Below, piece after piece: positions 1 to 64,000 of a DNA stretch of 64,000 nt. The notes beneath the pieces were generated by a model, which ran no database searches, was not told where the DNA came from, and saw only the letters and a list, made by a program, of their open reading frames with translations. Both the position numbers and the translations under genes were made by a program. How positions within the stretch are numbered: position 1 is the stretch's first letter; each line of letters opens with the position of its first letter. Source of the DNA: an uncultured Prochlorococcus sp. (GTDB taxonomy: Bacteria; Cyanobacteriota; Cyanobacteriia; PCC-6307; Cyanobiaceae); contig CACNWH010000002.1 of the NCBI GenBank assembly GCA_902624105.1, positions 1-64,000 of the forward strand, in the 5' to 3' direction.

Positions 1-1093
<1,093 letters not shown>

Positions 1094-1150
1094 TGTCACA
1101 AATCCTATTGCAGTCTTAACCACTCAACTTGCTTCGCCTTGCCTAAATAC

Positions 1151-1201
1151 GTAAGTAAACTTACTAGATTTAGTTTTAGCATCCTTAATTTATTTAAGGA
1201 T
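1151..1201 (-). promoter_or_regulatory. rRNA leader hairpins
   Basis: Perfect inverted repeats GTAAGT-AA-ACTTAC (1151-1164) and ATCCTTAA-TTTAT-TTAAGGAT (1181-1201) just upstream of 16S. Confidence 0.4.
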
Positions 1202-1707
1202 TCAAGAGTGCATTATTGCGTAAGCAAAAATGACTTTCCAGATCTCAGATCCGTTTGTCTAGAAAAGTGACCTAAAATTAAGTCAGCGATTCAAGACATT
1301 TTTTTATATTCTTGACGGGACCTCACACCTTTATTGCATATACATCTCTATTGGATTTGAATAAAATTCAACCAATATTGACGCAATAAAAGCATCAGTT
1401 CCTAAGTTTTAAATTTTCTAGGTGCATTGTTTAATTATAGATATAACTAAACAGTTTGAGGGAAAACCCTCTCCTGGTTGAAAATTAAGAATTAATCATA
1501 ATTTTCAAACATCTCAATATTTTTTCTAAGAATTAACTTCTAGATAAAATTGTGAGTTGTGCAAAAACTGAATTTCTGCCCAGAAGAAAATACTAGACCA
1601 TTAATCTATGTTTTTGCAACCATTTCATAAATATTTTTTATTAAATTTTTTGAACTGCTCATTTTTGATTAACGAACTAGGCTGTTAATAGTAGGAAAAC
1701 AAGCAAA

Positions 1708-3147
1708 ATGGCAGAAAGATTTAGTCAAAAAAATTTAAGAGTACGGCCAAGTTCAGATGAAGACAAAATTGTAACAATAGCAAAAGAGCACTTTGAGAAA
1801 ACACTTGTTGAAATTTCTGGCGAATTAGTGGGGAGTGTTGCCGCATTAGAGCATCCAACAAAAAATTTAAAGTTAAACTACGGGGAAATCTTTTTAAGAG
1901 ATAATGTCCCGGTAATGATCTATCTCATAACTCAAAAAAGGTATGAAATAGTAAAAAAATTTTTAAGTGTTTGCCTAGAGCTTCAGAGCACAAGTTATCA
2001 AACAAGAGGAGTCTTCCCAACAAGCTTTATTGAAGAGGGAGGAAAATTGATTGGAGATTATGGTCAAAGATCAATTGGAAGAATTACTTCTGCAGATGCA
2101 AGCTTATGGTGGCCAATATTATGCTGGTTTTATGTAAATAAGAGTGGAGATCATGCATTTGGGAAGAGTCAAAGTGTTCAAAGAGGTATTCAACTGCTAC
2201 TTGATTTAGTATTGCACCCAACATTAGAGGGTACTCCAGTTTTATTTGTTCCAGATTGTGCTTTCATGATTGACAGACCAATGGACGTTTGGGGTGCACC
2301 ATTAGAAGTTGAAGTTTTACTTCATGGTTGTCTGAAAAGTTGCATTAACCTGATGGAATTGAGTAGAGAAGATCATGTGAGTAGATTATTAGATCAACGT
2401 TTAATTCTCACTAGACAATGGGTAGAGGATTTAAAAAGATTTCTACTTAAACATTATTGGGTCACCAGCAAAACAATGCAAATTTTGAGGAGAAGACCCA
2501 CTGAACAATATGGAGATGATCAGCATTTTAATGAATTCAATGTACAGCCTCAAGTTGTTCCATCATGGTTGCAAGATTGGTTAGAAAATAGAGGTGGATA
2601 TTTGATAGGTAATATTAGGACAGGTAGGCCAGATTTCAGATTTTATAGCTTAGGTAATTCTTTAGCATGCATGTTTGGTGTATTACCTGCTCCAGAGCAA
2701 AGGGCCTTATTTAGATTGGTATTACATAACAGACAACACTTAATGGCTCAAATGCCAATGAGGATTTGTCATCCACACATGGATGTAGAGGAATGGCAAA
2801 ATAAAACAGGCTCAGATCCAAAAAACTGGCCATGGAGCTATCATAATGGCGGTCATTGGCCAAGCTTATTATGGTTTTTTGCAGCGTCTGTACTCTTACA
2901 TCAAAAAAGATTCCCAACAGAAGATGTAATTTTAATGGAAGAAATGAGTTCTTTGATTGAAGAATGTTATTGGTGCCAATTAAATCAGCTTCCAAAGCAA
3001 GAATGGGCAGAATATTTTGATGGACCAACAGGCACTTGGGTTGGACAACAATCTAGAACTTATCAAACATGGACAATCGTTGGTTTCCTTTTAATGCATC
3101 ATTTTCTAAGAGAAAGTCGAGAAGATATCAATATACTAGATATTTAA
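1708..3147 (+). CDS. Alkaline/neutral invertase-like protein (GH100 family)
   Basis: 479 aa ORF; motifs such as NYGEIFLRDNVPVMIYL, FPTSFIEE, GRITSADASLWWPILCW and PWSYHNGGHWPSLLWF resemble GH100 invertases. Confidence 0.85.
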   Translation: MAERFSQKNLRVRPSSDEDKIVTIAKEHFEKTLVEISGELVGSVAALEHPTKNLKLNYGEIFLRDNVPVMIYLITQKRYEIVKKFLSVCLELQSTSYQTRGVFPTSFIEEGGKLIGDYGQRSIGRITSADASLWWPILCWFYVNKSGDHAFGKSQSVQRGIQLLLDLVLHPTLEGTPVLFVPDCAFMIDRPMDVWGAPLEVEVLLHGCLKSCINLMELSREDHVSRLLDQRLILTRQWVEDLKRFLLKHYWVTSKTMQILRRRPTEQYGDDQHFNEFNVQPQVVPSWLQDWLENRGGYLIGNIRTGRPDFRFYSLGNSLACMFGVLPAPEQRALFRLVLHNRQHLMAQMPMRICHPHMDVEEWQNKTGSDPKNWPWSYHNGGHWPSLLWFFAASVLLHQKRFPTEDVILMEEMSSLIEECYWCQLNQLPKQEWAEYFDGPTGTWVGQQSRTYQTWTIVGFLLMHHFLRESREDINILDI

Positions 3148-3151
3148 ATAA

Positions 3152-3634
3152 TCAAAATAAACCTAAAGTTAATGATTTATCAATTGGTAAACAAGCACCA
3201 ATTCCGAGATAAATAGTTAAAAATGTTCCAAAAAGAAAAACTGCCATGGCTATGGGTCTCCTAAATGGGTTTGAAAATTTATTTACATTTTCAATGAAAG
3301 GTAAAATCATCAACCCTAGAGGAATAAGAGTTTGTAAAGCGATCCCAAGCAATTTGTTGGGCACAACTCTCAAGATCTGAAAAACGGGATATAAATACCA
3401 TTCAGGCAGAATCTCGAGGGGAGTAGCGAAAGGATTTGCTTTATCTCCAAGCATAGCTGGATCTAAGACAGCAAGGCCGACTACACAAGCTATAGTACCA
3501 AGAATCACAACTGGAAAAATATAAAGCAGATCATTTGGCCAAGCTGGTTCTCCGTAATAGTTATGGCCCATACCCTTTGCTAGCTTAGCTCTTAATTTTG
3601 GATCGGATAAATCTGGTTTTTTTAGAGTAGACAT
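3152..3634 (-). CDS. petD: Cytochrome b6-f complex subunit IV
   Basis: [47 protein letters not shown]...; follows petB. Confidence 0.98.
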
Positions 3635-3674
3635 ATTTCTTTTTGGTTTTAGTGCATAGAGATATTATAAATTT

Positions 3675-4331
3675 TTACAGTGGTCCGGAAATACCTTGTT
3701 TACGAATCATTAGAAAGTGCATAAGCATAAATACAGCTAATGACCAAGGTAAAACAAATGTATGTAAACTATAGAATCTTGTGAGAGTTGATTGGCCAAC
3801 GCTTTCTCCTCCTCTCAAGAGTTCTACCATGAAATCCCCGATAATAGGTATTGCAGCAGGAACACCTGAAACAATTTTTACTGCCCAGTATCCCACTTGA
3901 TCCCAAGGTAAAGAATAACCAGTGACACCAAATGCAACAGTGATGACAGCCATAACTACTCCTGTAACCCAAGTTAGTTCTCTTGGCCTTTTGAATCCTC
4001 CAGTTAAATAGACTCTAAACACATGAAGAATTAACATTAAAACCATCATTGAAGCGCTCCAACGATGGACAGACCTTATTAACCATCCAAAACTAACGTC
4101 GGTCATTAAATAACTCACAGAATTATAAGCTTGCGTTACAGTAGGCTTATAATAAAAAGTCATTGCAAAACCTGTTGCAAATTGAATCAAGAAGCAAACT
4201 AATGTTATGCCTCCTAAACAATAAAAAATGTTTACATGAGGGGGAACGTACTTTGAAGTTACGTCGTCAGTTATGTCTTGAATTTCAAGTCTTTCTTGAA
4301 ACCAATCATAAACGGATGAAGAATTCGCCAT
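3675..4331 (-). CDS. petB: Cytochrome b6
   Basis: [41 protein letters not shown]...; classic cytochrome b6 sequence. Confidence 0.98.
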
Positions 4332-4398
4332 CCAAAAAAAAGCTTTGATACTAGGAGCTTACTTAAAAATCACTAATTTGGTGTTAACACTTAACCCA

Positions 4399-5694
4399 AT
4401 GCCATCAACTTTTAACAAATTTTTATTTTTCAAAAAATCGTTCATGATTATCATGATCATATTTTTTACTACTACATTCTTTAGTATTCCTAGTGCCAAC
4501 GCCCTAAGTGATAGTAAACAGATTGTTCTTGATGCTTGGACACTAGTAAATGAAGGTTATTATGATCCTGAAATTTTTGATGAAATTCAATGGAAAAAAA
4601 TAAGGCAAAAAACTTTACAAAAATCTATAGAAACAACTGAGGAAGCATATTCAGCGATTGAAGAGATGCTAAAGCCTCTTGAGGATCCATACACAAGAGT
4701 TCTTAGACCTAAGGATTATGAATTGCTTAAGTTAAGTAACCTTGGCAGCGAAATAAATGGAGTAGGTTTACAATTAGGTGTAGATGAGAGTAACGGAAAA
4801 ATAAAAGTAATATCAACATTAGCGGGTTCCCCTGCTGAAGATGCTGGAATCTCTTCTGGCTTTTTTATTGAAACAGTCGATGGTAAATCAGCTTTACAAC
4901 TTGGTCTTGCCAATACAGCTTCTAAGCTTAGAGGTGAAAAGGGTTCCAAGGTTCTCGTACAAATTTCAACTGAGGAAGGAGAATTAAAGGAGATAGATCT
5001 TGAAAGGCGATCCGTTGATCTTAGGCCAGTAAGAACAAAAAGATTAAGAGACGAATCACACACATTGGGTTATTTGAGAATTACTCAATTCAGTGAGAGT
5101 GTTCCAAAAAAAATTGAGGAGGCTCTTCAGGAACTGAAAGAAAAAGAGGTTGAAGGAATAATTCTTGATCTTAGAAATAATTCTGGAGGACTTGTTAGTT
5201 CGGGTATAGCAGTAGCAGATTCATTCTTGAATGAAAAACTTATAGTTGAGACTAAAAACAGAGAAGGAATAAAAGATTCGATAATTTCAGAAGAAAATAC
5301 CTTTTTCGATGGCCCCATGGTCACGATCGTAAACAAAGGTACAGCTAGTGCGAGTGAAATTCTTGCAGGCGCATTACAGGACAACAAAAGGTCTGCTCTT
5401 ATAGGTAAACAAACATATGGGAAAGGTTTAATTCAATCATTGAAAAGTTTAAGCGAAGATAGCGGTATAGCAATAACTGTAGCAAGTTACCTAACACCAA
5501 ATGGAAATAATATTCAAGGTAGAGGAATTATTCCAGACAAAATATTAGATTTTCCAGAAGCTAAAGATTTTGGAAGTTCAGATGATAAATGGGTTAAGGA
5601 TTCTGAAATTTATTTAAATTCATTATTAGATAATGTCGAGGGAAATTCCCCAATGGATCTCACGCAAATAACTAATAAAATAGAAGAATCTTAA
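4399..5694 (+). CDS. ctpA: Carboxyl-terminal processing protease (S41 family, PDZ domain)
   Basis: The ORF track starts at 4345; ATG at 4399 (MPSTFNKFLFFKKSF...SANALSD) gives a plausible signal peptide. Contains a PDZ domain and the S41 motif GTASASEILAGALQDNKRSALIGKQTYGKG. Confidence 0.93.
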   Translation: MPSTFNKFLFFKKSFMIIMIIFFTTTFFSIPSANALSDSKQIVLDAWTLVNEGYYDPEIFDEIQWKKIRQKTLQKSIETTEEAYSAIEEMLKPLEDPYTRVLRPKDYELLKLSNLGSEINGVGLQLGVDESNGKIKVISTLAGSPAEDAGISSGFFIETVDGKSALQLGLANTASKLRGEKGSKVLVQISTEEGELKEIDLERRSVDLRPVRTKRLRDESHTLGYLRITQFSESVPKKIEEALQELKEKEVEGIILDLRNNSGGLVSSGIAVADSFLNEKLIVETKNREGIKDSIISEENTFFDGPMVTIVNKGTASASEILAGALQDNKRSALIGKQTYGKGLIQSLKSLSEDSGIAITVASYLTPNGNNIQGRGIIPDKILDFPEAKDFGSSDDKWVKDSEIYLNSLLDNVEGNSPMDLTQITNKIEES

Positions 5695-5729
5695 AAAAAT
5701 AATTAATTAATTAAATTTAAAAATACAAC

Positions 5730-6986
5730 ATGTACAAAAAAAGAATTTTTCATGATCCTATACATAAAGAGATTGTAATAGATAGCTCAAAGGATGAAGA
5801 AGTGATGATTATGGAATTAATAGAAACGGATGCATTTCAAAGGCTGCGAAGAATAAAACAACTTGGAACAGCATCGTTAGTATTTCATGGAGCCGAGTCT
5901 AGTAGATTTACGCACTCTATAGGTGTATTTTGTGTCGCTAGAAAAATTTATGAAAGGCTTGTAGAAATTGATCCTAAATTTGAAATTCATAAATTCACAT
6001 TATATGGAGCAGCACTTTTACATGATGTTGGACATGGACCCTTGAGTCATACAAGTGAGCAAGTTTTCAAACATAATCATGAAGATTGGTCAAAACTTTT
6101 AATAAATAATCATGAGCCTATTAATTCAATTCTAAGAAAATATGATATTGCACTACCAAAAAAAATTGGTGAATTATTTTCTTCAAAAAATTTAATATCA
6201 CATCCTCTAAAGATTCTAATTAGCAGTGAAATTGACTGTGACAGATTAGATTACCTTCTACGAGATAGTTATAATACAGGAACAAAATATGGTTTAGTTG
6301 ATTTAGAGAGAATTATTTCGGCTCTTACATTCTCTCCAGATGGAGGTATTGCTATAAAACCAAAAGGTATTATAGCCATTGAACATTTTCTAATACTTAG
6401 AAATATAATGTATAGATCTATCTATAATCATAGAATTAATGAAATTTGTACTTGGATTTTAGAGAATATCTTTAAAAAAATTAAAAGTGAATACAACAAT
6501 AAAATTTGGATTGATGATTGTCTTAAAAGCTGGATCTTTACACCTCATTCACTAGATGTTAAAAATTTCTTATCTAATGATGATATTAGGCTTTATTATC
6601 ATCTGAACAAATGGAAAGATGAGGCACCAAATCCTATATCAACGCTTTGCGAAATGTTTATGAATAGAAGTTTACTAAAAGCAGCAAATATCAATTTTCT
6701 CAGTAATATCGACAAACTTGAATTGCTTGCTTTCGCAAGACAAAAGGCTGCTAAGTTTAATTTTGACCCATCATTATTTTGCGGTATTAAAGAAAGAAAA
6801 TTTAATGGTTTTGAGTCAAATAATTCCTTAAAAGTTTGGAATGGAAATATATTAAAAGAATTGGATACAGAATCTGATCTAATAAAAATTCTCATCCAAA
6901 GTAAAGAAAATTCATTTTTAATTTACCCGTCATGCATAAAAGAAGATATCTTAAGAAAAATTGCTAACTTAAAAGAAAAAATATAA
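5730..6986 (+). CDS. HD-domain metal-dependent phosphohydrolase (dNTPase-like)
   Basis: MYKKRIFHDPIHKEIVIDSS...RRIKQLGTASLVFHGAESSRFTHSIGVF...ALLHDVGHGPLSHTSE; HD motif. Confidence 0.9.
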   Translation: MYKKRIFHDPIHKEIVIDSSKDEEVMIMELIETDAFQRLRRIKQLGTASLVFHGAESSRFTHSIGVFCVARKIYERLVEIDPKFEIHKFTLYGAALLHDVGHGPLSHTSEQVFKHNHEDWSKLLINNHEPINSILRKYDIALPKKIGELFSSKNLISHPLKILISSEIDCDRLDYLLRDSYNTGTKYGLVDLERIISALTFSPDGGIAIKPKGIIAIEHFLILRNIMYRSIYNHRINEICTWILENIFKKIKSEYNNKIWIDDCLKSWIFTPHSLDVKNFLSNDDIRLYYHLNKWKDEAPNPISTLCEMFMNRSLLKAANINFLSNIDKLELLAFARQKAAKFNFDPSLFCGIKERKFNGFESNNSLKVWNGNILKELDTESDLIKILIQSKENSFLIYPSCIKEDILRKIANLKEKI

Positions 6987-7640
6987 ATGCATTTAAATAT
7001 TGAAGAAAATAATAAATTAATTAACTGTTTTTACTCAGAATCGATAAAGGGATTGAATAAAGCTTCATATCAGTTAGCTACTGTTAATAAAAAAATCTGT
7101 GCAACCTTATTCTGTAATGAACAAAAAATCTCTTGTAACGAATTATTAGAATTAAAGCAGTTATTATTGAAATCAAATATCAAATTAACAAATATTTATT
7201 CATCTTCAAGAGAATCAGTAGTCACAGCAAAATCTCTAAAAATAAATGGTATTTTTTCTAATAAGAATTTTGATAATTTAAATATAGGAGTTGAAGACCA
7301 ACTCGATAACAAAGACTTAACACATTTTGGGATGGTACGATCAGGAGACCAAATATCTTCAAATGGAAATCTTTTCATAATGGGAGATGTAAATCCTGGA
7401 GCACAAATATCAGCCAAAAAAAATATTTATGTTTGGGGGAAATTATGTGGTGTAGCATTTGCAGGGAAAAACGGTAACGATTACTCGACAATCTCATCTT
7501 TATATTTAAATGCTCTACAGCTAAGGATTAATGAAACTGTGGCAATAGGTCCTAAAGAAAAACCTAAAAATAATTATCCAGAAATAGCTCTTCTTGAAAA
7601 GGGTAAGATAGTAATAAAACCATTAATAATAAATTCTTAA
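6987..7640 (+). CDS. minC: Septum site-determining protein MinC
   Basis: C-terminal MinC beta-helix motif GDQISSNGNLFIMGDVNPGAQISAKKNIYVWGKLCGVAFAG; immediately upstream of minD and minE. Confidence 0.95.
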   Translation: MHLNIEENNKLINCFYSESIKGLNKASYQLATVNKKICATLFCNEQKISCNELLELKQLLLKSNIKLTNIYSSSRESVVTAKSLKINGIFSNKNFDNLNIGVEDQLDNKDLTHFGMVRSGDQISSNGNLFIMGDVNPGAQISAKKNIYVWGKLCGVAFAGKNGNDYSTISSLYLNALQLRINETVAIGPKEKPKNNYPEIALLEKGKIVIKPLIINS

Positions 7641-7759
7641 AATAAAGCAAGGTTTTGAAAAATAAATTAATTACAAATAACAATTTTAGATTTACTTAAT
7701 TTTTAATGTTTTTAATATTAAAAATTTAACTTATTATCAACTCAAAGTATTAATTTATT

Positions 7760-8575
7760 TTGGCGAAAACAAATCGCACCATTTTAATTTGTTCCGGCAA
7801 AGGTGGCGTTGGGAAAACAACCTTAACCGCAAATCTAGGAATTGCTCTTGCTCATAGTGGAGCAACAACTGCTGTCCTTGATGCAGATTTTGGTTTAAGA
7901 AATTTAGACTTACTCTTAGGTCTAGAGAATCGAATAATTTATACGGCACAAGATGTACTAGACAAAAATTGCCGTTTAGATCAAGCTTTAGTAAGACATA
8001 AACAAGAACCAAACTTAGCATTATTACCTGCAGGAGATCCAAGAATGCTTGACTGGATGAAACCTGATGATATGAAAACAATAAGTAATTTACTAAGTGA
8101 AAAATTTGAATATGTTCTAATTGATTGTCCTGCTGGTGTAGAAGATGGTTTTAAAAATGCTCTTGCAGCATCTAGAGAAGCAATAGTAGTTACGAATCCA
8201 GAATTATCAGCCGTGAGAGATGCTGATAGAGTAATTGGAATTTTAAACACTTGCGATATTAATCCCATACAACTAGTAGTGAATAGAGTAAGGCCTACTA
8301 TGATGGCTAATCAGGAGATGCTTTCTATTGATGACGTTACTTCTATACTATCTTTACCACTATTAGGCTTAGTATTAGAAGATGAGCAGGTTATTATAAG
8401 CACAAATAGAGGAGAACCATTGACTTTAAATAGTAAAAAATCTCCAGCTTCAAAATGTTATTTAAATGTTTCGCAACGACTTAGAGGTGAAGATATTCCA
8501 GTAATAGATCCAAACAAAGCGAACAAAAGCTTAAAAGATAAGTTTATAAAACTTATGCAAACCAAGATTTTTTAA
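7760..8575 (+). CDS. minD: Septum site-determining protein MinD (TTG start)
   Basis: Deviant Walker A motif CSGKGGVGKTTLTANLG; MinD ATPase sequence. Confidence 0.98.
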   Translation: MAKTNRTILICSGKGGVGKTTLTANLGIALAHSGATTAVLDADFGLRNLDLLLGLENRIIYTAQDVLDKNCRLDQALVRHKQEPNLALLPAGDPRMLDWMKPDDMKTISNLLSEKFEYVLIDCPAGVEDGFKNALAASREAIVVTNPELSAVRDADRVIGILNTCDINPIQLVVNRVRPTMMANQEMLSIDDVTSILSLPLLGLVLEDEQVIISTNRGEPLTLNSKKSPASKCYLNVSQRLRGEDIPVIDPNKANKSLKDKFIKLMQTKIF

Positions 8576-8578
8576 AAA

Positions 8579-8890
8579 ATGACTCTTCGTGACCTTATTA
8601 ACAAATTATTAGGTAGAGAAACTGCAAGTGCTAACACCGCTAGAGAAAGACTTCAACTAGTCTTAGCTCATGACAGAGTTGATATGAGTTCATTGTCAAC
8701 AGATCTCCTCGATAAAATGAGAAAAGAAATTCTAGATGTAGTTGCAAAATATGTTGAAATTGATTTCGATGAAGTTGCTGTAAGTTTAGAAACTGAAGAC
8801 AGAATGACTGCTCTTGTTGCTAATTTACCCATAAAAAGAACAATTTCTGGAGAAATACAATTTAAAAATATTGAAAAAAAAAATAAATAA
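8579..8890 (+). CDS. minE: Cell division topological specificity factor MinE
   Basis: [13 protein letters not shown]...; follows minD. Confidence 0.97.
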
Positions 8891-8937
8891 AAATTTATTT
8901 CTAAAATTTACCAATCTTTATGTAATATAGAGTCTGT

Positions 8938-9009
8938 GCCGGCTTAGCTCAGCGGTAGAGCAGCGCTTTTGTAAAGCGAAGGTCATCAGTTCAAATCTGT
9001 TAGCCGGCA
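8938..9009 (+). tRNA. tRNA-Thr (anticodon TGT)
   Basis: GCCGGCT...AGCCGGC acceptor stem, D arm TAGCTCAGCGGTAGAGC, anticodon loop TTTGTAA, TpsiC GTTCAAATC. Confidence 0.96.
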
Positions 9010-9015
9010 TATTTT

Positions 9016-9174
9016 TTATTCTTGTTTACCAGAAAATATAAAAGAAAAAATTATCAATAAAATTATGCCTATAACTCGAAACTCAAAGATACTAATAAAC
9101 AAATCAGAAAAGGGTTTTATTATTAAATAAAAAAAGGATTGCAATAAAATAATAAAAAAAATTAGAGAATACAT
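9016..9174 (-). CDS. Small hydrophobic membrane protein (52 aa), hypothetical
   Basis: Hand-translated: MYSLIFFIILLQSFFYLIIKPFSDLFISIFEFRVIGIILLIIFSFIFSGKQE*. ATG immediately follows the TAG stop of the upstream CDS (9175-9756). Not in the supplied ORF track. Confidence 0.55.
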   Translation of the reverse strand: MYSLIFFIILLQSFFYLIIKPFSDLFISIFEFRVIGIILLIIFSFIFSGKQE

Positions 9175-9756
9175 CTATAAGATTTTTGAGATAGGAATTT
9201 GTCCTTCTCTAACCAATCTCCATTTTCCATCTTTTGCCCAAGCTATTATTGTACTTCCCAAACCACTACATGTGTGCCAAGGGATTGGTCCTAAAATATC
9301 AACTTCTGGTAAATCATTAGAAACTGATTCCGCATCAAAAGATGTATTTAGTCCAGAAATATTAGCACTTGATGTTGCTAAAGGGCCAGTTTCTAATATA
9401 AGAGATCTCGCAGTTATAGAATCAGGAATCCTTATCCCTAGGGTATTTTCACTAGTGATAAAATTTAAATTTTTGTTTTTTTTAGCAGGGATTATTAGAG
9501 TGAGTGGGCCAGGCCAAAACTTTGCTGCAATTTTTTGAAAATCATCTCTTGCATTGTTATCGACATAATCTAAAACTTCCTGAATTTGTGAACCCATTAA
9601 AATTAACGCCTTATTTTTATCTCGTTTTTTTACTTTATAAATCACTTCAGAATATTCTGGCATACATCCAATTGCTGGAAGAGTATCAGTCTGGAATATT
9701 ATCGGTTTGCCGATCTTTAAGTTTGCTAGAGCTTCGCTTTTGCTAATTATTTTCAT
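9175..9756 (-). CDS. tsaC: Sua5/YciO/YrdC-family threonylcarbamoyl-AMP synthase
   Basis: FQTDTLPAIGC, KKRDKNKALILM, WPGPLTLIIPA, LGIRIPDS, PLATSSANISG motifs. Confidence 0.92.
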   Translation of the reverse strand: MKIISKSEALANLKIGKPIIFQTDTLPAIGCMPEYSEVIYKVKKRDKNKALILMGSQIQEVLDYVDNNARDDFQKIAAKFWPGPLTLIIPAKKNKNLNFITSENTLGIRIPDSITARSLILETGPLATSSANISGLNTSFDAESVSNDLPEVDILGPIPWHTCSGLGSTIIAWAKDGKWRLVREGQIPISKIL

Positions 9757-9779
9757 ACAAAATGAAAATTTGAATTAAT

Positions 9780-10649
9780 TTATTTATATCTTCCAATTGT
9801 AAATCTTCCAACACCAAATGCATCATTGATAGTTTTCAAGGAATCAAAGCCATTTTCTCTCAATAAATTCTTTATTACTTTAGATTGATCAAAATGATTC
9901 TCCAAAATAAGCCAGCCACCTTTCACAAGAAATTTTGGAGCATCTGAAATAATTTGTTTAATATGATATAAACCATCATCTCCCCCATATAAAGCTCTCT
10001 TGGGTTCAAAATCTTTTACTGATGAAGGTAATTTTTCATAAACATTTCTTGGTATATAGGGAGGATTTGACACGGCTAAATTAATCTTTCCCGCATAATT
10101 TATTAAAGGTTCCCACCAGTTACCACAATAAAAACTTAAATTAGACTCTAAAGAAATTTTTTGATGATTTTTTTGAGCAATCTGAAGAGCATTTATATCT
10201 ATATCAGTAGCTAAACCTATCCAATTTCTATTTTCTTCAACAAGTGAAATAGCAATTGATCCTGAGCCAGTTCCTAAATCGGCAAAAACAATTTTTTTAT
10301 CCTCAGAATCAATAATATATTTCGCAATTTCAACAATTTGCTCCGTCTCTACTCGTGGTATTAAAACATCCTTAGTTACTTCAAGTTTAAAATTTCGCCA
10401 GTAAGAACTTCCACTTATATACTGTATTGGTTTAGAAAGTTGAATATGTTCTATCCATTTTTTCTTGAGATAATGAAAGTTAATTTTTAAAAAAACTTTC
10501 TCATGAGAATTTATTTTTAATAAAATTAAATCGGATTTAGTAATACCCCCTATCAAATCTAGTAACAGATACAGAGCATCTATATCTTTTGTTCGGTTTT
10601 TGATCTCAGTAATCCACAAAAAAAGTTCTTTTGTGGAAATTTCATACAT
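9780..10649 (-). CDS. prmC: Peptide chain release factor N5-glutamine methyltransferase
   Basis: Methyltransferase motifs with SNPPYIPRNVYEKLP, LGTGSGSIAISL and PRVETEQIVE. Confidence 0.95.
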   Translation of the reverse strand: MYEISTKELFLWITEIKNRTKDIDALYLLLDLIGGITKSDLILLKINSHEKVFLKINFHYLKKKWIEHIQLSKPIQYISGSSYWRNFKLEVTKDVLIPRVETEQIVEIAKYIIDSEDKKIVFADLGTGSGSIAISLVEENRNWIGLATDIDINALQIAQKNHQKISLESNLSFYCGNWWEPLINYAGKINLAVSNPPYIPRNVYEKLPSSVKDFEPKRALYGGDDGLYHIKQIISDAPKFLVKGGWLILENHFDQSKVIKNLLRENGFDSLKTINDAFGVGRFTIGRYK

Positions 10650-10658
10650 TACTAAATT

Positions 10659-10817
10659 TTAATTTTTAGGCTTTGGTCCAAGTCTACCTTTACTTGAGTC
10701 TGAGTAGAAACTTGATTTTTCACCGTCACTAGTTGATATGAATAAGCCTATTAAAAAAATCGTTGGTACTCCTACAAAAAGTAAACTTGCAACGAATCCA
10801 AAATTTGTTGTTTCCAT
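10659..10817 (-). CDS. psbM: Photosystem II reaction center protein M
   Basis: Hand-translated: METTNFGFVASLLFVGVPTIFLIGLFISTSDGEKSSFYSDSSKGRLGPKPKN*; PsbM-like. Below the ORF track size cut-off. Confidence 0.93.
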   Translation of the reverse strand: METTNFGFVASLLFVGVPTIFLIGLFISTSDGEKSSFYSDSSKGRLGPKPKN

Positions 10818-11305
10818 TTAAAAAAAATTAAACTGATAGATAAACTATAAACAGTTAAATGTATTTAAAGTGGAAAAATCAATAAAGAACTCAAACTCAT
10901 TAACAGTCTTAAACAATTTTTTTTGATAATCATCAAATTCTATGAATTGAAAAATTTATAAAAAATAAATTTAAATATTTTTTTCAAAATCTTATTATCT
11001 TGATTTGAATTAAAATTTGTAAATTTTAAATTTCAAAAAATTATTAAATAATTTTTACTAAATTTTGTTATTTTTTTCTTAAAAATTTGTTTTTTAGCAG
11101 CATTTACTCATGAAACTTTGAGAATTGTGACCAAAATATTAACAGATTTTCCTCCCTTATTTAGCTAAAAGCTTTTTGCAGCAGTGGTTATTAAGAATCT
11201 TACAAAATAATTTAATTAATTACAAAATCCACTGAACTAGTAAAAAAACCCTTACTATCATGATGTTTAGCTGTTAAAGCAGCATTTCTATAAAAGAATT
11301 GACCG

Positions 11306-12829
11306 ATGGGATTGCCCTGGTATCGAGTTCACACAGTAGTTATTAACGACCCAGGTCGTTTACTAGCTGTGCATCTCATGCATACTGCATTATTAGCCGG
11401 CTGGGCCGGCTCAATGGCCCTTTATGAATTGGCCATTTTTGACCCTTCAGACCCTGTTTTTAATCCAATGTGGAGACAGGGTATGTACGTTATGCCATTT
11501 ATGGCAAGACTAGGAATTACTAGTAGTTGGAACGGATGGGATATAACCGGAGCAACTGGCGTTGATCCAGGTTTTTGGAGTTTTGAAGGTGTGGCAGCTG
11601 CACACATTGTATTTAGCGGACTTCTGATGCTCGCTTCAATTTGGCACTGGACATACTGGGACTTAGACCTTTGGGAAGACTCAAGAACTGGTGAACCAGC
11701 CCTTGATTTACCAAGAATTTTTGGTATCCATTTACTTCTAGCAGGTTTGACATGTTTTGGATTTGGAGCATTTCATTGTGCAAACGTAGGTATTTGGGTT
11801 TCTGATCCATATGGACTAACTGGTCACGTTGAACCAGTTGCCCCTTCATGGGGTGCTGAGGGATTTAATCCCTTTAATCCAGGAGGAATAGTAGCTAATC
11901 ATATTGCTGCTGGCCTCATGGGGATTATTGGGGGGATATTCCACATTACGAACAGACCAGGAGAAAGACTCTATAAGGCTCTTAAACTTGGGAGTCTTGA
12001 AGGTGTTTTGGCGAGTGCTCTCGCAGCTGTTCTATTCGTATCATTTGTAGTTGCAGGAACTATGTGGTACGGCTCAGCAACAACACCAATTGAGCTTTTT
12101 GGGCCTACAAGATATCAATGGGATTCAAGTTATTTCAAAACAGAAATTAATAGAAGAGTCCAAACAGCTATCGATAATGGAGCTACAAAAGAAGAAGCTT
12201 ATGCTTCAATCCCTGAGAAACTTGCTTTTTATGACTATGTAGGAAATAGTCCAGCCAAAGGAGGACTTTTCAGAGTTGGAGCTCTAGTTAATGGTGATGG
12301 CTTACCAACAGGTTGGCAAGGTCATATTTCCTTCCAAGACAAAGAGGGCAATGAACTAGAAGTTAGAAGAATACCCAATTTCTTCGAAAACTTCCCAGTT
12401 ATCCTTGAAGATAAAGAAGGTAACGTCAGAGCTGATATTCCATTTAGAAGAGCAGAAGCTAAGTATTCATTCGAACAAACTGGCATTACAGCAACTATTT
12501 ATGGTGGGGATCTAAATGGTCAAACATTTACTGACCCTGCTGTTGTAAAAAGGTTAGCTAGAAAAGCTCAACTAGGTGAAGCCTTTAAATTTGATAGAGA
12601 AACCTACAAATCAGATGGTGTATTCCGAAGCTCCCCAAGAGCATGGTTCACTTATGCACATTTGTGTTTTGGTTTGCTCTTCTTATTTGGTCATTGGTGG
12701 CATGCTTCAAGAACTCTATACAGAGAAAGATTCGCAGGAATTTCTGCTGATTTTGGAGATCAAGTAGAATTTGGTCTTTTCAAGAAGCTTGGTGATGAGA
12801 CCACAAGAAGGATACCTGGAAAGGTTTAA
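11306..12829 (+). CDS. psbB: Photosystem II CP47 chlorophyll apoprotein
   Basis: [43 protein letters not shown]...; canonical PsbB. Confidence 0.99.
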
Positions 12830-12852
12830 TTAACATTATTTAATTTTTTCTC

Positions 12853-12957
12853 ATGGAAGCATTTGCTTACGTACTAATTTTAACTCTCGCAGTAGTTACC
12901 TTATTCTTTGCTGTCGCTTTTAGAGATCCTCCTAAATGGGATCAAAAAGATAGGTAA
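12853..12957 (+). CDS. psbT: Photosystem II reaction center protein T
   Basis: Hand-translated: [34 protein letters not shown]; directly after psbB. Confidence 0.97.
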
Positions 12958-12997
12958 AAAAAAACCTCACTTAAAATCTAAGTGAGGTTTTTTTTTT
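12958..12997 (+). terminator. Rho-independent terminator after psbB-psbT
   Basis: CCTCACTTA-AAATC-TAAGTGAGG stem followed by a T run. Confidence 0.93.
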
Positions 12998-13061
12998 GCG
13001 AAGCTTTTCATTAGGTTTAAAATTTACTAGTATTAGGGTTATGGCTCCTTTATTTGACTAG

Positions 13062-13541
13062 ATGCAGTGTCCAAATTGTCAAAATACAGATAGCAGAGTT
13101 TTAGAATCTAGATCTGCTGACACTGGTAAAAGTGTTAGGAGGAGAAGAGAATGTTTAAATTGCAGTTCAAGATTTACTACCTATGAAAGAATTGAATCAA
13201 TGCCAATAGTAGTAATAAAGAAAGATGGAAGTAGAGAACTTTTCAATAAAGATAAACTAATCAGAGGGATATCTCGCGCATGTGAGAAAACAACATTTTC
13301 AAGTGAGTCCATACTAAATTTTGTCGACTCCATAGAATCACATATTATTCAAGATTCAAATAAAGTTATTAAATCCTCGGAGATTGGAGAATTAATACTT
13401 GATAATCTACGGAATGCAAATGAGGTTGCCTATATAAGATTTGCTTCAGTGTATAGAAAATTTAATGGCGTAAAGGATTTTGTTGCAACTCTACAATCCT
13501 TAAAAAGTGCTTCCAAGAACGAATTAGCTTCAATACTCTAA
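13062..13541 (+). CDS. nrdR: Transcriptional repressor NrdR
   Basis: [45 protein letters not shown]; zinc ribbon plus ATP-cone. Confidence 0.98.
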
Positions 13542-13580
13542 AATTAAGCATATTAAAGTGTAGAATGTTTAAGCGATATT

Positions 13581-13633
13581 GGTGTATTTATATTGCAGGC
13601 TGAATACACCCCCTCTCATACTACCTTTGGTAG
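13581..13633 (+). promoter_or_regulatory. Structured 5' leader of rpsA (two hairpins)
   Basis: GGTGTATT-N14-AATACACC (13581-13610) and CTACC-TTT-GGTAG (13621-13633) just before ATG at 13648. Confidence 0.5.
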
Positions 13634-13647
13634 ACTGCTAAAATCAA

Positions 13648-14742
13648 ATGAACGAAAATTCTCACGAGACATCAACAGAGACAACTGATGAAGTTAAAAC
13701 ATTAGATGTAAAAGAGGATGAAACAAACCCAGGGATCACTGAGAGTCCTGTATTAACAAATAAAGATATAGATATACCTTCTGCAGACGTATCCTCCAGT
13801 AGAAGAAATAATGATTTAGAGAATGCTGGTTTTACTCAAGAGGAATTTGCTTCTTTATTGGGAAAGTATGACTATAATTTCAAGCCAGGAGATCTTGTAA
13901 AAGGAACAGTTTTCGCTCTCGAACCAAAGGGTGCGATGATAGATATCGGAGCAAAAACCGCAGCATTCATGCCAATGCAAGAAGTCTCTATAAATAGAGT
14001 CGAGGGATTAAGTGATGTATTACAACCCTCTGAGTCAAGAGAATTCTTCATAATGACTGAAGAGAATGAGGATGGCCAGCTTGCACTATCAATCAGAAGA
14101 ATTGAGTATCAGAGGGCTTGGGAAAGAGTTAGACAATTACAAAAAGAAGATGCCACTATTTATTCTGAAGTTTTTGCAACAAATAGAGGTGGCGCATTAG
14201 TAAGAGTAGAAGGTTTAAGAGGTTTTATACCTGGATCTCATATTAGTGCACGTAAGATAAAAGAAGACCTTGAGGGAGAATATTTGCCATTAAAATTCTT
14301 AGAGGTTGATGAAGAAAGAAACCGTTTAGTACTCAGCCATAGAAGAGCCTTGGTTGAGAAGAAAATGAATAGATTAGAAGTGGGCGAAGTAGTTGTGGGA
14401 TCAGTGAAAGGAATTAAACCTTATGGAGCATTTATAGATATTGGTGGTGTAAGTGGACTTCTTCATATCTCTGAAATTAGTCATGAGCATATTGAAACTC
14501 CACATAATGTTCTAAACGTTAATGATCAAATGAAAGTTATGATAATAGATTTAGATTCTGAGAGAGGGAGAATTTCACTATCTACAAAAGCTTTAGAACC
14601 TGAACCAGGTGATATGCTCACAGACCCGCAAAAAGTCTTCAATAAAGCAGAAGAGATGGCTGCAAAATACAAGCAAATGTTATTTGAACAAACAGATGAA
14701 AATGAAGAGCAGCTAGCTACAGCAATTCCAGAGAATGAATAA
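13648..14742 (+). CDS. rpsA: 30S ribosomal protein S1
   Basis: Repeated S1 domains: FKPGDLVKGTVFALEPKGAMIDIGAKTAAFMP, LEVGEVVVGSVKGIKPYGAFIDIGGVSGLLHISEISHEHI. Confidence 0.97.
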   Translation: MNENSHETSTETTDEVKTLDVKEDETNPGITESPVLTNKDIDIPSADVSSSRRNNDLENAGFTQEEFASLLGKYDYNFKPGDLVKGTVFALEPKGAMIDIGAKTAAFMPMQEVSINRVEGLSDVLQPSESREFFIMTEENEDGQLALSIRRIEYQRAWERVRQLQKEDATIYSEVFATNRGGALVRVEGLRGFIPGSHISARKIKEDLEGEYLPLKFLEVDEERNRLVLSHRRALVEKKMNRLEVGEVVVGSVKGIKPYGAFIDIGGVSGLLHISEISHEHIETPHNVLNVNDQMKVMIIDLDSERGRISLSTKALEPEPGDMLTDPQKVFNKAEEMAAKYKQMLFEQTDENEEQLATAIPENE

Positions 14743-14894
14743 TCAATATTAAATTATCTTAATTAATAGATGATTATTTAAAGCAGATAGATTTTAGATC
14801 TAATTTAAATACATTAAAATCATTAAAATAAACATTAATACATTAATAGTATTTATCAATTTTGTTAACCTGACCTATATGAGTAAATAATGAG

Positions 14895-16145
14895 ATGAGC
14901 AACTTTGTCTTCACTTCTGAATCAGTTACAGAAGGTCATCCAGATAAAATATGTGATCAAATAAGTGATGCAGTTCTTGATGCTCTTCTCTACCAAGATC
15001 CATCCAGCAGAGTGGCATGTGAGACGGTTGTTAATACAGGTCTTTGTCTCTTAACAGGAGAAATTACAACTAAAGCGAAAGTTGATTACATCAAAATCGC
15101 AAGAAATGTTATTGATCAAATTGGGTATAGAGGTTTTAAGGCGGGCGGCTTTGAGGCAAATAGCTGTGCCGTTTTGGTAGCATTAGATGAACAGTCTCCT
15201 GACATCGCGCAAGGAGTAGATGAGGCTGACGATAATAACGAGGATACCAAGAATAATATTGGGGCTGGGGATCAGGGAATAATGTTTGGTTATGCTTGCG
15301 ATGAAACGCCGGAGCTAATGCCTCTGCCAATTAGCTTGGCGCATAGACTAGCTAGACAACTATCAAAAATTAGACATGAAAATATTCTTAACTACCTCTT
15401 GCCTGATGGAAAAACTCAAGTCAGTGTTAATTATCAAGATGATAAACCAGAATCAATTAATACAATTTTGATTTCTACACAACACTTATCTGAAGTAGAA
15501 GGATTAACAAATGAAAAAGAAATAAGAGAAAAAATAACCCAAGATCTTTGGGACAATGTAGTACTACCAGCTACTCATGACTTAGAGATAAAACCTCAGA
15601 AAGAAAAGACAAGATTTCTTGTTAACCCTACAGGGAAATTTGTAGTAGGAGGGCCTCAGGGTGATGCGGGGTTGACTGGTAGAAAAATTATTGTTGATAC
15701 TTATGGTGGGTATGCTAGGCATGGTGGTGGAGCCTTCTCAGGTAAAGATCCTACAAAAGTTGATAGATCAGCTGCATACGCTGCAAGATACGTTGCGAAA
15801 TCAATTGTTAAAGCAAAATTTGCCAAAAAAGCCGAAGTTCAATTAAGTTATGCAATTGGTGTAGCTAATCCAATATCAATACTTATAGAAACTTTTGGAA
15901 CTGGAATATATTCTCAATCTGACTTGATTGAAATTATTAAAAATAATTTTGATCTAAGACCTGCCTCAATTCTGGAGGAATTTGATTTAAGAAATTTACC
16001 TAAGAAAATGGGCGGTGAATTTTTTGTTAAAACTGCAGCTTATGGACATTTTGGTAGAGATGATTTATCTTTACCGTGGGAAAATGTAGATGAGAAAGTA
16101 ATAGATTTAATAAACTCTGCTGGAAATTACTCAAAAATTATTTAA
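14895..16145 (+). CDS. metK: S-adenosylmethionine synthase
   Basis: [45 protein letters not shown]. Confidence 0.99.
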
Positions 16146-17377
16146 TGACTAATGAATATTTTGGGGGCTTAGATTTTGGATCTAGCGGAGCCAGAATATC
16201 TATCATCAATAATTCAGAAGAAATCATCTTTGATGATTCTTGTACTTATGATTATGAATTTAAGAATCCAGAAGGATGGATAAATTCCTGCATTAAATTA
16301 TTTAAAGGAATACCAACTCAAATAAAAATAAATTTATCAAGATTATCTATTTCTGGGACTTCAGGAACTCTAGTACCTTGTGGATCAAATGGCATTATCT
16401 TAGGAAATTCGATACCTTATAACGAAGCGTGCACTACAAATTCTAAAAAACTAAATTTAATTGCTGGAGAAAATAAATTCTTAAATAACCCATATAGTAG
16501 TTTGGCAAAAGCGATTAAATTAATCGATATATTTGGTGAAGATATTATTTTAAGGCATCAATCCGACTGGATATCAGGATGGTTTTTAAATGATTGGAGC
16601 TACGGGGAAGAAGGTAATAATATAAAACTAGGTTGGAATATTGCGAGCAAATCATGGCCTGCAAGTTTTGACTCATTTTCTTTAAAAAAATCACTCCCAT
16701 TAATAAAAAAAAGTGGAAGTTTTTTAGGTAAAATTAATCAATCAATCGCAAGTTTACTTGGAATAAGTGAGCATCTTTTACTAATTTCTGGAACAACTGA
16801 TTCAAATGCAGCATTTATAGCTGCTCAGGTAAAAGAAAATGAGGGATTAACAATCTTAGGTACGACAATTGTTTTAAAGCAAATAATTAAAAAAACCTTT
16901 AGCCACCCTGGGATTACAATGCATAGAGTTAATGGTAATTGGATTTGTGGTGGATCTTCTAATGCTGGCTGTGGAGTTTTATCAAAATTTTTCTCTGATT
17001 TAGAAATTAAAGAATTAAGTCAACAAATAAATCCAAGAAAAAAAACACATCTCAATTATCTTCCTTTAAACTCTCAGGGAGAAAGGTTCCCCAGCAATGA
17101 TCCATACTTAAAGCCAATAATTAAACCAAGACCTGTTAGTGATGCATTATTTCTACATGGTTTACTTGAAGGTTTAGCTAAGATTGAATTAAAAGGATGG
17201 CGAAAACTTAAAGATTTTTCAGGATATTTTCCAAAAAAAATTATTACGATAGGAGGTGGTTCAAAAAACGCCCAGTGGAAATCAATAAGAGAAAAAACAC
17301 TTAAAATCCCTGTAATAAATTCAAATAAATCAACTGCATTTGGATCAGCACTTATTGCCTTAAACGCTGATTTTTAG
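16145..17377 (+). CDS. FGGY-family carbohydrate kinase
   Basis: FGGLDFGSSGARISIIN, LLISGTTDSNAAFIAAQV, ITIGGGSKNAQWKSIREKTLKIPV motifs; overlaps the metK stop. Confidence 0.85.
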   Translation: MTNEYFGGLDFGSSGARISIINNSEEIIFDDSCTYDYEFKNPEGWINSCIKLFKGIPTQIKINLSRLSISGTSGTLVPCGSNGIILGNSIPYNEACTTNSKKLNLIAGENKFLNNPYSSLAKAIKLIDIFGEDIILRHQSDWISGWFLNDWSYGEEGNNIKLGWNIASKSWPASFDSFSLKKSLPLIKKSGSFLGKINQSIASLLGISEHLLLISGTTDSNAAFIAAQVKENEGLTILGTTIVLKQIIKKTFSHPGITMHRVNGNWICGGSSNAGCGVLSKFFSDLEIKELSQQINPRKKTHLNYLPLNSQGERFPSNDPYLKPIIKPRPVSDALFLHGLLEGLAKIELKGWRKLKDFSGYFPKKIITIGGGSKNAQWKSIREKTLKIPVINSNKSTAFGSALIALNADF

Positions 17378-17487
17378 AATTTTTTGTCAATCCATTATCT
17401 AATTTTTCTTCAAATAAACATAATTTACAAACAATTTATTGAGATGGGGTTCCGCAAATTACATTCACTATCTAAAGTATTAATAGA

Positions 17488-17560
17488 GCCGGGATAGCTC
17501 AGTTGGTAGAGCAGGCGACTGAAAATCGCCGTGTCCCCAGTTCAAATCTGGGTCCTGGCA
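17488..17560 (+). tRNA. tRNA-Phe (anticodon GAA)
   Basis: GCCGGGA...TCCTGGC acceptor, TAGCTCAGTTGGTAGAGC D arm, anticodon loop CTGAAAA, GTTCAAATC T arm. Confidence 0.97.
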
Positions 17561-17592
17561 CCTCTATTCTTTATATGAATGGGGACAAATTA

Positions 17593-17616
17593 GCACTCCT
17601 TAGGGAGTGCTTTTTT
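17593..17616 (+). terminator. Rho-independent terminator after tRNA-Phe
   Basis: GCACTCC-TTAG-GGAGTGC followed by TTTTTT. Confidence 0.88.
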
Positions 17617-17870
17617 GTTGGAAAGAGTGTATTTGCAAGGGGTCTAAGAAGACAAAATATACACTTAAAAGGTATAAAAGGGCATCTTACTGAGAATATT
17701 TTTGGGAATATTATTAAAATGTTAATTGACTCAAAAAGTATCTATTAATATAGTCCCCAGAACTAACATTACAATTTGTTTTCAAAAATATTGACTCATC
17801 AGCACAAATCATCATTTAAAATACATAAAAAATTCACAAAAATTAGAATTTTTTTTCAAAAGAAAATTAA

Positions 17871-18074
17871 ATGCCTAAAATTCCACCACACTTCATAATT
17901 GAGGAAGATAACAAGGTAGTATTTTTAATTAAAGGTGTATTTCCAAAACACTTAATCTTGAAGGATTACATGCCTTACTTTCCAAAAGCATTTAAAGGTA
18001 CCGTAATAAGATGCGAAGAAAGTTTCTACAAAATGAGAATTAAAGTTAATTCAAAAAATGACAAGAAAATCTAA
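17871..18074 (+). CDS. Small hypothetical protein, tandem paralog A
   Basis: 67 aa ORF alignable with the next ORF (PHFIIEEDNKVVFLIKGVFPKHLILKDYMPYFPKAFKGTV). Confidence 0.72.
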   Translation: MPKIPPHFIIEEDNKVVFLIKGVFPKHLILKDYMPYFPKAFKGTVIRCEESFYKMRIKVNSKNDKKI

Positions 18075-18309
18075 ATATACAGCTAAATACAAAAAAGGAA
18101 AAAGAAAAAATCCAATACCATTTCCTCACATTGTCTTAGTTGAGAAAAAAGAAGTGTATTTTCGAATAGATTCTGGTTGGCCTGCTTCACTTACCGTCAA
18201 ACCAATCATGAGAGAGCATTTTCCTGATGACTTTACAGGAATTATTGCTTCAGTTCAGACTTGGGAAAAATTAATGAGAGAATTAGATCCTAATAATAAA
18301 ATTGATTAA
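18058..18309 (+). CDS. Small hypothetical protein, tandem paralog B
   Basis: 83 aa ORF alignable with the preceding ORF (PHIVLVEKKEVYFRIDSGWPASLTVKPIMREHFPDDFTGII); 17-nt overlap with paralog A. Confidence 0.72.
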   Translation: MTRKSKYTAKYKKGKRKNPIPFPHIVLVEKKEVYFRIDSGWPASLTVKPIMREHFPDDFTGIIASVQTWEKLMRELDPNNKID

Positions 18310-18446
18310 AAATTCCCCTTAAAACTTCTAATTTAATTAATCCAAAAGGCTTAAATTATCTGTCAATAAATTATTCTTCTAAAAATCCTTCAAGACATTA
18401 AGAAGAGTTTAAGATAACTTTAGTTCACGAGCAATCCTTTTTAATT

Positions 18447-18740
18447 ATGTTTGTAAGTATAGATTTATGCTTAGTTCCAATAGGAGTTGGAACTTCCTTA
18501 TCACCCTATATTAGAGAATGCAAAAAAATTATTGAGAAGAGTAATTTAACTCATCAACTTGGGCCAAATGGAACTGCTATTGAAGGTGATTGGGAAGATG
18601 TATTTAATTGCGTAAAAAAATGCCATGAAAAAATCCATCAAAAAGGTGCTCCAAGGATATATACAACCATCAAAGTAAACACAAGAATTGACAAGTTACA
18701 AAGTTTCAAAGATAAAATAAAAAGTGTATTAGATAATTAA
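18447..18740 (+). CDS. MTH1187/YqgV-family (DUF77) thiamine-binding-type protein
   Basis: MFVSIDLCLVPIGVGTSLSPYIRECKKIIEKSNLTHQLGPNGTAIEGDWEDVF; DUF77-like pattern. Confidence 0.85.
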   Translation: MFVSIDLCLVPIGVGTSLSPYIRECKKIIEKSNLTHQLGPNGTAIEGDWEDVFNCVKKCHEKIHQKGAPRIYTTIKVNTRIDKLQSFKDKIKSVLDN

Positions 18741-18813
18741 ATAAGTATCTCAAAAAAACAAATAATAAAACTTTAAGATTGGATTAAGGGAATACGAGAT
18801 AAACATATTATAT

Positions 18814-19221
18814 TTACTTTTCAAAACTACAAACTTGATTGATCACACCTAGCAAAAGTTTATCGCCGTTTGGATATTTCCATTTTGCATTAATATTCTC
18901 AAATTCATTAAATTCATCTGCTCCCACAGCCACATCTCTGAAAGTCTTTTCAGTACAATTTATGTCCATTGTATAGAGAATATCTTTAGTTATATCACTT
19001 TTAGTTTTTGGAATAAATTTACTTAAAACTCTGCGAGTACCATCTTCATTAATTTGGATACTTTTTTGATCCCATACTTGCTCACCATACTTACTTCGTG
19101 GGACGCCAACCCAATTATGTGAAAGTGCATTTACTTGTACTGGAATAATATTAGTTAAAAATATCAAAAGGTAAGCAAATAAAATCTTAAAAGTATTCAA
19201 AATTAAGCAGACATTCTGCAA
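18814..19221 (-). CDS. Hypothetical exported protein
   Basis: 135 aa ORF with N-terminal hydrophobic segment (TFKILFAYLLIFLTNIIPVQVNA). Confidence 0.65.
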   Translation of the reverse strand: MQNVCLILNTFKILFAYLLIFLTNIIPVQVNALSHNWVGVPRSKYGEQVWDQKSIQINEDGTRRVLSKFIPKTKSDITKDILYTMDINCTEKTFRDVAVGADEFNEFENINAKWKYPNGDKLLLGVINQVCSFEK

Positions 19222-19469
19222 TTAGCATAGCAATTTAATTCCTGCTAAAGATAAACATAATTACAAGGAAACTTTAGCGTTAATTATAAGTAATAACAAT
19301 ATTAGAGAGACAATGATTAAAGAGATAAATTAAATTAAATAAATAAAAAGATTTATTGTGATTTTGTTTAGAAATATTTAATAGACTCTTAATCAAGATT
19401 AAAGCTATATTTACTTATGATTTAAACCTTATTGATGTTTATAAAAAAATTCAACTTAGATCTTGAGAG

Positions 19470-20108
19470 ATGAAGAAATTAAAAAAGTTCCTTTTAATTT
19501 CCCTATGCGTATTTACTGCAATCCTTTTTTACTATTTTATAGTCATTGAATGGAAAGAAGAGATTAATCAGATTGTTCAAAGTATGGGGCCATGGGCGCC
19601 GATTGGAATATTTATTCTTCGTGGAATTAGTACTATTTTTCCAGTAATATCAAATCTTCCATATGCAATCCTTGCTGGAACTGTTCTTGATTTCAAAACT
19701 GCATATTTCACTATCTTCTTTTCTGATTTCATCTCTTGTCAAATTGCTTTTTTAATCGCAAGAAAGTTAGGAAGAAATCCTGTAAAACGCATAGTTGGAA
19801 ATAAAGCAATGAATAGAATTGAAAGTTTTAATGAAAATCAACTTGAGGGAAATTTCTTTTTAATGACTGGAGTCTTAATGACAGGACTCTTTGATTTTCT
19901 TAGTTATGGACTTGGACTGGGTGGCACCAAGTGGCGAATATTTACTTTTTCTTTGCTCCTATGTCTCATTATCTTTGATGCTGTAGCTGTTGCAGTAGGT
20001 GCAGGATTAGCTGATGCGGTCTATATAGGATTTGCGATGATAGGTATGTTTGGTCTTGCCATTATTACTGGTTTAATAAAAAAAAGAGTTTCCATCTCAA
20101 AAGGATAA
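19470..20108 (+). CDS. TVP38/TMEM64-family (SNARE-associated/DedA-like) membrane protein
   Basis: VQSMGPWAPIGIFILRGISTIFPVISNLPYAILAGTVLDFKTAYF...; TVP38 pattern. Confidence 0.8.
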   Translation: MKKLKKFLLISLCVFTAILFYYFIVIEWKEEINQIVQSMGPWAPIGIFILRGISTIFPVISNLPYAILAGTVLDFKTAYFTIFFSDFISCQIAFLIARKLGRNPVKRIVGNKAMNRIESFNENQLEGNFFLMTGVLMTGLFDFLSYGLGLGGTKWRIFTFSLLLCLIIFDAVAVAVGAGLADAVYIGFAMIGMFGLAIITGLIKKRVSISKG

Positions 20109-20384
20109 TTTAAAAATTTTCACCAACTCAACCTTAATAAAATATATAATTTTGAATTTAAATTTGTTTTGATATTGATAATTTAATTATTAAACTATTT
20201 CCCCTCTTACTCTTTAAAATAAAGATCTTTACAAATAACCTTTTTTTTTAATAATCTATCTTTTTCATAATTATCCTAAATTATTTTAATGTAATTCAAA
20301 AGATATGACATTTTGCAAAAAAATATTTTGATGGTATAAATTTATGCAAGAATAAGTAACTGTAAAAGAAATTGTTATTTACGA

Positions 20385-20564
20385 ATGACTCAATTTAGAC
20401 CGACATCTTATAAACGTCCTGGAGAGCAAATATCAACTACACCATCTGGAACTAAAATAACTTCTGCTAAAAATTTAATGATAGATTCAATGGTAAGAAT
20501 GATTCAAAAAGCAACAAATCATTCAGTAGAAGAAAAACTTGAAGAAGAATTTAATAACAATTAA
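20385..20564 (+). CDS. Small conserved-type hypothetical (59 aa) upstream of cpeS
   Basis: Hand-translated: MTQFRPTSYKRPGEQISTTPSGTKITSAKNLMIDSMVRMIQKATNHSVEEKLEEEFNNN*; overlaps the start of the CpeS-like ORF. Not in the ORF track. Confidence 0.6.
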   Translation: MTQFRPTSYKRPGEQISTTPSGTKITSAKNLMIDSMVRMIQKATNHSVEEKLEEEFNNN

Positions 20565-21078
20565 AGAATTTATTGATAAAAGTATTGGTGAGTGGAAATC
20601 TATAAGGAGTACACACACATTGGCTTTCCAAGAATTTGAAAACACCAATAGCAGTTTAATAATTTCATATCAAGATATAAATTGTGACGAGGTTTTAGAA
20701 ATGAAAAATAAATTCAAATCCTCTCAAGATATATCATTCGCAATTCAAATTTCCTGGCAATCTATTAGTGAATGGGAAACCGAAATTAAATCTCAAGAAA
20801 GTAATACAATTTTGATTTTTTGTCCAAAAGATGAATATTCAGGGAACTTAATAAAGGACAAGGGATATGCAGAGAAAATTCCTTCCTCTTCTCGATATTA
20901 CATGGACGAAAATAAAACTTTTAATATTCAGTCTGATTACAATACCACAATTAGTGAGGAAAGAATTTGGTTTCTATCTAAAAACGTTCGCGCCAGATAT
21001 TCAATTATTAAAAATAAAAATAATAATGGTATATTACAAACATCCCATGCCACTGAGATAAGAAAAATAATTACCTGA
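20539..21078 (+). CDS. cpeS: CpeS/CpcS-family phycobiliprotein lyase
   Basis: MTIKEFIDKSIGEWKSIRSTHTLAFQEFENTNSSL-type N-terminus and ERIWFLSKNVRARYSIIK; faces cpeB convergently. Confidence 0.82.
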   Translation: MKKNLITIKEFIDKSIGEWKSIRSTHTLAFQEFENTNSSLIISYQDINCDEVLEMKNKFKSSQDISFAIQISWQSISEWETEIKSQESNTILIFCPKDEYSGNLIKDKGYAEKIPSSSRYYMDENKTFNIQSDYNTTISEERIWFLSKNVRARYSIIKNKNNNGILQTSHATEIRKIIT

Positions 21079-21598
21079 GTAAATTAACTATTTTCTCAAA
21101 ATAAATTTGTGTTTCATTAATTAGATTTGTCATTATTACCTTGTTCTCAGCAGTTAAATTCATTGTGGTTTTTATATCAGATATAGTTGCATCTCTAATC
21201 AGCTCTACAACTCTTATTGCATTAGGGATAGGAACACCTAGAGACAAGTAAGTATTTTTTAGATCTCTTAAACAACTTTTTTCCAAAATAGAATCATCGT
21301 TAGTAATTAATAGATAAGTAACATATCTAAGAATAATTTCACCATCTCTAAGGCAGACAGACATATTATTTGTAGTGTTAATAGAATTATGGATATTTAA
21401 AGAATTTTCTTTCTCACAAATCATTGCTGTAACAGCATCTGCAGCAATAGCATGTGAATTATTTGTTATTGAAATAATTGCATCTAATCTAGAATTTGCA
21501 GTATTTACAAACTCCTCAATGCTTTCAAAATTCTTATCAAGTAATTTTGAAATTTGAAAATGTTTTGGAAGAAGTTTATTATCGCTAAGATTTGGCAT
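21071..21598 (-). CDS. cpeB: Degenerate phycoerythrin beta subunit
   Basis: DAVTAMICEKE...NNMSVCLRDGEIILRYVTYLLITNDDSILEKSCLRDLKNTYLSLGVPIPNAIRVVELI matches the CpeB core. Confidence 0.92.
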   Translation of the reverse strand: MPNLSDNKLLPKHFQISKLLDKNFESIEEFVNTANSRLDAIISITNNSHAIAADAVTAMICEKENSLNIHNSINTTNNMSVCLRDGEIILRYVTYLLITNDDSILEKSCLRDLKNTYLSLGVPIPNAIRVVELIRDATISDIKTTMNLTAENKVIMTNLINETQIYFEKIVNLLR

Positions 21599-21815
21599 CC
21601 TTTTGAATCAGATCTAATTTCAGTCACTTGTATAAAAGGGACTTAATAACAATAGTACAAACTTTTAATTTTTAAACCTTAACAAAGCTATAAAGCAACT
21701 CTTCTTAATGAAAAAAAGCAACATATTTTAAACTTAGATATTTATAAAAAATTATATATAGTTAAATTTTCTAAATAATACGCTAAGGTAACGTCATGTG
21801 GGTACTAAATAGATT

Positions 21816-22022
21816 TTGGATAAAAAAGACATCCTATTATCAAAAAAATTAATTTCTTCATATAAAGAAAGATTAGAAAATGAAATCATCAATAGAAGTA
21901 ACAAGTTAAGAATTCCTCAGAAATTATCTAAAGAAATTATCGATAATAATTCTGAGATCAATCAATTAAAAATAATATTAAAAAATTTAGATAAAACCCA
22001 ATCTTCAAGACTAGAAGGTTAA
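21816..22022 (+). CDS. Hypothetical small helical protein (TTG start)
   Basis: 68 aa, charged and helix-rich, immediately upstream of the UvrD-like helicase. Confidence 0.5.
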   Translation: MDKKDILLSKKLISSYKERLENEIINRSNKLRIPQKLSKEIIDNNSEINQLKIILKNLDKTQSSRLEG

Positions 22023-22045
22023 TCCTTTTTTAATAATTTTTAACT

Positions 22046-24451
22046 GTGTCTCCACAAAACAAATTCCTTTTTGAATCACTTAATCAAGAACAATTTGAAG
22101 CTGTAACTCATATTAATGGTCCCTTACTTGTGGTAGCTGGCGCTGGGAGTGGAAAGACTAAAGCTCTTACTCATCGAATAGCTAATCTAATTGAAAATAA
22201 TCATGTAAATCCATACAACATCTTAGCGGTAACTTTCACTAATAAAGCGGCCAAAGAGATGAAACAAAGGCTTGAAATTTTACTTGCGAAAGAGCTTGCA
22301 ACTATACGCTTCGGTCAACCATGGTCAACATTAAAAGAATTTGATCAAAATCAACTGAGAACTGTTATACATCAAGAAAGATTGCAAGACTTATGGATAG
22401 GAACATTTCATTCATTATTTTCGAGGTTATTAAGATTTGATATTGATAAATATAAAGACCCAGATGGCCTTTCATGGAATAGACAATTTTCCATATATGA
22501 CGAAACAGATTCTCAAACTCTATTAAAGGAAATAATAACTAAAGAGATGCAATTAGATCCTAAAAAATTCAACCCAAAAAAAATAAAATGGGCTATTAGC
22601 AATGCAAAGAATCAATGTTTAACTCCTAAAGAACTTGAAGAAAAATCTGAAAATCAAATCGATAAACTTATTGCCGATGCATATATGAGATATAGAGTTG
22701 CACTTTCAAGAAACAATGCTCTTGATTTTGATGATCTATTATTATTACCAGTATTTTTATTGAGGCAAAATCATAAAGTTAGAGAATATTGGCATAAAAG
22801 ATTTATGCATATTCTTATTGATGAATATCAAGATACAAACAGAACCCAATATGAGCTTATTAAATTAATTACAACTGGGGATACTGATCCTGAAAAATTC
22901 TTTGAATGGGAAGATAGGTCAATATTTGTTGTTGGTGATGCAGATCAAAGTATATACAGCTTTAGAGCTGCAGATTTTAGAATACTAATTGGTTTTAAAG
23001 AAGACTTTAAAAATAAACCTAATGATAAAAGTGATTGCATTATAAAATTAGAAAATAACTATCGATCAACATCAAATATTCTTAGTGCAGCAAATTCATT
23101 AATTGAAAATAATACTGAAAGAATAGAAAAAGTATTAAAAGCAACCAAAAGCGATGGAGAGCCATTAAAACTAATAAGCTGTGATGATGAGATATCCGAA
23201 GCAGAAGCTATTACGAGTAAAATAAGAAGCTTAAGTACTAGGAACAATTCACCAAATTGGAGTAAATTTGCAATTTTATATAGAACCAGAGCTCAGTCAA
23301 GAGTGATGGAAGAATCTTTAGTTAGATGGAGGATTCCTTATACCATTTATGGAGGATTACGTTTTTATGATCGCAAAGAGATAAAGGATGCTATTGCATA
23401 TTTAAAAGTTCTAATAAATAATGCAGATAATATTAGTCTTTTAAGGATTATCAATGTTCCAAGGAGAGGTATAGGTAAAACCACAATAGAGAAACTTAAT
23501 GCAATAGCTAATAAATTGGAATTACCTTTGTGGGAAGTAATTAATAATAAAGAATGCTTAATCTCTACTATAGGAAGATCTTCAAAAGGGATAAATCAAT
23601 TTACAGAACTGATGAATGAATTAACTTGTTATGTAGAGAATTCGGGGCCATCTCAACTATTACAATTAATTCTAGAAAAAAGTGGATATCTTAATGAATT
23701 AATAATGAGTGGGACTGATGAATCTGAGGATAGAAGAAACAATCTCCAAGAATTGGTCAATGCTGCTATTCAATATGAGGAAGAAACTGAGAATGGAGAT
23801 GCTGAGGGTTTTTTAGCTACTGCTGCTCTAACTACTGACAGCGATGACAATAAAAAAAATGTATCAAATTCTGTTACTCTAATGACTTTACATAATAGTA
23901 AGGGCTTGGAATTTCAAAATGTTTTCATAACAGGACTTGAGCAAGGTCTTTTCCCTAGCTATAGATCGATTGATACACCATCCCTATTAGAGGAAGAGAG
24001 AAGATTATGTTATGTAGGACTAACTAGAGCTAAAGAAAGACTATTTTTAACTCATGCTAGAGAGAGAAGATTATGGGGAGGAAATAGAGAAGTTACAATC
24101 CCTTCTATATTTCTTCAAGAGATTCCAGAAGAATTAATTGATGGAGAAATCCCTCAGAGTGGTGGAATTTCGTTAAAAAGAGATTTTCATTTAGATCGTT
24201 TAACAAGAGTTGATCGAAATAATAATGTTGTTAAAAATACGCCAATTAATTCTGTTAGAAGACTTTACTCTGGTCCCACTAAAGGAGAGAAATGGAAACT
24301 TGGAGATCTGTTATTACATTCAAAATTTGGTAAGGGTGAAATTATTCATATTTTTGGAAGTGGAGAAAAAATTTCACTAGCAGTTAAATTTGGTGATAAG
24401 GGTAGTAAAATCCTAGATCCACGAATAGCACCAATAAGGACTCTAAATTAA
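22046..24451 (+). CDS. uvrD: UvrD/PcrA-family ATP-dependent DNA helicase (GTG start)
   Basis: LNQEQFEAVTHINGPLLVVAGAGSGKTKALTHRIA; VGDADQSIYSFRAADFRI; MTLHNSKGLEFQNVFITGLEQGLFPS. Confidence 0.96.
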   Translation: MSPQNKFLFESLNQEQFEAVTHINGPLLVVAGAGSGKTKALTHRIANLIENNHVNPYNILAVTFTNKAAKEMKQRLEILLAKELATIRFGQPWSTLKEFDQNQLRTVIHQERLQDLWIGTFHSLFSRLLRFDIDKYKDPDGLSWNRQFSIYDETDSQTLLKEIITKEMQLDPKKFNPKKIKWAISNAKNQCLTPKELEEKSENQIDKLIADAYMRYRVALSRNNALDFDDLLLLPVFLLRQNHKVREYWHKRFMHILIDEYQDTNRTQYELIKLITTGDTDPEKFFEWEDRSIFVVGDADQSIYSFRAADFRILIGFKEDFKNKPNDKSDCIIKLENNYRSTSNILSAANSLIENNTERIEKVLKATKSDGEPLKLISCDDEISEAEAITSKIRSLSTRNNSPNWSKFAILYRTRAQSRVMEESLVRWRIPYTIYGGLRFYDRKEIKDAIAYLKVLINNADNISLLRIINVPRRGIGKTTIEKLNAIANKLELPLWEVINNKECLISTIGRSSKGINQFTELMNELTCYVENSGPSQLLQLILEKSGYLNELIMSGTDESEDRRNNLQELVNAAIQYEEETENGDAEGFLATAALTTDSDDNKKNVSNSVTLMTLHNSKGLEFQNVFITGLEQGLFPSYRSIDTPSLLEEERRLCYVGLTRAKERLFLTHARERRLWGGNREVTIPSIFLQEIPEELIDGEIPQSGGISLKRDFHLDRLTRVDRNNNVVKNTPINSVRRLYSGPTKGEKWKLGDLLLHSKFGKGEIIHIFGSGEKISLAVKFGDKGSKILDPRIAPIRTLN

Positions 24452-24460
24452 TAATTAAAT

Positions 24461-25711
24461 ATGGATAATTTAAATTCATATCTTTATACAGAATTAAAAA
24501 ATACACCTTTTAATTTATTCACAATACTTACAAAATATATAGAAATCCACAAAGATATAAAAGTTGCATTTGTTGGAGGCTACATAAGAGATTTACTACT
24601 TAAGAAATTTCATTCAGATAATTTTCCACAAAGTCTGGATTATGATCTTGTTATTGAAGGCTCATCATTATCGTTGGCAAGATTTATAAAAAAAAATATT
24701 AAAAATGTAAAAATTTGTTTGATAAAAGAATTCGAACTTTACAATACTGTAGAAATAAATATTGACAATATTAAACTTGATATTGCTTCTGCCAGAGAGG
24801 AAAAATATCTTGCCCCTGGATTAAATCCTTCAGTAATTGATTCAAGCATTGAGAATGACTTAAAAAGAAGAGACTTTAGTATAAATTCTATTGCTTATGA
24901 AATTTCAGAGAAGAAGTTATATGATCCATTTAATGGTATTTGTCATATTAAAAATAAGGAACTTAATCTTTTACATGAAAATAGCATTAGAGATGATCCA
25001 AGTAGATTATTAAGATGTTCAAAATATGCCACAAGATTTGGTTTTAGGATATCAAAAGATTCTTTACATCAGGCACAAACAGTCATCAATGAATGGCCAT
25101 GGAAATACACTAAAAACAAGTATGGTTTTAAATTTCCGCCAGGCATAAGTATAAGAATAAGAATGGAACTTACTGAAATATTTAAATATGATAATTTAAC
25201 AGAGATACTTAGAACTTTAGAAGAATGGAAAGTTTTATCACTATTAATAGATGAAAATATAAAACTTCATAATAAATTTATCAGAGGTTTAAATTGGATA
25301 AAAAGGCTCAATGGAAATTCGATCCTTTTTCTAATCAAAGATTCAAACTCAATAGAAATAATTTCAGATAGATTTTTAATAAATCAAAAAGAGAAAAAAT
25401 ATTTAAAAGAGTTTTTAGAGGTAAAAAATTTTTTAAAAGCAAATGAGAAGGCTTTTTATAGATTTTCACCCTCTAGCTGGACAAATTTTATTGAAGAAAA
25501 GAATTTAGATCCTGAAACCGTAAAGTTAATTATTTGTGATGGAGGTAAATTTTGGCGTAATTTTTTAAGATGGTTGATTATTTATAGATATATTAAAAGT
25601 GACAAAAATGGAAAGATATTAAAAGAAGAGGGCTGGAAACCTGGGAAAGAGATGGGTGATGAGCTGAAAAGATTAAGATTTATACAAATAGATAACCTAA
25701 GGAAGAATTAA
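24461..25711 (+). CDS. tRNA nucleotidyltransferase (CCA-adding / poly(A) polymerase family)
   Basis: AFVGGYIRDLLL...DYDLVIEG, RRDFSINSIAYE, IRDDPSRLLRCSKYATRFGF motifs. Confidence 0.9.
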   Translation: MDNLNSYLYTELKNTPFNLFTILTKYIEIHKDIKVAFVGGYIRDLLLKKFHSDNFPQSLDYDLVIEGSSLSLARFIKKNIKNVKICLIKEFELYNTVEINIDNIKLDIASAREEKYLAPGLNPSVIDSSIENDLKRRDFSINSIAYEISEKKLYDPFNGICHIKNKELNLLHENSIRDDPSRLLRCSKYATRFGFRISKDSLHQAQTVINEWPWKYTKNKYGFKFPPGISIRIRMELTEIFKYDNLTEILRTLEEWKVLSLLIDENIKLHNKFIRGLNWIKRLNGNSILFLIKDSNSIEIISDRFLINQKEKKYLKEFLEVKNFLKANEKAFYRFSPSSWTNFIEEKNLDPETVKLIICDGGKFWRNFLRWLIIYRYIKSDKNGKILKEEGWKPGKEMGDELKRLRFIQIDNLRKN

Positions 25712-27879
25712 TTATCCTTATTATCCACTATTCCAACTTTATACCAATTGTTATCAAGATATTTAACAAACTTCTCATTACAACTTATTAATAGCGGACC
25801 GCAAGTTTGTGGATCGCACAAAAGTTTTTTTATTGTTTTCACTTCTTCAGGATTAATATTGTTCTCAAGAACAAAATCAATTATTGGTTTATCAGATTTA
25901 TATCTTAAAGAATCTAGAATTTTATAATTCTCCTCAAACAAAGAACTTTTTATTCCTTTATTTATTAAATCAATTACACCTGGATAGGCTTTAAATGAAT
26001 TCATATTCAAAACGACCTTGATATCTTCAAGATTTTCTTTTCTTCTCTTTGAATTAGTTGCCTCAATCATTTCATTAAGATGACCTAAAAATCCATAACC
26101 AGTAATATCAGTTGCTGCATTAACTATTTGAATTTCAAACTTTTCTTGAATACTTTGAATATTTTCAACTAATTTTTGCTGACTAGTAACTAAATTTTTA
26201 AAAATCTCGTCATAACTTTCATACACATTTATATTTTTCATACATGCTGCAAAAAAAATACCAACACCCAAAGGTCTTGACATTAGCAGGACATCTCCAG
26301 GCTTCATACCATATTTGTTCCAGGGTTTTTGGCCAACTTTTAAAATACCTTGAACTGATAGAGCTAGGTCAACTCCAAGAGTATATGGCTTATGAGAATA
26401 ATTTCTTGATTCAAACGTATGTCCTCCAATGATTTCTGCTCCTAACTCATCAAAAATAGATCTTATACCATCAAGGCTTTGAGAAAAAATATAATTTTGA
26501 AAAGCATTTTCAATTTTAGGAATTGACATTAAAACTTGTCCAGTTATCAATTTAGCTCCACAAGCCCATAAATCAGAACATGCATGTAATGCAGTAATTT
26601 TTGCATTTAACCAAGGATCACTTACTAGGGAAGGAAAACCATCTAAGCTCTCAAGAATAATATGTTTATCACTTCTATATATTTGAGAAGCATCCTCTGG
26701 GAAATGAGCAAATTTTTTTAACTTTGAGTTTATCAATGAATCATTAAGTACATTTTGAGGAATTTTCGCAGCACAACCTCTGCAATCCATAACAGACATA
26801 CTTAAATCATTTTCAGAAAAGGGCATGAAAGGGTATTTGAATTTTTGTAAAAATTTATTATCTAAAATATTTTTAAAAATCCAAAATAAACGAGATGGTC
26901 CTAAGACAAATTTTCCATAAACAGCAAAAGCTATTGATTGATTATTAAACAAATTCACTATTTGTAAACCGTATTTTTGAGGAGACCATTTCTTCAGTTT
27001 TTTATTGATAAAGTCATTTTGTATATTTTTGCAAAGTGTTTGAGATGACTTAACGGCTAATATCCCAGATGATTTACGATTGTTGATTCCAACAGATGCA
27101 CAATCACCTACAGCATATATATTTAAAAAATCTTTTACTCTTAAATATTGATTAGTAATAATCCTACCGTTATTATCTAATTTTAAAATATTATTTTTAA
27201 TCCACGAATGTGGACTATTACCAGTGCATAAAAGAACTTTTTTATAATCAAAATTCATATCTTCCTTAATTTGAATATTAAAAGTTTCCAATGTTCTTAT
27301 AAATCTTCTTGAAATTTTTATTGGATTACAAGCTAATATTAATTTTCTATTTTTCCATCTTTTTCTTAATGCAAATACAATTTCAATAGCACCAAGACCA
27401 CTACCAGTTACTACGAAAGGTAATTCATGTTTAGTATTAAATGCATCCTCACTTTTTATGAATAGATAAGATTGAAAAAATGGTCTAATTGTGCAAGCAA
27501 TATTTTCTTTCACTAATTCGCTAAATTCTTTTGAAACTTTTGTTGAACTTCCGCAGTTAAGAATAATTTTTGAGTATTCGATAGGAGGCCTATTATTCAA
27601 TATGATTTTCTGATTATCAAACTGAATATCCTTAACCTCGCTTTTAATAAAAGAAATTTTTGCGCTACTTGCTAAAGAAGAGATATCTATAAGACTTTGT
27701 TTTAAAAGAATTGATCTGGAAATAACAGATGGATACATCGAAGAATAAACTAAAGACGGATCTCTAGATATAATTGTTATGGGAACATCTGGCATTAAAC
27801 TTGGCTTCATTAGCCAATTTTTCATTAAAAGAGCATTAGTGTGTCCACCTCCAACTAAAACAAGATGATTAAGAGTCAT
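25708..27879 (-). CDS. Fusion of FAD/NAD(P)-binding oxidoreductase and selenide, water dikinase (SelD)-like domain
   Basis: N-terminal VLVGGGHTNALLM... pyridine nucleotide-disulfide oxidoreductase; C-terminal MDCRGCAAKIPQ...DASQIY...DPWLNAKITALHACSDLWACGA...IIGGHTFES SelD/AIRS. Confidence 0.92.
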   Translation of the reverse strand: MTLNHLVLVGGGHTNALLMKNWLMKPSLMPDVPITIISRDPSLVYSSMYPSVISRSILLKQSLIDISSLASSAKISFIKSEVKDIQFDNQKIILNNRPPIEYSKIILNCGSSTKVSKEFSELVKENIACTIRPFFQSYLFIKSEDAFNTKHELPFVVTGSGLGAIEIVFALRKRWKNRKLILACNPIKISRRFIRTLETFNIQIKEDMNFDYKKVLLCTGNSPHSWIKNNILKLDNNGRIITNQYLRVKDFLNIYAVGDCASVGINNRKSSGILAVKSSQTLCKNIQNDFINKKLKKWSPQKYGLQIVNLFNNQSIAFAVYGKFVLGPSRLFWIFKNILDNKFLQKFKYPFMPFSENDLSMSVMDCRGCAAKIPQNVLNDSLINSKLKKFAHFPEDASQIYRSDKHIILESLDGFPSLVSDPWLNAKITALHACSDLWACGAKLITGQVLMSIPKIENAFQNYIFSQSLDGIRSIFDELGAEIIGGHTFESRNYSHKPYTLGVDLALSVQGILKVGQKPWNKYGMKPGDVLLMSRPLGVGIFFAACMKNINVYESYDEIFKNLVTSQQKLVENIQSIQEKFEIQIVNAATDITGYGFLGHLNEMIEATNSKRRKENLEDIKVVLNMNSFKAYPGVIDLINKGIKSSLFEENYKILDSLRYKSDKPIIDFVLENNINPEEVKTIKKLLCDPQTCGPLLISCNEKFVKYLDNNWYKVGIVDNKDN

Positions 27880-27889
27880 TTAAATTTCA

Positions 27890-28789
27890 ATGAGTACAGA
27901 ACATTTATTACCTATTAAAGAATCAAAATTGGGGATCATTGGTGGGAGCGGTTTTTATTCTATAAATGGGATGGATTGCTCAAAAGAATTTGAGGTAGAT
28001 ACCCCCTATGGTAAACCCTCTGATGCAATAAGAATTTTTAATATTGGCAATTTAGAATTAGCTTTCATTGCGAGACATGGAAGAAATCATACATTTAATC
28101 CAACTCAAGTCCCTTATAAAGCTAATATTTGGGCCATGAGATCAATTGGCGTAAGGTGGATAATAGCTCCATCGGCGGTTGGTTCTCTTCAAGAACAAAT
28201 CCGTCCACTAGATATTGTCATCCCTGATCAATTTATTGACAGAACACATAATAGACCTGCAACATTTTTCAATGAGGATATAGTTGCTCATGTAATGATG
28301 GCAAACCCTTTTTGCACAAATTTATCAGGAATATTAAGTGATATTGGTGATAAGAATATTCCTTCAGGGAGGCAATTGCATAGAGGAGGTACTTATTTAG
28401 CGATGGAAGGACCTGCATTTTCGACAAGAGCAGAATCCAATTTATATAGACAATGGGGATGTTCAATAATAGGTATGACTAACCATACAGAGGCACGTTT
28501 AGCGAGAGAAGCGGAAATTGCCTATGCTTCTCTTTCGATGGTAACTGATTATGATTGTTGGAATCAAAAACAAGAAGAAGTATCTGTTGAAATGGTAATT
28601 GAAAATCTTAAGATTAATACTGAGGTAGCTAACAATATAATATACGAAGCAGCAAAAGTGATTGATACAAACAGACCAATAAGTAAAGCCCATCAATCTT
28701 TGAAAGATGGGCTAATGACTTCTAGGAATAGAGCATCAAAAGAGGCTCAATCTAAAGTTAGAATATTTACAGATAATTACTGGAATTAG
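27890..28789 (+). CDS. mtnP: S-methyl-5'-thioadenosine phosphorylase
   Basis: LGIIGGSGFYSINGMDCSKEF...RHGRNHTFNPTQVPYKANIWAMRSIGV; EGPAFSTRAESNLYRQWGCSIIGMT. Confidence 0.95.
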   Translation: MSTEHLLPIKESKLGIIGGSGFYSINGMDCSKEFEVDTPYGKPSDAIRIFNIGNLELAFIARHGRNHTFNPTQVPYKANIWAMRSIGVRWIIAPSAVGSLQEQIRPLDIVIPDQFIDRTHNRPATFFNEDIVAHVMMANPFCTNLSGILSDIGDKNIPSGRQLHRGGTYLAMEGPAFSTRAESNLYRQWGCSIIGMTNHTEARLAREAEIAYASLSMVTDYDCWNQKQEEVSVEMVIENLKINTEVANNIIYEAAKVIDTNRPISKAHQSLKDGLMTSRNRASKEAQSKVRIFTDNYWN

Positions 28790-28792
28790 GGG

Positions 28793-28996
28793 TTAACCTC
28801 CTGCACCAACTCCATTATAGGATCCCGCAAAGAATAAACCTACAACTAAGATTGCTGCTATACCTCCACCAGTAGCAATAAGCCATAAAGGCAATGAACC
28901 TTCAGTCCATCTTCTTTCCCATGCTATTGCTGGTCTACCATCAGGTAGTCTGTCTTTTATTCTGCCGTCAGGGGCTTTAAGGCCTTTGTTACTCAT
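28793..28996 (-). CDS. psbJ: Photosystem II reaction center protein J
   Basis: ...[40 protein letters not shown]. Confidence 0.97.
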
Positions 28997-29005
28997 AATT
29001 AAAAA

Positions 29006-29125
29006 TTAGTTGAAGAAATAACTGGAAAATAAAATTCCCAAAACCAAAATAAAAAGCACGCCTAAATAGAGGCTGGTGCGATTAAGTTCAACAGGAACTT
29101 TATTAGGATTTTCGTTTATTTGCAT
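29006..29125 (-). CDS. psbL: Photosystem II reaction center protein L
   Basis: Hand-translated: [39 protein letters not shown]; upstream of psbJ. Confidence 0.97.
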
Positions 29126-29233
29126 GATAAAAAGTTTACAATTTGGATTTACTAAAAAATAAAGCCAAAGAACTTCAATAATAAATAATTAATATTTGAT
29201 TTTAATTAATCAAAACCAAATAAAATTATTCAT

Positions 29234-29482
29234 CTATTGGGTTCGTAGATCTAGTTGAGCTTTAGCATCATATCTTTGTGTAACAACAGGGGCTTTTGAT
29301 TCAGAAGCTTGGAAGTAGCTATCTGGTCTTGGAGTACCAAATGCATCGTAAGCTAAACCTGTATAAACAAATAAGAAGCCAGAAATGAAGATTGCTGGAA
29401 GTGTTACTGCATGAACAATCCAGTATCTGACACTGGTTATTATTTCAAAGAATGGGCGTTCACCCGTTGAACCTGCGGCCAT
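29234..29482 (-). CDS. psbE: Cytochrome b559 alpha subunit
   Basis: [57 protein letters not shown]... Confidence 0.98.
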
Positions 29483-29621
29483 AATATAAATTTAATACCA
29501 TATGATCTTACAAGGAAAAATCCAATATCTGCGAAGAAATTTACATCTTGGTTACAGACAGTTGTTAATTGAAACTTAAACTTAATAATTTTTTAATAGC
29601 AATTTAGAAAAATTAATAAAT

Positions 29622-30638
29622 TTACCCTTTATACCTAAGTATGAATCCTCTTTCTCCAAGAATAAAACCTTTAGTTTCATTAAGTTCATTTTTATCTAAG
29701 AATACTATTTTTATGTAGTTAGTAGGTAATTTAGAAGCTACTGGATCAGAGCGCCAAGTTTGGCCTTCATCATCACTAAAAATCAAGGTTCCATTTCCTC
29801 CTCCTGCCCAAATATATCCTTCTGGATCCCAAGCCATATCTAAATAATTATATCCATTCAAAATTGGGATTATAGGCTTTGTCCAGCTCTCTACATCATC
29901 ACGATTATTATTAAATCTAATTTCAGCTCCTCTTGAGAGCATCCATAAATTTCCATCGGGTGCATATCCTATGCTTTGTACTCTCTTACTACTTGCTCTT
30001 TGATGAGCCACCCAAAGATTACTATTATTCTCAAGTGTAGAGAAAAAATTACCCAAACTGCTTACACTTACATATTTACCATCATTAGTTCTACGCAGAT
30101 CTCGAATACCTCCTGATCCTGATGAATCAACAACTATAGCCTCCCATGATTCTCCACTATTAGATGTTGAGTAAATCGCACCAGCGGTAGTAGCTAGTTC
30201 AGCAGAATCTTTGCCAATTGTGGTAATAAGGAATGGTTGCCCTGGTAACTTATTTCCTAAAGATAATCTCGTCCAATTCTTACCAGAGTCAACAGAATGC
30301 ATTACTAATGATGGTTGTCCAATTAACCATCCCTCATCTCCTTTGAAATCAATGTCAAGTAAACGGAAATTTTCCTCACTTGATAAGTTCAAGGATCTCT
30401 CTTCCCAATTAATTCCTCCGTCATTTGTTTCTAATATTAACCTGTTAGAACCAATCATAAAACCATGATTGTCATCAATAAAATCGACATCAAGAGCATT
30501 TGCTTGGTTTTCTAATTGGATAGGAACCCAAGGACTATTTTCTGCAGTTTTAACGGCTGAAGATGAACAGCTGCTAAGAACAAGACATAATAGTGATACA
30601 AAAATAAGATTTGTAAATCTAGATAAATTCTTTTTCAT
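29622..30638 (-). CDS. ycf48: Photosynthesis system II assembly factor Ycf48/HCF136
   Basis: Lipoprotein-like N-terminus plus beta-propeller repeats ([47 protein letters not shown]). Confidence 0.95.
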
Positions 30639-30647
30639 TACTTTATA

Positions 30648-31076
30648 TTAGTGCAAAGAGTATAACGAAAGGAAACAAGCGGCAGCAAAAGCTAATCCAC
30701 CAAAAATAAGTATATTTTTTTGGCCAGCAGGTAAGCTATTAAAACCAAAACCATAAACTAAATTTTCTTCAAATCCACTTGGTTTGGACTTTGGTCCAAT
30801 ATCTTCAAAGAAGACTTTACCAGCTCTACAAACTGGGCACCTAAATGTATTAATATCTAGAAGTTCGAATGAAGTATTCTGAGCGATACTTAATTTCTTA
30901 TTACCCTCGGACGGATCATAAATATAACCACAACTTCTACATTCGAATCTATTTTGTTCTAGATTAGATGAAGTTACCTTGGTTTCAATCCCAAGAGGTA
31001 CTTGAGATGAGTTTTCATTCTCATTAATCCCAACCAAATTATCATCATTTGAGGATGGTTTAATTTCTTCGCTCAC
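30648..31076 (-). CDS. rubA: Membrane-anchored rubredoxin
   Basis: FECRSCGYIYDPSEG...TFRCPVCRAGK, C-terminal transmembrane segment; adjacent to ycf48-psbE. Confidence 0.95.
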   Translation of the reverse strand: MSEEIKPSSNDDNLVGINENENSSQVPLGIETKVTSSNLEQNRFECRSCGYIYDPSEGNKKLSIAQNTSFELLDINTFRCPVCRAGKVFFEDIGPKSKPSGFEENLVYGFGFNSLPAGQKNILIFGGLAFAAACFLSLYSLH

Positions 31077-31152
31077 AATTTACGCTTTAATCTTTAGAAA
31101 CTCTAAAGGATTTTAGCTAATTCAGTGAATTTTTCAAAAAAAATTTCTTAAA

Positions 31153-31515
31153 ATGTTTTCACTCCCAGGTTATGAATATTTCTTAGGTTTTTTGCTAATA
31201 GCAGCTGCTGTGCCAGTTTTAGCACTCGTCACCAACATAATTGTCTCGCCCAAAGGGAGAACTGGAGAGAGAAAATTAACTTACGAGTCAGGGATGGAAC
31301 CAATTGGTGGCGCCTGGATACAATTTAATATTAGATATTACATGTTTGCTCTGGTTTTCGTTATATTTGATGTTGAAACAGTTTTCCTATATCCTTGGGC
31401 AGTCGCCTTTAATAGATTAGGATTACTAGCATTCATAGAAGCTCTTATTTTTATTGCGATTTTAGTCATTGCATTAGCATACGCATGGAGGAAAGGAGCA
31501 TTAGAATGGAGTTAA
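31153..31515 (+). CDS. ndhC: NAD(P)H-quinone oxidoreductase subunit 3
   Basis: [26 protein letters not shown]...; [41 protein letters not shown]. Confidence 0.98.
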
Positions 31516-31519
31516 AAAA

Positions 31520-32254
31520 TTGAACAATTCATTATCACCAAAGGCTATAAGAGAAATTAGAGAGGGCACCTGCAATCCTCTAGGAGCTCCTCAAGTTACA
31601 ACTGATTTAAGTGAAAATATAATTCTTACAAGTCTAGATGACCTACATAATTGGGCTAGACTGAGTAGTCTATGGCCATTATTATATGGAACTGCATGTT
31701 GTTTTATCGAATTTGCAGCCCTTATTGGGTCAAGATTTGATTTTGATAGATTCGGCCTAGTCCCTCGCAGTTCCCCAAGGCAAGCAGATTTGTTAATCGT
31801 AGCTGGGACAGTAACAATGAAAATGGCGCCCGCACTAGTCAGGCTTTATGAACAAATGCCTGAACCAAAATACGTTATTGCAATGGGTGCTTGCACAATA
31901 ACTGGAGGTATGTTTAGCTCTGACTCAACAACCGCAGTTAGAGGAGTTGATAAATTAATACCTGTTGATTTATATCTTCCCGGATGTCCTCCAAGGCCTG
32001 AAGCTATATTTGACGCTGTTATTAAGCTAAGAAAAAAAGTTAGTAATGAAAGTGTTTTTGAAAGGAATAGATCTGAACAAACTCACAGATATTTCACAAT
32101 CGAACATAATATGAATCTAGTATTTTCTGAGAATACAGGTGAATATCTTAAAAAGCAGACTGAAAAAAGTCTTGATTCATCTAAAAGCAAAGAAGTCATT
32201 GATTCTATTCAAGAAAATAATAAAGAAACTGTTTTTAAACAACAAGAGGTTTAA
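31520..32254 (+). CDS. ndhK: NAD(P)H-quinone oxidoreductase subunit K
   Basis: [14 protein letters not shown]...[55 protein letters not shown]. Confidence 0.98.
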
Positions 32255-32782
32255 ATGGAAACAGAAAAAGATAAATCAAAGGATGAGTTACTGGATCAAA
32301 GAGGAGAAGTTAGTAAAAAGCTTTCATCTGAAAATTTCAATAACGAATCTCTAGGAGAAGACCATATTGGGATAGAAATGATTTCTGTTGAACCTAAAGA
32401 TCTTTATAGTGTTATTGCACAATTAAAATCCTATGGTTTTAATTATCTTCAATGTCAGGGAGGCTATGATGAAGGACCAGGTAAACGTCTTGTAAGTTTT
32501 TATCATTTAATATCATTAGATGATCTTAGTGATAAATTTAAAATTAAGGAAATAAGGGTAAAAGTATTCCTAAAAAGAGATTCTGATTTATCAATTCCAA
32601 GTTTATACTCTATTTTTAAGGGTAGTGATTGGCAAGAAAGAGAAACGTATGATATGTTTGGAATTAATTATTTAGATCATCCTTGTCCTAAAAGATTATT
32701 GATGCCTGAAGATTGGAGAGGTTGGCCTTTACGAAAAGATTATATTCAGCCTGACTTTTATGAATTACAAGATGCATATTAA
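32255..32782 (+). CDS. ndhJ: NAD(P)H-quinone oxidoreductase subunit J
   Basis: [50 protein letters not shown]. Confidence 0.97.
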
Positions 32783-34179
32783 GAAATCCTCTTTAGTCTT
32801 CTGTACATTGCGATTACTGCCCTAGCTAATCGTCGAGAATCATGCCTTAAAGTTGGTGTAATTCTTTTGGAATATAATGGTGCTTGTAAAACATAATAAC
32901 CATCAGATATTAATCTCCCTTTATTACAAATAACAGGTTCTGCTCCTCTGGAGCGGTAATAATCAATCAAGGAAGATCTTTCGAACTCTCCTTGAGATAA
33001 GATTGAATTAAAAATTCTGGTATTTACTCCAAAATTTAATAATTGCCTTTCTATAGATTTGATATGTTGGAGGACATCAAGTCCATCAGTTTCTCCAGGT
33101 TGAGTCATCAAATTACTTATGTAAATTTTTGGTGATTCATTTTTTAATAACGCTTCAACGATTTCAGGAACAAGTAAATTTGGTAATAAAGAAGTAAAAA
33201 GACTACCTGGACCTAAAACAATTAAATCTGCCTCTCTAATTGATTCAATCGCTGCTGGCAAAGCTGGTGGATTTTCTGGTATGCATCCTATTCTATTTAT
33301 TGGTATTTTAGATTTGCTTATTAGACTCTCTCCAAATATTTTTTCACCCGTATCTAGTTCTGCCCACAACATAACATCTATTCCAGTTGCAGGAATAACC
33401 TGACCTTGCACCGATAAAACTTTACTAGAGGCCTGTACTGCTTTTTCTAAACTACCAGTTATTGTTGTCAAAGCCGATAAGAATAGATTCCCGAAAGTAT
33501 GGCCTTCTAAACCATCCCCACGAGAAAATCTATATTGAAATAATCTAGTAAGCATTGGTTCTTCATTAGATAAAGCAGCTAAACAATTTCTTATATCACC
33601 AGGAGGTTGAACACCTAATTGCTTTCTTAGAACTCCGCTACTACCGCCATCATCAGTAACTGTAACGATTGCTGAAATATTGCTACTGTAGTTTTTTAAT
33701 CCTTTTAAAAGAGTAGATAAACCCGTGCCACCTCCAATAGCAACTATATTTGGACCTTTACTTAATTTACTTTTAACTCTAAGTGCATCAACCAAAAATG
33801 TATCTTTTTGAGGAACTAAAGCTTTTTGGATAGAATTTATGCTTCTATTTTGACCTACTCCAATTAATAAAATACCTATAAATAAAATTATTGGACCTAG
33901 TAAAGAAATTGGCAATATGCTTGTAATACTATTCATTACCCAAAAAAAGATCTCAATTAACCAATAAAGAGGGCCTAGGTTTGTCCATATAGCTATACCT
34001 AAAAGAGATGTAATTACTCCTACCCCAGAGGTAATCATCCATCTTTTTATGACAAGTCCAGGTAATAACCAACTAAGAATCCGCAAAAAGCGATTCATTA
34101 TTTCATAATTTGATTTTCTTATTCCCGAAATAGTCCTTTTAAATTTTTTCCTTTTTCTTTTTTTCTCTATTTTCATCAA
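32779..34179 (-). CDS. YvcK/CofD-family protein (gluconeogenesis factor-like)
   Basis: [59 protein letters not shown]. Confidence 0.93.
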
Positions 34180-34306
34180 TCCTAGGATTTCTTAATACAT
34201 TAGATTTATAATTAAATGATAAATCAAATAAAATACTACTTTCCTAATTCTTCAATAAAGGCAATATATAAAGTATATTAATTTTATTTTATAAAAATTT
34301 TTAGTT

Positions 34307-35092
34307 TTGAAAAAAAACATTCCCGCCATTGATGCTAGAGATCTCTCTATGGTCTGGGGAAAACTTAATGTACTTAAAAAAATTAATTTATTAGTTAACT
34401 CTGGAGAGAGATTGGCAATTGTAGGACCATCTGGTACTGGTAAATCAACGATATTAAAGATTTTTGCTGGACTAATATTACCGACAAGTGGCACTTTAAA
34501 AATATTCGGTGAAGAACAAAGTTATTTAAGGTTAGATCAAAATAATCCCCCTGATGTAAGATTAGTTTTTCAAAACCCGGCTTTGCTCGGCTCATTGACT
34601 ATAGAAGAAAATGTAGGGTTTATTTTAAATAGGAATAAAAACATTCCTAAAAAGTATATAAAAGCTCAAGTAAATGAATGTTTAGAGGCGGTTGGTTTAT
34701 TTGATGTTTCACAAAAACTTCCAAATGAACTAAGTGGTGGAATGCAAAAAAGAGTTAGTTTTGCAAGGGCTTTAATAAGTGAGCCAAAAGATAATAAAGA
34801 GAATAGACCTTTACTTTTGTTTGATGAACCTACTGCTGGTCTTGATCCAATAGCATCATCTCGTATTGAGGATTTAATAAATAAAACAAACAATAAAGTC
34901 AAAGGATCCTCTATTGTTGTGAGCCATGTTCTTAGTACTATAGAGAGAACATCTACAAAAGTCCTAATGCTATATGGCGGACAATTTCGCTGGGAAGGTT
35001 CAATTTATGATTTCAAAAATAGTAACGATCCATATGTTTGCCAATTTAGGGAAGGTAGACTTGATGGTCCAATGCAACCAAAAGAGATTTAA
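34307..35092 (+). CDS. ABC transporter ATP-binding protein (MlaF-like)
   Basis: Walker A GPSGTGKSTILK, signature LSGGMQKRVSFARAL, Walker B LLLFDEPTAGLDP; followed by an MCE protein. Confidence 0.92.
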   Translation: MKKNIPAIDARDLSMVWGKLNVLKKINLLVNSGERLAIVGPSGTGKSTILKIFAGLILPTSGTLKIFGEEQSYLRLDQNNPPDVRLVFQNPALLGSLTIEENVGFILNRNKNIPKKYIKAQVNECLEAVGLFDVSQKLPNELSGGMQKRVSFARALISEPKDNKENRPLLLFDEPTAGLDPIASSRIEDLINKTNNKVKGSSIVVSHVLSTIERTSTKVLMLYGGQFRWEGSIYDFKNSNDPYVCQFREGRLDGPMQPKEI

Positions 35093-35097
35093 TTATT

Positions 35098-35943
35098 ATG
35101 CGTAGAAGTCTTAGAGATTCAATAGTTGGTTTTTCTTTGGTCGGAGGGCTAATTATTTTTACATCCTTTTCTTTTTGGTTGAGAGGAATAAAATTATCTT
35201 CAAAAGATTGGTTCATTTTTGCAGATTTTACTAATGCAAGTGGACTATCAAAGAAATCTCCAGTCACATATAGAGGGATTATTGTTGGATCTATTGAAGA
35301 TTTAATTTTTACTAATGACTCTATTAAAGCCAAAATTGTCATTAATAATCCTGAAATCATACTTGCCAAGCCAGCTTTTGCAAAAGTAGTTACAAATTCA
35401 TTCTTAGGAGGAGATGTACAAGTCGCTTTAGAGACAAGTGAAGCGAATTTACCAAAAAACATTGAAAAAGCTACTTCAAAATCATGTAATAAAGACTTAA
35501 TAGTTTGTGAAGGAGATACAATTAAAGGGAAAAAATTATCAAGTTTATCTAATATTACTAATAGAATTAATCAGCTATTAAAAGTCTCTAATCAGGAAAA
35601 TTTAGTTGAGAATATTATGAATTCAATTGAGCAATTTGATAAAACTCAATTAAATCTTGATGAATTAATTTACCTTTCAAAAGAAGAAATTATTAGAGTC
35701 AAACCTTTGCTAAACGATCTTACGATTGCAGCAGGACATCTCAATAAGATATTAGCAACATTGAATGATGCAGAAACTCTTGAAGACATTAAATTAACCC
35801 TAGAAGCATCTAGCTCAATTTCTCAAAAAATAAATTTAATAGCTGATGACTTTGAATTATTAATGAGAGACCAGGAACTTACTAGTGCCTTAAGAGATTT
35901 AGCGATTGGACTTTCTAAATTTTTAAATGAAATATATCCCTAG
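35098..35943 (+). CDS. MCE/MlaD-family substrate-binding protein
   Basis: MRRSLRDSIVGFSLVGGLIIF...WFIFADFTNASGLSKKSPVTYRGIIVGSIEDLIF; MCE domain. Confidence 0.9.
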   Translation: MRRSLRDSIVGFSLVGGLIIFTSFSFWLRGIKLSSKDWFIFADFTNASGLSKKSPVTYRGIIVGSIEDLIFTNDSIKAKIVINNPEIILAKPAFAKVVTNSFLGGDVQVALETSEANLPKNIEKATSKSCNKDLIVCEGDTIKGKKLSSLSNITNRINQLLKVSNQENLVENIMNSIEQFDKTQLNLDELIYLSKEEIIRVKPLLNDLTIAAGHLNKILATLNDAETLEDIKLTLEASSSISQKINLIADDFELLMRDQELTSALRDLAIGLSKFLNEIYP

Positions 35944-35949
35944 GTAAGA

Positions 35950-38103
35950 TTAGATTTCGTTAATTGCATTTAAAGCCATGGCAGCAATTGCTTGATCAGT
36001 CGCTTTTGGAAGCTGAACATATTTTCCTTGTGCCGCATCTGCTAATTCTTTCCCAAATCCACTTGCAATAAATTTACGTTCAGTATCAATAATTAAGAGT
36101 TTAATTCCTAAGCTTGGATAATTAGAGGCGACACTTAATACTTCTTCTTTTAAATTGACAGCTTCGGTGTCTTCCTCTTTAGATTGACCTAAAGAGACTC
36201 CTAAGGGGACATTACCTCTCCCATCGGTTATTCCAACTACTATTGCTTGACCAATATCACCAGTAGCAATTGCATTTTTAGCAACTCTAGCTGCTTGCGT
36301 CAAACCATGCGCCAAAGGAGAACCTCCTCCACAAGGCATTGTTTCTAGACGTCGTTTCGCAGCAGTAATTGATCTGGTAGGTGGCAAAAGAATTTCTGCT
36401 TGATTACCTCGAAACGGTATTAAAGATACCTCATCTCTATTCTCATAAGCTTCTGTTAGAAGTCTTATAACAGCTCCTTTAGCACTTTGCATTCTATTTA
36501 GAGCCATTGATCCGCTTGCATCTACAAGAAAGATAACTAAGGCTCCTGATTTCTTTTGCAATAACTTTGCTCTAAAATCACTTTCCTCAACGATTATCTT
36601 TTTATCAGGATTTTTTAGCCTTCTAGATTTTTGATAAGGTGCTGCGGCCCTTAGTGTTGCGTCCACAGCAATTCGAGTTAATTTACCTCGAGGGATGATA
36701 GGTTTGACATATCTACCCCTAGACTGACTTAATATTACTGATCTGTTCCCACTACTTGATGCTTTGGATTTTGCAGAAGAGAAAAGCAGTAAGTCAGGAT
36801 CTACAGCGCATGCTTCAGGATCTAAGATAAATTCTTCAGGAACATCAGGAGTAGATTCTTCATCACCCTCTGATTCTTCTTCCGGATTGTCTTCATTGGA
36901 ATCAGATTGTTCATCATTAGAATCCTCCTGATTCTGAGGAGGTGGTGGTGGAGTTTGGTCTTCAGGAGGAGGGGGCTGCATCTCATCATCCTCTTCGGGA
37001 GGCAATTGCTGAGATCTTGGAATAATTACTAATCTAACGGCCACTTTAAGATCCTCAGAATTTACAGAATCGCTTCCTCTTAAGGCGGCATTAGCTTTTG
37101 CGACCTTAACTGCAAATAATTCTGATCTATGACCTTCAATACCTCCTCTAAGAGCTTCGTTTACTAAATAGCTTATTTGCTCCTTACTTATACACACATC
37201 TGGCAACCACTGCCTCGCTAAAATTAATTGTGTTGATAAACTTTCCGTTTCTTCAGACCACTTTTCAGAAAACTTGATATTGTCCTCAGCATGCATCAAA
37301 ACAGATTTAGTAATCTCAACTCTTTGATTATTATCTATTGATTGGTTAGCAGAAAGTACTATTGCAAATCTGTCTAGGACATGATCTCTTAAAACGCCCT
37401 CTTCGGGATTATAAGTAGCAATTAAGAGTGATTTACATGGGTGAGAAAGACTCAAACCATCCCTTTCAACATAATTTTGTTCCCTACCAGTCGCTTCAAG
37501 AACTAGATTTACAATTCCATCATCTAATAAATTTATATCATCAATATATAAAACACCTCTGTGGGCATCGGCTAAAACCCCAGGCTGAAAAACTTGTTCA
37601 CCTGAATTTAAGGAACTTGCAACATCAATAGAACCAACTAATCGATCCTCTGTTATGCCAATAGGGACTTGAACAAAAGGAGCAGGTACAACTTTTGTTG
37701 ATATGGATTCTTTTAATTCATTGTCATCTTTGAAATTAATATTTTCACATAACTTTAAAAGCCCTTCATCCCATTCTTCTGGTTGGCTGGGATCAAGATT
37801 TCTACTGATAGCCCTGAAATTAACTGTATTTAGTTTTAAATTTTTTAATGTTGTTTCACTATCAAGGATCTCAATTGGGGGAATTAATGCATGTAAGCCT
37901 CGAGCCAATACAGATTTCCCAGTTCCTCTTCCGCCTGCAATTATCACACCACCTAAGCTTGGATCTACTGCTGCCAATAAAAGTGATAACTTTAATAGAT
38001 TATGTCCTGTTATTGCAGCGAGTGGAAATGACCCAGATGAATCTCTCTTACTCATTAACTCCTTAATATTTGATGTAGATTTCACCTCTTGTTCCAAAGT
38101 CAA
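35950..38103 (-). CDS. chlD: Magnesium chelatase subunit D
   Basis: AAA-like N-terminus, Pro/acidic linker, VWA domain [23 protein letters not shown]. Confidence 0.96.
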
Positions 38104-38151
38104 TTTTTAAATGCCTGATATAGAATTTATCCAATAAAATTAAAATTTATA

Positions 38152-38718
38152 GTGGAATTATCAAATCTTAATATCAAAAATGGCTTATGTATATCATTAG
38201 GATCAAATATTGATAGCAAATTTGGTACCCCTGTTAATTCATTAATTGAATCAAAATGCAGGATTGAAAAGATAATTAATAATTTAATTAATTTAAATCA
38301 TGCAGGCCAATTAGAAAAAAATTTACTTAAGAAAATCTGTAATTGGTCTTCTCTTTACAAAACAAGTCCTTTAGGAGTCATTGGGAAACAACCTGACTAT
38401 ATTAATTGTTTATTATTAGTCAAAGGAGATTTACTGCCTCCTTCTTCGATTGAACAAGCAAGATTCCTCCTAAAAGAATTTCAAAATGTAGAAAAAGAAT
38501 TCGGAAGAAATAAATCATTGGAAGATGAAAGATGGCTTCCAAGACCACTTGATATAGATATTTTATGGTGGGATAATTTATATATTAATGATGATGATTT
38601 CAAAATTCCTCATCCAAGATTTCAAAATCGTAATTTTGTAATTTCTCCCTTAGCAGAGGTACTAAGTATTACGCAGAAAATAGAAAAATTAAATGTTCAA
38701 AATTGGGTATTGAATTAA
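38152..38718 (+). CDS. folK: 2-amino-4-hydroxy-6-hydroxymethyldihydropteridine pyrophosphokinase (GTG start)
   Basis: ISLGSNI..., EKEFGRNKSLEDERWLPRPLDIDILWWDN, IPHPRFQNRNFVISPLAEV. Confidence 0.93.
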   Translation: MELSNLNIKNGLCISLGSNIDSKFGTPVNSLIESKCRIEKIINNLINLNHAGQLEKNLLKKICNWSSLYKTSPLGVIGKQPDYINCLLLVKGDLLPPSSIEQARFLLKEFQNVEKEFGRNKSLEDERWLPRPLDIDILWWDNLYINDDDFKIPHPRFQNRNFVISPLAEVLSITQKIEKLNVQNWVLN

Positions 38719-38759
38719 TGTCCATTTGCGCAAAATAATTGTTAGGGTAAGTTTATTTA

Positions 38760-39326
38760 ATGAAAATGCAGAATAATCATTTAATAAAAAAACCTATTTT
38801 TAAAGAAAAGATATCTGAATTAAAAACAAAAAAATTTAGCTTTGAGATAAACAGAATTGAACTACCAAATGGACATGAAGGTGAATATGGAAGTATAAAA
38901 TTCCCAAACGCGGCATTAGCCGTTCCTATAACAAGCGAAAATAAAGTTATCCTTCTTCGTCAATATAGATTTGCTATTTCACGATATTTACTTGAGTTTC
39001 CTGCGGGGACTTTAGAAACAGGAGAGACACCAATCAATTCAATAAAAAGAGAAATACAAGAAGAGGCTGGATATAAAGCAGATGATTGGTGTAAATTAGG
39101 AACTTTGGTTAATGCTCCAGGATATTCAGATGAGGTAATTCATCTATTCCTTGCCCGCAAATTACATAAATTAGATATTGAGGTAGAAGGTGATTTAGAT
39201 GAAGATATTGAAGTACTTACTTTCTATCCTGATGAACTAGATAATTTAATTGCTAGTGGGCAAGAAATTTTAGATGCAAAAACTATCACAGCATGGTTTA
39301 GAGCCAAACAATTTTTAAATATCTAA
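38760..39326 (+). CDS. NUDIX hydrolase (ADP-ribose pyrophosphatase-like)
   Basis: LLEFPAGTLETGETPINSIKREIQEEAGYKA Nudix box. Confidence 0.93.
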   Translation: MKMQNNHLIKKPIFKEKISELKTKKFSFEINRIELPNGHEGEYGSIKFPNAALAVPITSENKVILLRQYRFAISRYLLEFPAGTLETGETPINSIKREIQEEAGYKADDWCKLGTLVNAPGYSDEVIHLFLARKLHKLDIEVEGDLDEDIEVLTFYPDELDNLIASGQEILDAKTITAWFRAKQFLNI

Positions 39327-40765
39327 TGGAACATCCAAGAATTCTTTTATGGTATAGAAAAGATCTTAGAGTTAATGATAATCAAGCTCTAGCTAGTGCA
39401 TTTGCTTTATCAAAAGCAATAACTTCAATTTATATTTTTGATGAAATGTACCCTTATGATTTTAACTCAAAATCACGTTCGTGGTTTTTAAGTGAAAGTT
39501 TAAAAGAATTAAATGAAAAGTGGGAAAAGGCAGGTAGTAGATTACTTATTGAAAAAGGTTCACCAATAGATTTAATTCCTTCTATAGCAAAAAAAATAAA
39601 TGCTAGATATTTATTTTGGAATAAATCAATTGAACCTTACGAAATCCAAAGAGATGAGAAGATTAAAGCTGATTTAAAAAACTCAAATATTCAGATTATT
39701 GATTTATGGGATCATTTATTAATTAATCCCGCAGAAATTTCTACTGGAAGTAAAACACCATACACGGTCTATGGACCTTTTTTTAAAAAGTTCAAAGCTC
39801 AAATGGATATAGTAAATTTTGAAAAAGATAAGGATTTCAGATTTGAAAAATTAAAAGATTTAGATAATGAATTAATAGAGAGTAAATTAGTATCAAAATC
39901 AAAAAAAATACTTAATGAATTTCTTGAAAATATTAATTTTTCAGGCATGGAAATTTGCCCATGTAGACCTGGTGAAATTGGTGCAGAAAAATTATTGGAA
40001 AGTTTTTCTTCATCAAATAAAATCACCTCTTATCACTTAGCTAGAAACTTCCCATCAGAAGATGGAACTTCATATTTAAGTGGCTCATTAAGATTTGGGA
40101 CAATTAGTATAAGAAGTCTTTGGAAAAAGACTTTGCAATTAAATTTAATAGATGAAGATACTAAAAAAAACCAATCAATAGAAACATGGCAAAAAGAACT
40201 TGCTTGGCGAGAATTTTATCAACATTGCTTATTTCATTACCCAGAATTAGAAAAAGGACCTTATAGAGAGAAATGGAATAATTTCCCATGGAACGATAAT
40301 CAAGAATGGTTTAATCGTTGGTCTGAGGGTCAAACTGGTGTCCCAATAATTGATGCTTCGATGAGACAGTTAAATCAAAGTGGTTGGATGCATAACAGAT
40401 GTCGTATGATTGTTGCTTCATTTTTAGTTAAAGATCTTATTTGTAACTGGAAATTAGGAGAAAAAAAATTTATGGAACTTTTAGTTGATGGGGATCTTGC
40501 AGCTAATAATGGAGGTTGGCAATGGAGTGCTAGCAGTGGAATGGATCCTAAACCATTAAGAATTTTTAACCCTTATACCCAAACTAAAAAATTCGATCCT
40601 CTCTGCAAATATATTAAATTTTGGATTCCTGAATTATCTGGTATTAATAATTCAGAATTAATAAATGGTGAAATATCAAAACTAGAAAAAATTAACTACC
40701 CAAGTCCAATTGTTTCTCATAACGTTCAGCAAAGAATTTTTAAAACGCTATATGCAACTATTTAA
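39326..40765 (+). CDS. phrB: Deoxyribodipyrimidine photolyase / cryptochrome family
   Basis: LLWYRKDLRVNDNQALASA; GVPIIDASMRQLNQSGWMHNRCRMIVASFLVKDL; GDLAANNGGWQWSASSGMDPKPLRIFNP. Confidence 0.96.
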   Translation: MEHPRILLWYRKDLRVNDNQALASAFALSKAITSIYIFDEMYPYDFNSKSRSWFLSESLKELNEKWEKAGSRLLIEKGSPIDLIPSIAKKINARYLFWNKSIEPYEIQRDEKIKADLKNSNIQIIDLWDHLLINPAEISTGSKTPYTVYGPFFKKFKAQMDIVNFEKDKDFRFEKLKDLDNELIESKLVSKSKKILNEFLENINFSGMEICPCRPGEIGAEKLLESFSSSNKITSYHLARNFPSEDGTSYLSGSLRFGTISIRSLWKKTLQLNLIDEDTKKNQSIETWQKELAWREFYQHCLFHYPELEKGPYREKWNNFPWNDNQEWFNRWSEGQTGVPIIDASMRQLNQSGWMHNRCRMIVASFLVKDLICNWKLGEKKFMELLVDGDLAANNGGWQWSASSGMDPKPLRIFNPYTQTKKFDPLCKYIKFWIPELSGINNSELINGEISKLEKINYPSPIVSHNVQQRIFKTLYATI

Positions 40766-41955
40766 ATAATATTTAAGTAATCATTTATTATTAAGTTCAA
40801 ATTCTCTACAACATAGGTTTGTTCATCGTATGTAATTTCTGGAAACATAGGTAAACTAAGAACTTCTGTGCATATTTTCTCAGTCTCTAAAAGTTCTTCT
40901 CTTCTAAATAAAGTATTTCGATAAGCTTTTTGAGAATGAATAGGGATAGGATAATAAATAATAGTATTTATTCCCTTTTTTAAAAGATGATATTTCAAGA
41001 AATTCCTAAGAGATTTTTTCTTGTCCATATTTGTCTCAAATAAATCTTGGGGATTATCTTTAATTGAGAAAGTATCACTTTTAAATCTTATTACAAATTG
41101 ATTCCATGTATGAGAAGCAAATTTAGTATTGGTTTCTGGGAGGAAAAGAAAGTCATTTTTTTTGATTAAATTTAAGTAATTATTAGCAACTTTTTTTCTC
41201 GATTCAATCCATTTAGATATTGACTTTAACTTAACATTCAGAATCGCTGCTTGAATCGTATCTAGCCTACTATTATAACCAATTTGATTATGAGTATATC
41301 TTTCAGGACTGCCATGTACTGCTAATTCTCTAATTTTTTGAGCTAAAAAAGCATCAGATGTTGTCACTGCTCCTCCATCACCAGCTGCACCAAGATTTTT
41401 TGTTGGGAAGAAACTAAAGCAGCCAATATCCCCTATACTCCCTACTTTTTGTCCATCCCATGCTGTACATGTAGCCTGAGCACAATCTTCAATAATTTTG
41501 AGTTTAAATTTTTGAGCAATTGTCTTAATGACTGACATATCAACAGAATTTCCAAATAAGTGAACTGGCATTATTGCTTTAGTTCTAGAATTAATTTTTT
41601 TCTCAATATTTTTTGAATCTAGCAAGAAAGTATTGGGATTTATATCCACAAAAACCGGCTTAGCTCCAACATTGCTTATTGCCTCCGCCGTAGCAAAAAA
41701 GCTAAAAGATGAAGTAATAACTTCATCACCTTCGCCTATGTCTAAGGCTCTTAGAGCAAGAATTAAGGCGTCAGTACCACTATTACAACCAACAGCATAT
41801 TTTGTACCTATCAATGATGAAAAAGAATATTCAAATTGCTTAATTACATCTCCGCCAATAAACTGGCCTCCTTTTAATACCTTTAAAACTTCTTTTTCAA
41901 TATCAGAACCTATTTCTAAATATTGTCTTTCTAAAGTGAATGGAGGTACTTGCAT
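40762..41955 (-). CDS. DegT/DnrJ/EryC1/StrS-family PLP-dependent aminotransferase
   Basis: YAVGCNSGTDALILALRALDIGEGDEVITSSFSFFATAEAI; FSFFPTKNLGAAGDGGAV. Likely start MQVPPFTLERQ at 41955; the ORF extends to 42024. Confidence 0.93.
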   Translation of the reverse strand: MQVPPFTLERQYLEIGSDIEKEVLKVLKGGQFIGGDVIKQFEYSFSSLIGTKYAVGCNSGTDALILALRALDIGEGDEVITSSFSFFATAEAISNVGAKPVFVDINPNTFLLDSKNIEKKINSRTKAIMPVHLFGNSVDMSVIKTIAQKFKLKIIEDCAQATCTAWDGQKVGSIGDIGCFSFFPTKNLGAAGDGGAVTTSDAFLAQKIRELAVHGSPERYTHNQIGYNSRLDTIQAAILNVKLKSISKWIESRKKVANNYLNLIKKNDFLFLPETNTKFASHTWNQFVIRFKSDTFSIKDNPQDLFETNMDKKKSLRNFLKYHLLKKGINTIIYYPIPIHSQKAYRNTLFRREELLETEKICTEVLSLPMFPEITYDEQTYVVENLNLIINDYLNII

Positions 41956-42001
41956 AGTATTTATCTTAACCTTAAACTTTTTTATACGAGATAAACAGTT
42001 T

Positions 42002-42595
42002 TTACTTAAACCATTCAGGCTCATTTCCAGGTGTCCATTTTATGTTACATCCTAATGAGGGAAGCTGTTTTGACGGATAATCTTTATCAAAAATCATTGC
42101 TTTGGCTGCAGAGATCAAATCATCTCCCGTTACGGGAACATTATTAGAAGGTCTACTATTATCGAGTTGACCATGATAAAAAAGAGAAAAATTTCTATTA
42201 CCTTTATTAGTGAAAAGATAAAAATCTGGGGTACAAGCAGCTTTTAATTGCTTTGCAAAGCTTTGATCCTCATCAAATAAATATGGAAAACTCCATCCAT
42301 TTATTTCAGCTTGATTTTTTAAATTCTCTGGAGAATCTCCAGGATGAGTCTTGATATTATTACTTGAGATTGCAATAGTTTGGATATCATTTTCAATATC
42401 TTTTATTATTTTTGAGATATGAGTTTCAACATGCTTAACGAATGGGCAATGAGCGCAAATAAACATTACGAATAAATGTCTTTCGTCCAAATGTGAAAAA
42501 TCAAATTTTTTATATTCTTTTAAATTAACATTAAGCATTTCAGCATTAGGTAATGAACTACCCAACTCGATAAACATTGAATTAGTTTTAACCAT
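42002..42595 (-). CDS. Thioredoxin-fold (AhpC/TSA-like redoxin) protein
   Basis: LFVMFICAHCPFVKHVETHI...AIAISSNNIKTHPGDSPENLKNQA...CTPDFYLF. Confidence 0.87.
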   Translation of the reverse strand: MVKTNSMFIELGSSLPNAEMLNVNLKEYKKFDFSHLDERHLFVMFICAHCPFVKHVETHISKIIKDIENDIQTIAISSNNIKTHPGDSPENLKNQAEINGWSFPYLFDEDQSFAKQLKAACTPDFYLFTNKGNRNFSLFYHGQLDNSRPSNNVPVTGDDLISAAKAMIFDKDYPSKQLPSLGCNIKWTPGNEPEWFK

Positions 42596-42696
42596 TGTTT
42601 ATGAACAAACTATATAGTTGAAGAATATTGTATATTTTTGATTAATGTATTAACAAGTCCCCTTTTTGTAGGAGAATAGTATAAATAATTAATAAA

Positions 42697-43479
42697 ATGC
42701 TTCTTGATTTAACCGGAAAAAAAATCCTTGTTACTGGTATCGCTAATAACAGATCAATCGCATGGGGTATAGCACAACAGTTATCCAAAGCTGGAGCTGA
42801 GTTAGGTATAACCTACCTGCCTGATGAAAAAGGTAGATTTGAATCTAAAGTCAGAGAGTTAACAAGTGATTTAAATCCTTCATTATTTTTACCATTAGAT
42901 GTTCAAAACACATCTCAAATTGAAGAAGTATTTGAAAATGTCAAGAATAAATGGGGAGAAATCGATGGACTAGTTCATTGTTTAGCTTTCGCTGGGCGTG
43001 ATGAATTAATTGGTGATTACAGTAATACTTCATCAGAAGGATTTGATAGAGCACTTAATATAAGTGCTTATTCGCTTGCACCTTTATGCAAATATGCGAA
43101 ACCCTTATTCAGTAAAGGAGCAGGCGTAGTTTCATTAACTTATCTAGGTTCTGAAAGAGCTATTCCTAACTATAACGTCATGGGAGTTGCAAAAGCTGCA
43201 TTAGAGGCATCAGTCAGGTACCTCTCCGCAGAGCTAGGGCCTGAAAAGCAAATCAGAGTTAATGCTATAAGTGCGGGTCCTATAAGAACTCTTGCAAGTT
43301 CTGCAATTGGTGGAATCTTAGATATGATTCATAATGTTGAAGAGAAAGCACCCTTAAGAAGAACAGTTACTCAAACAGAGGTAGGAAATACAGCAGCATT
43401 CTTATTAAGCGATCTTTCTAGTGGTATTTCGGGTCAAACTATTTACGTTGATGCAGGTTATTGCATTAATGGTATGTAG
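42697..43479 (+). CDS. fabI: Enoyl-[acyl-carrier-protein] reductase (NADH)
   Basis: [67 protein letters not shown]. Confidence 0.98.
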
Positions 43480-43499
43480 AGAAAAAATTTTTAAATTTT

Positions 43500-44111
43500 A
43501 TGTCAGATATAAGACAAGCAGAAATTCAAAGGAAGACAAACGAAACTGAAATAAGTGTTTTTCTAAATGTAGATGGCACTGGTATCTCCGATATCAATAC
43601 AGGAGTTCCTTTCCTTGATCATATGTTGCATCAAATTTCTAGTCATGGATTATTTGATTTAAAAATTAAAGCCATTGGAGATCTTGAAATAGATGATCAT
43701 CATACAAATGAAGATGTTGGTATTGCACTAGGCAAAGCTTTTGCAAAATCTCTTGGGGATAGAAAAGGTATTAATAGATTTGGACATTTTTTAGCTCCTC
43801 TTGATGAGGCATTAATACAGGTGACTTTAGATTGCTCAGGTCGGCCTCATTTGTCATATAACCTTCAAATGCAATCCTCCAGAATTGGAACCTACGATAC
43901 AGAATTAGTGAGAGAGTTTTTCATCGCCTTTGTCAATAGTAGTGGAATCACATTACATATAAATCAAATTCAAGGTGTTAACGCACATCATATTGTTGAA
44001 GCAAGTTTCAAAGCATTTTCTAGAGCCATGAGAATGGCGACTGAGATAGATGAAAGACGATCAGGATCCGTACCAAGTAGTAAAGGTATGCTTGAAAGAG
44101 AACAAGATTAA
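43500..44111 (+). CDS. hisB: Imidazoleglycerol-phosphate dehydratase
   Basis: [46 protein letters not shown]. Confidence 0.98.
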
Positions 44112-44174
44112 AAATAGAAATGATCCACAATTTTTAACATTATTCGCGAAAATAAAAATAACTATTGATAAACC

Positions 44175-45671
44175 GTGACAAGCTTACAAGAAAAAAATAT
44201 TCTAAATAATCAAGTTTTTGATAAAGCTGATTGGTCAAGCGCTTATCAAAATGTTGAAGTTGAGTTAGAAAATAAATCTTTAATTATTTCAAAGGGTAAT
44301 ATAATCCCTGAATTAAATGGAACATTATTTAGAAATGGTCCAGGCATTCTTGAAAGAAATGGTCAATGGTTACATCATCCTTTTGATGGGGATGGTATGA
44401 TCACTGCAATTAAATTTAAAAATGGGAAAGCTTCTTTTACTAATAAATTTGTAAAAACTGAAGGGTTCTTAAAAGAACAGGAAGTTGACAAATTTATTTA
44501 TAGAGGAGTATTTGGAACTCAAAGAAAGGGCGGAGTTATTAATAATGCTTTTAACCTAAATCTAAAAAATATAGCCAATACTCATGTTATTAAATTAGGA
44601 GATGAACTATTAGCTTTATGGGAAGCAGCTGGACCTCATTCACTAGATCCTAATAATCTGGAAACTAATGGATTAACAACACTTAAAGGTGTACTTAAAA
44701 AGAATGAGGCATTTAGTGCACATCCAAAGATAGATTTTAATTCCAATTCAGCAGATGAAGTTTTGATAACTTTTGGAGTACAAACAGGACCGACCAGTAC
44801 CATCAGATTAATGGAATTTTCAAATTCTGGGAAAACTTCAGGGCAAATTTTATTTGACAGGAAAGATAAACTTAAAGGCTTTGCATTCCTTCATGATTTC
44901 GCCATAACTACTAATTGGGCAATCTTTCTGCAAAATGCTATAGACTTTAATCCTCTACCATTTGTGATCGGTCAGAAAGGTGCAGCACAATGTTTGAAGT
45001 CAAACCCTAAAAAAACAGCCAAATTTTTCATCGTGCCAAGAGACAGTGGACTCTTCAGAGGTCAACCTCCTATTATCATAGACGCGCCTAAAGGATTTGT
45101 TTTTCACCATGTAAATGCTTATGAGAATGATTCGAATATTATTTTAGATAGCATTTTCTATGATGATTTCCCTTCAGTCGGTCCTGATGAAGATTTTAGA
45201 GATATTGATTTTGATAGTTATCCCGCAGGCAAATTAAAAAGATCACTTATTGATCTAAAAGGTAAAAGTTCTAAATTGGTAAGTATTAGTGATCAAACTT
45301 GTGAATTCGCAGTCGTTAACCCTAATTATCTAGGAATTAAATCAAACTATAGCTGGATGGCATGCACAGAGAGGAAGACAGGAAATGCACCATTACAAGC
45401 GATAAAAAAAATAAATCTTGAAACTAAAGAAGAATTATTTTGGTCTGCTGCTCCAAAAGGTTTTGTCAGCGAACCCATAATGGTGCCTAAAGAAGGTAGT
45501 AAATATGAAGATGAAGGTTATTTGTTAATACTTATCTGGAATGGATCCAGGAGAGGAAGTGATTTAATAATTTTAGATTCTACTAATCTTGAAGAGCTAG
45601 TTACATATGAATTACCGATTAACATTCCACATGGTTTACATGGATCATGGGCGAATGAAAAATTAATTTAA
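44175..45671 (+). CDS. Carotenoid oxygenase (carotenoid cleavage dioxygenase family; GTG start)
   Basis: GTLFRNGPGILERNGQWLHHPFDGDGMI; AHPKIDFNS; FLHDFAITTNW; FHHVNAYEND. Confidence 0.93.
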   Translation: MTSLQEKNILNNQVFDKADWSSAYQNVEVELENKSLIISKGNIIPELNGTLFRNGPGILERNGQWLHHPFDGDGMITAIKFKNGKASFTNKFVKTEGFLKEQEVDKFIYRGVFGTQRKGGVINNAFNLNLKNIANTHVIKLGDELLALWEAAGPHSLDPNNLETNGLTTLKGVLKKNEAFSAHPKIDFNSNSADEVLITFGVQTGPTSTIRLMEFSNSGKTSGQILFDRKDKLKGFAFLHDFAITTNWAIFLQNAIDFNPLPFVIGQKGAAQCLKSNPKKTAKFFIVPRDSGLFRGQPPIIIDAPKGFVFHHVNAYENDSNIILDSIFYDDFPSVGPDEDFRDIDFDSYPAGKLKRSLIDLKGKSSKLVSISDQTCEFAVVNPNYLGIKSNYSWMACTERKTGNAPLQAIKKINLETKEELFWSAAPKGFVSEPIMVPKEGSKYEDEGYLLILIWNGSRRGSDLIILDSTNLEELVTYELPINIPHGLHGSWANEKLI

Positions 45672-46252
45672 TAATCTGGAAAAATCTTTTTAAGTTCAGG
45701 AATTAATTTAGCGATAGCCTTCCCTCTATGGCTTAAATTATCTTTAATATCATTTGGCATCTCAGCAAAAGTTAATCGACTTGATTGTTCTTCAAATATT
45801 GGATCGTATCCAAATCCATTTGTACCTCTAGTATTTGACAATATAGTTCCAAAACATTTTTCTTCAATATCTAATATTATTTCTCCTTCAGGAGTCGCGA
45901 CGCAAACATTTGCGACAAAATATGCATTACGATTATCAATACCTTCAAGCTCACTCAATACTCTCTTAATCCTATCCCTATCATTATCTGCATATCTTGA
46001 TGAATAAATACCAGGACTACCATTTAGAGCCTCTATACATAAACCTGAATCATCTGCAATTGCAAAATTATTCAACTTTCTTGATACTTCGCATGCTTTT
46101 TTTGCAGCATTTTCTTTAAAAGTTTTACCTGATTCAACAACATCTATTGAGTCAGGTTGTAAAGCTAATTGACAATTAACATCTGAGAGTAATTCTTTAT
46201 ATTCACTAATTTTTCCTAAATTTTTACTTGCGAGATATAGAATTTTTTTCAT
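45668..46252 (-). CDS. rdgB: dITP/XTP pyrophosphatase (Ham1/RdgB)
   Basis: YLASKNLGKISEYKELL; FAIADDSGLCIEALNGSPGIYSSRYA; TNGFGYDPIF. Confidence 0.95.
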   Translation of the reverse strand: MKKILYLASKNLGKISEYKELLSDVNCQLALQPDSIDVVESGKTFKENAAKKACEVSRKLNNFAIADDSGLCIEALNGSPGIYSSRYADNDRDRIKRVLSELEGIDNRNAYFVANVCVATPEGEIILDIEEKCFGTILSNTRGTNGFGYDPIFEEQSSRLTFAEMPNDIKDNLSHRGKAIAKLIPELKKIFPDY

Positions 46253-46256
46253 TTAT

Positions 46257-47705
46257 TTATTCGTTATTAATAAATTCTTTACTCCATTTTAAAGTTTTAT
46301 CAAGCAAATCTTTTGAAGGGGCTTCACAATACAATCTCAACAGCGGTTCTGTTCCAGAGAATCTGAAAAGTATCCAAAAATTATTTTCAAGTCGTATTTT
46401 TATACCATCAGTCATAGAAACATTTTTAACTAAATAATTACAAATATCATTAGGTATATTATTAGTTATAAACTTTTTTAGATTATTTTTTTTATTATTA
46501 TCCGTAAAAGGTAAATCAATTCTTTCATAAAAACTTGGACCAAATTCTTTTTTTATTTCATCAAGGGATTCAAATAAATATTTTGATTGTTCGGCAATGC
46601 CATTTAATAAATTCATAGCAGCATATAAACCATCTCTCTCTGGCAAATATTCACCAAAACCTACTCCTCCCGATTCTTCTCCACCAATAAATATTTCTTC
46701 ATTAATCATTTTTTCTGCAATAAATTTAAAACCTACAGGTAACTCAATTACTTTCCGATTTTGTTTTTTTGATATGTTCGTAATAATGTCCGATCCGCTT
46801 ACAGTTTTCAAGACAGGATTTGAAGTCTTATTTTTTAAACCAAGATAAGAAATAAAATATGGAAGTAGTTTTTGAGTACTACAATATCTACCCAACTCAT
46901 CAATTACAGCAATTCTATCGCCATCACCATCAAAAACTATACCTAAAGTTTTTGTATCATTAATGGCTTCTTTCTTTAGGATTTTTTTTAAATTATCAAT
47001 ATAATTTTCTAAAGGTTCTGGTGGATGTCCTCCGAAGTATGGGTCATTATTTTCTCTAATACCTTGAACGATATCTGATCCATTACCTTTAAAGAGAATA
47101 TCCAAACTATTAGAAGCTGAACCATGCATTGAATCAAAAAATACTTTTATTTTCATCTCTTTGAATTTATTCAAAATAAATTGAGTATTAAATTTGGAGG
47201 AGATTCCTTCTAAATAGAATCTCTTTATATCGATCTCTTCATATTTATTACTTCCAGGCTCGATAGTATTTTGTAATTTAATTCTCTTTTCTACCGCTTC
47301 CGTAAAAGATGAATTCACAGAGGCTCCTTGGAAATTTTTGATTTTCAAACCGAGCCAATCACTTGGATTATGACTTGCAGTAATTATCAAAGAGCCAAGT
47401 AAATTCATTTCTTTCGCATAAAAACTGCATGCAGGAGTTGTTACATAGCTAGTCGATAAGATCGGCTGAAGACCACAAGCATTAACATATGGAATTATTG
47501 CTTTCGCTAAGTGGTTAGCCATAAATCTTCTATCAAAACCTATTAAAACCTTTTTGGATAAAAGCTTATTGTAATATTGATAATTTAATTCTTGGCAAGA
47601 CGCAACCGTTACTTTGATTAAATTTTCTAAAGTAAAATCAAAAGCTAACCTGCCTCTCCAGCCATCAGTACCAAATTTAATTAATCGGTAATTATCTTGA
47701 TGCAA
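46257..47705 (-). CDS. Phosphoglucomutase/phosphomannomutase family protein
   Basis: IKFGTDGWRGRLA; GSLIITASHNPSDWLGLKIK; FDGDGDRIAVIDE; GGEESGGVGFGEYLPERDG; FRFSGTEPLLRLYCEA. Confidence 0.95.
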   Translation of the reverse strand: MHQDNYRLIKFGTDGWRGRLAFDFTLENLIKVTVASCQELNYQYYNKLLSKKVLIGFDRRFMANHLAKAIIPYVNACGLQPILSTSYVTTPACSFYAKEMNLLGSLIITASHNPSDWLGLKIKNFQGASVNSSFTEAVEKRIKLQNTIEPGSNKYEEIDIKRFYLEGISSKFNTQFILNKFKEMKIKVFFDSMHGSASNSLDILFKGNGSDIVQGIRENNDPYFGGHPPEPLENYIDNLKKILKKEAINDTKTLGIVFDGDGDRIAVIDELGRYCSTQKLLPYFISYLGLKNKTSNPVLKTVSGSDIITNISKKQNRKVIELPVGFKFIAEKMINEEIFIGGEESGGVGFGEYLPERDGLYAAMNLLNGIAEQSKYLFESLDEIKKEFGPSFYERIDLPFTDNNKKNNLKKFITNNIPNDICNYLVKNVSMTDGIKIRLENNFWILFRFSGTEPLLRLYCEAPSKDLLDKTLKWSKEFINNE

Positions 47706-47779
47706 AGTGTTAAAGACCTCTCAAGTATATAAATATATATTAATTTATGTAGTATGAATATAAGCCGACTAGGAAATTT

Positions 47780-49204
47780 TTGAATAATTTATTACTTAAA
47801 AGTTATTTAAGATGCAAAAGAAAGGCTTGGCTTGATTTATGGGGTGAAAAATCACTAAAAACTTGGTCTGCTCAACAATCAATTAATGTAATAACTGAAT
47901 TTAATAATTTTAATCAATTTACTAATGGAGATTTGTTCAAAGGAAGAAAAGCATGTGAAAAGGGTGTAAAAGGAGTAATAGGAATAAAAATTAGAGATAA
48001 ATTAAAAAATGATTTAAAAATTGAGCTCAATCCATCTTTATTAATAAGAACTAATGGAGATAGTATTTGGGGTAAATATAAATATTTGCCTGCCGTTTCA
48101 AAATTAGGGCGAAGAACAACGAGAGAACATCAATTAGATTTAGCGTTATGTTCAATTTTTATAGAAAAATTTCAAAAAGCCAAGATAGAATATGGCTTGG
48201 TGATATCAAGCCAAAATAATAAAATTTATACTGAAAAAATCTTCATAAATAAAAAATTAAGAGATAAAGCAATAAATCTTTTTTTTGAATTAAATGAATC
48301 ATTAAAGTATAAAATTCCCAAAATCACGGAAAACAGAAAAAAATGCTCAATATGTTCTTGGAAAAAATTCTGCGATAAAGAAGCTGAATCTAATGGTTTT
48401 TTAACCGACATTGATGGAATTGGTAGTAAAACAGCTCAATCATTAAACAATGTTGGAATAAATGATGTTAAGCAATTAGCATCTTGTGATAAATCTAAAT
48501 TAAAAAATAGATTATCTATTAGTGATGAAAATGAATTTAAGAAATTCAATCAAATAATTAGTCAATCAAAATCTTATTTATCAGGATTACCAATACATCG
48601 CAAGTCTCACAAAGATTTATTGGATTTATTTAAGAAACTAAAACAAGGTTTTTATGTATTTGATATCGAATCAAATCCTGACGAAAATCATAACTTTTTA
48701 TATGGATTACTTTCAGTAGAAAATGTATATGACCAAACTGAAAATTTTACTTATGAACCCATATTGAATCTGATCAATAAAAATAAATATAATATTGAGA
48801 TTTTCAAACAATTAAATTCAAGAAATAGTTGGCCAATATTACACTTTGGAGAAACAGAAAAAATAACAATGATAAAAATGGCAAAAATTATTAATTTAAA
48901 TAAACTTGAAATCGATTCTTTAGAGTCAAGATTTATAGATTTACATTTACTTATTAGAAACTCATGGATCCTCCCAATCAAAAATTACAGTCTAAAAACA
49001 GTTGCAAATTGGGTAGGCTTTGATTGGAGTCAAAAAAATATTAGCGGATCTAAAGCTTTATATTGGTGGATTCAATATAGCTATACGAAAGAAAATTCTT
49101 TTTTAGAAAAAATCATTAAATATAACAAAGATGATTGTTTAGCAACATTAGCAATAACTAAATGGCACATAGATAATGCTTATAAGTTTCTAAAAGAAAT
49201 CTGA
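47780..49204 (+). CDS. TM0106-type RecB-like nuclease with HhH-like and C-terminal RNase H-like region
   Basis: YLRCKRKAWLDL...RREHQLDLALC; CSICSWKKFCDKEAESNGFLTDIDGIGSKTAQSLNNVGI; YVFDIESNPD...YNKDDCLATLAITKW. TTG start. Confidence 0.8.
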   Translation: MNNLLLKSYLRCKRKAWLDLWGEKSLKTWSAQQSINVITEFNNFNQFTNGDLFKGRKACEKGVKGVIGIKIRDKLKNDLKIELNPSLLIRTNGDSIWGKYKYLPAVSKLGRRTTREHQLDLALCSIFIEKFQKAKIEYGLVISSQNNKIYTEKIFINKKLRDKAINLFFELNESLKYKIPKITENRKKCSICSWKKFCDKEAESNGFLTDIDGIGSKTAQSLNNVGINDVKQLASCDKSKLKNRLSISDENEFKKFNQIISQSKSYLSGLPIHRKSHKDLLDLFKKLKQGFYVFDIESNPDENHNFLYGLLSVENVYDQTENFTYEPILNLINKNKYNIEIFKQLNSRNSWPILHFGETEKITMIKMAKIINLNKLEIDSLESRFIDLHLLIRNSWILPIKNYSLKTVANWVGFDWSQKNISGSKALYWWIQYSYTKENSFLEKIIKYNKDDCLATLAITKWHIDNAYKFLKEI

Positions 49205-50035
49205 TCCTATTGATTTTTCAACTTTTATTGATCCTAATTCCTCATTAAAAAAATATTTTAATTGGTTTAAATAATTCTTTTTCATCATAGCTAAACCAAT
49301 TACTTTCTTAGAGCTAAGAGATAAATAACTAGTTATAGTTCCAGTTATTGATTCTTTATTCTCATTTAAATAAATTTTTTTATCGTTTAATTCAAAATTT
49401 TTATTAATGATACTAGCTGACCAAACTCTAATTTCCTGCCTTAAAGATGATATCCTTTTCAATCTTGCCATTGTTTCCTGACCAAGATAACAGCCTTTAT
49501 TGAAATCAACTAAATCATGTAAACCTAATTCAAGGGGATTAGTTTCACCATCGATTTCAGAATTTAATCTTGGTATAGCCTGCAATATTTTCAACACTTC
49601 AAGATTACTTGATTGTAATAATTCTATTTTATTATCTAGACAATATTTTTTAGGATCATTATTGATAAAAATTTTTGGTTCAAATTTTCTCCAGGGTTGA
49701 TCCTTCTCTAATTCCTGCAATCTAAAAATAGGAAACTTATCACTCAAGCAAACCTTATCAGTGGGGAAAATCATATTCTCGAAGAAATCTTTAATTTCTC
49801 TAATATTGCCTTCAAGATTAATAAGTAGTAATTTATCTTTGTAGATATGAATTTCTAGCAATGCTCTTAAAATACCTTTCGGATTAAGCCAGCATGCTTG
49901 TATAAAAGGAACATCCAGATTCATATTATTTGTTGTAATTCCATTTAGAAATCTTTTAGAGTCTTCTCCCTCGACATAAAAGGATTCAAATTCTTCTAAC
50001 CAAAAATTTCTTTTAATGTCTTTTTTAATCATCAA
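49190..50035 (-). CDS. ygfZ: YgfZ/GcvT-like tetrahydrofolate-binding protein
   Basis: [16 protein letters not shown] signature; GcvT-like N-terminus. Confidence 0.9.
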
Positions 50036-50595
50036 TTAATAAAGTCTCGAATATTAAATAAACTCTTCAAAACAACATTATTTTTCCTCAACGTATCAGC
50101 ACCACCCTCTTCTCTATCAATTATTGTTAAAACTTCATTAACAATATAATCATTCTCTCGCAATTTATTAATTGCTTTTAGGCAAGAACCAGCAGTTGTT
50201 ACTACATCCTCTAAAACAGTTATAACAATATTACTTTCTAGTTTTGGTCCTTCTATCCCAGATTTAGTACCATAATTTTTTGCTTCTTTTCTAATTATTA
50301 AACCATCGAGAGGAATTCCCTTCTCTGCAGCTAACAAAATTACGCCACTAACTAGTGGATCTGCTCCTAAAGTTAAACCTGCGACAGCTTCAGTTTCCGA
50401 ATTCATTATTTCTAAAAATAATTCGCTTATTAATTTTAAGCCATACCCATTTAAAGAAACAGGTTTGCAATTTAAATAATGGCTGCTTTGTTTACCAGAA
50501 GATAATTGAAAATTACCTTTTTTATAAGAGTTTCTTTGTAAAAGATTAAGTAAGTTTGCTTTTTTGTTATGAAAATCTGGAGTAAAATTACTCAT
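50032..50595 (-). CDS. pyrE: Orotate phosphoribosyltransferase
   Basis: [43 protein letters not shown]. Likely start MSNFTPDF at 50595 rather than the ORF start at 50646. Confidence 0.93.
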
Positions 50596-50727
50596 TAATA
50601 GTACGTTAATATATTTAAAGATTAGAATAAAAAAAAGAAATCTCACAAAAGCTTACTAATTTGGTGCTTTTTGAAATATTATTTTTAGGTACTATAAAAT
50701 TAGCTGCATTTTTTGATGTACTCATTT

Positions 50728-50800
50728 GGGGGTGTAGCAATCTGGTGAATGCAGCGAACTCATAATTCGCCTTAGGCGAGTTCGATCCTCGCCACCCCCA
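50728..50800 (+). tRNA. tRNA with CAT anticodon (probably elongator tRNA-Met)
   Basis: GGGGGTG...CACCCCC acceptor, anticodon loop CTCATAA, T arm GTTCGATCC. Elongator Met versus Ile2 (lysidine) identity not resolved. Confidence 0.92.
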
Positions 50801-50817
50801 TTAATACTTGGCTTTGC

Positions 50818-52092
50818 ATGAAAATAACACTTATTTTATTTTTATTAGCTTTTCCTGCTTTTTTTGCTGCCAGTGAACTTTCCGTATTATTAATAAGGCC
50901 TAGTAAGGTTTTAAGATTAATAGAAGAAAAAAAGGAGGGAGCTCATTCTATACTTAAAATTCAAAAAAGATTTAGATCATCATTAATTTCATCACAATTT
51001 GGAGTAACTATTTCACTAATAGCTATCGGCTGGCTTGGTAATGGACTGGCTAGAGACCTATGGCAAGATAATTCATATAAAACTAGATTTTTAGATCTTA
51101 CTCTATTTTTAATAATTGTTTTCGTTTCGACACTTATTTCTGGCCTAATCCCAAAAGCAATTGTTATCAATAATCCTGAATCAGCCGCTTTAAAATTAAC
51201 AACAATTTTTGAAGCTGTAAGGAAAGGAATGAAGCCTATAGTTTCAATAATTGAATTTTTTGTAAGTGCATGCTTAAGATTATTAAAATTGAACAATAAA
51301 TGGGATTCACTAAATTCTGGATTATCAGCAGGAGAACTTGAAACACTGATTGAGACTAATAATGTTACTGGATTAAAACCTGATGAGAAAAATATAATCG
51401 AAGGTGTTTTTGCTTTAAAAGATACCCAGGTTAAAGAAGTTATGATCCCTAGATCTGAAATGGTTACCTTGCCGAAAGACATCACTTTTTCTGAACTTAT
51501 GAAGAAAGTGGATAAATCTCGTCATGCAAGGTTCTTTGTTACTGGAGAATCTTTAGATGATGTCCTAGGGGTATTAGATTTACGTTATTTGGCAAAACCA
51601 ATATCTAAAAGTCAATTAGGAGCAGACACATCCTTAGAACCTTTTCTTTTACCAGTTACAAAAGTTTTAGAGACTTGTTCTTTAGCTGAGATTTTGCCTC
51701 TAGTTAGAGATTACAATCCATTTTTACTTGTGGTAGATGAGCATGGGGGCACAGAAGGTTTAATAACAGCAGCTGATCTAACGGGAGAAATAGTTGGAGA
51801 TGAAATGCAAAATAATAGTATTCATATTGATATGAAACAGTTAGATAATTCACAAAAAAAATGGTCAATTGCTGGGAAAGCAGAAATCGTTGAGATTAAT
51901 AAAAAATTAGGTTGTCATATTTTAGAAGGTGAAGATTACCATACCTTAGCGGGATTTCTTTTGGATAAATTTCAAATGGTTCCAAAAATTGGAGATATTT
52001 TAAAATTTAAAAATATTAAATTTGAAATAATTTCAATGTCAGGTCCTAGAATCGATCGTGTAAAAATAAATCTTATTGATAGTAAAAGTTGA
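50818..52092 (+). CDS. CNNM/CorC-type CBS-domain transporter (hemolysin-like)
   Basis: N-terminal DUF21 membrane region, VKEVMIPRSEMVTLPKDIT CBS pair, VVDEHGGTEGLITAADLTGEIVGDE. Confidence 0.92.
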   Translation: MKITLILFLLAFPAFFAASELSVLLIRPSKVLRLIEEKKEGAHSILKIQKRFRSSLISSQFGVTISLIAIGWLGNGLARDLWQDNSYKTRFLDLTLFLIIVFVSTLISGLIPKAIVINNPESAALKLTTIFEAVRKGMKPIVSIIEFFVSACLRLLKLNNKWDSLNSGLSAGELETLIETNNVTGLKPDEKNIIEGVFALKDTQVKEVMIPRSEMVTLPKDITFSELMKKVDKSRHARFFVTGESLDDVLGVLDLRYLAKPISKSQLGADTSLEPFLLPVTKVLETCSLAEILPLVRDYNPFLLVVDEHGGTEGLITAADLTGEIVGDEMQNNSIHIDMKQLDNSQKKWSIAGKAEIVEINKKLGCHILEGEDYHTLAGFLLDKFQMVPKIGDILKFKNIKFEIISMSGPRIDRVKINLIDSKS

Positions 52093-52135
52093 CATCCTAT
52101 GCATGATAATAAAAGATGAATATGGATTGTAAGAT

Positions 52136-53140
52136 ATGACACTAGACTCGTATCCAGTCAAGGTTGGAGTCATAGGTATAGGGAATATGGGATGGCATCA
52201 TGCAAGAGTCCTCAGTCTATTAAAAGACGCTGATTTAATTGGAGTAGCTGATCCAAATGAGCAAAAAGGTCATTTAGCCAAAGACCAATTTGAATGCGAT
52301 TGGTATAGGGATTATCATGAACTTCTATGTAAAGTCGATGCAATCTGCATAGCAGTTCCAACCCTATTGCACCATCAAGTTGGATTAGAAGCTCTTAAAG
52401 CAGGTGTGCATGTTCTTATTGAAAAGCCAATAGCGGCAAGTAGAAAGGAAGCAGCCTCATTAATAAGTGTTTCTAAAAATAAAAATTGTTTATTACAAGT
52501 TGGACATATTGAGAGGTTTAACCCTGCTTTTAGAGAATTAAATAAAATCATTAATAATGAAAAAATAGTTGTCTTAGAAGCGAGAAGACATAGTCCACAT
52601 TCAGACAGAGCTAATGATGTATCAGTTGTTATGGATCTTATGATTCATGATATTGACTTGGTTTTAGAATTAGTTAATTCAAAAATAAAAAAATTATCCG
52701 CTGTTGGAGGCAAAAATAAAGAAGGTTTAATTGATTATGTAAGCGCTACACTTGTTTTTGAAAATAATGTAATCGCAAACTTAACCGCTAGCAAAATGAG
52801 TCATAAAAAGATTAGAAGTTTAAGCGCACATTGCCAAAATGGTCTTGTAGAAACTGATTTCTTAAACCATAATCTTCAAATACACAGAAAATCCAATGAA
52901 TCTTATTCAGCTGAACACGGAGAACTAGTTTATAGAAATGATGGCTTTGTAGAAGAGGTCAGCACAACTTCCATTGAACCACTTTATGCTGAATTAGAGC
53001 ACTTTTTAAAATGTGTACAAGGAAAAGAATCACCAGAAGTTGATGGAGAACAAGCTTCAAGAGCACTTATTATTGCAGATTATATTGAGCATGCTGTAGA
53101 GAATCCAGGAGAAAGTATTCCCTTAGGAAACTCTATTTAA
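52136..53140 (+). CDS. Gfo/Idh/MocA-family oxidoreductase
   Basis: VGVIGIGNMGWHHARVLSLLKDADLIGVAD; HVLIEKPIAASRKEA; VGHIERFNPAF. Confidence 0.93.
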   Translation: MTLDSYPVKVGVIGIGNMGWHHARVLSLLKDADLIGVADPNEQKGHLAKDQFECDWYRDYHELLCKVDAICIAVPTLLHHQVGLEALKAGVHVLIEKPIAASRKEAASLISVSKNKNCLLQVGHIERFNPAFRELNKIINNEKIVVLEARRHSPHSDRANDVSVVMDLMIHDIDLVLELVNSKIKKLSAVGGKNKEGLIDYVSATLVFENNVIANLTASKMSHKKIRSLSAHCQNGLVETDFLNHNLQIHRKSNESYSAEHGELVYRNDGFVEEVSTTSIEPLYAELEHFLKCVQGKESPEVDGEQASRALIIADYIEHAVENPGESIPLGNSI

Positions 53141-53148
53141 ACAATTAA

Positions 53149-53289
53149 TTATTTAAAACCAACCGCAGCTTGCCATACAAATACCAAAAGAAAAAAGAAT
53201 AAAGGGATTAAAGGAAGAACGTCAACTGTTGGAGCAAAAGCTTTGTAAGCTTCAGGAAGTTCAGCAAATGTATTTAAAAAAATCAACAC
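53149..53289 (-). CDS. psbK: Photosystem II reaction center protein K (GTG start)
   Basis: Hand-translated: [46 protein letters not shown]; below the ORF track size cut-off. Confidence 0.95.
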
Positions 53290-53322
53290 CTTCTAGATAA
53301 ATTAGTTAATTACTTTATGACA

Positions 53323-54441
53323 TTACCACGTATGATGAGCAATGGAGGATGTTTTCCAAGGAGCGAAATCTATTGTAAAACAATTATCCTGGATTGCTTG
53401 TGAAATTGCATTAGTGAATCTCACTACATGAGATATATTATGCAAACTTATTAATGTTAAACCCAATAATTCATTATTTCTAATTAAATGATGGAGATAT
53501 GCACGTGAATAATATTTACAGGTTTCACATGTACAAGTTTCATCAATTGGGCGGAAATCATCTCTAAAACGTGCGTTCCGCAAGTTCCATCTTTCATCAT
53601 TAAAGAATGCAGTTCCGTGACGTCCTAATCTTGTGGGTAATACACAATCAAACAAATCAAATCCTTTTGCTATTGCCATCGAAATTTCTTTAAGAGAGCC
53701 AATCCCCATCAAATATCTTGGTTTATTAGATGGTAAAAATTTTGGAACCAAGTTTATTACATTGTGAATTTCATCTATGGACTCACCTACACTTACTCCA
53801 CCTACCGCAATTCCAGGAAGATCAAATGAGCTAACAAATTTTGCACTTAACTCTCTTAACCTTGGATATTTTCCTCCTTGGACTATACCAAAAAGCGCTT
53901 GATCATTTCTTGTATGAGTTTTCACGCATCTCTCCAGCCAAAGATTCGTTCTTCGTAATGAATCCTCAATATCATTCTCAGTAGATGTATGCGGTGGACA
54001 ATGATCAAAAGCCATTGATACATCAGCTCCTATGTCCATTTGGATTTCCATTACTTTTTCAGGAGAAAGGAAAATATAACTTCCATCTCTTGGATTCTTA
54101 AAGCTGACCCCCTCATCAGAAATCTTATTTAATTTTGCCAAACTGAAAACCTGATAACCTCCAGAGTCTGTAAGTACTGGTTTATGCCAATTCATAAATT
54201 TGTGAATACCACCAGATTGCTTAATGATTTTTTCTCCTGGTTGTAAATGCAAATGAAAAGTATTTGCCAAAATCATTGAGGCATCTGTAGATTCAAGTTG
54301 AGCTGAGCTCAAACCTTTTACTGTACCTAAAGTTCCAACCGGCATAAACTTTGGTGTTTTCACTAAACCATGAGGAGTTGTAAAAATACCAGTTCTCGCA
54401 TTTGTGGAACCACAAAAAGAAATTGGTTTATAATCAAACAC
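53323..54441 (-). CDS. tgt: Queuine tRNA-ribosyltransferase
   Basis: [74 protein letters not shown]. Confidence 0.98.
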
Positions 54442-54507
54442 AATATTTATTAAAGTTTTGTCATTATATTTTTCTAATTTAACGTATTATTATCTAACGA
54501 CATAGCT

Positions 54508-55281
54508 TTGAAACTCATCAAAAAGAAATTTTTAAACGACTTTGCAGGTGCTTGGATCTTCTTCACTATTTTCCCAAAGTTACCTTTAATCTATCCAAGA
54601 TTTAAAAATATTGCCCAATATGCACCGTTTTTAGGAATTTTAATTGGTTATATACAAAGTCTTATATTCATAAGTTTAAAAAACAATTCATGGCCAATTT
54701 TCGCCTCTGCATCAATTTGCATAGCAAGTGGTTACTTAATAACAGGAGGAATTCATATAGATGGTTTAATGGATACATTTGATGGTTTATATGCTGGTAA
54801 AGATAAATTTATTAAGGCAATGAAAGATAGCAGGGTTGGAGCATTTGGTGTACAGTCAATTATCTTAATAACTTTAATACAATTAGCATCTTTAACGAAG
54901 ATAGAAGATCAAATATTTAATGTCTTACCGATATGTTTATTTTGGGGAAGAGTATCAACACTTATCTACATAGATAAATTTAAATATTTAAACTATAAAA
55001 GAAAATATGCTAGTCACCAAAAACATTGGAGGGGAATAAATAAAGAATCACGATTATCTATTTTGTTATTAATTTTACTAGGATTTTATTATTTAATTAT
55101 TAGTGATTCTTACTTGTTTATATTTAAAACACTTTTACTATTACTTATAGGTTTTATTTGCTCATGGAAGATACCAATGTTATTAGGTCATAAAACTGGA
55201 GGAGTAAATGGAGATACTTGTGGAGCGAGTATCGTATTAACTGAAACTATTATGTTATTTATTTATGCAATTGCTCTATAG
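54508..55281 (+). CDS. cobS: Adenosylcobinamide-GDP ribazoletransferase (cobalamin synthase, TTG start)
   Basis: TGGIHIDGLMDTFDGLYAGKDKFIKAMKDSRVGAFGVQ; LGHKTGGVNGDTCGASIVLTE. Confidence 0.95.
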   Translation: MKLIKKKFLNDFAGAWIFFTIFPKLPLIYPRFKNIAQYAPFLGILIGYIQSLIFISLKNNSWPIFASASICIASGYLITGGIHIDGLMDTFDGLYAGKDKFIKAMKDSRVGAFGVQSIILITLIQLASLTKIEDQIFNVLPICLFWGRVSTLIYIDKFKYLNYKRKYASHQKHWRGINKESRLSILLLILLGFYYLIISDSYLFIFKTLLLLLIGFICSWKIPMLLGHKTGGVNGDTCGASIVLTETIMLFIYAIAL

Positions 55282-56398
55282 GTAATTTCAAATAAAAAAT
55301 ATTAGTCTTTTTAAGATTTTTAATCTCATTATTAAACTGATTATCTTGGTAATTCTCGATAAGATATAAATCACCTCCAACTTTTCTAGCTAATTTTCTA
55401 GCTAAAAAAAGACCTACCCCAGTCCCATCTTTATTTTTAGAGGAAATCCCTCTATAACCTTTTCTAAAAATTTTTTTCCCTTCTTCTGCAGATATCTTCT
55501 TCCCATTATCAAATACAATTATTCCTAATTCAAAAACTGATATTCCTATTTGAGCATTTTTTTCAGTATATTTAAATGCATTCTCTAACAAATTTGCAAT
55601 AATTTCAGATATTAATCTATATTTTGAATTTATTTTTATCAGTGACCAATCTGGCCATTCGATAGATTGATGCCAATCTTTACTCTGCAATTTTGCATTA
55701 GCTTTCCCTCTCTCTAAAATTGGAGTCAAAAGATCTTTTATGGTAATCTTTTCTGTCGCATTGAGATCAGGAGGTAATAAAAGTCTTTCTTCACCAATCT
55801 CAACAGATATCTGAATAGGTTTATTTAATTTTTCAAAAGATCCAATATATTCATTTATTTGTTTTTGTTCTATCAACATACTTTCAATAATTTCTAACGA
55901 ATCACTATCAGGGCCAAGCTTTTTCATTAATAATTTTGCATAAGTTCTTAGTGCAGCCAAAGGATTTCTGAGTTGATGAATAATAAAACCTACTTGGCTT
56001 CTTAAATAACTTATCTCCTCATCATTTTTTTGCCTATCAATTTCTATAGAAAAACTCCTCGATAATGCAATTGAGAGAGCTTTAAGTCGAGAATCAAGCA
56101 TTAATGGCCACTCTCCTCGTGTGAAATCAGTTTCTACCCTAATAACACCAAATAAAATATCTTTATCTTGTATCGGATACCATCTTCTATTCGGTGATGA
56201 AACTTTTAATTCAGGATCATCAGCGATTGGCTTAAGAGACCGTTGATTTTGAGGCCACTGACCTAAAATTTCAAAACTAGCCTTTTCCCCTTTCTTTGCA
56301 GAAGCAATATACACCACTAGATGCTTCACACCCATAAAACATCCGAAACTCTCTAATTGAGTTAAAACTAATTCTTCAAATTTATTAGAAAGTTGCAT
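55259..56398 (-). CDS. Sensor histidine kinase (orphan in this window; possibly Hik2/CSK-like)
   Basis: H-box GFIIHQLRNPLAALRTYAKLL; N-box NLLENAFKYTEKN; G-box GTGVGLFLARKLARKVGGDLYL. Confidence 0.88.
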   Translation of the reverse strand: MQLSNKFEELVLTQLESFGCFMGVKHLVVYIASAKKGEKASFEILGQWPQNQRSLKPIADDPELKVSSPNRRWYPIQDKDILFGVIRVETDFTRGEWPLMLDSRLKALSIALSRSFSIEIDRQKNDEEISYLRSQVGFIIHQLRNPLAALRTYAKLLMKKLGPDSDSLEIIESMLIEQKQINEYIGSFEKLNKPIQISVEIGEERLLLPPDLNATEKITIKDLLTPILERGKANAKLQSKDWHQSIEWPDWSLIKINSKYRLISEIIANLLENAFKYTEKNAQIGISVFELGIIVFDNGKKISAEEGKKIFRKGYRGISSKNKDGTGVGLFLARKLARKVGGDLYLIENYQDNQFNNEIKNLKKTNIFYLKLPIEQLHK

Positions 56399-56487
56399 AA
56401 TTTAAAAAGAAGTTAGAAAAATTTTTAAAGAAATTTTCAAAAAAAACTTGTAAAATCTGAAAAAAGTATTAAGATTGTTAGTGATGC

Positions 56488-56560
56488 ATGACACATGTCA
56501 TTCTCTCTATGAACAGATGTTCATAATAAATATGCTACATCAGAGGTTGATGGGTCCTCT
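56488..56560 (+). promoter_or_regulatory. Palindrome cluster plus hairpin upstream of the DUF3155 gene
   Basis: ATGACA-CA-TGTCAT (56488-56501), ATGAAC-AGAT-GTTCAT (56509-56524), hairpin AGAGG...CCTCT (56542-56560). Confidence 0.45.
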
Positions 56561-56658
56561 ATGTATTTTATAGTTGTATTTCAGTAACTAGATTGATTAG
56601 TTAATTTTCAAAATGGAAACTAATCAAAAATATTAAGAATTAATGGAGATCCCAATCA

Positions 56659-57027
56659 ATGTCAAAAAAAAGGAAAAGAATTAGTAGAAGAAGGCTCGCT
56701 GGCCAAAGAGTAATGGCGCATGTGCCCATTTATCATATTGAGACTGGTAAGCTAAAGCCAGTAACAGCTGCGAGAAGGTTTATAGCTGAAAATAGCTTAT
56801 CTGCTCCATGTGTTTTTAATGTGAGGAGAAATGAACACACAACTGATAGATTCTTTTGGGGAGAGAAAGGATTATTTAGTGCACAATATGCTGAAGAGAA
56901 TCACTTTTTATTTCCTTCTCTTAAGACAGTTGTAGAAGGGATTGGCGAGGAAAAAATATTTGAAGGATTGGAACTTTCAGCAGATGACTGGGAAGAGATA
57001 GAGGAATATGAATATGCTTTTGTTTAA
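56659..57027 (+). CDS. DUF3155-like cyanobacterial protein
   Basis: MSKKRKRISRRRLAGQRVMAHVPIYHIETGKLKPVTAARRFIAENSLSAPCVFNVRRNEHTTDRFFWGEKGLF. Confidence 0.8.
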   Translation: MSKKRKRISRRRLAGQRVMAHVPIYHIETGKLKPVTAARRFIAENSLSAPCVFNVRRNEHTTDRFFWGEKGLFSAQYAEENHFLFPSLKTVVEGIGEEKIFEGLELSADDWEEIEEYEYAFV

Positions 57028-57638
57028 AATAATTCTTTAATTTTTAAACCTATAACCTCAATAAAATCTGGATGAATTGTATGTGAGCAGTTATATTCAT
57101 GTAATTCATTATTTAAATTTGCGCTGTTTGCAAGTCGTGTTGAAATTTCCCTAGATGCTTTAACAGGAACTACCTCATCTTTTAAACCATGGCCAAGCAA
57201 TACGGGATTATTTTTTATAGGAGCCCATTTAGGATGAGCATATCCGCTACATGCAATTACTAAGCCTAAATCCAACCTTAAGCCAGCATCGAGTGCCATA
57301 GCTCCCCCCTGAGAGAAACCTAATAATACAGTTTTTTTAAGAGAAATTTTAGTCTTATCAAACGCCTTTAATGTATCTAAAAGTTTATCTACAGCAATCT
57401 CTGCTTCATTCCAATTAGGGGGGAATAGACTATACCATTGCCTCCCAATATCATTAGGTCGTAAAGCAGGAGCTTTAAGAGAAATTAATTGAAATTCCAA
57501 ACATGAATTATTAATAATTGATTTTCCTATGGGTAGAAGATCATCCGCATCAGCTCCCCAGCCATGAAGCAAAATAATCCTATGTGAGGAGTTTTGAGAG
57601 CCTATCGACACATATTCATGATGCATTAAAGATTTCAT
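57024..57638 (-). CDS. Alpha/beta hydrolase, phospholipase/carboxylesterase family
   Basis: ILLHGWGADADDLLPIG; VLLGFSQGGAMALDAGL; GLKDEVVPV; SHTIHPDFIEVI. Confidence 0.92.
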   Translation of the reverse strand: MKSLMHHEYVSIGSQNSSHRIILLHGWGADADDLLPIGKSIINNSCLEFQLISLKAPALRPNDIGRQWYSLFPPNWNEAEIAVDKLLDTLKAFDKTKISLKKTVLLGFSQGGAMALDAGLRLDLGLVIACSGYAHPKWAPIKNNPVLLGHGLKDEVVPVKASREISTRLANSANLNNELHEYNCSHTIHPDFIEVIGLKIKELF

Positions 57639-57671
57639 GTTTATATTCTTAAGTAATTAATATTTTTTTTA

Positions 57672-59225
57672 ATGTCTCGTTTAGCTTTAATTAGTGTTTC
57701 AGATAAAACAAACATAATCGCTTTTTCAAGAGTTTTAGTTGAAGAATTTGGTTATAAGATTCTATCAAGTGGAGGGACAGCTAAACACCTTATGGGTGCA
57801 AATATTCCAGTCATCAAAGTTTCCGAATTTACAAATTCTCCCGAAATACTTGAGGGGAGAGTTAAAACTTTGCACCCAAAAATTCATGGGGGAATTTTAG
57901 CGAAAAGATCTAATAAAACTCATTTAAATGATATTGAGAAAAATAATATTGATTTAATTGATCTAGTAGTTGTGAATTTATATCCCTTTCAAAAAAAAAT
58001 TGAAGCACAATGCAATTGGGAAGAGGCAATTGAGAATATTGATATTGGTGGCCCGTCAATGATAAGATCCGCTGCCAAAAATCATCAAGATGTTTCAATA
58101 TTAGTAAATAAAAATCAATATGAAAAATTTATTGAAGAATTAAGGAAGGGAACTCTGACTAGTTCGTATAAAACAGAGTTAGCTCTCAGAGCTTTTGAAC
58201 ATACTACAAGTTATGACGCTTCAATTTCTAATTGGTTAGCCAAAGAAAAAACTCTACAAAGCAATATTCATATAAAAACATTCCCATTTATCAAAAATTT
58301 AAGATACGGAGAAAATCCACATCAAAAAGCCTCTTGGTATGGTTTAAATAATTTAGGTTGGAATGCCGCAAAACAATTGCAGGGAAAAGAATTAAGCTAT
58401 AATAATTTACTTGATCTTGAATCTGCACTTTCAACTATCCTTGAATTTGAATATGATCAGCGACAAAACTCTTTTACAAAAACTAACGCTGCAGTAATAC
58501 TAAAACATAATAATCCTTGCGGGGCAGCATTATCAGATTCTCCATCAGATGCATTCAGAAAAGCATTAGATTGTGATAGCACAAGTGCCTTTGGTGGAAT
58601 TGTAGCTTTCAATAATAATGTTGATTTGGCTGCAGCAGAATTACTTTCAAACATCTTTCTTGAATGTGTTGTCGCACCTTCTTTTGATAAAGATGCCCTA
58701 GAGATCTTAAAAAATAAAAAGAACTTAAGATTACTTCAAATAAACAATGAGAATATCAATGTAGATAATAAATCTACGATTAAGTCAATCTTGGGAGGAG
58801 TTCTTGAACAAGATCTTGATAATGAAATTGATCAACTAAATGAATGGTCATACATAACAGAAACAAAACCCTCAACAGAAGAATTTAATGACTTAAGATT
58901 TTCTTGGAAAATCTGCAAGCATGTCAAATCAAATGCGATAGTAATTGCAAAAAATCAAAAAACCTTAGGGATAGGAGCAGGACAAATGAATAGAGTAGGT
59001 GCAGCTAAAATTGCTTTAGAGTCAGCCAAAAATTATTCCATTGGTGCTGTATTGGCTAGTGATGGCTTTTTCCCTTTTTCAGATTCAGTAGAGATTGCGA
59101 ACCACTACGGAATTAAAGCTATTATTCAGCCAGGTGGAAGTTTAAGAGATCAAGATTCTATTGATATGTGTAATAAGTTAGGTATTTCTATGATTTTTAC
59201 CAATAAAAGGCATTTCTTACATTAA
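57672..59225 (+). CDS. purH: Bifunctional AICAR formyltransferase / IMP cyclohydrolase
   Basis: ALISVSDKTNIIAFSRVLVEEFGYKILSSGGTAKHL; EGRVKTLHPKIHGGILA; LRYGENPHQKASWY. Confidence 0.98.
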   Translation: MSRLALISVSDKTNIIAFSRVLVEEFGYKILSSGGTAKHLMGANIPVIKVSEFTNSPEILEGRVKTLHPKIHGGILAKRSNKTHLNDIEKNNIDLIDLVVVNLYPFQKKIEAQCNWEEAIENIDIGGPSMIRSAAKNHQDVSILVNKNQYEKFIEELRKGTLTSSYKTELALRAFEHTTSYDASISNWLAKEKTLQSNIHIKTFPFIKNLRYGENPHQKASWYGLNNLGWNAAKQLQGKELSYNNLLDLESALSTILEFEYDQRQNSFTKTNAAVILKHNNPCGAALSDSPSDAFRKALDCDSTSAFGGIVAFNNNVDLAAAELLSNIFLECVVAPSFDKDALEILKNKKNLRLLQINNENINVDNKSTIKSILGGVLEQDLDNEIDQLNEWSYITETKPSTEEFNDLRFSWKICKHVKSNAIVIAKNQKTLGIGAGQMNRVGAAKIALESAKNYSIGAVLASDGFFPFSDSVEIANHYGIKAIIQPGGSLRDQDSIDMCNKLGISMIFTNKRHFLH

Positions 59226-59226
59226 G

Positions 59227-59787
59227 TTAATTAGTCTTAGGATAATATGTAATCTTGTTTGTTTTCCTAAATAAAGCTAATCTGCCAGGACCAGCACATA
59301 AAAAATATAAAGAAATTGCACCATAAATAAAGGATAATTCAAATGCATAATTATGACCTTCAACTACAGCGAGAGGAAATCCCTCTAAGCCTGTATCGAG
59401 CATGTGAAAATACAGAGCAAAAGCCATTGTAGAGAAGAGACCTAAAGCTGAGAGGCGTGCAAATACTCCCAATGCCAAACCCAATGGACATACCAGTTGT
59501 GTAATTGCTGCACCAAATGTCCAAATAACAGGATCTCCAGGTAAGAATGGAAAATATTTACCAACTACAAATTCTGCAAATCCTTGAGGATCTTGTAATT
59601 TTTCTAACCCATGGTGAACCATTAATAGACTAAAACCAATCCTTAAAATAAAAATTGATAATTCCCCAAGAATATTAACCTCAGGATTTCCAGAGGGATT
59701 TGCAACCACAACTTCAACCTTTTGAGGAGCTTTTGAAGAGTTCATTTTGGCTGTTGGATTTTGTTCATTGAGTGTTGTGTCTTCCAT
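59227..59787 (-). CDS. DoxX-family membrane protein
   Basis: ILRIGFSLLMVHHGLEKLQDPQGFAEFVVGKYFPFLPG; four TM-like segments. Confidence 0.88.
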   Translation of the reverse strand: MEDTTLNEQNPTAKMNSSKAPQKVEVVVANPSGNPEVNILGELSIFILRIGFSLLMVHHGLEKLQDPQGFAEFVVGKYFPFLPGDPVIWTFGAAITQLVCPLGLALGVFARLSALGLFSTMAFALYFHMLDTGLEGFPLAVVEGHNYAFELSFIYGAISLYFLCAGPGRLALFRKTNKITYYPKTN

Positions 59788-59873
59788 ACTACAGAATTAT
59801 TTGTATCATTCTAAATAATAAAGTACATCTTTAGGAAGAAATAAAAAATTTTATACCTAATTTTATTTAATTT

Positions 59874-61070
59874 CTAATTTGTTATCTTGATAAGCTTTTC
59901 AATTACATCAGCTACCACTTTATCTGGAGTTGAAGCGCCAGATGTAATTCCAACTGTTAGTTCTCCATCAGGAATAAAATCTTTTTTCAATACCAAATCA
60001 GACTCAAGCGGTTTATGACATATTGAATTATTTTCAACAGAAATTCTATCTGGAGTATCTATATGAAATGATTCAATATCATTAGTTATTGCTATTTCTT
60101 GTAAATGAGTAGTATTTGAAGAGTTAAAACCTCCAATTACAACTAACATATCCAAATCTTCATCAACGAGAGAAAACATTGCATCTTGCCTTTCTTCAGT
60201 TGCATCACAAATAGTATTGAATGCTAAGAAATGATCATTGAGATGAGCAGGGCCATATTTTTTTAACATCGTATTTTCAAATAATTTCCCTATTTCCTCT
60301 GTTTCACTTTTGAGCATTGTAGTTTGGTTGGCAACACCTACTCTCTCAAGATGAATATCAGGATCAAAACCATTCGAGAATGCTTTAGAGAACTTTTGTA
60401 AAAAATGCTCTCTATCTCCATTCCCAAGGATATAATTTGCGACATACTCTGCTTCTGCTAGATCAAATACAACTAGATAATTCCCTGCAAAAGATCTAGT
60501 AGCAAGAGTTTCTTCATGCTTATATTTACCATGAATAATAGAAGTAAAAGTATGTTTTTTATGCTTTTCAACTGTATGCCAAACCTTTGAGACCCAAGGA
60601 CAGGTAGTATCAATAATATGACATTCTTTTTCATGTAATAATTGCATCTCTTGAACTGTCGCTCCAAAAGCTGGCAAGATTACAACATCTCCATGTGAAA
60701 CAGCAGAAAAATCTTTAATACCATTTTTTGCAGAAATTATCTTAACATTCATCCTACTTAAATGATTATTTACTGAAGGATTATGAATTATTTCGTTTGT
60801 CATCCATATGGTTTCTTTTGGATAATGTCTCCTCGTTTCATATGCCATTGCTACAGCCCTCTCTACTCCCCAACAAAATCCAAATGATTTAGCTAGTTGA
60901 ATTTTTAAACGTCCTTCTTGATAAGTAAAATTATTTTCTCTAATAGAAGCGATTAAATTACTCTGGTATGATTCTCCTAAAGCTTTTGCACGTTGTGTTG
61001 GCGACTCGAATCCTCTTCGGTTATATCTTCCCGAATGTTGTATAGCGTGTTTTACAGCTTGAGTATCCAT
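59874..61070 (-). CDS. ispH: 4-hydroxy-3-methylbut-2-enyl diphosphate reductase
   Basis: [49 protein letters not shown]. Confidence 0.97.
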
Positions 61071-61111
61071 GATTAAGATATTACATCATTTTGAATAAAA
61101 TTAAAGAAACA

Positions 61112-61144
61112 AAAAAAAACCTGACATAAGTCAGGTTTTTTTTT
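61112..61144 (-). terminator. Rho-independent terminator downstream of the ammonium transporter gene
   Basis: AACCTGAC-ATAA-GTCAGGTT flanked by A and T runs. Confidence 0.92.
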
Positions 61145-61158
61145 GAAGATTTTAATGG

Positions 61159-62616
61159 TTACCTAGAAGCAAAGTCAGGATAAGCTTCCATTCCATGTTC
61201 ACCAATATCTAAACCTTGAACTTCTTCAGATTCAGAAACTCTAATTCCACCGAATAAGCCTCCTATAACGGACCATGCAATCCAACAAGTAACCAAAGAC
61301 CAAAGAGCATAAGCACCAGCACCGAGAGCTTGTACTAATAAAAGATTAATTCCTCCTCCATTGAATAAGCCAAGGCCAGAGCCATCTCCCTGTACTGCAG
61401 TACCCCAGAGACCAATAACAAGAGTCCCCCATACTCCACAAACTCCATGAACAGAGAATGCTCCAACTGGATCATCAATGCCAGCAGCATCAAGTGCTCC
61501 TACAGCAAATACAACGATAATTCCACCCACTAAACCTGCAAACCAGGATCCAGTCAAAGTCATATCGCCACAACCAGCAGTAATACTTACTAAGCCTGCC
61601 AAAATTCCATTAATTGTCATAGTAAGATCAGGCTTACCAGAGGTCATTGTTGAAACAATAGTAGATCCAATTGCGCCTCCTGCAGCTGCAAGTGTTGTTG
61701 TTACAGCTACATAAGGAACCCATTGATCCATTGCAAGTTGAGAACCAGGATTAAAACCATACCAGCCAATCCAAAGGATTAAAGCTCCAAGCGTTGCTAT
61801 AGACATATTATGGCCTGGCATAGCTTGAGGTTTACCATCTTTGAACTTACCGATTCTTGGCCCGAGAAGCATTGCGCCAACTAAACCTGCCCAAGCTCCG
61901 ACTGAATGAACAATAGAAGAGCCTGCAAAGTCAATGAATCCTAATGAATCTAGCCATCCACCGTTCCATTTCCAGCTACCTGCGATGGGATATATAAATG
62001 CTGTAAGAATAAGAGCAAATACTACAAATTCTCCAAACTTTACTCTTTCTGCCACTAAACCAGAAACTATGGTTGCAGCCGTTCCAGCAAAAGCTGCTTG
62101 AAATAAGAAATCAACAGTAGGAACTAGGCCTCCATCTGCAACTGTTTCCGCAGTAACTGTTGGATCAAAAAATAAACCATTAAAGAAAAGCCAGCCATCT
62201 ATAAAACTGCCTCCGTACATTAATGAATATCCAATAAACCAATATGAAGTTACAGCAAGTGCAAAAACGAAAAGATTCTTAGCGAGAATATTAACAGCAT
62301 TTTTAGATCTACACATACCGGCTTCAACCATTGCGAAACCTGCATTCATGAAAATTACCAAAATAGTTGCAATAAGTAACCATAGGTTATTAGCAAGAAA
62401 AGCTGCATTTAATTCAGGTAGTTCATTAGCGTGAGCTGATAAATTAAACACACCTAAGCCAAATAAAGCTAATGGAACAGTTGCAAGCCACAGCATTGAG
62501 CGATTTGAACTGAATCCACGGATACTCCTCAATAAGAGTATTGGGCCATCTGCAAGACTTGCTTCTTGCAATTTAGACCTTGTACGCCTTGCAGGCGTTT
62601 GCATAGCAGTGGTCAT
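61159..62616 (-). CDS. amt: Ammonium transporter
   Basis: FMNAGFAMVEAGMCRSKNAVNILAKNLFVFALAVTSYWFIGYSLMYG; DFAGSSIVHSVGAWAGLVGAMLLGPR. Confidence 0.98.
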   Translation of the reverse strand: MTTAMQTPARRTRSKLQEASLADGPILLLRSIRGFSSNRSMLWLATVPLALFGLGVFNLSAHANELPELNAAFLANNLWLLIATILVIFMNAGFAMVEAGMCRSKNAVNILAKNLFVFALAVTSYWFIGYSLMYGGSFIDGWLFFNGLFFDPTVTAETVADGGLVPTVDFLFQAAFAGTAATIVSGLVAERVKFGEFVVFALILTAFIYPIAGSWKWNGGWLDSLGFIDFAGSSIVHSVGAWAGLVGAMLLGPRIGKFKDGKPQAMPGHNMSIATLGALILWIGWYGFNPGSQLAMDQWVPYVAVTTTLAAAGGAIGSTIVSTMTSGKPDLTMTINGILAGLVSITAGCGDMTLTGSWFAGLVGGIIVVFAVGALDAAGIDDPVGAFSVHGVCGVWGTLVIGLWGTAVQGDGSGLGLFNGGGINLLLVQALGAGAYALWSLVTCWIAWSVIGGLFGGIRVSESEEVQGLDIGEHGMEAYPDFASR

Positions 62617-62692
62617 AAAATTATATTTAGAAATAGAAACAGAATTTCTGCTTCATAAATATAATTTTGAACATTATTTCAATTAGTAACTA

Positions 62693-62706
62693 GTATTGGT
62701 TTATAC
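62693..62706 (-). promoter_or_regulatory. Candidate NtcA-binding site upstream of amt
   Basis: GTA-TTGGTTTA-TAC, a perfect GTAN8TAC, 77 bp upstream of the amt start codon. Confidence 0.65.
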
Positions 62707-62764
62707 ATTTTTGGAATTTTGTTAAAGCTAAGTACTTTTATTAATTAATAAATATTTAATAGAT

Positions 62765-63532
62765 TTAATATATTGATTTTAAATCTTTATCCCTTAATAC
62801 AGGTATTATTTTATCCCACTTAATATGATCTATATTAAAAGATAAACAACATGGAATCACAATCAATCCTAACTTTAAAGATTGACGGAAAAGCTCTCCA
62901 TATAAAGGATCTTCTTCATCTCCAGTTGAAAAATAGTCAACATCATTTCTAGTAATACAGGGAATCATTATTGCTTTTGATTCTGGAATAATGGACATTA
63001 AATCTCTTAAATGTTTTTGCCCTCTCAAGGTTACAGTATCTGGAAAAAGTGCATTATTTTTTTTTATTAAAGTTGTATTCTTAACTTCAATATAAATATT
63101 TCTATTATCAGGATTTGATGATTTTGGAGTTAAGAAGAAATCAATCCTACTTTTATTATCCTTCCCATATATTTTTTCAGATTTAATTGAATCTATTTCC
63201 CCAATAATTTCCTTTAGAAAATTTTTTTCAATGACATTCCTTATAAGTTTATTTGCAATCAAAGTATTTATCCCCACCCATATTTGATCATCTTGATGAT
63301 TAATAACTTGTACTTGTTCCCAAGTCCATTCAAGTTTTCTTTTGGGAGAGGGACTATAATTAACTCTTACTCTACAATTTTTTGTTAATAGTCCCTTCAT
63401 AGGTCCAGTATTAGGACAATGAGCAGTTATATTTCTTCCATCATCTAAATGAATATCTGCAAGGAATCTTTTATAACGCTTAATTAAAGTTCCTTCTTGC
63501 AATGGGTCAAATTTAAGTAATAATTTATTCAT
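62765..63532 (-). CDS. sfsA: Sugar fermentation stimulation protein homolog
   Basis: [34 protein letters not shown]; likely start MNKLLLKF at 63532. Confidence 0.93.
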
Positions 63533-63601
63533 TTTTGAAAATAAATAATAGATTAATATAATCAAATATAAAAAGTTCAATAAAAAAATTTATCACTTTT
63601 A

Positions 63602-64000
63602 ATGTATTCGTTTCTCAAAAATAATATATTTTCGATTTCTCTAGGTACTACGCTTAGTAAATTTGCTGGATTTTTAAGACAAATATTTATAGCTGCTCTA
63701 TTTGGAGTAGGATTCGCTTATGACGCATATAACTATGCATACATAATTCCAGGTTTTTTAATAATAATTATTGGAGGAATAAATGGACCATTACATAACG
63801 CTGTAGTAGCAATTTTAACACCTTTAGAAGAAAACATAGCGAGACAAGTACTGCAAAATATCAGTTTAAAAATAATATTGATGTTATTGATTATTTCATT
63901 ACTAATTTATTTGAACTCAGAATTAATAATCAATATTATTGGGCCAAATTTGGATAAAGAGACCCAATTAATTGCTGCAAGACAATTAAAAATTTTGTCT
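63602..64000 (+). CDS. murJ: MurJ/MviN-family lipid II flippase (truncated by window end)
   Basis: Hand-translated: MYSFLKNNIFSISLGTTLSKFAGFLRQIFIAALFGVGFAYDAYNYAYIIPGFL... Confidence 0.92.
   Translation, partial: MYSFLKNNIFSISLGTTLSKFAGFLRQIFIAALFGVGFAYDAYNYAYIIPGFLIIIIGGINGPLHNAVVAILTPLEENIARQVLQNISLKIILMLLIISLLIYLNSELIINIIGPNLDKETQLIAARQLKILS

Follow-up and report, generated by a model that had tools for sequence, protein, structure and literature searches.

In several lineages of Prochlorococcus, the most abundant photosynthetic microbe of the ocean, among them the iron-limited HNLC clade throughout its surveyed genomes, psbF (cytochrome b559 beta) is missing from the psbEFLJ operon of photosystem II (PSII) and psbY is missing with it, while the only PsbF-type protein left is a long form, encoded elsewhere, that has Asn where PsbF has its heme-ligating His. 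We think it probable that this unlinked long form replaces both psbF and psbY, and that PSII in these cells is built on a scaffold of PsbE and long PsbF that offers no more than one axial His and probably holds no heme, perhaps sparing iron. The case that led to this reading is a 64,000-nucleotide stretch (the window) of contig CACNWH010000002.1 from an uncultured Prochlorococcus, whose genome is a 1.10-Mb draft, 67% complete and in 49 contigs.

On the minus strand of the window psbE (29234..29482; 82 aa, heme His retained), psbL (29006..29125; 39 aa) and psbJ (28793..28996; 67 aa as called) are intact, as a preliminary description had it and as the Pfam and NCBIfam profiles used for psb gene identity bear out (PF00284/PF00283, PF02419 and PF01788, respectively). 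The interval between psbE and psbL (29126..29233, minus strand) is 108 bp long and, again as described, holds no PsbF-like frame, frame 1 reading MNNFIWF and a stop. Syntenic comparison, which the same description had proposed, places an intact psbF in an interval of 157–160 bp at this locus in related HL strains (HLI/HLII). The gene is likewise intact here in the relatives that we take to be MIT9312, MIT9301, MIT9515 and SS120. Upstream of psbE is a ycf48 (hcf136) homologue (29622..30638, minus strand), named from synteny (RubA-Ycf48-psbEFLJ; PMC4823308), and the convergent neighbour is a putative S-methyl-5'-thioadenosine phosphorylase-like (MTAP) gene (27890..28789, plus strand), named from sequence resemblance.

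The former place of psbF is taken by an AT-rich RNA hairpin directly 3' of the psbE stop (29181..29233, minus strand) and by a strongly conserved non-coding stretch 5' of psbL (29126..29180, minus strand; GAAGTTCTTTGGCTTTATTTTTTAGTAAATCCAAA). The TTTGATT...AATCAAA inverted repeat already noticed is confirmed and lies at the core of this larger hairpin, which spans window positions 29233–29181 and has a z of −5.8 (0/200 shuffles equally stable); z is −6.8 in G376, and the hairpin is weak in HNLC2-type gaps. The HNLC genomes have two types of psbE-psbL gap, which are mutually homologous (0/500 shuffles as good), and the stretch at 29126–29180 has a homologous stretch in HNLC2 (0/500 shuffles as good). 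In HNLC1-type genomes a strong hairpin followed by ~40 bp of near-invariant non-coding sequence occupies the psbF place. Hairpin and invariant stretch together are possible candidates for an mRNA processing or promoter element, and 29126–29180 may be a promoter or leader for psbLJ; consensus scans found no promoter excess in 29126–29180 and no intrinsic terminator in the psbE-psbL gap. We rejected a decayed psbF as the source of the gap sequence, the HNLC gaps resembling HL psbF no more than shuffles do.

A survey of 267 Prochlorococcus genomes and a targeted rerun found no canonical psbF in any of 11 HNLC genomes (G141 and G143, the others being AH-287 and AH-321 drafts). Outside HL the gene is missing at the locus in MIT1223, NATL2A, G056, G086, G088, G027 and G038, with gaps of 2–34 bp. 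We take G110 to be NATL2A (LLI; 1,842,899 bp). G003 is MIT1223 (LLVIII; 1,795,922 bp, as in Table 3 of PMC11559063). Whole-genome searches of the single-contig psbF-less non-HL genomes found psbE and the long form as the only matches to PF00283, and the same two genes are the only matches in the source genome, HNLC1, HNLC2, MIT1223 and NATL2A. The HNLC genomes, NATL2A and MIT1223 have the PsbE His, which is kept in all psbF-less genomes, and no PsbF-type protein that bears a His.

The observation that the window has no psbF-like sequence besides stands, but the genome does have a PF00283 match (C22:5348-5416), on another contig and inside the gene for the long form (C22:5141-5440). Canonical PsbF is a protein of ~44–48 aa encoded between psbE and psbL; the long form has 95–99 aa. 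Against NF002720 (cut-off 127) that of the source genome reaches 186.6 bits, that of NATL2A reaches 183.4 bits against NF002717, and the family also passes PF00283 (36–38 bits, cut-off 30). A PsbY-like N-terminus is joined by a ~40-residue linker to a PsbF-like C-terminus, the last 32 residues aligning with PsbF of solved PSII structures; AlphaFold places helices at 3–25 and 71–94 in a model of low overall confidence (mean pLDDT 62). Residues involved in packing within PSII are retained in the PsbF-like helix, among them the Arg that in known structures touches a heme propionate, but the axial His has given way to Asn and the adjacent Trp to Thr. In the axial column Asn stands in 111/111 long-form loci and His in 89/89 short PsbF, these being counts of fetched loci, some of which share one genome. 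The PsbF-like part is nearly invariant, and codon differences between the HNLC1 and HNLC2 long forms (42 synonymous and one non-synonymous, of 96 codons) demonstrate strong purifying selection. A possible relaxation of constraint where both genes are present (pN/pS 0.064 vs 0.038) was too weak to use, and a phage origin was rejected after no match was found in 50,697 phage records.

Canonical psbF and the long form occur together in MIT9312, MIT9515, SS120 and others, and MIT9301 has the canonical gene only. In most HLI/HLII strains and in SS120 the long form comes on top of canonical psbF; in HNLC, in the closed genome of LLI strain NATL2A and in LLVIII strain MIT1223 it is the only PsbF. We take PMT9312_RS06075 to be the long form of MIT9312. 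Transcription of this 'PsbF-like' gene has been observed, with a response that goes along with that of other psb genes (PMC6517427). Because the two forms coexist in MIT9312, MIT9515 and SS120, the long form is by its distribution a paralogue and not a moved psbF, so that the relocation entertained in the preliminary description fails for the C22 gene, in which Asn also replaces the heme His. The function of PsbF has probably been kept, since the genome holds a conserved paralogue elsewhere, and replacement of PsbF by the long form is well supported by genomics.

The surroundings of the long form have peculiarities of their own. One HL genome (G160; L147, L148) has two different long forms besides canonical psbF, and in MIT9312 a 61-aa ORF directly 3' of the long form (L073:1807-1992) resembles the PsbY-like N-terminus and has no PsbF part. 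A conserved neighbour with two similar segments (RF.AIWVLPI...; L063:1281-1877, L073:792-1205, L070:1290-1898, L335:858-1286) had no Pfam match where tested, and its segments faintly resemble the b559 helix. In LLI and LLVIII (L063:2465-3712, L278, L335) the gene beside the long form encodes a conserved membrane protein with no assigned family, and after it comes an FldA-type flavodoxin gene, clear in MIT1223 and in the LLI strain G056; this is possibly an iron-stress neighbourhood.

Standalone psbY was found in none of the 19 psbF-less genomes and in 31 of 39 genomes outside that set. The conserved psbY site 5' of trmFO stands empty in HNLC1, HNLC2, G000, MIT1223 and NATL2A and is filled in MIT9312, MIT1300, G053 and G016; in the LLI genome G056 (L310/L319) trmFO itself is split across frames with stops beside the empty site. 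The PsbY-like part of the long form is short, its first 26 residues, and stays under the single-sequence cut-offs (13.3 bits against the Pfam PsbY model, cut-off 24), and profile-profile comparison with PsbY (hhalign) gives 94% with an E of 1.4e-7 over 26 columns, a match that transmembrane composition can inflate. PsbY adjoins PsbE and PsbF in PSII (PMC4823308), and it is therefore structurally sensible for one PsbY-PsbF fusion to take over from the two single genes. Although few independent events underlie the co-loss, no other indirect evidence speaks as strongly for the long form filling both places in PSII.

On a tree built from Ycf48 and MTAP the psbF-less rows fall into a clade of LLI, LLVIII and G027, the HNLC groups, and G038. 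A single origin for all of them except G038 is rejected (AU p 8e-8), and a joint clade of HNLC1 and HNLC2 is not rejected (p 0.38). The simplest reading is that psbF was lost independently at least twice. One loss followed by regain in HLI/HLII, three changes by parsimony, is possible but awkward, because psbF and psbY would both have to return to their exact places.

The mechanism that we favour is that psbF was deleted from the operon and psbY was deleted too, that the long form, one unlinked gene, would substitute for both, and that PsbE and long PsbF would form a structural scaffold for PSII assembly, with no more than one axial His and usually no heme b559. Assembly of PSII depends on PsbE as well as PsbF (PMC9214863), so we have to assume that the one PsbF-family gene left does the work. 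How a missing ligand is borne differs between model organisms: H23A and H23M alpha mutants of T. elongatus have apo-b559 and normal PSII, so that heme-free b559 is tolerated, and in Synechocystis exchange of either His for any of eight residues (Gln included, Asn not listed) abolished photoautotrophic growth, with the exception of H22K alpha (PMC4709441). Some compensation must therefore exist in the psbF-less lineages. From the assembly requirement and the mutants together we infer a structural b559 scaffold, probably without heme, and the 'essential' b559 heme site looks dispensable in nature.

We put the chances at about even that several Prochlorococcus lineages carry out oxygenic photosynthesis with a PSII that lacks heme b559. 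A search for cytochrome c550 came up empty in the HNLC genomes and in MIT1223 (194 bits in the control, G009), and their PSII may therefore hold no heme at all; if so, this would be a completely heme-free PSII, the non-heme iron being its only iron. The low photosynthetic quantum efficiency reported for MIT1223 (PMC11559063) is compatible with a heme-free b559 and is not evidence for it.

The PsbE sequences show that a b559 ligand was lost a second time, independently, where the axial residue among fetched loci is His in 114 and Gln in 13. The Gln group comprises 11 genomes, including MIT1307 (G052; L080/L292; 2,032,419 bp, Table 3 of PMC11559063), and keeps the PsbF His; the residues beside the ligand are altered, SVRYWIIH becoming DIKFWVIQ or SIDFWVIQ with changes at the neighbouring Arg/Tyr, and a single clade for the group is not rejected (p 0.40). 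There would then be at least two routes to a heme-free PSII, PsbF His to Asn with gene replacement and PsbE His to Gln. A further change in PsbE, HAVTL to HAVAL (Thr to Ala, three residues past the axial His; L039, L238, L280, L248, L259), accompanies psbF loss in LLI, LLVIII, G027 and G038 and not in HNLC.

The benefit, if the scaffold is heme-free, would be one Fe fewer per PSII in iron-poor water. We take HNLC1 and HNLC2 to be HLIII and HLIV. HLIII and HLIV dominate low-iron waters, where shedding iron proteins has been proposed as a strategy (PMC10119275). Iron saving cannot be the whole story, because the long form is widespread in HLI/HLII outside the iron-poor clades, and LLI and LLVIII are not known to be iron-limited. 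Genome streamlining, drift or low-light adaptation may instead account for a real replacement that has nothing to do with iron, and this retains appreciable probability, short of even: both LLI and LLVIII belong to the low-light Prochlorococcus, whose genus is known for streamlined genomes (PMC11559063), but the HL clades that lack psbF are the iron-depleted HNLC ones, whereas HLI and HLII keep it, and MIT1223 and the LLI genome G056 have a flavodoxin gene near the long form.

Replacement by the long form might also leave the heme in place, bound by the PsbE His and by Asn, water or some other ligand, as a low-potential or high-spin b559 that is still redox-functional. The PsbE His and the propionate-site Arg of PsbF are retained, and Synechocystis H22K alpha kept its heme with one ligand displaced and grew. 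We nevertheless find a bound heme rather unlikely, as the conserved Trp beside the lost His has become Thr, removal of one His in T. elongatus left apo-b559 only, and the loss of the PsbE His in a separate lineage suggests a relaxed demand for heme. It is more doubtful still that PsbE homodimers supply both His while the long form is employed otherwise, for instance in assembling PSII or in protection from stress. That the PsbE His persists wherever psbF is gone would suit homodimers, and coexistence of the long form with a normal psbF in many strains implies that it has or had another role, but PSII assembly in model organisms needs both subunits, the same genomes have lost PsbY as well, a sign that the fusion is in use, and the PsbF-like part hardly varies.

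Among the options first offered for the gap, relocation, loss and artefact, the loss of the canonical gene holds. That psbF moved into the unassembled third of the source genome is highly improbable despite its incompleteness: the naive chance of missing the gene in all 11 HNLC genomes is 1.5e-7, and NATL2A and MIT1223, cultured strains with single-contig genomes that are 99–100% complete and psbE-psbL gaps of 29 and 34 bp, lack it as well. An assembly or sequence-editing artefact, conceivable for one draft in 49 contigs, can be set aside almost entirely, for the junction recurs in the ten HNLC genomes that include the psbE locus, with near-identical PsbE and gaps of 103–115 bp that are related but non-identical, among them the metagenome scaffolds HNLC1 and HNLC2 (G141 and G143; GL947594.1 and GL947595.1), and the two closed genomes show the same loss.

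If replacement by the long form is as we propose, a PSII cofactor would be added to the iron economy of the HNLC oceans, and natural, cultured strains without one heme ligand would make the question quoted from PMC12661325 testable with no engineered mutants. The long-form gene is already in NCBIfam, as 'cytochrome b559 subunit beta, long form' (NF002717/NF002720, an exception form), the same family as ours; the name is silent on the missing ligand, on coexistence with psbF and on the co-loss of psbY. In the full-text literature, with many subscription papers outside its coverage, we found no description of the ligand loss. The long form is like PsbF (TIGR01333, PF00283) in its C-terminal ~32 residues, including YP.FTVR and AL..P.VFFLGAI.AMQF, and unlike it in the Asn for the heme His, the Thr for Trp, ~64 extra N-terminal residues and a gene outside psbEFLJ. 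Another natural chain that joins a PsbF-like to a PsbY-like part is chain F of PDB 7ymi/7ymm (99 aa, named PsbY), in which, unlike the long form, the PsbF part comes first and in its aligned portion keeps the His. The engineered mutants (Synechocystis H22X; T. elongatus H23A/H23M alpha) lack one axial His as these lineages do, and PSII with apo-b559 is active in T. elongatus (PMC4709441, PMC9214863); those are point mutations made in the laboratory, most of which cost Synechocystis its photoautotrophic growth, whereas the Prochlorococcus lineages live in this state naturally.
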